Source: an uncultured Nitrosomonadales bacterium (GTDB lineage Bacteria > Pseudomonadota > Gammaproteobacteria > Burkholderiales > Gallionellaceae). From it: DNA of 37,466 nt. The notes under the pieces were generated by a model, which was not told the origin of the DNA, did not search any database, and was given only the letters and a program-made list of their open reading frames with translations. The position numbers were made by a program, and so were the translations under genes. Numbering within the stretch: position 1 is the stretch's first letter; each line of letters opens with the position of its first letter. Where the stretch lies: positions 1 to 37,466 of the forward strand of contig CAIOKY010000079.1 of the NCBI GenBank assembly GCA_903858965.1, written 5' to 3'. Shown one piece after another: positions 1-37,466 of this stretch.

Positions 1-890
1 AGGTTCTTCAGGTAATCGCCCGTGCCATTGCCGCGCAGATAATTTTCAGGATTGGCCGTCAGGTGCATCTTTGCCTCTTCGGTACGGCCCTCGGTATAAA
101 CAACCAGTTCATCTTTGGCCAAGAAAGCTGAGGAAACACCGACAGCCGCAGTCAGCAAACCACCCGGGTCGTTGCGCAGATCCAGTACCAAACCTTTTAA
201 CGGACCTTGGTTCTGTTTCACAAGATTTTCCAGCGCAGTGGCGAGATTTTCGCCAGTCTGCTCCTGAAACTGGGTGATACGGACAAATCCATAACCAGAT
301 TCCAGTAGTTTGGATCTTACACTCTGTACCTTGACGACTGCGCGAACCAAAGTAATCTCGATCGGCTTGGGTTCATCTTTGCGGATAATGGTCAGTACGA
401 TTTTGCTGCCCGGTTTGCCGCGCATACGTTTGACGGCATCGTTCAGCGACATTCCCTTGATCAGCGTGTCATCGATCTTGATGATGAAATCGCCGCTCTT
501 GATTCCGGCATGATAGGCGGGTGTATCTTCAATCGGCGAGATAACCTTTACTACACCGTCTTCCATGCCGACTTCGATACCAAGTCCGCCGAACTCCCCG
601 TGTGTGCCGACCTGCAGCTCCTTGAAGGCTTCGGCATCCAGATAAGCAGAATGAGGATCCAAGCCATTCAGCATGCCGGCAATCGCATCAGTGATCAGTT
701 TTTTGTCGGTAACAGGTTCGACGTAGTCGCTCTTGATACGACCGAACACTTCGGAGAAAGAGCGCAATTCCTCAATAGGCAACGGAGTGGCGAGTGTTTC
801 CTTGTCAGCAACGGCTGCGAAATGCAAACTGATTGAGACGCCCGCGACCAAACCCAAACCAACCAAACCCGCTTTTTCCAGAAGACGCAT
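1..890 (-). CDS. ctpA: Carboxy-terminal processing protease, S41 family (3' end outside window)
   Basis: Minus-strand reading from ATG at 890 gives MRLLEKAGLVGLGLVAGVSIS...VFGRIKSDYVEPVTDKKLITDAIAGMLNGLDPHSAYLD...GGLGIEVGMEDGVVKVISPIEDTPAYHAGIKSGDFIIKIDD (PDZ)...LDLRNDPGGLLTAAVGVSSAF (S41). It runs off the left edge and is absent from the ORF track. Confidence 0.93.
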   Translation of the reverse strand, partial: MRLLEKAGLVGLGLVAGVSISLHFAAVADKETLATPLPIEELRSFSEVFGRIKSDYVEPVTDKKLITDAIAGMLNGLDPHSAYLDAEAFKELQVGTHGEFGGLGIEVGMEDGVVKVISPIEDTPAYHAGIKSGDFIIKIDDTLIKGMSLNDAVKRMRGKPGSKIVLTIIRKDEPKPIEITLVRAVVKVQSVRSKLLESGYGFVRITQFQEQTGENLATALENLVKQNQGPLKGLVLDLRNDPGGLLTAAVGVSSAFLAKDELVVYTEGRTEEAKMHLTANPENYLRGNGTGDYLKN

Positions 891-903
891 AATTCCCTCA
901 ATG

Positions 904-2076
904 TTATTTTGTTGCCATCCATTTCATGGGATCGAGCGGCTTACTCTCACGGCGTAATTCAAAGTATAAACCGAAATCCTCATTGCCGCCGCTATTCCCG
1001 ACGGTTGCAATGGTATCGCCACCGCGCAATACATCTCCGACCTGTTTATAAAGTGTTTCATTGTTGCCATACAAACTCATGTATCCCTTGCCGTGATCAA
1101 TGATGAGCAGGTTGCCAAAACCGCGCAACCAGTCGGCAAACACGACCTGGCCGGCAGCAATCGCTTTGACAACCTGTCCGCTGGGCGCCTTGAGAAAAAG
1201 CCCCTTCCACTGTACCGAGCTATCCGGCCGCAGAGCGCCAAACCGGTTGGTTACCTCGCCCCTGACCGGCAGTGTCAGTTTTCCTTTTAGTTGGTCAAAT
1301 GGGCTGCCATCAAAGTGATTGTCCGGCAAATTGTCGTTGTGAAATAAAGATGAAGATCTTGGTTGAGCAAGCATTTTGGTCAGCCTGTCGACCAGTTGTG
1401 CCAAACGGTTTTCGTCATGTTGCAGATGATTGATCTCGCGGCGCTGCCGGCGCAGTTGCTTTGAAATTTTAACCAGCATCTGTTGCCGAGCATGCTGCTC
1501 TTTCTCGAGAGTTCTTTTCTGGGCCGCTTGTTCGGTGCGCAACGACGCCAGTTCTGCACGCTGATCAAGCGCGGCCTTGCTGGCGGTATTCAATGCAGCG
1601 AGATTATTGCGCAGAGTGGCGAGCCAAGCCGCGCGACCACGAGCGATATATCGGTAATATTGCAAGTCACGAACGACCTGGTTCGGGTTCTGATTGTTCA
1701 ACAATAGTTTGAGGTATTCCTGTTTGCCCCCGAGGTATTGCTGGTACAAAAGCTTTCCAAGCAAAATCTGCTGTCCGGCCATATTGGCGGCTAATCTTTG
1801 CTGTTGTGCTTGCAGGATGCCGAGTTTGATGTCGGCTGCATTTTGCTGTGCGGCTAGCAAAACAAGTTTGCGATTACTGTCGCTGATTGCCCGTTCCGAT
1901 TCGCGTAATGAATCGGCCGCCTCGGATTTCGATTCGCTGGTTTTGTCCATTTCGCGCTGCATGGTGGCGATGCGCCTGCGCAGATTTTCCAGTTCTTCCT
2001 GTTGACTGGCATATGCAGTACTGAATAAAAACAGACTGCATAACAACAGGGACAGGAAGCGCGCGGGTAGGATCAC
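904..2076 (-). CDS. envC: Murein hydrolase activator EnvC-like / M23 (LytM) peptidase with N-terminal coiled coil
   Basis: 390 aa; signal peptide, long coiled coil, C-terminal LytM domain (KGLFLKAPSGQVVKAIAAGQVVFADWLRGFGNLLIIDHGKGYMSLYGNNETLYKQVGDVLRGGDTIATVGNSGG). Confidence 0.9.
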   Translation of the reverse strand: MILPARFLSLLLCSLFLFSTAYASQQEELENLRRRIATMQREMDKTSESKSEAADSLRESERAISDSNRKLVLLAAQQNAADIKLGILQAQQQRLAANMAGQQILLGKLLYQQYLGGKQEYLKLLLNNQNPNQVVRDLQYYRYIARGRAAWLATLRNNLAALNTASKAALDQRAELASLRTEQAAQKRTLEKEQHARQQMLVKISKQLRRQRREINHLQHDENRLAQLVDRLTKMLAQPRSSSLFHNDNLPDNHFDGSPFDQLKGKLTLPVRGEVTNRFGALRPDSSVQWKGLFLKAPSGQVVKAIAAGQVVFADWLRGFGNLLIIDHGKGYMSLYGNNETLYKQVGDVLRGGDTIATVGNSGGNEDFGLYFELRRESKPLDPMKWMATK

Positions 2077-3611
2077 TGTATCTGAATCAAGCTGTGTCCA
2101 GTCATTTCAGCCGGTTGAGATAAACCCATCATGGCCAGCAGACTGGGCGCGAGATCTCGCAACGCACCGTGATCGGCCAGTTTGGCTTTGCGCCCGATAT
2201 ACAGAAAAGGCACGGGGTTCAATGTGTGCGCAGTGTGCGCTTGGTGCGTGACGCGGTCTATCATTTGTTCGGCGTTGCCGTGATCGGCGGTGATGATGAC
2301 CTCGCCGCCGATGGATTGCATTGCTTTAACGACACGACCGATACAGATATCCAGCGCTTCGATGGCTTTTGTAGCGGCTTCCATATTGCCGCTGTGTCCG
2401 ACCATATCGCCATTGGCATAATTGCAGATGATGGCTTGGTATTGGCGGCTCAGGATCGCGGCTTCAAGCTTATCCGTCACTTCGAACGCACTCATTTCCG
2501 GCTTGAGATCGTAGGTGGCCACTTTGGGCGACGGCACCAATATACGCTCTTCACCGGGGTAAGGTTGTTCCCTTCCGCCATTGAAGAAGTAAGTGACATG
2601 CGCATATTTTTCTGTTTCTGCGATGCGCAATTGCTTCAGGCCCAGGCTGGAAATATATTCGCCGAAGCCATTGTGAATTGGTTCCTGGGTATAAGCGCAA
2701 GGCAGATCAAAATCTTCGCCATAACGGCTTAGCGTGACGAAACCAGCCAGTTTTGGAAAGTGCGCACGGGTAAATCCGTTAAATGCTTTGTCTGTCAAAG
2801 CGCGCGTGATTTCGCGCGCGCGGTCAGCGCGGAAATTCATGAACACCACCACATCGCCATCGCACATGGTAGTGGCTTGGGCACCGGAGGGAACAATGCT
2901 GGTGGCCTTGACGAACTCGTCAGACTCTCCGCGTAAGTATGCCAGTTCCAATCCGCTTAATGCATCTACCGCAGAAAATTCGGCTTTGCCCTGGGTGAGC
3001 AATTCATAGGCTGGCTGCACGCGTTCCCAGCGATTGTCCCTGTCCATCGCATAAAAGCGGCCAATGATGCTGGCAATTTGCCCGACACCCAATGCAACAC
3101 ATTTTTCCTGCAACAGTCGCAATGATTGTGCTGCACTTTTGGGTGGGGTATCTCGACCGTCAAGGAAAGCATGCAGATAGATTTTTTTCAAGCCGTTGCG
3201 TGCTGCCATTTCCAGCATGGCGAAGATATGATTTTCATGGCTGTGTACGCCACCTGGCGAGAGCAGGCCCATGATGTGTAATGAGCTGCCGTTTTGTTTG
3301 GCTGTGGCAACGGCATTGCCCAATGCCGGATTGGTGTAGAAATTACCATCTTCGATTTCTACGTCGACACGGCTCAAATCCTGATACACCACGCGTCCTG
3401 CGCCGATGTTGAGATGCCCGACTTCGGAGTTGCCCATCTGCAGGGAAGGCAAGCCGACGAATTTTTCAGATGCGTTGATCAGGGTGTGCGGAAAATCGCG
3501 CCAAAGTTTGTCCCAATTCGGTTTGCGGGCAGCAGCAATAGCGTTGTAGTCAGCATCCTCGCGGTAGCCGAAACCGTCAAGTATGAGCAGTAAAACAGGG
3601 GTGATGTTCAT
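2073..3611 (-). CDS. gpmI: 2,3-bisphosphoglycerate-independent phosphoglycerate mutase
   Basis: MNITPVLLLILDGFGYREDADYNAIAAARKPNWDKL...MGNSEVGHLNIGAGRVVYQDL...HAFLDGRDTPPKSA...ADHGNAEQM. The ORF track start at 3782 is over-extended; ATG at 3611 matches the family N-terminus. Confidence 0.96.
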   Translation of the reverse strand: MNITPVLLLILDGFGYREDADYNAIAAARKPNWDKLWRDFPHTLINASEKFVGLPSLQMGNSEVGHLNIGAGRVVYQDLSRVDVEIEDGNFYTNPALGNAVATAKQNGSSLHIMGLLSPGGVHSHENHIFAMLEMAARNGLKKIYLHAFLDGRDTPPKSAAQSLRLLQEKCVALGVGQIASIIGRFYAMDRDNRWERVQPAYELLTQGKAEFSAVDALSGLELAYLRGESDEFVKATSIVPSGAQATTMCDGDVVVFMNFRADRAREITRALTDKAFNGFTRAHFPKLAGFVTLSRYGEDFDLPCAYTQEPIHNGFGEYISSLGLKQLRIAETEKYAHVTYFFNGGREQPYPGEERILVPSPKVATYDLKPEMSAFEVTDKLEAAILSRQYQAIICNYANGDMVGHSGNMEAATKAIEALDICIGRVVKAMQSIGGEVIITADHGNAEQMIDRVTHQAHTAHTLNPVPFLYIGRKAKLADHGALRDLAPSLLAMMGLSQPAEMTGHSLIQIQ

Positions 3612-3710
3612 TGATGTAGAATATAAGCAGATGGTAATTTTACAAAAGCGCATTTTAGCCGAATTCCGACCGGTTGGTGTGCGGCTCGGCAGGATTATTG
3701 AGGACATGAA

Positions 3711-4013
3711 ATGGTAAACAAGCTGATTGACAGGGACGAGGACATTCAACAGGCAGCAATGGCTATCAAGGCGATCGCACACCCGCTACGCCTCAAGATT
3801 TTATGCGTACTCGGCGATCAGGAGATCAGTGTGCAGGACATCGTGGAGCAGGTCGGCACATCGCAGAGCAATATTTCGCAGCATCTTGCGATATTACGCG
3901 ACAAAGGCGTGTTGGCGACACGCAAGGACGCGAACCGGGTGTTTTACCGTATCGGGGATCTGCGTACGCTCAAGCTGGTCGGAATGATGCGCGATGTATT
4001 TTGCACGATGTAG
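3711..4013 (+). CDS. ArsR-family winged-helix regulator, BigR/SqrR-like candidate
   Basis: 100 aa; AIKAIAHPLRLKILCVLGDQEISVQDIVEQVGTSQSNISQHLAILRDKGVLATRKDANRVFYRI; cysteines at residues 32 and 98. Confidence 0.9.
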   Translation: MVNKLIDRDEDIQQAAMAIKAIAHPLRLKILCVLGDQEISVQDIVEQVGTSQSNISQHLAILRDKGVLATRKDANRVFYRIGDLRTLKLVGMMRDVFCTM

Positions 4014-4039
4014 GTGGTTGCATTTATCCAGTATATAAG

Positions 4040-4055
4040 AATATAATAATATATT
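4040..4055. promoter_or_regulatory. AT-rich near-palindrome, candidate operator upstream of the RND operon
   Basis: AATATAATAATATATT; 14 of 16 positions match its own reverse complement; lies between the ArsR gene and the efflux adaptor gene. Confidence 0.4.
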
Positions 4056-4077
4056 GCGTTAATGAATGGGATGGCAA

Positions 4078-5088
4078 ATGAAACGAATCAGAATGGCCGG
4101 TTTGCTGCTGACGGTTGTTGCAACAGGGCATGCTGCCGAGCAGCTTGCAGTTGCAACTGTGCAATATCGTGAAGTGGAACAGACTTATAGCGTCGAAGGA
4201 TTGGTAGAGGCGACGCGGCAATCCACCGTATCGGCACAAATCAGCGGGCGCATCAAAGAGATAAATTTTGATGTCGGCAACCACGTCAACAAGGGCCAAG
4301 TGATTTTGCGCATCGATGAACGCGAAACCGCGCAAGCCCTGGCGGCGAGCAACGCCCAGGTGATGCAGGCGCAAGTGACACTTCAAAATGCAAAGGCAAA
4401 CTATGAGCGCGCCAAGCAATTATTTGACCAGAAATTCATCAGCCAATCCGCGCTGGATAAAGCGCAAACCGACTACCAAGTTGCAAGGGCACAGGCCGCA
4501 GCAAGCGAAGCCAGTGCCGGACAAGCCAGTCTGTCGCATGGTTACAGTGATGTGATCGCACCATACGGCGGTGTGGTCGCAGCACGTCTGGTGGAGGTGG
4601 GTGAAATGGTCTCACCGGGCAAGCCCTTGATGACAGGGTTTGATCCGGCCGAGATGCGTGTGATAGCGAATGTGCCGCAGTACAAATTGCAGGACATCGG
4701 CATACGTCCGAAAGTGATGGTGGAGCTACCCTCCTTGAATCGATGGGTGGAAGCAGCGACAGTCACCGTGCAGCCACTCGCTGACGCGCGTACCCACAGC
4801 ACGCAAGTGCGCGTGAACTTGCCGGCCAATGAGTCCGGCGTATATCCCGGCATGTTTGTGCGCGTGCATTTTGTGGTGGGCACGGCAAACAAATTGGTGA
4901 TACCCGGAAGCGCAGCGTTGCATCGCAGTGAGGTGACGGCGGTCTATGTAGTCGATGAAAAAAAGGAAGTGAAATTACGTCAGGTTCGTCTGGGAGAAAC
5001 AAATGCTGATGGTTCGATCGAGGTTCTGGCAGGTCTGAATCCCGGTGAGAAGGTCGCAGCGGATCCGGTCAAGGCGGGGATGAAGTAG
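4078..5088 (+). CDS. RND efflux periplasmic adaptor (HlyD/AcrA-type membrane fusion protein)
   Basis: VEGLVEATRQSTVSAQISGRIKEINFDVGNHVNKGQVILRIDERE; helical hairpin; YSDVIAPYGGVVAARLVEVGEMVSPGKPLM. ATG at 4078 preferred over 4066 (signal peptide MKRIRMAGLLLTVVATGHAA). Confidence 0.92.
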   Translation: MKRIRMAGLLLTVVATGHAAEQLAVATVQYREVEQTYSVEGLVEATRQSTVSAQISGRIKEINFDVGNHVNKGQVILRIDERETAQALAASNAQVMQAQVTLQNAKANYERAKQLFDQKFISQSALDKAQTDYQVARAQAAASEASAGQASLSHGYSDVIAPYGGVVAARLVEVGEMVSPGKPLMTGFDPAEMRVIANVPQYKLQDIGIRPKVMVELPSLNRWVEAATVTVQPLADARTHSTQVRVNLPANESGVYPGMFVRVHFVVGTANKLVIPGSAALHRSEVTAVYVVDEKKEVKLRQVRLGETNADGSIEVLAGLNPGEKVAADPVKAGMK

Positions 5089-5174
5089 TGGTAAAGAATC
5101 TACAAATTGTGGCCGACATCCGGCGATCTCAGGGTAAATAAAACCAGCACCGCTCACCGGGGCGGATACAAACA

Positions 5175-5981
5175 ATGCTTATTATCGCCTTAACGTTAGG
5201 ATCTTTCGTAGGCTTGGTACTCGGCCTAACCGGAGCGGGTGGAGGCATTCTTGCCGTACCAGCATTGACGCTCGGCTTGGGTTGGTCTATGACCCAAGCT
5301 TCGCCGATTGCGCTCCTGGCTGTTGCCTGCGCAGCAGCAATAGGCTCGATCGACGGCATCAGGCGAGGCATGGTGAGGATACGTGCAGCGCTACTGATGT
5401 CACTAACCGGCATACTGGCAGCACCATTCGGTATGAGTTTGGCGCAGGCATTGCCGGAACAGTGGCTAATAAACATCTTTGCGATGGTGATGTTGATCGT
5501 GGCAGTACGATTGTTTCGCAACGCATCGAATAATTCATCAGGCGATGATCTGTTAACAGATAGTCGATCTGATACCTGGAAAATAAATGCAAAAACAGGG
5601 CGAATAAGCTGGAATGCCACCTCAATACTTACGGTTGGCTTGATCGGCATGGTTTCGGGAGTGATGACCGGATTACTCGGCGTCGGTGGCGGTTTCATCA
5701 TAGTGCCGGCACTTCTGAGATACAGCAATATTACCATTCATGGAATTATTGCCACTTCACTCATGGTGATTGCGCTGATTTCGGCTGGCGCAGTTATCGC
5801 GGCGATGGCTCAGGGGAATGTCTCCATGTCCATCCAGGCGTGGATTTTTATCGTTGCTTCAGCCGCCGGTATGCTAATCGGAAGGAGATTGGCCGAACAA
5901 ATCCCAAGGGTCTATTTACAGCGAATATTTGCAATCGGAATCACATTCGTATCGATTATTTTGCTTTATAAAAATGTATGA
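5175..5981 (+). CDS. Sulfite exporter TauE/SafE family membrane protein
   Basis: 268 aa polytopic; LGLTGAGGGILAVPALTLGLGWSMTQASPIALL and GLLGVGGGFIIVPALLRYSNI repeats typical of TauE/SafE. Confidence 0.92.
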   Translation: MLIIALTLGSFVGLVLGLTGAGGGILAVPALTLGLGWSMTQASPIALLAVACAAAIGSIDGIRRGMVRIRAALLMSLTGILAAPFGMSLAQALPEQWLINIFAMVMLIVAVRLFRNASNNSSGDDLLTDSRSDTWKINAKTGRISWNATSILTVGLIGMVSGVMTGLLGVGGGFIIVPALLRYSNITIHGIIATSLMVIALISAGAVIAAMAQGNVSMSIQAWIFIVASAAGMLIGRRLAEQIPRVYLQRIFAIGITFVSIILLYKNV

Positions 5982-6021
5982 CTGAGCGGTCTATCTTGTT
6001 GTTAGGACTATAAGGAAATTG

Positions 6022-9000
6022 ATGATGGGCATTTCGGGTCGTATCGCCAAATATTTTTTGCATTCGCAGATGACGCCGCTGCTAGCCCTGGTTGCCGTGC
6101 TGTTGGGAAGCTTTGCCGTGCTGGTGACGCCCCGCGAGGAAGAGCCGCAAATCAATGTGACTATGGCCAATGTGCTGATCGAATATCCCGGCGCGTCTGC
6201 CAAGGATGTGGCGCAAACCGTCGCGACACCTGCAGAACAAGTTTTGTCACAGATAGCCGGCATAGACCATGTCTATTCGGTGTCCCAACCAGGCATGGCG
6301 GTCATCACCGTGCAGTTCAAGGTTGGCGAAGAGCACGTGGCATCGCTGGTCAAACTGTATGACGTAGTGCATTCGCACGCGGACTGGCTGCCGGCCACGC
6401 TGGGAGTTATGCAACCTATCATCAAGGCCAAGGGGATAGATGATGTGCCGATTATTGCACTCACGTTGTGGCGTGAACAGGAAATAGGTGGTGGAATTGA
6501 ATTGACCCAGGTGGCTCATGCCATCGAGGCAGAGTTGAAACGCGTCGCTGGAACCCGAGAAGTGACCACACTCGGCGGGACGCAACGCATGGTGCGCGTA
6601 CTGCTTAACCCGGAAAGCCTGAACTCATTTCAACTCACCGCGCAGGATGTGCGCGCGGCATTGCAATCCGCAAACGTGTCCCGGAACAATGGCAGTCTGG
6701 TACAGAACAATCGTGAAATACTGGTGCAGACCGGCAGCTTCCTGAGCAATGCCGATGAAGTCAGACAATTGGTGATCGGTGTGTCCGAAGGCAGGCCAGT
6801 ATTCGTGAGTGATGTCGCTGTAGTGCAGGATGGAGCAGATCAACCTGGCAATTATGTCTGGCTGGGTACCGGACCTGCAGCTGCGGACAAGCAGATCAAG
6901 GCAAAAGGTGAATACACTGCGGTGACGCTGGCGATCACGAAGAAGCCGGGCGCGAATGCGGTGCAGGTTGCAGAGGAACTGCTGGCTCGCGTGGAGGAAT
7001 TGAAGGACAGCGTCATTCCATTCGATGTTCATGTCAGCGTCACGCGCAACTACGGAGAGACCGCCAACGACAAGGCGATGAAGCTGATCAAGAAGCTGCT
7101 GTTCGCAACAGCAGCCGTAGTTGTGTTGGTGTGGTTGGCCATGGGTAGGCGAGAAGCATTCGTGGTCGGCATTGCGGTAATGTTGACTCTGGCGGCTACG
7201 TTGTTCGCCTCTTGGGCATATGGGTTTACGCTGAACCGCGTGTCGCTGTTCGCGCTGATCTTTTCAATCGGGATTCTGGTCGATGATGCCATTGTTGTCG
7301 TGGAGAACATTCATCGCCGTCGAGCACTGTCCACTCATCAGTCCTTGTCGGAAATCATTCCGGAAGCGGTTGACGAAGTCGGCAGCCCGACCATACTTGC
7401 CACGTTTACAGTGATTGCTGCTCTGCTGCCGATGGCATTCGTCAGCGGACTGATGGGGCCATACATGAGCCCGATCCCGATCAACGCCAGCATGGGCATG
7501 TTGATCTCGCTTGCCGTGGCATTCGTCATCACTCCCTGGCTGACACTGCGTTTTGCAGGTGCGCATCACGAGGTGGTGCGGGATGAACGCGATACCAGGA
7601 TACATCGCTTCTTTGCAAAGCATCTGACCCCATTCCTCAATGGCATTCATGGCAAAGCCGCCCGGCGTAAATTGTGGCTGGCCATACTCGGTGGCGTTCT
7701 TCTTGCCGTGTCGCTGGGAGTAGTAAAGCTGGTGATCCTGAAGATGCTGCCCTTTGATAACAAGTCGGAGTTCCAGATCATCGTAGACATGCCAGCGGGT
7801 ACGCCGCTGGAACAAACCAGTGCAGTACTGCACGATATCGGCAGCTATCTGGCAACGGTTCCAGAAGTAACTGATTACGAGGCTTATGCGGGTACATCAT
7901 CACCGATCAACTTCAATGGGCTGGTGCGCCAATACTATTTGCGCAGTGCCGGCGAGCAGGGCGATATACAAGTGAATCTGCGTGACAAGCACAATCGCAG
8001 CCGCACCAGCCACGAGATCGCCGGCGCCGCGCTGGAACCGATACAAAAGATCGCCATGGCATGGAATGCCAATGTGAAGATTGTGGAAGTGCCACCCGGG
8101 CCACCAGTGATGTCCCCTATCGTTGCGGAAATTTACGGGCCGGATTATGAGGGTGCGCGCAAAGTGGCGGGCAAGGTTCACGAATTATTCGGCAAGACTG
8201 CCGATATTGTTGGCATAGACGATACCATCACGGAGGCCGCGCCCAAGCTGTTGCTGCAGGTGTTGCAGAGCAAGGCTGCACTACTGGGAATAGAGCCGCG
8301 GGACATCGTGGATGTGATAGGCATAGCGTTGACGGGGCAGGATGTCGCTTCGTTGCATGACGCCAACGCCAAGTACCCACCGCCGTTGCGCATTGGCTTG
8401 CCTGCGGAAAGACGCAGCCATATCGACGATATTCTGAAACTCAAAGTGCGCGCGCATGCCAATGGGAATCAGGAAGGCGTACTGGTTCCGCTTTCCGAAG
8501 TAGTCCAAGTGCTTCCTGTGCAGAGGGACTATCCGATCTATCACAAGGACTTGTTGCCGGTGGTGTACGTTACCGGCGATATGGCCGGCAAGCTGGATAG
8601 TCCCCTATATGGGATGTTTGGTATCGACGGCAGAGTTAGGGGCATGTCACTAGATCAAGGGGGGAAACTGGAAAGTTATTTCTTTAATCAACCCGGCAAT
8701 CCGTATGCCGGATATGCGCTGAAGTGGGACGGGGAATGGCAGGTGACCTTCGAGACTTTTCGCGACATGGGCATCACCTACGGCGTAGGCTTGCTGCTGA
8801 TTTACCTGCTGGTGGTCGCGCAGTTCAAGTCCTATCTTGTGCCGCTGGTCATCATGGCGCCGATTCCGCTCACCATCATCGGTGTGATGCCGGGACATGC
8901 GCTGCTGGGCAGCCAGTTCACCGCAACGTCGATGATAGGCATGATTGCGCTGGCGGGCATCATCGTGCGTAATTCGATCCTGCTGGTGGATTTCATCAAC

Positions 9001-9240
9001 CTGCAAATTCGAGATGGTATAGACCCGCAGCACGCGGTGATCGCTGCCGCCAGCGCACGCGCGAAGCCGATCATCCTGACCGGCCTGGCTGCAATGCTGG
9101 GCGCGTTGTTCATACTGGATGACCCGATCTTCAATGGACTGGCAATCTCCTTGATATTCGGTATCCTGGTTTCGACTGTGCTGACACTGGTGGTCATACC
9201 GGTACTGTATTACGCCACCCTTTACAAAAAATTGCAGTAA
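6022..9240 (+). CDS. RND efflux permease (AcrB/CusA superfamily)
   Basis: ~1072 aa; PREEEPQINVTMANVLIEYPGASAKDVAQTVATPAEQVL; GILVDDAIVVVENIHRR; ALAGIIVRNSILLVDFI. Confidence 0.95.
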   Translation: MMGISGRIAKYFLHSQMTPLLALVAVLLGSFAVLVTPREEEPQINVTMANVLIEYPGASAKDVAQTVATPAEQVLSQIAGIDHVYSVSQPGMAVITVQFKVGEEHVASLVKLYDVVHSHADWLPATLGVMQPIIKAKGIDDVPIIALTLWREQEIGGGIELTQVAHAIEAELKRVAGTREVTTLGGTQRMVRVLLNPESLNSFQLTAQDVRAALQSANVSRNNGSLVQNNREILVQTGSFLSNADEVRQLVIGVSEGRPVFVSDVAVVQDGADQPGNYVWLGTGPAAADKQIKAKGEYTAVTLAITKKPGANAVQVAEELLARVEELKDSVIPFDVHVSVTRNYGETANDKAMKLIKKLLFATAAVVVLVWLAMGRREAFVVGIAVMLTLAATLFASWAYGFTLNRVSLFALIFSIGILVDDAIVVVENIHRRRALSTHQSLSEIIPEAVDEVGSPTILATFTVIAALLPMAFVSGLMGPYMSPIPINASMGMLISLAVAFVITPWLTLRFAGAHHEVVRDERDTRIHRFFAKHLTPFLNGIHGKAARRKLWLAILGGVLLAVSLGVVKLVILKMLPFDNKSEFQIIVDMPAGTPLEQTSAVLHDIGSYLATVPEVTDYEAYAGTSSPINFNGLVRQYYLRSAGEQGDIQVNLRDKHNRSRTSHEIAGAALEPIQKIAMAWNANVKIVEVPPGPPVMSPIVAEIYGPDYEGARKVAGKVHELFGKTADIVGIDDTITEAAPKLLLQVLQSKAALLGIEPRDIVDVIGIALTGQDVASLHDANAKYPPPLRIGLPAERRSHIDDILKLKVRAHANGNQEGVLVPLSEVVQVLPVQRDYPIYHKDLLPVVYVTGDMAGKLDSPLYGMFGIDGRVRGMSLDQGGKLESYFFNQPGNPYAGYALKWDGEWQVTFETFRDMGITYGVGLLLIYLLVVAQFKSYLVPLVIMAPIPLTIIGVMPGHALLGSQFTATSMIGMIALAGIIVRNSILLVDFINLQIRDGIDPQHAVIAAASARAKPIILTGLAAMLGALFILDDPIFNGLAISLIFGILVSTVLTLVVIPVLYYATLYKKLQ

Positions 9241-9271
9241 AATTCATTCAACAGACAGGAGTTTCAAAATA

Positions 9272-9484
9272 ATGAACGCAGAACGCATTGTTCGTATTGT
9301 CGCCGGTTCCTTCATATTGTTGTCGTTGTCACTGGGTGTGGAAGGCAGTCCGGTATTCGTGAGCAGGCACTTTCTTTTGCTTACCGCCTTCGTCGGGCTG
9401 AACCTGTTTCAAAGCGGTTTCACGCAGATATGCCCGCTGAATAATATTCTCGCCAAGTTCGGCATCAAGAATAGTTCGTGCTAA
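9272..9484 (+). CDS. DUF2892 / YgaP-like transmembrane protein
   Basis: 70 aa MNAERIVRIVAGSFILLSLSLGV...FVGLNLFQSGFTQICPLNNILAKFGIK, matching the YgaP transmembrane domain pattern. Confidence 0.88.
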   Translation: MNAERIVRIVAGSFILLSLSLGVEGSPVFVSRHFLLLTAFVGLNLFQSGFTQICPLNNILAKFGIKNSSC

Positions 9485-11265
9485 ATAAAATACCACAGCC
9501 AACCAGGCTGGCTTACCTGAGTTTGGTTCTGGCCGGGCTGATGATGGCCTTGCCTTTTCTGCACTACCGTCATGAGAATCCGATAACCGCATTCGATCAA
9601 GAGTGGTGGAGCGCCATGTTGGGAGTGTTGGCGCTCTTGCCGTTGATGGTACGCGATTTCCGGCAACCACTGGAAGTTCCGCGTATCGCGCAATTGCCGG
9701 TCGCGTTGATCGTTATCCTGCTGTTGCAGCTGTCGTTGAGCGAGATCGCTTATTTTGATCAGGCATTGCTTTATATTTTGTATCTGCTGTTCGCTGCCTT
9801 GTTGATGTTGTTGGGAGCGTGGTTACGTGCCTGTTTCGGTATCCAGAAGCTGTCCGCAGTATTGGCGTTTGCATTACTGGTCGGCTCGGAACTGAATGCC
9901 CTGATAGCCGTGCTGCAGCATTACCAGTGGCATACGCCGCTGGATGAGTTTGTCGTGATGCAAATTTCCACTGTCGTGTATGGAAATCTGGCACAACCCA
10001 ATCATTTCGCCAACTACATTGCGCTGGGACTGATCTCCCTGGGCCTGTTATTTCAACAGCGCAAGCTGAAATCGCACTATGTGATTCTGCTGGCGGCACC
10101 ACTTCTATTTGCGATGACGCTGAGCGGTTCGCGAAGTTCATGGCTGTATTTGTTGATGATGACCGGCTTGGCGTGGTTGTCAGCGCGGCGCGATGGGTCG
10201 CTGCGGCCGCTGTTGCGCTATAGCGTGCTGGTGGTTGCCGGGTTTGGATTGATGCATCTGGTCGTGCAAATGCTGTTCATGATCGGAGCGGATAGCGGCA
10301 CAAATACCGTACAGCGCATGCTGGCTTATAGCGGCGGCGGGGATACCAACGGCAGTATTCGTTTGTATCTGTGGCATGAAGCGTCATTGATTTTCATGCA
10401 ATCGCCATTGCTGGGAGTCGGCTTCGGCCAATTCGCCTGGCATCACTTCCAGATGCTGCCGTTGTTACGGGCAGGCAATATTTTCGGCTTTTACAATAAT
10501 GCTCATAGTCTTGTTTTCCAGCTCGCCGCAGAAACGGGCATTGCGGGGTTGCTGGCTTTGTTTGCATCGCTGGGTGTTTGGTTTTACGGCCTTCGCCGTG
10601 CGCCGCCAGGTGCGGCACATTGGTGGGGTTATGCCGTATTGGGCGTGCTGGCGATCCATAGCCTGCTCGAATATCCATTGTGGTATACCTATTTTCTGGC
10701 GGTCGCAGCGCTTATGCTGGGGGCATTCGATGAAACACGCTATCGTTTGACCCGCCCGAGTTTCTGGCGACTGTCGCTGGTGATAATATTGCTGCTGGGC
10801 CTGTTAACTTTGCTGCAGCTGCACAGCAGTTATCAGCAACTGAAAGATACTTTGGCGATACGCCCTGTCGGCGGCAACGTCGAAGAAGCTTTCCAGCGTA
10901 CCCGCGAAGGCCTGGCTGCGGCGCACGGCGGTTTGCTGCTGCCTTATGCCGAGATGCTGATCGTTTCATACTCCGAGGTAAATGCCGACCACATCAAGCA
11001 AAAAATTGCCTTGGGGACCAATGCAATGCACTTTGACCCGATAGCGCCGGTGGTTTACCGGCAGGCATTTTTCCTGGCGCAGGATGGCCAGCTGGAATCG
11101 GCCAAACAACTCTTGGAGCAGGCCATCTGGTCATACCCGGACAATAATGACGCACATGCACTATTGCAAAATTTGGCGGAGAAAGACCCCGCGCACTTTT
11201 CGCCTCTGCTAGAATTCGCCCTCCAAAAAGAACAGGAGCGCGCCCGTGCAGTTCGTCAGCAATAA
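9478..11265 (+). CDS. O-antigen ligase / PglL-like O-oligosaccharyltransferase (Wzy_C family)
   Basis: 595 aa polytopic; QPNHFANYIALGLISLGLL, LSGSRSSWLYLL, FYNNAHSLVFQLAAETGIAG, ALLEYPLWYTYFL-type motifs. GTG start overlaps the upstream stop. Confidence 0.85.
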   Translation: MLNKIPQPTRLAYLSLVLAGLMMALPFLHYRHENPITAFDQEWWSAMLGVLALLPLMVRDFRQPLEVPRIAQLPVALIVILLLQLSLSEIAYFDQALLYILYLLFAALLMLLGAWLRACFGIQKLSAVLAFALLVGSELNALIAVLQHYQWHTPLDEFVVMQISTVVYGNLAQPNHFANYIALGLISLGLLFQQRKLKSHYVILLAAPLLFAMTLSGSRSSWLYLLMMTGLAWLSARRDGSLRPLLRYSVLVVAGFGLMHLVVQMLFMIGADSGTNTVQRMLAYSGGGDTNGSIRLYLWHEASLIFMQSPLLGVGFGQFAWHHFQMLPLLRAGNIFGFYNNAHSLVFQLAAETGIAGLLALFASLGVWFYGLRRAPPGAAHWWGYAVLGVLAIHSLLEYPLWYTYFLAVAALMLGAFDETRYRLTRPSFWRLSLVIILLLGLLTLLQLHSSYQQLKDTLAIRPVGGNVEEAFQRTREGLAAAHGGLLLPYAEMLIVSYSEVNADHIKQKIALGTNAMHFDPIAPVVYRQAFFLAQDGQLESAKQLLEQAIWSYPDNNDAHALLQNLAEKDPAHFSPLLEFALQKEQERARAVRQQ

Positions 11266-11656
11266 TATCCTCCCCATTTCCATTGCCGTGATCAGCGGCA
11301 TCATGCTGTTGTGGTCGTTGTTCGGCAATCGTTTCCGGGGTATCAAAGAAGTGGATTCTGTGGCGGCGTTACAGCTCATCAACCACAAGAACGCGGTCGT
11401 GTTGGATGTGCGCGAGCCCGGTGAATATGATGCTGGGCATGTGTTGAACGCAAAATTGCTCCCGTTGGGCAAGCTCAAGGAACGCATGGGAGAACTGGAA
11501 AAATACAGGGAACAGCCCATCGTGGTAGTGTGCCGCAGCGGCAATCGTTCCGGTACAGCTTGTTTTATGTTGGGCAAGCAAGGCTTCAGCCAGGTTTATA
11601 ACTTGGCGGGCGGGGTGCAGGCATGGCAAAAATCCAGTTTGCCGCTGGAGAAATAA
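11246..11656 (+). CDS. Membrane-anchored rhodanese-like protein
   Basis: N-terminal TM, VLDVREPGEYDAGHVLNAKLLPLGKL, VVVCRSGNRSGTACFML. GTG start. Confidence 0.92.
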   Translation: MQFVSNNILPISIAVISGIMLLWSLFGNRFRGIKEVDSVAALQLINHKNAVVLDVREPGEYDAGHVLNAKLLPLGKLKERMGELEKYREQPIVVVCRSGNRSGTACFMLGKQGFSQVYNLAGGVQAWQKSSLPLEK

Positions 11657-11658
11657 GC

Positions 11659-11928
11659 ATGGCGAAAGTATTGATGTACAGTACCGCTGTATGTCCCTAT
11701 TGCATTCGTGCCGAGCAGTTGTTGAAGCGTAAAGGCGTGCAAGAGATCGAGAAAATACGCGTCGATTTGCAGCCCGAGTTACGTGTTGCGATGATGGAAA
11801 AAACCGGACGGCGTACCGTGCCGCAAATTTACATCAACGGCGAATATGTCGGCGGCTATGATGATTTGGCCGCGCTCGATCGGGCGGGCGGGTTAGACTC
11901 GTTGCTGGCAAGACCCGGATCTCATTAG
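11659..11928 (+). CDS. grxC: Glutaredoxin 3
   Basis: MAKVLMYSTAVCPYCIRAEQLLKRKGVQEIEKIRVD...RRTVPQIYINGEYVGGYDDLAALDRAGGLD. ATG at 11659; track start 11623 lies in the rhodanese gene. Confidence 0.95.
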   Translation: MAKVLMYSTAVCPYCIRAEQLLKRKGVQEIEKIRVDLQPELRVAMMEKTGRRTVPQIYINGEYVGGYDDLAALDRAGGLDSLLARPGSH

Positions 11929-11964
11929 CATACAGATAAAAACAATATTTCAAGGAAAACAATT

Positions 11965-12432
11965 ATGACCGATGCGGCACAGGAAAATAAGCGGCCAGCT
12001 TTTACGCTGGACAAAATCTATGTGAAGGACCTTTCTCTGGAGATTCCCCATGCCCCGCGCATTTTTATGGAGCGTGACAATTTGCAAATGGATGTGCAGT
12101 TGCATACCCAGGCAGCGTCGGTTCAAGAAAATCTGTACGAGGTCGTGGTGATGGCTACCGTCACATCCAGGATAGGCGAAAAGGTGTTGTTCCTGATCGA
12201 GGCCAAGCAGGCGGGCATATTCCACATAAGCAATTTACCGGCCGGGGAATTGGAGCCGGTGCTGGCGGTGATGTGCCCGAATATTCTATTCCCATATTTG
12301 CGCGCCATTGTTTCCGATGTATCGGTGCGTGGTGGCTTTGCGCCGGTATTGTTGAATCCGATCAATTTCGAAGAACTGTATCAGCAGCAAAGACAGCAGG
12401 CGCTGGCAGCCGCATCAACGACTACGCATTGA
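11965..12432 (+). CDS. secB: Protein-export chaperone SecB
   Basis: FTLDKIYVKDLSLEIPHAPRIF...VVMATVTSRIGEKVLFLIEAKQAGIF...CPNILFPYLRAIVSDVSVRGGFAPVLLNPINFEELY. Confidence 0.97.
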   Translation: MTDAAQENKRPAFTLDKIYVKDLSLEIPHAPRIFMERDNLQMDVQLHTQAASVQENLYEVVVMATVTSRIGEKVLFLIEAKQAGIFHISNLPAGELEPVLAVMCPNILFPYLRAIVSDVSVRGGFAPVLLNPINFEELYQQQRQQALAAASTTTH

Positions 12433-12885
12433 ATGAACTTGCCAACTGTTTCCAGTTTGTTGGTCCTGTTTGCGTTCCTTCTGGGCACGGGTGCCGTTCA
12501 TGCTGTTGAATATGTGTCGGTCAGCGAAAGCAGCGCGATACTGTACGACGCGCCTTCGACCAAGGCGAAAAAACTGTTCGTTGTGAATCGTTATATGCCT
12601 TTCGAACAAATCGTCACACTGGACGGTTGGGTCAAAGTGCGTGACCGTTCGGGAGGTTTGTATTGGGTGGAACAACATGCGTTGAGCAACAAGCGTTATG
12701 TGTTCGCACTGTTGCCGATGGTTGATATACGTGCAGAACCCGATCTTGCCGCTACGCGCTTGTTTCAGGTGCGCCAGCAGATAGCGTTGGAATATCTTGA
12801 GTCCACGGGTACCGGTTGGATCAAGGTGCGTCATCAGGATGGGGATGTCGGGTATGTGCGCACCACCGAAGTGTGGGGCGGCTGA
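12433..12885 (+). CDS. SH3 domain-containing protein
   Basis: 150 aa, signal peptide, two SH3b-like segments (SSAILYDAPSTKAKKLFVVNRYMPFEQIVTLDGWVKVRDRSG; DIRAEPDLAATRLFQVRQQIALEYLESTGTGWIKVRHQDGDVGYV). Confidence 0.85.
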   Translation: MNLPTVSSLLVLFAFLLGTGAVHAVEYVSVSESSAILYDAPSTKAKKLFVVNRYMPFEQIVTLDGWVKVRDRSGGLYWVEQHALSNKRYVFALLPMVDIRAEPDLAATRLFQVRQQIALEYLESTGTGWIKVRHQDGDVGYVRTTEVWGG

Positions 12886-12980
12886 CTTTAGTTTTTTGCC
12901 GGTGGATTGTACTCCCCGCCATTCCTTCGATCGAGCCCGCAGGCTAGTCAGACTTTCGCAAGGGAACTCGGATAACTGAT

Positions 12981-13976
12981 ATGAATATTACAATTGTCGG
13001 CGCGGGAGCATGGGGAACAGCGCTTGCCATCAGTTTGGCTCCCAACCATAGCGTTACGCTGTGGGCGCGGGATGCCGCACAAATCAAGGCGATGCGTTCA
13101 ACGCGCTTGAACAAACGTTATCTCCCGGATATCGTGCTGCCGGCCAATTTCGAATTGAGCGCGGATCTTCCTGCTGCATTGGCTGCCGCCGAATTGGTGA
13201 TCATCGCGTTACCGACAGCGGCATTGCGCTCCGCTTTGCAACAGCTTGCACAATCCTCGCGCCGTTTCGGCGTGGTTTGGGCATGCAAAGGTTTCGAGGC
13301 GGAAACGTCGCAATTGCCGCATCAAGTAGTTGCCGAAGTGTTGCCGGCAGATTTTCCCTGCGGGGTGCTATCCGGCCCCAGTTTTGCCCAGGAGGTCGCC
13401 CGCGGATCGCCCACTGCACTGACATTTGCTTCTACTGACGAAGAGTTTGCCCGCAACACGGCGCAAACACTGCATCATGCGCGTCTGCGCATCTATCCCA
13501 GCAGCGATGTGATCGGAGTGGAAGTCGGCGGCGCAGTGAAGAATGTGATGGCGATCGCCGCGGGTATTTGCGATGGCATGGGGCTGGGCCATAACGCGCG
13601 CGCCGCTTTGTTGACGCGGGGTCTGGCCGAGATAACCCGGCTCGGACTGAAGCTCGGCGGACGACCCGAAACGCTGGGCGGCTTATCCGGCCTGGGGGAT
13701 TTGATCCTGACCTGTACCGGCGATTTGTCGCGCAACCGCCAGGTCGGTTTGCTGTTGGCCCAACAACACGACTTGCCGGAAATCCTGCGCAGGCTCAAGC
13801 ATGTTGCCGAAGGTGTCTACACCGTGCGTGAAGTTCATCATCTGGCGCAAAAACTCGATGTTGCGATGCCTATTTGCGAAGCGGTATACCGCATTCTGTA
13901 CGAGAATATTCCGCCTGCAGAGATGGTTGTAGAACTGTTGAATCGTGCACCGAATCTGGAATTCAACGGTGTTTGA
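12981..13976 (+). CDS. gpsA: Glycerol-3-phosphate dehydrogenase [NAD(P)+]
   Basis: MNITIVGAGAWGTALAISLA...GVLSGPSFAQEVARGSPTALTFAS...EVGGAVKNVMAIAAGICDGMGLGHNARAALLTRGLAEI...LSGLGDLILTCTGDLSRNRQVG. Confidence 0.97.
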   Translation: MNITIVGAGAWGTALAISLAPNHSVTLWARDAAQIKAMRSTRLNKRYLPDIVLPANFELSADLPAALAAAELVIIALPTAALRSALQQLAQSSRRFGVVWACKGFEAETSQLPHQVVAEVLPADFPCGVLSGPSFAQEVARGSPTALTFASTDEEFARNTAQTLHHARLRIYPSSDVIGVEVGGAVKNVMAIAAGICDGMGLGHNARAALLTRGLAEITRLGLKLGGRPETLGGLSGLGDLILTCTGDLSRNRQVGLLLAQQHDLPEILRRLKHVAEGVYTVREVHHLAQKLDVAMPICEAVYRILYENIPPAEMVVELLNRAPNLEFNGV

Positions 13977-13977
13977 T

Positions 13978-14676
13978 CTAGCCGGACATTTTTCTGCGAA
14001 ATAACAAATCCCACACCCCGTGTCCCAGGCGTATGCCGCGTTGTTCGAACTTCGTAAGGGGACGATAATCCGGTCGCGGTGCATAATCCACCGCGGTGTT
14101 CTCCAAGAGTGGCTCGGCACCCAAAACTGCCAGCACTTGTTCGGCGTAATCCTGCCAGTCTGTCGCGACATGGATGTACGCGCCGGGTTTGAGTTTCTGC
14201 ACCAGTTGGGCGATGAACGGTGCCTGGATCAAACGGCGCTTGTTATGGCGTGCCTTGTGCCAGGGATCGGGAAAAAAGATATGCACGCCGTCCAGTGTGT
14301 TGGCTCCTATCATGTCACGCAGCACCTCCACGGCATCATGCTGAATGATGCGAACATTGGCAATGTGCTGTGCGTCGACCAGCTTGAGCAGATTCCCCAC
14401 GCCCGGCGTATGCACCTCAAGCGAGAGGTAATCGTTTTCAGGATGGTTGCGCGCAATGGTCGCGGTGCTGTCGCCCATGCCGAAGCCGATTTCCAGTATC
14501 TTCGGAGCGATGCGTCCGAAGGCCAGAGTGAGATCGAGCGGTTGTGCGGCATACTGAATGCCGAAGCGCGGCAGCAGCGTCTCGCAGGCACGCTGCTGTG
14601 CCGGTGAGACACGTCCCTGGCGCAATACAAAGCTGCGGATATGTCGTTTGCTGAGATCGGTCGTATTGGTCATCAA
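13978..14676 (-). CDS. trmB: tRNA (guanine-N7-)-methyltransferase
   Basis: [20 protein letters not shown]...[38 protein letters not shown]...[19 protein letters not shown]. Confidence 0.96.
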
Positions 14677-14711
14677 TTTATTTCAGGCCGTTCACGGTGA
14701 TAGCAAGCGAG

Positions 14712-15506
14712 TTAGCTGTGTGTCGAGCCTATGGTGCCTGCCGTTGGTGAACTCGGGCTGGCGCTGTAGAATTTTTTCGGCATGCGCCCGGCCAGAAACG
14801 CGCTGCGACCGGCTTCCACCGACAGCTTCATTGCGCTTGCCATCAACACGGGTTGTCGAGCGCCGGCTATCGCGGTGTTCATCAGTACGCCAGCGCAGCC
14901 CAGCTCCATCGCAATGGCCGCATCAGAAGCCGTACCTACACCCGCATCCACGATCACCGGGACCTGTACACGCTCCATGATGAGTTGCAGATTCCACGGA
15001 TTGAGTATGCCCATGCCCGAGCCGATCAGCGAAGCGAGCGGCATGATCGCCACGCAGCCGATGTCTTCCAGTTGCTTGGCGACAATCGGGTCGTCGGAGG
15101 TATACACCATCACCTGAAATCCCTCTGCCACCAGCGTCTTCGAGGCGGCGATAGTCTCGATCACGTTGGGATATAGCGATTCGGGGTCGCCCAGCACTTC
15201 AAGTTTTACCAGGCTGTGACCATCCAGCAACTCGCGCGCGAGCCGCAAAGTGCGCACTGCATCCTCGGCGCTGTAACAGCCTGCCGTGTTGGGCAGCAGG
15301 GTATATTTCGAAGGCGGCAATATCTCCAGCAGACTCGGTTCGTTTGGGTTTTGCCCGATGTTGCTGCGCCGGATCGCGACCGTGATGATCTCCGAACCGC
15401 TGGCTTCGACGGCCGCCTTGGTCTCGGCGAAATCCTTGTATTTTCCTGTACCCACCAGCAGGCGGGAGTTATAACTCTTGCCCGCGATAATTAGTTTGTC
15501 GTTCAT
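14712..15506 (-). CDS. thiG: Thiazole synthase
   Basis: [22 protein letters not shown]...[21 protein letters not shown]...[42 protein letters not shown]. Confidence 0.97.
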
Positions 15507-15559
15507 TGATGCGTTCCTGTCTATTCGATTGTCGCGTAGTATGGTGACTTAGACTGCGG

Positions 15560-15769
15560 TTAGCCACCGCCAACAGCGACGACGACTTCCAGCTTGTCGC
15601 CATCCGCCAGTTGCTGGGTGGAAAAAGAACTGCGTGGCACAATCTCACCGTTGCGTTCGAGAGCAATGCGCTTGCCAACCAAACCCAGTTCTTCGATAAG
15701 TGTTGCAACACTAGTGAAATCGGGAAGCTGGCGAGATGCGCCGTTAATGCTGATGGTAATCACTTTCAT
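15560..15769 (-). CDS. thiS: Sulfur carrier protein ThiS
   Basis: Ubiquitin-like MKVITISINGASRQLPDFTSVATLIEELGLVGKRIALERNGEIVPRSSFSTQQLADGDKLEVVVAVGGG with the C-terminal Gly-Gly; adjacent to thiG. Confidence 0.95.
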   Translation of the reverse strand: MKVITISINGASRQLPDFTSVATLIEELGLVGKRIALERNGEIVPRSSFSTQQLADGDKLEVVVAVGGG

Positions 15770-15806
15770 TCTGTTGTTCGCTTACGGTAAAATGCGATGC
15801 TATCAC

Positions 15807-15843
15807 GCGGGTGTAGTTCAATGGTAGAACGGCAGCTTCCCAA
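15807..15843 (+). pseudogene. 5'-half fragment of tRNA-Gly(CCC); left repeat (attL-like)
   Basis: GCGGGTGTAGTTCAATGGTAGAACGGCAGCTTCCCAA, identical to nt 1-37 of the intact tRNA at 17494; identity stops at the end of the anticodon loop. Confidence 0.9.
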
Positions 15844-15965
15844 TTCGTTCGCCGTGGTCATTCACCACCCCAGTCCGTCCGCCTCTCCGCCGTTCCCTGA
15901 CAATTTCAATCAGATTTAGCCATATCGGTCTTCATTCCGGTCTCGCCCCATACCGATACCGTTCT

Positions 15966-15985
15966 GGACAGTGGTTTTACTGTCC
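15966..15985 (+). repeat. Perfect inverted repeat (hairpin) inside the element leader
   Basis: GGACAGT-GGTTTT-ACTGTCC, 7-bp perfect stem, 6-nt loop. Confidence 0.6.
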
Positions 15986-16453
15986 CAAACTATCTCCGAA
16001 CTGCTTCTTCACCCCGATAAATCGACAAAATCAGACCCGACGCAGCTAACGGTTTTCTTTTTTATTATATTAAGACAGGAAACAGTTATCTCCGGTGCCT
16101 TCATGTCCAAGCCGATTCGGGTTCCGGTAGTACGGAGATCAACCTAGGTGTTGCCAGATCGAGCCAGACGCCGTTGCCCTGTTGCCGAATAGGTAGGACA
16201 GTGCGCCACAGTGGGGAAGGTTTTGCCATCGAAACGCCTACGTCGAAGACCAGAGCGAAAATCCGCTGGAATTACCCCCGAGTTGCCATGAAAGTCTTAA
16301 CAGTTCGGGGAACAGTCGCTTAACAGCTTGGTTTGCCACTGCCTTTCACGGTACGTCGGCAGCTTCAATAGATTCGGATACGGTTTTTAAGATGTTGTCA
16401 TCTCAGGAGTGAGACGGGATGGTGTGCGTGAGTGGTCAAGAAAGGCATCGCAC

Positions 16454-16669
16454 ATGCAAACGCTGTCGGCAGAACAACAACAAAATCTCGTTGAGATCAT
16501 CAGCGAGGAATTTGGTACTGGCCTGACGTGTGATGAGTTTGCGGATGTGTTGCTTGGCTTACTTGAAGATATTTCCGGCTTCGAGACCATCTCGCCTGCC
16601 AAGGCAAATCAACTCATCAACCAACTCTGGAGAAAATACCATGCTCAAGAATCTGCTGAAAAAGAATGA
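16454..16669 (+). CDS. Small hypothetical protein, element ORF1
   Basis: MQTLSAEQQQNLVEIISEEFGTGLTCDEFADVLLGLLEDISGFETISPAKANQLINQLWRKYHAQESAEKE; ATG at 16454 preferred over the track's GTG at 16409; well-formed acidic helical protein. Confidence 0.6.
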   Translation: MQTLSAEQQQNLVEIISEEFGTGLTCDEFADVLLGLLEDISGFETISPAKANQLINQLWRKYHAQESAEKE

Positions 16670-16913
16670 TGCAACCAACGCAACGACAGGGGCCGATACC
16701 AAGGCAGAACCAGTCAAGAAAATCGACCTGACCAAGCCGCTTATCAAGGATGCCATTGCCCAAGGCAAGGCCATCATCAAGGATGGCAAATCCAAGGCCG
16801 ATGCTGCTCGTGCAATCTACGCAGTAATCAAAGACGAACCCAAGGAAGTCATCGTGGCTGCCTTCGTGGAAGGTGCAACGCTATCCTATCCAATAAGCGG
16901 CGTGGAGACCTGA
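16641..16913 (+). CDS. Small hypothetical protein, element ORF2 (possibly C-terminally truncated)
   Basis: MLKNLLKKNDATNATTGADTKAEPVKKIDLTKPLIKDAIAQGKAIIKDGKSKADAARAIYAVIKDEPKEVIVAAFVEGATLSYPISGVET; overlaps ORF1 by 29 nt; GGAG ~8 nt upstream of ATG. Confidence 0.6.
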   Translation: MLKNLLKKNDATNATTGADTKAEPVKKIDLTKPLIKDAIAQGKAIIKDGKSKADAARAIYAVIKDEPKEVIVAAFVEGATLSYPISGVET

Positions 16914-16945
16914 CATGGAAATATGTTAATGGAACTCTTATCAAT

Positions 16946-17278
16946 ATGACTTGGGATGCGAATTTGAAGAGAATTGGAGGGGATCCTGAGGCTATAAAGC
17001 ACGCAGATCGATTGACTATCATAAAAGGCAGCCCAATAAAAATACGTGGTTCTTTGACGCTCGATCACAGCAATACATTGCTTACAAGTGGCGAATGGTA
17101 CTTAAAGCTGCCAAAAAAGACACTAATTTCAGGCAGTGGAGATTGTAATCTTGGGTTGCGTGACTATTTGCTTGTTGAGGTAACTCCACCGAACGTTCAG
17201 GGCGAATCGGTATTCAACGCGACTTTCAATTGTAATGAGGGGAATGGCAGTATTACGGCGATCAGTTTGTCTAAGTGA
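16946..17278 (+). CDS. Hypothetical protein, element ORF3 (may be a 3' gene fragment)
   Basis: 110 aa MTWDANLKRIGGDPEAIKHADRLTIIKGSPIKIRGSLTLDHSN...; frame stays open upstream of the ATG through TWKYVNGTLIN, suggesting a lost 5' end. Confidence 0.45.
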   Translation: MTWDANLKRIGGDPEAIKHADRLTIIKGSPIKIRGSLTLDHSNTLLTSGEWYLKLPKKTLISGSGDCNLGLRDYLLVEVTPPNVQGESVFNATFNCNEGNGSITAISLSK

Positions 17279-17454
17279 GCTAAATTTAGGACGCTCTGTG
17301 TGGTCGGATTGTTGTAGCGATAGTTGCAGAAACTAAATGAGCAGCGAACCCAAAACTCGTACCACCTAAGTAACAAACTCAATCCTCAAACAGTATTTTC
17401 ACCGTAGAGGTCGCACTTTCTAACCACTGTAGGAAACCGTGGAAGACTGTCAAA

Positions 17455-17483
17455 TTGAATATTAATGACAACCCACGTAAAAT
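17455..17483 (+). promoter_or_regulatory. Element-borne sigma70-like promoter for the intact tRNA-Gly
   Basis: TTGAAT - 17 nt - TAAAAT, ending 10 nt before the tRNA 5' end at 17494. Confidence 0.6.
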
Positions 17484-17493
17484 CTAAATCGTC

Positions 17494-17567
17494 GCGGGTG
17501 TAGTTCAATGGTAGAACGGCAGCTTCCCAAGCTGCATACGAGGGTTCGATCCCCTTCACCCGCTCCA
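17494..17567 (+). tRNA. tRNA-Gly(CCC)
   Basis: Cloverleaf: GCGGGTG/CACCCGC acceptor, GTTC/GAAC D stem, GCAGC-TTCCCAA-GCTGC anticodon arm (CCC), GAGGG-TTCGATC-CCCTT T arm, encoded CCA. Confidence 0.95.
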
Positions 17568-17569
17568 GC

Positions 17570-18805
17570 TTATTTTGGCGAAACATCCGGCACCTTGGCA
17601 TGTTGATCGTGCATCACGATGCGCGATACAAACAGGATCGCCAGGACGTTTCCCGTTATCGCAATATAGCCGACCAATTCATAATCGACGATCTGCCCCG
17701 CGCTGTTTTGCGTGATGATGAATCCGGCCAGCGTTGTAGCCAAGCCCATTGCCAATGACTGTACCGTGGCGTGAAGCGACATGAATGTACCGCGCAGTTT
17801 TGGTTGTGCCGCGGAAGTGATGATGGCCATCGCCGGAATCATGCGCCCCGAAACCAGCACGAAAAATACCGTAGTGCAGATCAACCATAGCCATAGCGGC
17901 GCAGGCCCGATGTGGGTCACCACAAACAGCGGCAGCAATGCGGCAGCGGCGGTCAACCGATAGACTTTGATCTTGCCATGCAGGTCGGCCCAATGGCCGA
18001 TCTGCCGCGCGGTGAACAGCGTTGCCATACCTCCTGCAAGATAAATGAACGGGATGTCGTGTTGCGTGATGCCGACATTGCCCACCGCATAGATGGTGAT
18101 GTAGGGAATCACCGTGAAGCCGGAAAAGATAATCAGTGCGGAAAACAGCAATGCACGCAGGTGATTGGGATCGCGCAGCACGGCGAACATTTCCACGAAC
18201 GGATGGGCGCGCTTCTGGACGCTGATGTGATGATGCAGTTCCGGCAGGATGCGTATGCCGATCACGATGAACAGTGCAGTCAGTATTGCGATCAGAATGA
18301 ATGGCGCACGCCATTGGAAAATCGTGGCCAGCCACAGGGACAGCGGCACACCGGCAACTGTGGACAAAGAAAACGCCGCCGACACGATGCCGCCAGCCTT
18401 GGCGCGGCGCGAAAAAGGGATCACATCGCCGACTATAGTTTGTACCATCGCCCCCATCACGCCGCCGAATGCGCCTGCCATGCCGCGCGCAATCAACAGC
18501 GTGACATACCCGGGAGCCAGTCCGCAGGCCAGTGTCGCCAGCCCGAACAGTCCAAACATCGTCAACAGCATGCGTTTGCGCTCGAACCGGTCGATGAATG
18601 TCGCGGCCAGCAATCCGGAAACAGCGGCGCTGAAACTGTATGCTGCCACCAGCAAGCCGAATTCATGGGTATGGATGCCGAATGCTTTCATCAAGATAGG
18701 CCCGAGCGGCATCATGATCATGAAGTCGAGGATGTGGCTGAACTGGATGCCGGCAAGGGTGAGCAGCAAATATCGTTCGCGTTGCGGGGTGAGAGCTGGT
18801 TGCAC
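17570..18805 (-). CDS. MFS transporter
   Basis: 411 aa, 12-TM-like; FIDRFERKRMLLTMFGLFGLATLACGLAPGYVTLLIARGMAGAFGGVMGAM typical of drug/sugar MFS. Confidence 0.9.
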   Translation of the reverse strand: MQPALTPQRERYLLLTLAGIQFSHILDFMIMMPLGPILMKAFGIHTHEFGLLVAAYSFSAAVSGLLAATFIDRFERKRMLLTMFGLFGLATLACGLAPGYVTLLIARGMAGAFGGVMGAMVQTIVGDVIPFSRRAKAGGIVSAAFSLSTVAGVPLSLWLATIFQWRAPFILIAILTALFIVIGIRILPELHHHISVQKRAHPFVEMFAVLRDPNHLRALLFSALIIFSGFTVIPYITIYAVGNVGITQHDIPFIYLAGGMATLFTARQIGHWADLHGKIKVYRLTAAAALLPLFVVTHIGPAPLWLWLICTTVFFVLVSGRMIPAMAIITSAAQPKLRGTFMSLHATVQSLAMGLATTLAGFIITQNSAGQIVDYELVGYIAITGNVLAILFVSRIVMHDQHAKVPDVSPK

Positions 18806-18962
18806 GTGTTTTCAGGCCAGGGAAGATGGGGGTGTGATTCTAACGTTTTGAATCGCCGATAAGAAATTTTGCGAGCTTTTGTCTCGCGGCATTTCGCCAG
18901 CTTACATCCTTTCCTGCGTCTGACGGTGTTAAAATTGGCACCTGAATTTACAGCAAGCCATC

Positions 18963-21900
18963 ATGCCGCAACCTTCATTTGTCCATCTCCGTTTGCACAG
19001 CGAATATTCCATTTCGGATGGCATGCTGCGCGTGGACGAGGCCGTTGCCGCGGCGCAACGCAATGCGATGCCGGCGTTGGCCCTGACCGACCTGAACAAT
19101 TTCTTCGGCCTGATCAAATTCTACAAAGCGGCGCGCGGCGCCGGTCTCAAGCCCGTCGTTGGCTGCGACGTGTTCATCAGCAATGATGCCGACCCGGATC
19201 GTCCCTACCGCCAGCTGTTGTTGTGCCAATCCAACGCCGGTTATCTGCTGTTGTGCCGTTTGCTCAGCCGCGCCTATCTGGAGAATCAGCATCGTGGCCG
19301 TGCGGAATTGCGCCGTGAATGGTTCCATCAGGATACCAATGGCCTGATTGCCCTGTCCGGCGCGCATCTCGGCGATGTCGGCAGCGCTCTGTCTTCCGGC
19401 AATGCCGCGCAGGCCAAACAGTTTGCACGGGAATGGGCGGCATTGTTCAACAACCGTTATTACATCGAAGTGCAGCGCGCCGGATTTGCCGACGAAGAAC
19501 ATTATCTGCATGCAGTGACCGGGCTTGCCGCGGAGCTCGGCTTGCCGGTGGTCGCCACCCATCCGGTGCAATTCCTCAGCGCGGACGACTTCAAGGCGCA
19601 CGAAGCGCGCGTGTGTATTGCCGAAGGCTATGTGCTCAATGACAAACGCCGCGTCAAGGCATTTACGCCACAGCAGTATTTCAAGACGCAAACGGAGATG
19701 GCTGAGCTGTTTGCCGATCTGCCGGAGGCACTGCAAAACAGCGTGGAGATTGCGCGCCGCTGCAATCTGTCGCTTACGTTGGGCAAGCCGCGTTTACCGG
19801 ATTTTCCGACGCCAAACGGGCAAGGGCTGGACGATTATCTGCGCGAGCAGGCGGAGTCGGGTTTGCAACAACGCATGATCATGCTCTATCCCGATGAAGC
19901 GGTGCGGGCTGCGAAACAAGCAGAATATCAGGCGCGGCTGGATTTCGAGATCAATACCATCATCAAGATGGGCTTCCCCGGCTACTTCCTGATCGTCGCG
20001 GACTTCATCCGCTGGGCAAAGGAAAACGGCGTGCCGGTCGGTCCCGGGCGCGGCTCCGGCGCAGGCTCACTGGTGGCATACAGCCTGGGCATCACCGATC
20101 TCGATCCGTTGCAATATGCGCTGCTGTTCGAGCGCTTCCTGAACCCCGAACGCGTGTCGATGCCGGACTTCGACGTGGATTTTTGCCAGGATGGGCGCGA
20201 GCGCGTCATCGATTATGTGAAGCAGAAATACGGCGCGGTCTGCGTCGCGCAGATTGCAACCTTCGGCACAATGGCTTCCAAGGCAGTGATCCGCGATGTC
20301 GGGCGCGTGATGGATTTTCCATACGGGTTATGCGATCGCCTGTCCAAGGCGATTCCGGTGGAAGGGGTGAAACCGGTGTCGCTGAAAAAAGCGCGCGAGC
20401 TGGAACCTGAGATCAACAGTATTGCGGAGAGCGAAGAGGGCGTGCCGGAGTTGCTCGAGCTGGCCGGACGCCTGGAAGACCTGACGCGCAACGTCGGCAT
20501 GCACGCGGGTGGCGTGCTGATCGCTCCCGGACAACTCACCGATTTTTGTCCGCTGTATTGTGCTGACAGCAGCACCAGCGTGGTCAGCCAGTTCGACAAG
20601 GACGATGTCGAATCGATAGGTTTGGTGAAGTTCGACTTTTTGGGCTTGCGCACATTGACCATCCTCGACTGGGCGATGCGCCATGTCACCAGACTTGCCG
20701 GAGGGACCGCGCCGCTCACATTGGAAACGATGCCGCTGGGCGATGCCGCGACCTATGGCCTGTTGAAGAAAGCCAACACTACCGCCGTGTTCCAGTTGGA
20801 ATCGCGCGGCATGAAAGACATGCTGGGCCGGGCGAAGCCGGATTGCTTTGAAGACATCATCGCGCTGGTAGCCTTGTATCGTCCCGGCCCGATGGATCTG
20901 ATTCCGGATTTCATACGGCGCAAGCAAGGCGAAAAATTCGATTACCCCCATCCTGCTGTCGAGCCGGTGCTGCGCGAGACCTACGGCATCATGGTCTACC
21001 AGGAACAGGTGATGCAGATGGCCCAGCTGGTGGGTGGTTACAGCTTGGGCGGAGCCGATCTGCTGCGCCGCGCGATGGGCAAGAAAAATGTCGAAGAGAT
21101 GGCCCAGCAGCGCGAGGTATTCATCGCGGGTGCGTTCAAGAACGGCACGTCCAAAGAGGTGGCCGGCAATCTGTTCGACCTGATGGAAAAGTTTGCCGGA
21201 TACGGTTTCAATAAATCACATGCCGCTGCCTATGCCCTGGTCGCTTATCAAACGGCTTACCTCAAGGCGCATCACCCGGCCGCTTTCATGGCGGCGACCT
21301 TGTCCGGCGATCTGGATAACACCGAAAAGGTCAGCATCTTTTACGCCGATACCTTGCAACAGAACATCCGCGTGTTGCCGCCGGACGTGAACAGTTCCGG
21401 CTACGTGTTCTCGCCGGTCGACGAGCAGACCATCGCCTACGGACTGGGTGCGATCAAGGGTACCGGCGAGGCGGCCATTGCCAACATCGTCAAGGCACGC
21501 GAGAAAGGTCCGTTCAAGGATTTGTTCGATTTCTGCCGCCGCGTCGACAAGCGTATCGTCAACCGCCGCACGGTCGAGGCGCTGATCAAGGCGGGTGCAT
21601 TCGATGGCATCAACGACCACCGTGCCGCGCTGATGGCCAGCGTCGATGCGGCATTGACGAGTGCCGACCAGCAGGCGCGTGCCGCCAATCAGAACAGCTT
21701 GTTTGGCCACGATGAATCGGATGCGGTGCTGATCGTCAAGACTGCCGATGTACCGCGCTGGCGCTTGCGCGAACAACTTGCGCACGAAAAAACCAGCCTG
21801 GGAATTTATCTGGGCGGGCATCCGTACCAGGAATATGCCGATGAGCTGGCCCACTTCATCAAAGTGAAACTGGCCGACCTGACGCCGCAATTCGTCGGCC

Positions 21901-22442
21901 AGTCGAATGGTGCCGGAAACGGTGCGGGGCATAATTCGCGGCGCGGTGTGCCGGTCGTTCTGGCGGGTATCGTGGCGGGCTTGCGCATCCAGCAGACCCG
22001 GCGCGGACGCATGGCGGTGGTCACGCTGGACGATGGCAGTGCCCAGGTCGAGCTGACCGTATTCAACGAAATCTACGAGGCCAGCCGCCCGTGGATCAAA
22101 GAGGATGAATTGCTGGTGGTGCGCGGCAAAGCCAGCCTGGATGAGTATTCCGGAAACGTGCGGGTGACGGGTGATGAGCTGTTCGACTTCGCCTCGGCGC
22201 GTTCGCACTTTGCGCAACAACTGGCGTTGCGCTGCAACGGCAATGCCAGCATCGCCCAGCTCAAAAAATTATTCACCCCGTATCGCGATGGCAAGTGCCC
22301 GGTGCAGATCATCTACCGCAACGACAGTGCAAGCTGCCAGCTGCGTTTGGGCGAGGACTGGCAGGTGACGCTGCACGACGATCTGCTGCGCGATCTGCGC
22401 GCGCTGTTGCGCGAAGAGAATGTGAAGGTGATTTACAGCTGA
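18963..22442 (+). CDS. dnaE: DNA polymerase III subunit alpha
   Basis: 1159 aa; PHP domain FVHLRLHSEYSISDGMLRVDE; GPGRGSGAGSLVAYSLGITDLDPL; PDFDVDFCQDGRERVIDYV; C-terminal OB fold. Confidence 0.98.
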   Translation: MPQPSFVHLRLHSEYSISDGMLRVDEAVAAAQRNAMPALALTDLNNFFGLIKFYKAARGAGLKPVVGCDVFISNDADPDRPYRQLLLCQSNAGYLLLCRLLSRAYLENQHRGRAELRREWFHQDTNGLIALSGAHLGDVGSALSSGNAAQAKQFAREWAALFNNRYYIEVQRAGFADEEHYLHAVTGLAAELGLPVVATHPVQFLSADDFKAHEARVCIAEGYVLNDKRRVKAFTPQQYFKTQTEMAELFADLPEALQNSVEIARRCNLSLTLGKPRLPDFPTPNGQGLDDYLREQAESGLQQRMIMLYPDEAVRAAKQAEYQARLDFEINTIIKMGFPGYFLIVADFIRWAKENGVPVGPGRGSGAGSLVAYSLGITDLDPLQYALLFERFLNPERVSMPDFDVDFCQDGRERVIDYVKQKYGAVCVAQIATFGTMASKAVIRDVGRVMDFPYGLCDRLSKAIPVEGVKPVSLKKARELEPEINSIAESEEGVPELLELAGRLEDLTRNVGMHAGGVLIAPGQLTDFCPLYCADSSTSVVSQFDKDDVESIGLVKFDFLGLRTLTILDWAMRHVTRLAGGTAPLTLETMPLGDAATYGLLKKANTTAVFQLESRGMKDMLGRAKPDCFEDIIALVALYRPGPMDLIPDFIRRKQGEKFDYPHPAVEPVLRETYGIMVYQEQVMQMAQLVGGYSLGGADLLRRAMGKKNVEEMAQQREVFIAGAFKNGTSKEVAGNLFDLMEKFAGYGFNKSHAAAYALVAYQTAYLKAHHPAAFMAATLSGDLDNTEKVSIFYADTLQQNIRVLPPDVNSSGYVFSPVDEQTIAYGLGAIKGTGEAAIANIVKAREKGPFKDLFDFCRRVDKRIVNRRTVEALIKAGAFDGINDHRAALMASVDAALTSADQQARAANQNSLFGHDESDAVLIVKTADVPRWRLREQLAHEKTSLGIYLGGHPYQEYADELAHFIKVKLADLTPQFVGQSNGAGNGAGHNSRRGVPVVLAGIVAGLRIQQTRRGRMAVVTLDDGSAQVELTVFNEIYEASRPWIKEDELLVVRGKASLDEYSGNVRVTGDELFDFASARSHFAQQLALRCNGNASIAQLKKLFTPYRDGKCPVQIIYRNDSASCQLRLGEDWQVTLHDDLLRDLRALLREENVKVIYS

Positions 22443-22443
22443 C

Positions 22444-24519
22444 CTATTTGACGCGCATGCCGGGCTGCGCACCGTCATCCGGGCTGAGGATGAACAGACC
22501 GGGTGCTTCTCCCGAAGCCGCCAGCACCATGCCTTCCGACAGGCCGAACTTCATCTTGCGCGGCGCGAGGTTGGCGACCATCACGGTCATGCGACCGTTA
22601 AGTTTTTCCGGATCATAGGCTGACTTGATGCCGGCGAATACCGTACGCGTTTTTTCCTCACCGATGTCCAGTGTCAGCTTCAATAATTTTTCCGCGCCTT
22701 CGACATGCTCGGCATTGACAATTTTCGCCACGCGCAGATCGATCTTGCTGAACTCGTCGATGGAAATCGTTTCGGCTATCGGCGCGATGGCATGCTGTTG
22801 ATGTTCCGCGTGGCGTGCGGGGGAATGAGCGTTTGTGGTCGGTTCCAGGGTTTGTTTGTTGGCTTCTATCATGGCATCAATTTGTTTTTGGTCAACGCGG
22901 GTCATTAAATGCTGATATGAATTTATTTTGCGACCATCAGGCAGCAAGCTGTTGATGTCTTGCCAGGTTAACGGTGGAATGTTGAGAAAACATTCCACCT
23001 CAGCAGCAAGTTTAGGGAGTATGGGTTTCAGGTAGATGGTTAACAGCCTGAATGCATTTATAAGAGTGCTGCACACCGATTGCAATTGTAAATTATTGCT
23101 TGGATCTTTTGCGAGTTGCCAAGGTTTTTGGTGATCGGTATAGGCATTAACGTTATCAGCAAGCGCCATGATTTTTCTGATGGCAGATGAAAAATCACGT
23201 AGCTCATAGTATGAATGAATTTCTTCTGCTTTTGAATGAATGAGGCCAAGCAAGGAGCCAAATCCGTCGTAGTCCTTTTTAAGTATGCCATCAAAATTTT
23301 TCAATAAAAACCCTGATGCCCGGCTGGCGATGTTGATGTATTTCCCAACCAAATCACTATTCACTTTTGCGAGAAAATCCTCAAGGTTCAGATCGAGGTC
23401 CTCCATCGTGCCGTTGAGTTTTGCGGCGTAGTAGTAGCGCAGGTATTCAGGGTTGAGTCCCTGTTTGAGATAACTATCTGCGGTGATGAAGGTGCCGCGC
23501 GATTTGCTCATCTTCTCGCCGTTCACGGTGAGGAAGCCGTGCGCGAACAACTTGGTCGGTGTGCGGAACCCGGCGTGCTGCAGCATCGCGGGCCAGAACA
23601 GCGCGTGGAAATACAAAATATCCTTGCCGATGAAGTGATACATCTCGGTCTTTGAACCGGCATTCCAGTATTCGTCGAAGTCCAGCCCTTTCTCATTGCA
23701 CAGTTGTTTGAAGCTGCCCATGTAACCGACCGGTGCGTCCAGCCACACGTAGAAATATTTTCCCGGCGCATCGGGTATCTCGAAACCGAAATAGGGCGCA
23801 TCGCGCGAGATGTCCCAGTCCGATAATTTGTTTTCGCTTTCGCTGCCCAGCCATTCCTGCATCTTGTTCGCGGCTTCCGGTTGCAGTGAACCGCTGCGTG
23901 TCCATTCGCGCAGAAATTTCTGGCAGGTGTCGGCGGAAAGTTTGAAGAAGTAATGGTCGGAATTGCGCAGTTCCGGTTTTGCGCCGGATACAGCGGAGTA
24001 GGGGTTAATCAGGTCGGTGGGTGCGTAGGCCGCGCCGCACACTTCGCAATTGTCGCCGTACTGATCCTTGGCGTGGCACTTCGGGCACTCGCCCTTGATG
24101 AAGCGGTCCGGCAGGAACATGCTCTTGACCGGGTCGTAGAATTGCTCGATGGAGCGCACCTCGATCAAATTGGCGGCCTTGAGTTTTCGGTAGATAGACT
24201 CGGAGTATGCTTTGGTCTCGGCGCTGTTGGTGCTTCCGTAGTTGTCGAACTCAACGTGGAAGCCCTTGAAGTCGGCAATGTGCTCGTGCCACACGCGGTC
24301 TATCAATTGTTCCGGCGAGATGCCTTCCTTTTCGGCGCGCAGCATGATGGGCGTGCCGTGGGTGTCGTCGGCGCACACGTAGTGGCATTCGGTGTCTTTC
24401 TGCATGTTCTGGAAGCGCACCCAGATATCGGTCTGGATGTATTCGACCAGGTGGCCGAGGTGGATGCTGCCGTTTGCATAAGGCAAGGCCGACGTGACGA
24501 GGATTTTTCTTTTGGACAT
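22444..24519 (-). CDS. metG: Methionyl-tRNA synthetase
   Basis: [34 protein letters not shown] (HIGH); [11 protein letters not shown] (KMSKS); zinc knuckle [18 protein letters not shown]-terminal tRNA-binding domain. Confidence 0.98.
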
Positions 24520-24640
24520 TATGAACTGGCTGAAATGCTATAAAGACGCGGATTTTAGCAAATCGCGCGCATGAGCGGCGAATTGGTTAAAATCGCGCCC
24601 TTGCAACGAGTCGTACCGAAACTTAATAAGAGGGATAGTA

Positions 24641-25207
24641 ATGAGCATCAAGTCAGACAAGTGGATACGCCGCATGGCGGAGCAGCACAAGATGATCGAA
24701 CCATACGAGCCTAACCAGGTGAAGGAAGTCGACGGCAAACGCATCGTGTCGTATGGCACATCCAGCTACGGCTACGATATCCGCTGCTCCAATGAGTTCA
24801 AGCTGTTCACCAACATCAACAGCACCATCGTCGACCCGAAGAACTTCGATCCGAATTCCTTCGTCGAGGTCACTGCCGATTACTGCATCATCCCGCCGAA
24901 CTCGTTCGCGCTGGCGCGCACAGTCGAGTATTTCCGCATTCCGCGCAGCGTGCTGACTGTGTGCCTGGGCAAATCCACGTACGCGCGCTGCGGCATCATC
25001 GTCAACGTCACGCCGTTCGAACCCGAGTGGGAGGGCTACGTGACGCTGGAGTTTTCCAACACCACCCCCCTGCCGGCAAAGATCTATGCCAACGAGGGCA
25101 TAGCACAAGTGTTGTTCTTCGAGAGCGATGAAGTCTGCGAAACGTCCTATAAAGATCGCGGCGGAAAATATCAGGGCCAAGTCGGCGTGACGCTGCCGAA
25201 GATGTGA
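24641..25207 (+). CDS. dcd: dCTP deaminase
   Basis: [22 protein letters not shown]...[17 protein letters not shown]...[53 protein letters not shown]. Confidence 0.97.
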
Positions 25208-25321
25208 TCACACTGTTGTGGCTAAACCTGAAAATCTTCCTTGCACCAGCGTGGAAATCTGCGACAATCCGCGCCAATTCGTAATGCCAACCCCATTCGC
25301 CATTCCCACTGGGAGTTATAA

Positions 25322-27574
25322 ATGAAATTTAGATTTCCTATTGTCATCATCGACGAAGACTTCCGCTCCGAGAATGCCAGCGGCCTGGGCATACGTGCCT
25401 TGGCAGACGCGCTGGAGAAAGAAGGCATGGAAGTGCTTGGTGTGACCAGCTATGGCGACCTGACTTCGTTTGCGCAGCAGCAGAGCCGCGCCTCGGCATT
25501 CCTGCTGTCTATCGATGATGAGGAATTCGGTTCGGGCAGCGCAGAAGAAACCGTGATTGCGCTGAAGAGTTTGCGTGCGTTCGTGCAGGAGATACGCTTC
25601 AAGAATGCCGACATCCCGATTTACCTGTACGGCGAGACGCGTACTTCGCGGCACATTCCGAATGATGTGTTGCGCGAGTTGCACGGCTTCATTCACATGC
25701 ATGAGGACACGCCGGAATTCGTCGCGCGCCATATCATCCGTGAAGCCAAGTCTTATCTGGATTCGCTGGCGCCGCCGTTCTTCCGCGCCCTGCTGCATTA
25801 CGCGCAGGACGGTTCGTATTCGTGGCATTGCCCGGGACACTCCGGTGGCGTGGCATTTCTTAAATCGCCGGTAGGCCAGATGTTCCACCAGTTCTTCGGC
25901 GAGAACATGCTGCGTGCCGACGTGTGCAATGCGGTGGACGAGCTGGGGCAACTACTCGACCATACCGGTCCGGTGGCGGCATCGGAGCGCAATGCGGCGC
26001 GTATCTTCAACTCCGATCACCTGTTCTTCGTCACCAACGGCACGTCCACTTCCAACAAGATCGTATGGCACTCGACCGTTGCGCCGGATGACGTGGTGGT
26101 GGTGGACCGCAACTGCCACAAGTCCATCCTGCACGCAATCATGATGACCGGTGCGGTGCCGGTGTTCCTGACGCCGACACGCAACCATTACGGCATCATC
26201 GGGCCGATCCCTAAATCTGAATTCGAGCCGGCCAATATCCAGAAGAAGATCGATGCGAACCCGTTCATCAAGGATAAGACCAAGAAGCCGCGCATCCTGA
26301 CCATCACGCAGAGCACATACGACGGCGTGGTGTACAACGTGGAGATGCTGAAGGAGATGCTGGACGGGCGCATCGATACGCTGCATTTCGATGAGGCGTG
26401 GCTGCCGCATGCGGCGTTCCACGAGTTTTACAAGGACATGCATGCGATCGGCAAATATCGTCCGCGCGCCAAGGAATCGATGATCTTCGCTACACAGTCC
26501 ACACACAAATTGCTGGCCGGATTGTCGCAGGCTTCGCAAATACTGGTGCGTGAACCGGAAAGCCGCAAGCTCAACAGCCACGTGTTCAACGAGGCCTACC
26601 TGATGCACACCTCGACCTCGCCGCAATACGCGATCATCGCTTCATGCGACGTGGCCGCCGCGATGATGGAACCGCCGGGCGGTACCGCACTGGTGGAAGA
26701 GAGCATCGCCGAGGCCATGGATTTCCGCCGCGCGATGCGCAAGGTGGACGACGAGTTCGGCAAGGACTGGTGGTTCAAGGTGTGGGGCCCGGAGAAGATC
26801 GCCGCGGAAGGCATAGGCTCGCGCGACGACTGGATGCTGAAGACCTCGGACAAGTGGCACGGCTTCGGCAAGCTGGCTGCCGGTTTCAACATGCTGGACC
26901 CGATCAAGGCGACCGTGATTACGCCGGGGCTGAACCTTAACGGCAATTTCGACGAGAACGGGATTCCCGCCGCAATGGTCACCAAATATCTCGCCGAACA
27001 CGGCGTCATCGTCGAGAAGTGCGGACTGTATTCGTTTTTCATCATGTTCACGATCGGCATCACCAAGGGCCGCTGGAACACGCTGCTCACCGCGTTGCAG
27101 CAGTTCAAGGACGACTACGACAAGAACCAGCCGATGTGGCGCATCCTGCCCGAGTTTTCGGTAAAGTTTCCGGGTTATGAGCGAGTCGGATTGCGCGACC
27201 TGTGCCAGCAGATCCATGACACTTACAAGGCGCACAATGTCGCGAAGATGACGACCGAGATGTATCTCTCCGATATGCAACCCGCGATGAAACCTTCCGA
27301 TGCATTCGCCAAGATGGCGCACGATGAGATCGATCGCGTGGAGATCGATGAACTTGAAGGCCGCATCACGGCGGTATTGCTGACCCCTTACCCACCGGGC
27401 ATCCCGTTGCTGATTCCCGGGGAACGTTTTAACAAGACCATCGTCGATTACCTCAAATTCGCGCGCGACTTCAATAAGAAATTTCCCGGCTTTGAAACCG
27501 ACATCCACGGCCTGGTATCAGACAAGACCAACGGCGAGCGGATGTACTACGTGGACTGCGTGCGGCTGGGTTGA
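25322..27574 (+). CDS. PLP-dependent Orn/Lys/Arg decarboxylase (biodegradative type; arginine/lysine/ornithine specificity not resolved)
   Basis: 750 aa; SWHCPGHSGGVAFLKSPVGQMFHQFFGENMLRADVC; HFDEAWLPHAAFHEFY; STHKLLAGLSQASQI (PLP lysine). Confidence 0.94.
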   Translation: MKFRFPIVIIDEDFRSENASGLGIRALADALEKEGMEVLGVTSYGDLTSFAQQQSRASAFLLSIDDEEFGSGSAEETVIALKSLRAFVQEIRFKNADIPIYLYGETRTSRHIPNDVLRELHGFIHMHEDTPEFVARHIIREAKSYLDSLAPPFFRALLHYAQDGSYSWHCPGHSGGVAFLKSPVGQMFHQFFGENMLRADVCNAVDELGQLLDHTGPVAASERNAARIFNSDHLFFVTNGTSTSNKIVWHSTVAPDDVVVVDRNCHKSILHAIMMTGAVPVFLTPTRNHYGIIGPIPKSEFEPANIQKKIDANPFIKDKTKKPRILTITQSTYDGVVYNVEMLKEMLDGRIDTLHFDEAWLPHAAFHEFYKDMHAIGKYRPRAKESMIFATQSTHKLLAGLSQASQILVREPESRKLNSHVFNEAYLMHTSTSPQYAIIASCDVAAAMMEPPGGTALVEESIAEAMDFRRAMRKVDDEFGKDWWFKVWGPEKIAAEGIGSRDDWMLKTSDKWHGFGKLAAGFNMLDPIKATVITPGLNLNGNFDENGIPAAMVTKYLAEHGVIVEKCGLYSFFIMFTIGITKGRWNTLLTALQQFKDDYDKNQPMWRILPEFSVKFPGYERVGLRDLCQQIHDTYKAHNVAKMTTEMYLSDMQPAMKPSDAFAKMAHDEIDRVEIDELEGRITAVLLTPYPPGIPLLIPGERFNKTIVDYLKFARDFNKKFPGFETDIHGLVSDKTNGERMYYVDCVRLG

Positions 27575-27778
27575 GCAGGTTGTAACTGCCAATCCCATGG
27601 CAGACCTCAAATGGAATCCCTACCGCCCGTTTTTTTGCACGGCTCAATGTGTGGCTGCACCTGATGCTTTAGCCCGATCGGGGATTTCTATTTTCAGGAG
27701 AAGGAACTTGTTGCGGTACATGCAGTCTATGAACCCGGTTTGAATACTTCAAGAAACAAACAATCTGAATCCTGATGG

Positions 27779-27811
27779 AAACGCATGCTAAAAGGCGCAT
27801 GCGTTTTTTTT
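27779..27811 (+). terminator. Rho-independent terminator / possible attenuator
   Basis: AAACGCATGC-TAAAAGGC-GCATGCGTTT, perfect 10-bp stem followed by an uninterrupted T run to 27811. Confidence 0.85.
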
Positions 27812-28764
27812 CGATAATATTGATTGGCCTTTGCATAACCGGATGTGTGAATATGTTGGCTGGCATGATGCATAACAAGGCTGTTGCAGCAACCGATAAT
27901 GCGCCAGCCGCAGTACGGGATGCTGGCGTCGGCCATGGCGTGGTGTGGTTTGCGGCCATCGTTCTGATCGCGGCGGCATGGCCTGTCTACATGGGCGCAG
28001 TCTATAAGCCCGGAACCGGATTGGGCTATTACCTTGGTTTGATCGGCGGGATAATGATGTTGCTGATGTTGCTCTATCCGGTACGCAAGCACATGCGGCT
28101 GGCACGCAACTGGGGGCCGGTGCGCTACTGGTTCATGCTGCACATGATATTCGGGATAGGCGGGCCGACATTAATCCTGTTCCATTCGACCTTCCATGTG
28201 AAATCGCTGAATGCCGGCGTTGCGCTATTTTCCATGTTGCTGGTCGCGTCCAGCGGCATCATAGGACGATTCATCTATAAGCGCATACATCACGGACTCT
28301 ATGGGCGAAGATCCAACCTGGAGGAATTACAGCAGGCCGTGGATGCAAACCAGAACAAGGTGAGCAAAGTGAATGCGGCCTTGGTGGAAACAACAGAAGT
28401 CGGCGAGAAATTGAAGCACTTTCGCGCCATGGCCTTTGCGCGGGAAGAGTCGCCTTTCATGCGTCTCTGGAATTTTATGGCGCTGGACTGGCAGCGGCGC
28501 AAACTGGCGAGCTACTGCCATAAGGAGTTACGGCAGGCCGCCGAGAATCTGGCCAAGTCGCAGGGATGGAGCAGGCAGCAACAGGAGCAGCATCTTTTGG
28601 CTGTGTCGCAGGATGTGAACGAGTACCTGGATGCTGTGCAGCAAGCTGCTCAATTTTCATCCTACGAAAGACTGTTCCGCTTGTGGCATATTCTGCATTC
28701 GCCTTTTGTATGGTTGCTCGCTATCAGTGGCATAGTCCATGTCATAGCGGTCAACATGTACTGA
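27799..28764 (+). CDS. Polytopic membrane protein, putative b-type cytochrome-like inner-membrane quinone-interacting component
   Basis: Several TM segments with conserved-looking His residues (FMLHMIFGIGGPTLILFHSTFHV; LWHILHSPFVWLLAISGIVHVIAVN), directly upstream of multiheme cytochromes. The true start is uncertain (27775, 27799 or 27853), because the terminator hairpin spans the annotated start. Confidence 0.7.
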   Translation: MRFFSIILIGLCITGCVNMLAGMMHNKAVAATDNAPAAVRDAGVGHGVVWFAAIVLIAAAWPVYMGAVYKPGTGLGYYLGLIGGIMMLLMLLYPVRKHMRLARNWGPVRYWFMLHMIFGIGGPTLILFHSTFHVKSLNAGVALFSMLLVASSGIIGRFIYKRIHHGLYGRRSNLEELQQAVDANQNKVSKVNAALVETTEVGEKLKHFRAMAFAREESPFMRLWNFMALDWQRRKLASYCHKELRQAAENLAKSQGWSRQQQEQHLLAVSQDVNEYLDAVQQAAQFSSYERLFRLWHILHSPFVWLLAISGIVHVIAVNMY

Positions 28765-28774
28765 TTGCTGCCGG

Positions 28775-30580
28775 ATGTTGCTACGCCTCACCTTCCTGAT
28801 CTTGTCCCTGTCTTTTTCCGGTATTACGCTGGGGGCGGGAGAGTCCGCGCTGATGCCGGGTGAGGTGATCGAAGGGCATGCCAAACTCGAAGAGAGTTGC
28901 ACCGAATGCCATGTCCGGTTCGACAAGGAAGCGCAGACCAAACTGTGTTCGGATTGCCACAAGGATGTGAAGGCAGATATCCAGAAGCATGAGGGATTTC
29001 ACGGCAGGCTGGAAGAAAAAGAGTGCCGTGCCTGTCATACCGAGCACCGGGGGCGCAACGCGAAGATCGCGGTGCTGGATACGAAAACATTCGACCATGC
29101 GAAGACCGACTTCCCGTTGTTGGGCGCGCACCAGAACCGGGAAAAAATAAAGTGCAAGGATTGCCACGAGACGAAGAAAAAATATCGTGAAGCGCCGTCG
29201 ACTTGTAATGCCTGTCATCGCAAGGATGACAAACACAAGGGCAGTCTGGGCACCGACTGCAAGAGCTGCCATAACGAGCGCAGCTGGAAAGAAACTAAAT
29301 TCGACCACAGTCTGGAAAAGACCCGCTTTGCGCTAAGTGGAAAGCACGTGGAGGTGAAGTGCAGTAAATGCCATGTCGACTCGACGAAATATAAGGGCGT
29401 ATCGCATGAGTGTGTGAGTTGTCATCGCAAGGACGACAAGCACAAGGGCCAATACGGCAAAAAGTGCGAGACCTGCCACACCGACAAAGACTGGAAGCAA
29501 ATCGAGTTTGATCATGATACGCAAACGAAATTCAAGTTGCTGGGCAAGCATGAATTGGCGAAATGCGTGAGTTGCCACAAGGCGCCGTTGTTTGCCAAGG
29601 AAAAGACGCCGACCACCTGTATCGCGTGTCACCGCAAAGACGATGTGCACAAGGGTGGGTTGGGCGAGAAATGCGCGACTTGCCACAACGAGGAAAAATG
29701 GAAATCCGCAAAATTCGATCATGACAAGGACACCAAATACCCTTTGTTGGGCAAGCACGTTACCACCAAGTGCGATGCCTGCCATAAACCGGAATTGAAA
29801 GTCACCGGGGAAAAGATCGCCACGGTTTGTGTCGGTTGTCACAAAAAGGATGACAAGCACAAGGACAATTTCGGAGCCAAGTGCGAGTCATGCCACAAGG
29901 AAAAAGACTGGAAGGAAATCAGCTTCGACCATGACCGCGATGCGAAATACGCCTTAAAGGGCAAGCACGAAAATGTTAAGTGTGTAGCCTGCCATACCGG
30001 CAAGCTGTATCAGCAAAAATTGGCTCAGGATTGTATTTCCTGCCACAAGAAAGACGATGTGCACAAGGAAAAGCTCGGCAAGCGCTGCGAATCCTGCCAT
30101 AACGAAAAAGATTGGAAGGACGCCAAGCTAGACCACGGACGTGCACGTTTTCCATTGCTCGGACTGCACGTCAAAGTGGAGTGCAAGAAATGTCACCAGA
30201 CACAGTTGTTCCACGATACGCCATCCGACTGCATTTCCTGCCACAAGAAGGACGATGACAAGGTTCACAAGCGCCGGTTGGGCAATAAGTGCGAGTCGTG
30301 CCACAACGCGCGGTCATGGAAGGCTTGGGATTTCGATCACGACAGCCGCACCAAATTCAAGCTCGATGGCGGACATAAAAAATTGGATTGCTACGCTTGC
30401 CATAAAAAAGAAGTCGAGGGCAGCTTCGTTGTTCCGCGTTCATGTGTCGGTTGCCACGAAGACGATGATGTACATCAAGGAAAATTCGGCCAACAATGCG
30501 AGCGCTGCCATGTCACCAGCAAATTCCGCACGCTTATTTTGGGCAACGGGCCGCAACCGCCGCTGATCCAGCTGCATTAA
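28775..30580 (+). CDS. Large multiheme c-type cytochrome, 24 CXXCH motifs, 7 tandem tri-heme modules
   Basis: Signal peptide MLLRLTFLILSLSFSGITLGA; 24 CXXCH counted; repeating ~69-aa module (e.g. FKLLGKHELAKCVSCH...TCIACHRKDDVHKGGLGEKCATCHNEEKWKSAKFDHD). Confidence 0.95.
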   Translation: MLLRLTFLILSLSFSGITLGAGESALMPGEVIEGHAKLEESCTECHVRFDKEAQTKLCSDCHKDVKADIQKHEGFHGRLEEKECRACHTEHRGRNAKIAVLDTKTFDHAKTDFPLLGAHQNREKIKCKDCHETKKKYREAPSTCNACHRKDDKHKGSLGTDCKSCHNERSWKETKFDHSLEKTRFALSGKHVEVKCSKCHVDSTKYKGVSHECVSCHRKDDKHKGQYGKKCETCHTDKDWKQIEFDHDTQTKFKLLGKHELAKCVSCHKAPLFAKEKTPTTCIACHRKDDVHKGGLGEKCATCHNEEKWKSAKFDHDKDTKYPLLGKHVTTKCDACHKPELKVTGEKIATVCVGCHKKDDKHKDNFGAKCESCHKEKDWKEISFDHDRDAKYALKGKHENVKCVACHTGKLYQQKLAQDCISCHKKDDVHKEKLGKRCESCHNEKDWKDAKLDHGRARFPLLGLHVKVECKKCHQTQLFHDTPSDCISCHKKDDDKVHKRRLGNKCESCHNARSWKAWDFDHDSRTKFKLDGGHKKLDCYACHKKEVEGSFVVPRSCVGCHEDDDVHQGKFGQQCERCHVTSKFRTLILGNGPQPPLIQLH

Positions 30581-30710
30581 TGTTGATGTTATCAGTTGGT
30601 CTTTAGCCATTGAGGATTTCTTGTCTCGCTTGCGTCGCAAGCGTTGAATGATTTTTAAGTTCAGGCAGAATGGAACCAACAAATTTCAAAGCTTGTCAGA
30701 GGGGTAGTTT

Positions 30711-31820
30711 ATGCGCGGGATTTTTATGAGGAGCGGAAAAATAATTAGCCATAATAATCTGTTTGTGGAAAACAACGGATTTCGAGTTTCAGGCTCACTG
30801 CGCTGGATCGCCGGGATGTTTATACTGCCGCTGCTGATGATGGCTGACTTTGCTTTGGCGCAGGCAGCTGATGTCGATGCTTCAAATTTCAACCATACCC
30901 AAACCGGGTTTAACCTGGTCGGTCCGCATGCTATAGCTCCGTGCGATTCTTGTCATGTTCAGGGCGTGTTCAAGGGAACCCCGCGGGATTGTGCGACCTG
31001 CCATAGTCTTGGCAACCGTATGGGGGCAACGGTAAAACCCAATACGCATATACCTACCCGCGTACCATGCGATAACTGCCACAAACCCACGACCTGGACA
31101 CCCGCGACATTCAGCCATGTGGGCGTTTCACCGGGCGCCTGCATGACTTGCCACAATGGCATGACGGCGACGGGCAAACCGAACGGACATATCATGACGA
31201 CAGCTTCATGCGACACCTGCCATCGTACCGTGGCATGGATACCCGCCGGCTTCAATCATGCTGGAGTGGTTCCGGGCACTTGCACGACTTGTCACGGGGT
31301 GACCGCGACAGGCAAACCCAGCGGGCATGTTGTTACTACTGACTCATGCGACAAATGCCACAGCACCATTGCCTGGTTGCCGGCCGGTTTTAATCACACC
31401 GGCGTGGCAGCGGGTACCTGCGCGACTTGCCACAATGGTACGACCGCGACAGGCAAACCCAGCGGGCATGTTGTCACTACAGCTTCATGCGACAGCTGTC
31501 ACACGACGACAACCTGGTTGGGCGCAACGTTCAATCACGCAGGTGTGGTGGCAGGTACCTGCGCGACTTGCCATAACGGCACGACCGCAACGGGCGTGGG
31601 TGGTTCGCCTACGACACGCTATCCTTCCTATTCGGGCCATGTGCCCACGACTTATTGGACTTCATGCGATGTTTGCCACAAGTCAACGACGACTTTCCTG
31701 AATGCCAAGGTGCACGGATCGGGTGCTGTTGTTTCAGGCAAATGCAACGTATGTCATAGCCACCATAATAACTCGACATCGTGCGACAAATGTCATTCCA
31801 CCAGTACTTGGGACAAATAA
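30711..31820 (+). CDS. Multiheme c-type cytochrome, 13 CXXCH motifs in ~47-aa di-heme repeats
   Basis: 13 CXXCH counted; repeat FNHAGVVPGTCTTCHGVTATGKPSGHVVTTDSCDKCHSTIAWLPAG; N-terminal hydrophobic export signal. Confidence 0.93.
   Translation: MRGIFMRSGKIISHNNLFVENNGFRVSGSLRWIAGMFILPLLMMADFALAQAADVDASNFNHTQTGFNLVGPHAIAPCDSCHVQGVFKGTPRDCATCHSLGNRMGATVKPNTHIPTRVPCDNCHKPTTWTPATFSHVGVSPGACMTCHNGMTATGKPNGHIMTTASCDTCHRTVAWIPAGFNHAGVVPGTCTTCHGVTATGKPSGHVVTTDSCDKCHSTIAWLPAGFNHTGVAAGTCATCHNGTTATGKPSGHVVTTASCDSCHTTTTWLGATFNHAGVVAGTCATCHNGTTATGVGGSPTTRYPSYSGHVPTTYWTSCDVCHKSTTTFLNAKVHGSGAVVSGKCNVCHSHHNNSTSCDKCHSTSTWDK
31230..31600 (+). repeat. ~141-bp tandem coding repeats in the 13-heme cytochrome gene
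   Basis: GACCGCGACAGGCAAACCCAGCGGGCATGTTGT at 31301 and 31442; GGTACCTGCGCGACTTGCCA at 31413 and 31554: both 141 bp apart. Confidence 0.85.
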
Positions 31821-31943
31821 CAGTGAAATTGGCAGAGAGGGCACGCTTGATAGCGCCTCGATAGTGATGGCATCGCTATACGCTTTGCCCATTGTGACAA
31901 TGGAAAAGGAAAGATATTGAAGGTCATTGGCAAGTTGCAGACT

Positions 31944-34052
31944 ATGCGAAATTACACACGTTCGTTTAATCTCCTGGCAGTCGCCCTGATGTTGAACGGG
32001 TTTGCCATAAAGCAAGCCCAAGCTCATGTGATCGATCGCATCGAGATCAATCATGCGGGAGATGAAGCGGAGATCCAGATCCAGTTCGACATGAAGATAC
32101 AGTATCTGCGCGAGGCTTCCCTCAACAATAACGAGATACATGTTTTCATCAAGTTGCTGGAAGCCGATCCTGATCCGAGCCTGGTTCCGGAGGCAATGGA
32201 ATCGCCGCCGTCGGAGATTGCCCCGCATTTCACGGTGAGGTTTCCCGAACTCGATTCGTCGGTAGCCATCACTTTCGACGAGAAAGTGGCCTACCGTGTC
32301 CAGCCTGGAAAGGATGGGCGCAGCATCAGTATCTTTACACCGGTGATCAAACCGAAAGCCGCTCTTCCGGCCGAAGAGACAGTGCCTGCGCTAACGGCGC
32401 GAACGCCTGAACAGGTCGAGCAGGATGCCAAACAGTTGATGGACAGCGCCCAGAATGCGCTCCAGCAGGAGCAAGTAGTCACGGCAATAGAATCGCTGAA
32501 CCGGCTGCTCAATCTTCCACCCAACCAGCAATCCCAGATTGGTCAGGAGTTGATTGGCGAGGCGCGCGAAAGGAACGGTGAGTACGACAAGGCGCGTGTC
32601 GAGTATGAGTTGTACCTGAAGCTTTATCCGGATGCCGCAGATGCCGCAAAAGTGAAAGGACGGCTGGCGGGTTTGCCCGAGGTTGGTGCCAAGCCGGTTC
32701 AGCATGTTACCCAGAAGAAATCTGTCAATGAGAAGATGATGATCTATGGCGGCATCTCCCAGAATTACTACAAGGGCATGTCGCATACGGACACCACGAC
32801 CGCGGTCAGCAATGGGGTCTCCACGGCATCGCTTACCAGCACTGATCAATCGATGCTGGTCTCGTCGCTGGATATGACCGGGCGCAAGCGTACCGAGAAC
32901 ACCGATACGCGTATCGTGGTGCGCGACGTTTACAATGCGAACTTCCTGCATGGGCAGACCAGCTATAACAGGTTGAACTCGGCCTATATCGAACAGAGTG
33001 CACGCGACCACAGCTACCTGTACCGCGTGGGCCGGCAGACGGGAACGTCGGGAGGTACACCTAGTCGTTTCGACGGTGCATTGTTGGGCTATAGCCCGAA
33101 TTCAATTTGGCGCATCAATGGTGTCGTCGGCACACCGGTGGATTTTTACGGCAGCAACACTGAAAGCAAAAACTTCGCAGGCATGAGCGTCGATCTGACC
33201 CGCTTGCCTGAACAATGGAGCGGCAGCGGATATTTTGTCGAGCAAAAGGTCGCCGGCATCGTGGATCGCCGCGCGGTCGGGATGGAAGCCCATTACTTTG
33301 ATGCGCAGCGCAATTACATGGGGTTGCTTGATTACGATACCTTGTTCAAGGCGGTCAATTACGCGACGCTCCAGGGGAACTGGATAACAAGCGCGGGCGG
33401 CAACTACAACCTGCTGTTGGATCGTCGCAAGTCGCCACCGCTGCAAATCACCAATGCGTTGCCGGGGCAGACCATGCAGTCCGTATCGGCATTATTGCAG
33501 TCCGGTGTATCTGCGGATACGCTGCGCGCCGATGCACAAACATTGACTCAAACAACCAACTTGTTTCTCGTCGGGATGACACAGCCCTATTCCGCGCATT
33601 GGCGGGTGGGTGGTGATTTCCGCATCGCCAATACTTCCGCTGCCGGTGCAGTGGGTACTGTGCCCGCTGTCCCCGCTAGCGGAAACTCATACATCTACAC
33701 GGCCCAGGCGATAGGCAACAGCTTGTTCCTGGATAATGACCTGAATGTGATCAGCGCGAGTTATGTCGATGACCCAAAATTTGCGGGACGGTCCATGTTA
33801 TTCAACCGTGTCGAGACCTTGCGACAAAATTGGCGGCTGGATATGTCGTTGCAGCTCTATGATGAGAGCGACCAGTCGGGCAGTCACCAGAGGCGGATCA
33901 CACCCAGCCTCAAATTGGGTTATCACTTGAACGACTCAATCAGCCTCGAAGGTGAGGGTGGGATCGAAAATACTCATACCTATAGCGCAACCCAGGATGA
34001 CAAGACACGGCGCAGGTATTTCTATGTCGGGTATCGCTGGGACTTTAGATAG
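31944..34052 (+). CDS. Outer-membrane beta-barrel porin with N-terminal periplasmic domain (porin-cytochrome complex type)
   Basis: Signal peptide MRNYTRSFNLLAVALMLNGFAIKQAQA; TPR-like/linker segment; amphipathic beta-strand pattern to C-terminal YFYVGYRWDFR ending in aromatic-x-Phe-Arg. ATG 31944 preferred to the TTG at 31917. Confidence 0.82.
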   Translation: MRNYTRSFNLLAVALMLNGFAIKQAQAHVIDRIEINHAGDEAEIQIQFDMKIQYLREASLNNNEIHVFIKLLEADPDPSLVPEAMESPPSEIAPHFTVRFPELDSSVAITFDEKVAYRVQPGKDGRSISIFTPVIKPKAALPAEETVPALTARTPEQVEQDAKQLMDSAQNALQQEQVVTAIESLNRLLNLPPNQQSQIGQELIGEARERNGEYDKARVEYELYLKLYPDAADAAKVKGRLAGLPEVGAKPVQHVTQKKSVNEKMMIYGGISQNYYKGMSHTDTTTAVSNGVSTASLTSTDQSMLVSSLDMTGRKRTENTDTRIVVRDVYNANFLHGQTSYNRLNSAYIEQSARDHSYLYRVGRQTGTSGGTPSRFDGALLGYSPNSIWRINGVVGTPVDFYGSNTESKNFAGMSVDLTRLPEQWSGSGYFVEQKVAGIVDRRAVGMEAHYFDAQRNYMGLLDYDTLFKAVNYATLQGNWITSAGGNYNLLLDRRKSPPLQITNALPGQTMQSVSALLQSGVSADTLRADAQTLTQTTNLFLVGMTQPYSAHWRVGGDFRIANTSAAGAVGTVPAVPASGNSYIYTAQAIGNSLFLDNDLNVISASYVDDPKFAGRSMLFNRVETLRQNWRLDMSLQLYDESDQSGSHQRRITPSLKLGYHLNDSISLEGEGGIENTHTYSATQDDKTRRRYFYVGYRWDFR

Positions 34053-34067
34053 TTTTTTCTGGAAAGC

Positions 34068-34559
34068 TTAAGCCTTCCGGTCGTAAACCACGAAGTGATA
34101 GGGGTAGGCGTTCTTCTCATCCGGTGCGTGGCTGTCGCGACTGGTTTCCTGCCATTGCTTGTCATCGAATTCCGTGAAGTATGCATCGCCCGGTATATCG
34201 GCATCGATCTCGGTCAGGTAGATGCGGTCGGCAAGATGGATCGCTTGACGATAAAGTTCTGCGCCGCCGATCACAAAAATCTCATCTTCGTCCTTTGCGC
34301 AGGCCTCAATCGCTTTTTCCAGCGAATCCTCGATGATGCAACCTTCAAACTTTGAGCTGCGCGTGACTACTACCGAAAAGCGCCCCGGCAATGGTTTGCC
34401 GATTGACTCATAAGTCTTGCGTCCCATTATGATGTGATGCTTCATAGTGAGAATTTTGAAATTTTTCAGGTCGGCGGGCAGATGCCACGGCAGCGTGTTG
34501 TTCACGCCAATCACGCGGTTTTTCGCCATTGCGACGATCAGCGAGATGCGCGGTTTCAT
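34068..34559 (-). CDS. folA: Dihydrofolate reductase
   Basis: [60 protein letters not shown]...[14 protein letters not shown]. Start revised; overlaps the thyA stop (ATGA). Confidence 0.97.
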
Positions 34560-35350
34560 ACCGCGACCGGTGCCTTGATCGCGGGATGAGGATCGTAGCC
34601 TTCCAGCGTGAAATCCTCGAACTTGAATGCAAAGATATCCTTCACTGCCGGATTGATGCGCATCGTCGGCAGCGGGCGCGGCTCGCGCGACAGTTGCAGC
34701 GCAGTCTGTTCCACGTGGTTCGAATACAGGTGTGCATCGCCGAAGGTATGCACGAACTCGCCGGGCTGCAAGTCGCACACTTGCGCCATCATCATCGTCA
34801 GCAGTGCGTAGCTGGCGATATTGAAAGGCACGCCGAGGAAGATGTCGGCGCTGCGCTGATACAGCTGGCAGGACAATTTTCCATCCGCGACATAAAACTG
34901 GAAGAACGTATGACAGGGTGCCAGTGCCATCTGGTCGAGTTCCCCGACGTTCCACGCCGACACGATGATGCGGCGCGAATCGGGATTGCCCTTGATCTGG
35001 TCGACGGCCATTTTGATCTGGTCCACCACGCGGCCATCCACGGTCGCCCACGAGCGCCATTGCTTGCCGTACACCGGGCCGAGGTTGCCGTTCTTGTCGG
35101 CCCATTCGTCCCAGATCTTGACGCCGTTGTCCTTGAGGTACTTGATGTTGGTGTCGCCCTGCAGGAACCACAGCAGTTCGTGCACGATGGATTTCATATG
35201 GCATTTCTTGGTGGTGACTAGCGGGAAACCTTCCTGCAGGTTAAAGCGCATCTGGTAGCCGAACACGCTGGTCGTGCCGGTGCCGGTGCGGTCGGTTTTT
35301 TTCGTGCCGTGGGTTAGCACATGCTGCATCAGGTCCAAATATTGGCGCAT
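34556..35350 (-). CDS. thyA: Thymidylate synthase
   Basis: [72 protein letters not shown]...[43 protein letters not shown] 35350 preferred to 35386. Confidence 0.98.
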
Positions 35351-35410
35351 AATTCCTAGCGTTGAATGCCCGTATAATCGTGGCATTGTTGAATGACTTT
35401 CGAGGACGTA

Positions 35411-36850
35411 ATGCTAGCACAACTGACCGCTTCTACTTCACTGCCCAAGACCCTGAAAGCAGCCCACCTGCTGGTGCTATTGCCCAAGGGAAAATCATTG
35501 CCCAAGGATGTGCCGCATCGCGAATTGCTGACCGCGGTGCTCAAGCGCCGCGCCATCAAGGCGGAGGAATTTGCCGCGCCCGTTGCGGCGAACCATACCG
35601 ATGGCAGCCTGATCGTTTGGGCAGCGCTGGACTTCAACAAGACCCATTTTGCCGTGCAGATACAAGTGCGCAAGGCCATGCAGTTGCTGCTGGACGAACA
35701 GCCGGTCGGCGTTTCCATCGTCGTGCTGGGCGATACCGCGCAGCGCACACAAGCTGCCGAAGCGGCGGTGTATGCGGCGTGGGTGAACGGCGCGCGGCTG
35801 CCATTGCACAAGAAAAAAGCCGACCAGCGCAAGCCGCTGCAAAAGATCGCGCTGTACGGTTTTGCCGACAAAAAAATATTTGATGAGTTCAAAGCACAAG
35901 CGGCGGGCAACCTGCTGTGCCGCACGCTGACCGTGCTGCCGCCCAACGAACTCACGCCCGGCATGTACCGCAAGCGCGTCAAGGAATTGGCCAAGGCGCA
36001 GGGCTGGAAGCATGAGGAGTTCGACATGAAGGCGTTGCGCAAGATGGGTGCGGGCGCGTTCGTTGCAGTTGCGCAGGGCAGCCATGAAGAGGATGCCGCG
36101 ATCGTGCATCTGCGTTATCGCCATACCAAGGCCAAGCAAATCGTTGCATTGGTCGGCAAGGGCATCTGCTTCGACACCGGCGGACACAACCTCAAGCCCG
36201 CGCGCTACATGCACGGCATGCACGAGGATATGAACGGCTCGGCGGTCGCGCTCGGCATTCTGCTCGCCGCCACGCAGCAAAAACTGCCGGTCAACATCGA
36301 CTGCTGGCTGGCCATCGCGCAAAACCATATCGGCCCGAAAGCCTACAAGCAGAACGATATCGTCAAGGCGCTCAACGGTACGACCATCGAGATTATGCAC
36401 ACCGATGCCGAAGGCCGCATGGTGCTGGCCGACACGCTCACGCTCGCCTCGCGCGCCAAGCCCAACCTGCTGATCGACTTCGCCACGCTTACCGGCAGCA
36501 TGGCCGTGGCGCTGGGCGCGCGCTACAGCGGCGTGTTGGGCAACTGCGACGAGCTGTTACAAAAAGCCGTGCAAGCTGGACAGCAAAGCGGCGAGCGCTT
36601 GTGCGTCTTTCCGATGGATGAAGATTACGAGCCCGCGCTGGATTCCAAGGTCGCCGACATCAAGCAATGCACGCTGGATGGCGAAGCCGACCACATCCTC
36701 GCGGCGCGCTTCCTGAAGCGCTTTCTGGAGCACGACGTACCGTGGCTACATGTGGACTTGTCCTCCAGCCGCTGTGAAGGCGGGCTGGGCAGCGTGGCGA
36801 GCGACGTGACCGGCTTCGGCGTGGGCTGGGGATTGCGCATGTTGAAATGA
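35411..36850 (+). CDS. M17 leucyl aminopeptidase family protein
   Basis: [35 protein letters not shown]...[22 protein letters not shown]...[11 protein letters not shown]. Confidence 0.92.
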
Positions 36851-36905
36851 TGCCGTCCTGAAGGTATAGAATACTGGCGTATCAAACGACAGAAAGGAGT
36901 TTGCG

Positions 36906-37355
36906 ATGAAAAAGATTATTGCTCATGTACTCTGGACCACATTGGTATTACTGGCGGTGGCGATGCCTGCCTACTCGGCGCTGAATATTGGCGTCACAGC
37001 ACCAACCTTCGTGACACAGGCTTCGATGGGCGGCAAGGTATTCACTTACTCGCTCGCCGACGCGCTGAAGAAAGGGCCGGTCGTGCTGTATTTTTATCCG
37101 GCAGCATTCACGCCGGGCTGCACGATAGAGGCGCACGATTTTGCCGACGCGATCGAAAAGTATCAGGCACTGGGCGCGACCGTGATCGGCGTGTCGCGTG
37201 ACGATATCGAGAAGCTCAACCGGTTTTCGGTCAGCGAATGTCGCAGCAAGTTCCCGGTGGCGGCGGACCCCGACCAGAGCATCATGAAATCCTACGATGC
37301 GATCCTTGCGGTCAAGCCGGAATACGCCAACCGCACATCTTATGGGCACCTCTAA
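36906..37355 (+). pseudogene. Peroxiredoxin (AhpC/TSA, BCP-like, exported), 3' end disrupted
   Basis: Signal peptide MKKIIAHVLWTTLVLLAVAMPAYSA; VVLYFYPAAFTPGCTIEAHDFADAIEKYQALGATVIGVSRDDIEKLNRFS; family sequence lost after VKPEYANRTSY, where IS-end-like sequence begins. Confidence 0.8.
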
Positions 37356-37466
37356 AAATTGCTTACGAATTCACCTTTTTGTCAGATGGAGGATGTTGGA
37401 TGGATTCGCAGAGGCTGTAAATGTTGCATCTGCCTTACGTAGAAAGCTGGGTGCCACGTTCCATTG
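37344..37466. mobile_element. Probable insertion sequence left end (IS5-like terminus suspected), truncated by window edge
   Basis: GGGCACCTCTAAAAATTGC begins exactly where the peroxiredoxin reading frame is lost; resembles an IS terminal inverted repeat. Transposase not visible. Confidence 0.55.

Follow-up and report, generated by a model that had tools for sequence, protein, structure and literature searches.

Here, we report that 1.7 kb of foreign DNA is inserted into the middle of a tRNA-Gly(CCC) gene in the window, i.e., the 37,466-nt stretch of DNA that was analysed. The insert, 15844–17530, is in our judgment very probably a small integrase-less integrative element that entered through site-specific insertion by a tyrosine recombinase, restored the 5' half of the gene, and has decayed.

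Half of a tRNA gene is duplicated at the insert boundaries

Two copies of a 38-nt direct repeat, 15806–15843 and 17493–17530, are 100% identical and lie 1687 bp apart. The repeat consists of nt 1–37 of tRNA-Gly(CCC) and one preceding C; the first-pass annotation had claimed the duplication of nt 1–37 (15807–15843 and 17494–17530), which is confirmed here with one extra C on the 5' side. The identity stops at nt 37, where the left copy terminates on the final base of the anticodon loop (TTCCCAA), again as had been claimed. A chance origin of the repeat is excluded by its exact match over the full length. An exact search of the whole source assembly gives two occurrences of the 37-mer; with two mismatches allowed, just 4 of the 399 genomes searched from the order, the source genome included, have it twice. 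Please note that the junctions are known from assembled sequence, the source genome being a 160-contig assembly with 95% completeness.

The two copies differ in kind, a stub first and a complete tRNA second, as the first reading of the sequence had it. The left copy (15807–15843, forward strand), the displaced 5' half, matches the tRNA at 37 of 37 positions and forms the left junction of the insert. A search of the 300 bp next to thiS gave no tRNA 3' half (best score 16, against a shuffled maximum of 23), and the left copy is therefore a 5'-half stub. The stub region has an Rfam tRNA score of 20.6 bits, under the gathering score of 29, in contrast to 70.5 bits for the intact tRNA-Gly(CCC) at 17494–17567 (forward strand), which is composed of a 5' half from the insert and a 3' half from the host. 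The latter is the single tRNA that ARAGORN detects in the window, and only one tRNA-Gly(CCC) gene was found in the assembled genome of the source bacterium.

The site is empty in relatives

Unoccupied sites with the order thiS, tRNA-Gly, MFS, which the first-pass annotation had proposed to look for, are found in relatives. Many of the same genus (examples are L022, L023, L025, L036, L037, L039, and L042) have thiG-thiS, ~37 bp, and an intact tRNA-Gly(CCC), followed by an MFS gene in most relatives and then by dnaE in several. The window has the same left flank, thiS (15560–15769, reverse strand; Pfam ThiS, 3.2e-14), and an MFS transporter gene as the right flank (17570–18805, reverse strand; Pfam MFS_1, 4.7e-56). 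Its stub begins 37 bp from thiS, which is the ancestral tRNA position in the empty-site relatives, and its tRNA and MFS gene are separated by 2 bp, a spacing also seen at empty sites, L022 among them; the stub joined to the host 3' half thus gives the layout of the relatives. The interior (15844–17493), except for the last ~40 bases beside the tRNA, is matched in 0 of 60 relatives, which rules out a conserved chromosomal interior. An old tandem tRNA array, the other outcome that would have spoken against insertion, was rejected on the 5'-half-only stubs; the window stub is half a tRNA, and unoccupied sites exist.

Over its 37 nt the stub carries 0 changes in the window, against 5 in L027, 6 in L029, and 10 in L026, lineages from which the window differs at 44–60% of thiG fourfold sites. 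The -10 element TAAAAT of the old host tRNA promoter (15788–15793, forward strand), which aligns with the -10 of the empty-site relatives, is still intact. The unchanged stub and the intact old -10 box argue that the insertion is recent, as judged by comparison with sister lineages and not within the same species; gene conversion would be a less likely source of the stub identity.

The same tRNA gene is occupied elsewhere

Inserts between thiS and the tRNA are present in other loci of the same genus, i.e., L026 (3.8 kb), L027 (2.4 kb), L029, L031 (4.1 kb), L044 (1.5 kb), L049 (1.5 kb), and L087 (1.2 kb), in family f15 (L054, L082, and L084, each about 1.26 kb), and, at the thiS-linked tRNA, in family f46 (L080, genome G297). 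The right ends of the L080 and L029 inserts are beyond contig breaks. The cargoes at different occupied sites are mutually unrelated. A 5'-half-only stub with no 3' half sits at the ancestral position in L026, L027, L029, L054, L082, L084, and L080, and no recognisable stub is seen in the occupied loci L031, L044, L049, and L087. The stub of L080 is a perfect nt 1–37, after which comes a left-end sequence different from that of the window, and family f46 provides a second contrast of empty (L104) and occupied (L080) sites. This tRNA-Gly(CCC) site is a hotspot common to several genera and families, not a one-off.

Other rearrangements of the gene were also observed. In L102 (6809–7039), a 5'-half stub and ~120 bp of AT-rich DNA precede a complete tRNA-Gly(CCC), the anticodon stem of which is different. 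In L078 (4734–5035) and L079 (4811–5121), from two families, a short insert that starts with a perfect hairpin (arms ACAACCGGACGTCC..GGACGTTCACAGGACGTCCGGTT-like in L078) splits tRNA-Gly(CCC) in the T loop, after nt 56; downstream of the insert come the 3' remnant and, after it, a second tRNA, which is complete and has a different promoter.

The promoter of the tRNA is exchanged

The sequence upstream of the regenerated tRNA in the window is unlike the empty-site promoter. A similar sequence, TTGARTAATG..GGCAACCCACGTARAAT, precedes the tRNA in L026, L027, L031, L032, L033, L043, and L044, and a looser version precedes it in L087 and f15. It is legible as a -35/-10 pair with 17-bp spacing, and in the window we annotate it as a candidate element-borne promoter, TTGAAT-17-TAAAAT, at the right end of the insert (17455–17483, forward strand). 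A consensus promoter scan of this right end gave matches not above the shuffled number, and the old host -10, identified by inspection, was missed by the consensus scan. As consensus matches are not enriched, the case for an element promoter is drawn from conservation across the other occupied sites. On this ground, the insert carried in the promoter of the tRNA, or at any rate provides it at present, in place of that of the host.

The history of the locus bears on this reading. The thiG tree requires at least five changes of promoter type, and well-supported branches make four of these unavoidable. On this tree the window belongs to a clade whose members are mostly occupied, as are nearly all of its nearest kin; the inner branches of the clade have weak support. 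An argument against our preferred reading is that the promoter type at the right end could have been passed down within this clade and not have arrived with the insert. In L032 and L033, the promoter-tRNA unit lies below ordinary chromosomal genes with no thiS nearby. Degenerate inverted copies of tRNA-Gly(CCC), beside thiS and reading into it, are observed in L107 (about 3270–3381, reverse strand), L108 (101–210), and L109 (4492–4604); they share the occupied-site promoter type, hinting at an inverted duplication or an inversion at the locus. Judging by both the L032/L033 context and the inverted copies, a single insertion does not account for all that has happened to the unit in this genus.

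Cargo of the insert and its links to integrases

The left part of the insert (15844–16453, forward strand) contains no recognised gene; its largest ORF has no Pfam match, and no Rfam match was obtained. Then follow, all on the forward strand, OrfA (71 aa, 16454–16669), OrfB (90 aa, 16641–16913), and OrfC (110 aa, 16946–17278). No recombinase domain was detected by Pfam among the interior ORFs, in agreement with the first-pass annotation. The small ORFs had also been said to match no nameable family, and this is true of OrfA, as it is of OrfC (no Pfam, PHROG, NCBIfam, or PADLOC family), but OrfA and OrfB are the first and second genes of a conserved pair with relatives. Their homologues (40–59% identical for OrfA) occur in eight other loci, adjacent in most, with OrfA upstream of OrfB. 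Homology of OrfB ends at residue 82, and the conserved C-terminal YWYNCKRR-like motif of the homologues is missing, which is a sign of decay. A gene adjoining orfA in some other genomes has no remnant in the window. Homologue searches found no relatives of OrfC or of the left ~600 bp, and no PADLOC match points to a defence function of OrfA–C. OrfB has no relatives in plasmids (E ≤ 1) or in IMG/VR, and a plasmid or phage origin of OrfB was rejected accordingly.

A tyrosine integrase lies a few kb from OrfA-OrfB homologues, on the same contig, in L071 (same contig as G307:C110) and in L072, the two integrases being 62% identical to each other. In the L080 element of G297, a tyrosine integrase gene is cut at the contig end; its product, of which the C-terminal part is present, is 55–56% identical over that part to the integrases of L071, L072, and L095. 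The element also encodes a 1053-aa Herpes_ori_bp protein that is 32% identical over about 930 aa to the L070 protein adjoining OrfA-OrfB. The window insert is tied to an integrase-bearing element type by these indirect links, in which OrfA-OrfB is associated with an integrase, a helicase, or a tRNA-Gly stub, and the helicase with an integrase and a stub; no single element in which OrfA-OrfB, helicase, integrase, and tRNA-Gly stub stand together was found. Large Herpes_ori_bp-like helicases are located at L080:931–4092 and L070:3990–6821, on integrase- or OrfA-OrfB-linked elements, and are possibly replication proteins of the parent element.

At tRNA-Gly(CCC) no intact integrase was found, and the integrases of L071, L072, and L095 are not at this gene. 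Relatives of the L080-type integrase are absent at 1e-40 from the source genome (its own tyrosine recombinases are at best distant relatives), at 1e-55 from 350 genomes of the class, and from IMG/VR; phages and plasmids yield only 25–31% identity. The N-terminal half of the G297 integrase has no close relative elsewhere in the G297 assembly, and no convincing direct repeats bound the L094 and L095 elements.

Proposed mechanism and alternative explanations

We propose that a tyrosine recombinase acting from elsewhere, either one whose gene the insert no longer has or one provided by a different element, would have integrated a circular form carrying a new promoter and tRNA-Gly(CCC) nt 1–37. The joint of the circle would read promoter, nt 1–37, and TTCGTTCGCC. 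A crossover in the anticodon loop would have joined the circle to the host gene, leaving the host promoter and host nt 1–37 as the stub beside thiS, and the promoter and nt 1–37 of the element would have been joined to host nt 38–74, by which the gene was rebuilt. The cargo of OrfA, truncated OrfB, and OrfC is presumably what decay has left of an element type with relatives that carry a tyrosine integrase gene and, in some cases, also one for a Herpes_ori_bp-like helicase. The first-pass annotation had placed an element of reversed polarity upstream of the gene, regenerating its 5' half, and had left open whether it is a remnant or is trans-mobilised; our data support the polarity and also the status in its either/or form, and the element would be non-autonomous in both cases.

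We regard it as unlikely that the insert belongs to a family of minimal integrase-less cassettes at the thiS-linked tRNA-Gly(CCC), which would have variable cargo of 1–4 kb and a conserved right end of promoter and tRNA 5' half, be moved in trans by a tyrosine recombinase, and renew the promoter at each insertion. Decay of a duplicated tRNA is improbable. It would require a second complete promoter-bearing tRNA-Gly upstream of MFS and a later loss of the 3' half from the thiS-side copy, and the genus has in fact duplicated the promoter-tRNA unit, given the whole, degenerate, same-promoter copies that stand inverted beside thiS in L107, L108, and L109; L078 and L079 likewise hold two tRNA copies within about 240 bp. 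However, the 5' half alone remains in seven other loci, the two unrelated fresh stubs (window and L080) stop at the same base, nt 37, random decay would scatter changes as is seen in L109, and most empty-site relatives have a single tRNA, located at the stub position.

Homologous recombination with the cargo, promoter, tRNA, and MFS DNA of a relative, completed by an illegitimate second joint inside the stub, we consider highly improbable. Donors exist, since the window clade is nearly all occupied with the same promoter type, and the tRNA and MFS offer homology on the right side, but the left joint must then have hit by chance the last anticodon-loop base, the same place as in L080, and the stubs of the donors are degenerate whereas that of the window is perfect. 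That the 38-bp repeat created an assembly chimera is scarcely credible: the flanks are collinear with relatives, thiG-thiS on the left and MFS-dnaE on the right, and the right junction of promoter, tRNA, and MFS recurs in the independent assemblies L026, L027, L031, and L110, even though the assembly has 160 contigs and contigs of relatives do end at the tRNA (L029/L030, L080/L081, L099/L100). Site-specific insertion of an integrative element is the reading that we carry forward.

Comparison with known systems

Islander lists 3919 islands in total, 159 with a 5' tDNA fragment versus 3760 with a 3' one (PMC4383910), and the anticodon loop is one usual crossover subsite of tRNA-targeting tyrosine integrases (PMC4383910, PMC8371274). 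In archaea, pTN3-like integrases use the tRNA 5' half, and the recombinant tRNA is read from the element promoter (PMC8371274). The 5'-half polarity is thus uncommon but already documented, in the Islander minority and in the archaeal pTN3-like elements, and is not new. The window insert resembles the 5'-fragment islands in that the fragment is upstream, the intact tDNA downstream in the same orientation, and the crossover in the anticodon loop (subsite A); it differs in lacking an integrase and in its length of 1687 bp, against the required 2–200 kb. Islander filters would reject it for these two reasons, no integrase and <2 kb (PMC4383910), and such inserts escape standard island finders on the same account. 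An unoccupied site in relatives, a criterion that we added beyond the Islander filters, is present for the window insert. The pTN3-like elements share the duplicated 5' half and a tRNA read from the element promoter (predicted in the window), yet they are archaeal with an integrase adjoining the tRNA, and the window insert is bacterial and integrase-less.

A CIME is a remnant of an ICE or IME that kept attL and attR and lost its integration and transfer genes (PMC5704250). The window insert has 37-nt identity at both ends (putative attL/attR-like sites) and is similar in having no integrase or transfer gene; it differs in that no tandem partner is seen and a conjugative or mobilisable parent is putative. 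As regards a possible ICE or IME ancestry, integrases are encoded near OrfA-OrfB homologues in other genomes, and general annotation identified no relaxase or conjugation gene. Tycheposons also place cargo beside a tRNA gene, but they are 4–200 kb with a tyrosine recombinase (PMC10872708), and the window insert has neither. The group II introns in tRNA-Gly of L028 and L089 use a site at nt 39/40, unlike the window boundary at nt 37, and the window insert has no Rfam intron match and no reverse transcriptase among its ORFs by Pfam.

We consider the insert a clean case of the rarer island polarity, seemingly recent and of very small size, with both half of the tRNA and its promoter replaced. The many empty-site relatives and at least six other stub loci make it possible to trace the target base, the exchange of promoters, and how such elements decay. 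With its inserts and tRNA-carrying introns, the locus lends itself to studying how mobile elements compensate for the harm they do to a tRNA gene.

Group II introns in the same tRNA gene

Nine genomes from the family have a group II intron (~2.6–2.7 kb) placed exactly between tRNA-Gly(CCC) nt 39 and 40: L028 (3327–6036), L089 (7527–10213), and L134–L140 (G892, G902, G943, G933, G929, G925, and G936). At every one of the nine loci, the host exons together make up an intact tRNA. Rfam detects ribozyme domains at both intron ends in L028 and L089; in L028, the intron also has a gene for a reverse transcriptase that includes maturase and HNH domains. A full-length tRNA-Gly(CCC) gene lies within each of the nine introns; eight of these copies are the same at all 74 nt, whereas the intron DNA is about 86–90% identical over the compared stretches. 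In the literature searched, the coverage of which is incomplete, no description was found of group II introns carrying a tRNA inside bacterial tRNA genes, and these introns are probably more novel than the insert. The plain thiS-linked tRNA of L142 (4594–4667), L143 (4447–4520), and L144 (4717–4790), where no intron was detected, has the intron-borne sequence, indicating that either the gene was captured by the intron or the host gene was replaced by the intron copy.

Follow-up and report, generated by a model that had tools for sequence, protein, structure and literature searches.

A probable PCC3 porin-cytochrome conduit in a Gallionella-type genome, and the predicted triheme modules of its periplasmic cytochrome

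We analysed a stretch of 37,466 nucleotides (the window), which is contig 79 of a Gallionella-type genome (2.22 Mb, 95% complete), and found four adjacent genes that very probably encode a PCC3 porin-cytochrome conduit. Such conduits have already been described and the locus is one further member of the group. Judged from the heme motifs of its homologues, the periplasmic cytochrome MHC1 is a concatemer of bis-His triheme modules of about 68 residues, and the same rule appears to hold across bacteria. We propose, with about as much to be said against the idea as for it, that the PCC3 MHC1 is a modular ruler, which changes by the gain or loss of entire bis-His triheme modules, with eight preferred, so that its length stays matched to the periplasmic width, and that this wire and its di-heme b protein form a portable inner half that can be plugged into PCC3 or, in Rhodocyclales, Uet-type outer halves. 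We did not find the triheme rule stated in the literature that we searched, though Hoover et al. give the numbers 21, 24 and 27.

The four open reading frames are intact and co-directional, lie between positions 27775 and 34052 (Table 1), where a sequence-only reading of the window had placed them, and follow the order inner-membrane protein (IMP), MHC1, MHC2 and porin. They are separated by gaps of 10, 130 and 96 bp, none of which contains a terminator-like site on the + strand, and their co-transcription is likely. The same reading had counted 24 CXXCH motifs in one cytochrome and 13 in the other, and exactly these numbers were recovered in MHC1 and MHC2, respectively. Since no other frame of the window has more than one such motif, a chance origin of the arrays is excluded. 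All four proteins are 77-89% identical to those of the nearest relative.

Table 1. Positions in the window of the four genes and of their predicted domains and motifs.
Feature	Position	Strand	Remarks
IMP (PCC3 IMP)	27775..28764	+	329 aa as called; predicted di-heme b quinone-reactive subunit
IMP TM3 motif W119-X3-H123-X13-H137	28129..28185	+	predicted heme b ligands, one per heme
IMP TM4 motif S160-G161-X2-G164 (SGXXG)	28252..28266	+	S160, G161, G164 invariant
IMP TM5 motif W304-X3-H308-X13-H322	28684..28740	+	W304, H308, H322 invariant
MHC1, exported periplasmic 24-heme cytochrome	28775..30580	+	601 aa; 25 residues per heme
MHC1 heme array, eight triheme modules of ~68 aa	28898..30511	+	three CXXCH and three more conserved His in each
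MHC2, exported 13-heme cytochrome	30711..31820	+	predicted extracellular; no lipobox
Outer-membrane porin	31917..34052	+	711 aa; TTG start
Porin N-terminal periplasmic beta domain, residues 39-142	32031..32342	+	AlphaFold secondary structure
Porin periplasmic TPR helices, residues 164-251	32406..32669	+	CpoB/BamD-like by sequence
Porin 22-strand beta barrel, residues 274-710	32736..34046	+	helical insert 511-542

The PCC3 type was defined by He et al. 2017 (PMC5566968) by an IMP of about 300 aa with five transmembrane (TM) helices, two WX3HX13H motifs (in TM3 and TM5) and an SGXXG motif (in TM4), together with an adjacent large periplasmic and a large extracellular MHC and an outer-membrane porin. 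The locus has the IMP motifs, the gene content and order, the low number of residues per heme and the homology to a named cluster that are hallmarks of this type, in agreement with the resemblance to PCC3 that the sequence-only reading had noted. The named cluster is that of Uliginosibacterium gangwonense, listed as a PCC3 bearer by the same authors (PMC5566968): the locus of strain DSM 18521 (L163) has all four genes, arranged as in the window, with a 24-heme MHC1, its IMP being 42% identical and its porin about 33% over the alignment. MHC1 and MHC2 are also homologous to the cytochrome pair in genomes of the same genus. Of the roughly 73 genomes available for this genus, 21 have a close IMP, and in these an identical four-gene arrangement was seen on every contig of sufficient length.

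Our homologue set consists of the 80 loci that were kept, and Sideroxydans lithotrophicus ES-1 is not among them. The clusters of He et al. (ES-1 Slit_0867-0870 and Slit_1446-1449; Leptothrix; U. gangwonense) resemble that of the window in the genes present and their order, in the IMP motifs and in having large exported MHCs and a large porin, and their periplasmic MHC carries 21 or 24 hemes, compared to 24 here. According to Hoover et al. 2023 (PMC10734462), the periplasmic cytochrome of Gallionellaceae PCC3 has 21, 24 or 27 hemes, and the extracellular one, in its main cluster, has 10-18; the 24 and 13 hemes of the window are therefore typical, being inside these ranges. However, 13 hemes make a small surface cytochrome when compared to the published PCC3 median of 34, and the porin has 22 predicted strands whereas up to 42 have been reported for PCC3. 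The two PCC3 copies of Sideroxydans sp. CL21, with 24 + 14 and 24 + 12 hemes (PMC12442390), are essentially of the size class of the window, whose host has a single copy.

As in MtoAB and MtrCAB, a porin is associated with cytochromes on either side, but the predicted wire is more than twice as long and has its own putative di-heme b partner in place of CymA. An Mto/Mtr reading was rejected, as the best TIGR03508 match in the genome, which is MHC2, scored 24.2 bits against a cut-off of 192.2; no decaheme MtoA or MtrA above the family cut-off was detected in the host genome by this search. PCC4 has three periplasmic MHCs and no extracellular one, whereas the locus has two MHCs, one of them of the PCC3 extracellular type. 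The Uet system is likewise a candidate for extracellular electron uptake with triheme cytochromes. It differs in its surface cytochrome (undecaheme UetJ), its NHL proteins and its trihemes, which are separate proteins while those of PCC3 are fused. No such component occurs in the window cluster, and a set of this kind lies on another contig.

An inner-membrane protein with histidines in its TM helices had been predicted, and H123/H137 and H308/H322 were indeed unchanged across 35 IMP homologues, in which the two WX3HX13H motifs and SGXXG are invariant or nearly so. The gene was confirmed but its start, called at 27775, was not. Residues 1 to about 26-30 did not align to the homologues, whose N-termini fall near residue 27-31; in a near relative (L078), the IMP starts at a position matching about residue 30, and the hydrophobic stretch (residues 11-29) encoded by the 5' end of the gene (27775-27865) is missing from all homologues. 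The alignment suggests that this ATG is too far upstream and that the real start is probably around 27853-27865, in which case the protein has the expected five TM helices. The AlphaFold model (pLDDT 80.3) placed helices at residues 54-72, 83-97, 116-137, 145-171 and at the end of 267-328. No curated family was found for IMP in Pfam or NCBIfam (the best match, Spore_III_AB with an E-value of 0.012, being a chance one), and a Foldseek search with the model gave no significant match and no solved relative. A possible relationship to the ferric-reductase or cytochrome b fold is seen in the motif and was not confirmed by Foldseek. Sequence searches of the PDB with IMP, MHC1 and MHC2 did not yield any useful match.

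MHC1 starts with a clear signal peptide, MLLRLTFLILSLSFSGITLGA, as anticipated for an exported cytochrome. From the second block onward, its CXXCH spacings recur as about 17, 18 and 33 residues, and three spacing classes with medians of 17, 18 and 33 and a narrow spread were obtained from 70 MHC1 homologues. The distal histidines of GKH and DDxH were present in 100% of the 411 inner triheme modules, while the third distal histidine (FDH) lies where two modules meet and is divided by the alignment. In this module analysis the CXXCH triples are present by construction, whereas the spacings and the distal histidines are not. The 71 complete copies contain 15 (1 copy), 16 (1), 18 (3), 21 (10), 23 (1), 24 (46) or 27 (9) hemes, so that the total is a multiple of three in all but two of them (69/71) and 24 is the commonest value. 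Along the IMP tree, the total moved from one multiple of three to another at least 14 times; were any step size allowed, the chance of 14 such changes would be about (1/3)^14. By the estimate of Edwards et al. (PMC7096707), a periplasm of about 200 Å needs about 27 hemes, which implies that 24 hemes reach about 180 Å and come near to spanning it. If the triheme rule is true, wire length would change in steps of about 22 Å, with an optimum near the width of the periplasm.

Heme totals of MHC2 in the same homologue set ranged from 9 to 59, without any multiple-of-three bias, the residue classes modulo three being even (13/16/18). All 26 cysteines of the window MHC2 lie inside CXXCH motifs. The protein starts with a hydrophobic stretch ending in ALAQA, in keeping with the export that had been proposed for it, and its start codon is uncertain.

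The AlphaFold model of the porin, obtained with 29 alignment rows, has 22 strands, a mean pLDDT of 84.5 and a pTM of 0.59. Foldseek matched it to outer-membrane barrels of the PDB (FimD, PorB and FecA, with E-values down to 3e-9), so that the large barrel of the sequence-only reading was borne out, and also to the TPR-bearing BcsC; searching the PDB with the porin sequence returned TPR proteins only. The protein has no cysteine. Its N-terminal beta and TPR domains would lie in the periplasm, where they probably keep the wire in register with the pore. We found no mention of the TPR domain in the main text of the two PCC3 surveys. A porin that is not a barrel, or cytochromes devoid of export signals, would have spoken against a conduit; we looked for both and saw neither.

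PCC3 relatives were found in Nitrospira, Thiobacillus and Rhodocyclales, and for Nitrospira there was no earlier report in the literature that we searched. The Nitrospira loci include L125, L131, L132, L140, L145, L150, L151 and L160, several of them on contigs of more than 80 kb. In the Nitrospirota clade (15 rows, support 98), IMP and MHC1 are divergent from MHC2 and the porin wherever both pairs are seen. Three Gallionella pairs of MHC2 and porin (L064, L065, L066) are without IMP and MHC1 on the stretch examined, and lone PCC3-type porins of Gallionella (L061, L062, L094) have neither IMP nor long wire there. Six Rhodocyclales-type loci (L139, L143, L148, L155, L161, L172) form one clade (support 99), in which IMP and an MHC1 of 18 or 21 hemes (cut off in L172) are divergent from a Uet-like set. 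This conserved outer set comprises two NHL proteins, an 11-heme protein with doubled CXXCH (in L139 it falls past the end of the locus), a 4-heme protein and one of about 670 aa without any Pfam family. Its 11-heme and NHL members have homologues in the Uet-like cluster of the window host. Because the halves are found separately, and because of the Uet-like pairing in Rhodocyclales, the PCC3 inner half (IMP and MHC1) looks exchangeable between outer halves. No earlier description of the Rhodocyclales hybrid of PCC3 inner and Uet outer halves was found. The shorter wire of these hybrids belongs to a single clade and counts as one event, not as a correlation. Three further records are probably mis-binned or mis-named, as suggested by the grouping of their IMPs: L130 (Wallbacteria) inside Gallionella, L119 (Rhizobium) inside Thiobacillus, and L146 (Klebsiella pneumoniae) with a betaproteobacterial row.

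The closest named relatives of the host, judged by the IMP protein, are Gallionella MAGs. Its genome contains two candidate Cyc2 homologues (E-values of 2e-18 and 6e-17, the query being a consensus peptide); these Cyc2-type fused cytochrome-porin candidates were matched by their heme-region peptide and lie on contigs 105 (L188) and 114 (L189). A Uet-like cluster (L186, contig 26, 1-7272), cut off by the contig start, encodes four triheme proteins, a TPR protein, an NHL protein and a 930-aa frame with 11 hemes and doubled CXXCH. The Cyc2 homologues and this cluster are consistent with an iron oxidiser. The host also has an alternative complex III-like set (a 5-heme protein, a molybdopterin-fold protein and NrfD).

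In the mechanism that we propose, an extracellular donor would pass electrons to the surface 13-heme protein, from which they would cross the 22-strand porin and reach the 24-heme protein at its outer end. The string of eight bis-His triheme modules would be long enough to cover most of the periplasmic gap without the help of a diffusing carrier, and its inner end would exchange electrons with the quinone pool through the two-heme b cytochrome (IMP). Electron flow could also run in the reverse direction. Electron uptake is the most likely function in the host, probably from Fe(II) or an Fe(II) mineral, beside Cyc2 and the Uet-type system. PCC3 is one of the few candidate routes in which a single protein would bridge the periplasm, and an exchangeable inner half would indicate where to search for the quinone-side components of other surface electron systems.

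Published expression data bear on the donor in opposite ways. In ES-1, both PCC3 clusters were lowered on Fe(II) (PMC8788666). Proteomes of this strain included three proteins of one cluster, namely IMP, periplasmic cytochrome and porin, and the surface cytochrome of that cluster was not detected in them (PMC12016527). In CL21, the IMP of PCC3 copy 2 rose when Fe(II) oxidation was possible, and it was the only one to do so significantly (PMC12442390). The same conduit may exchange electrons with humics, Mn, other cells or electrode-like minerals rather than take them from Fe(II), an alternative which we regard as a serious one, slightly short of an even chance. Besides the ES-1 decrease, the presence of PCC3 in Nitrospira, Thiobacillus and Rhodocyclales suggests that Fe(II) may not be the common substrate, and the wide range of surface heme totals is that expected if the outside partners differ. 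The CL21 increase argues for Fe(II), as do the Cyc2 and Uet homologues of the host and the fact that iron oxidation is the trade of its family.

The large heme proteins, with 37 hemes per complex, might also function chiefly as a reservoir of electrons, both periplasmic and at the cell surface, a possible role suggested by Hoover et al. (PMC10734462). We consider a capacitor of this kind unlikely: MHC1 changes in steps of complete modules about a single length (mostly 18-27 hemes), which a length limit explains better than a capacity limit, the membrane subunit always adjoins MHC1, and a porin or outer set is linked to them where contigs are long enough. Decay or silence of the cluster in the host genome, which the IMP N-terminus unlike that of the relatives could indicate, seems highly improbable given the four intact frames, the complete heme motifs and the 77-89% identity to the nearest relative.

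On both sides of the conduit genes (1-27574 and 34068-37466), the window contains ordinary genes, none of them heme-rich. These include PGAM, RND efflux, GpsA, DnaE, MetRS, Dcd, a basic amino acid decarboxylase-like frame, thymidylate synthase/DHFR-like frames, leucyl aminopeptidase and peroxiredoxin.
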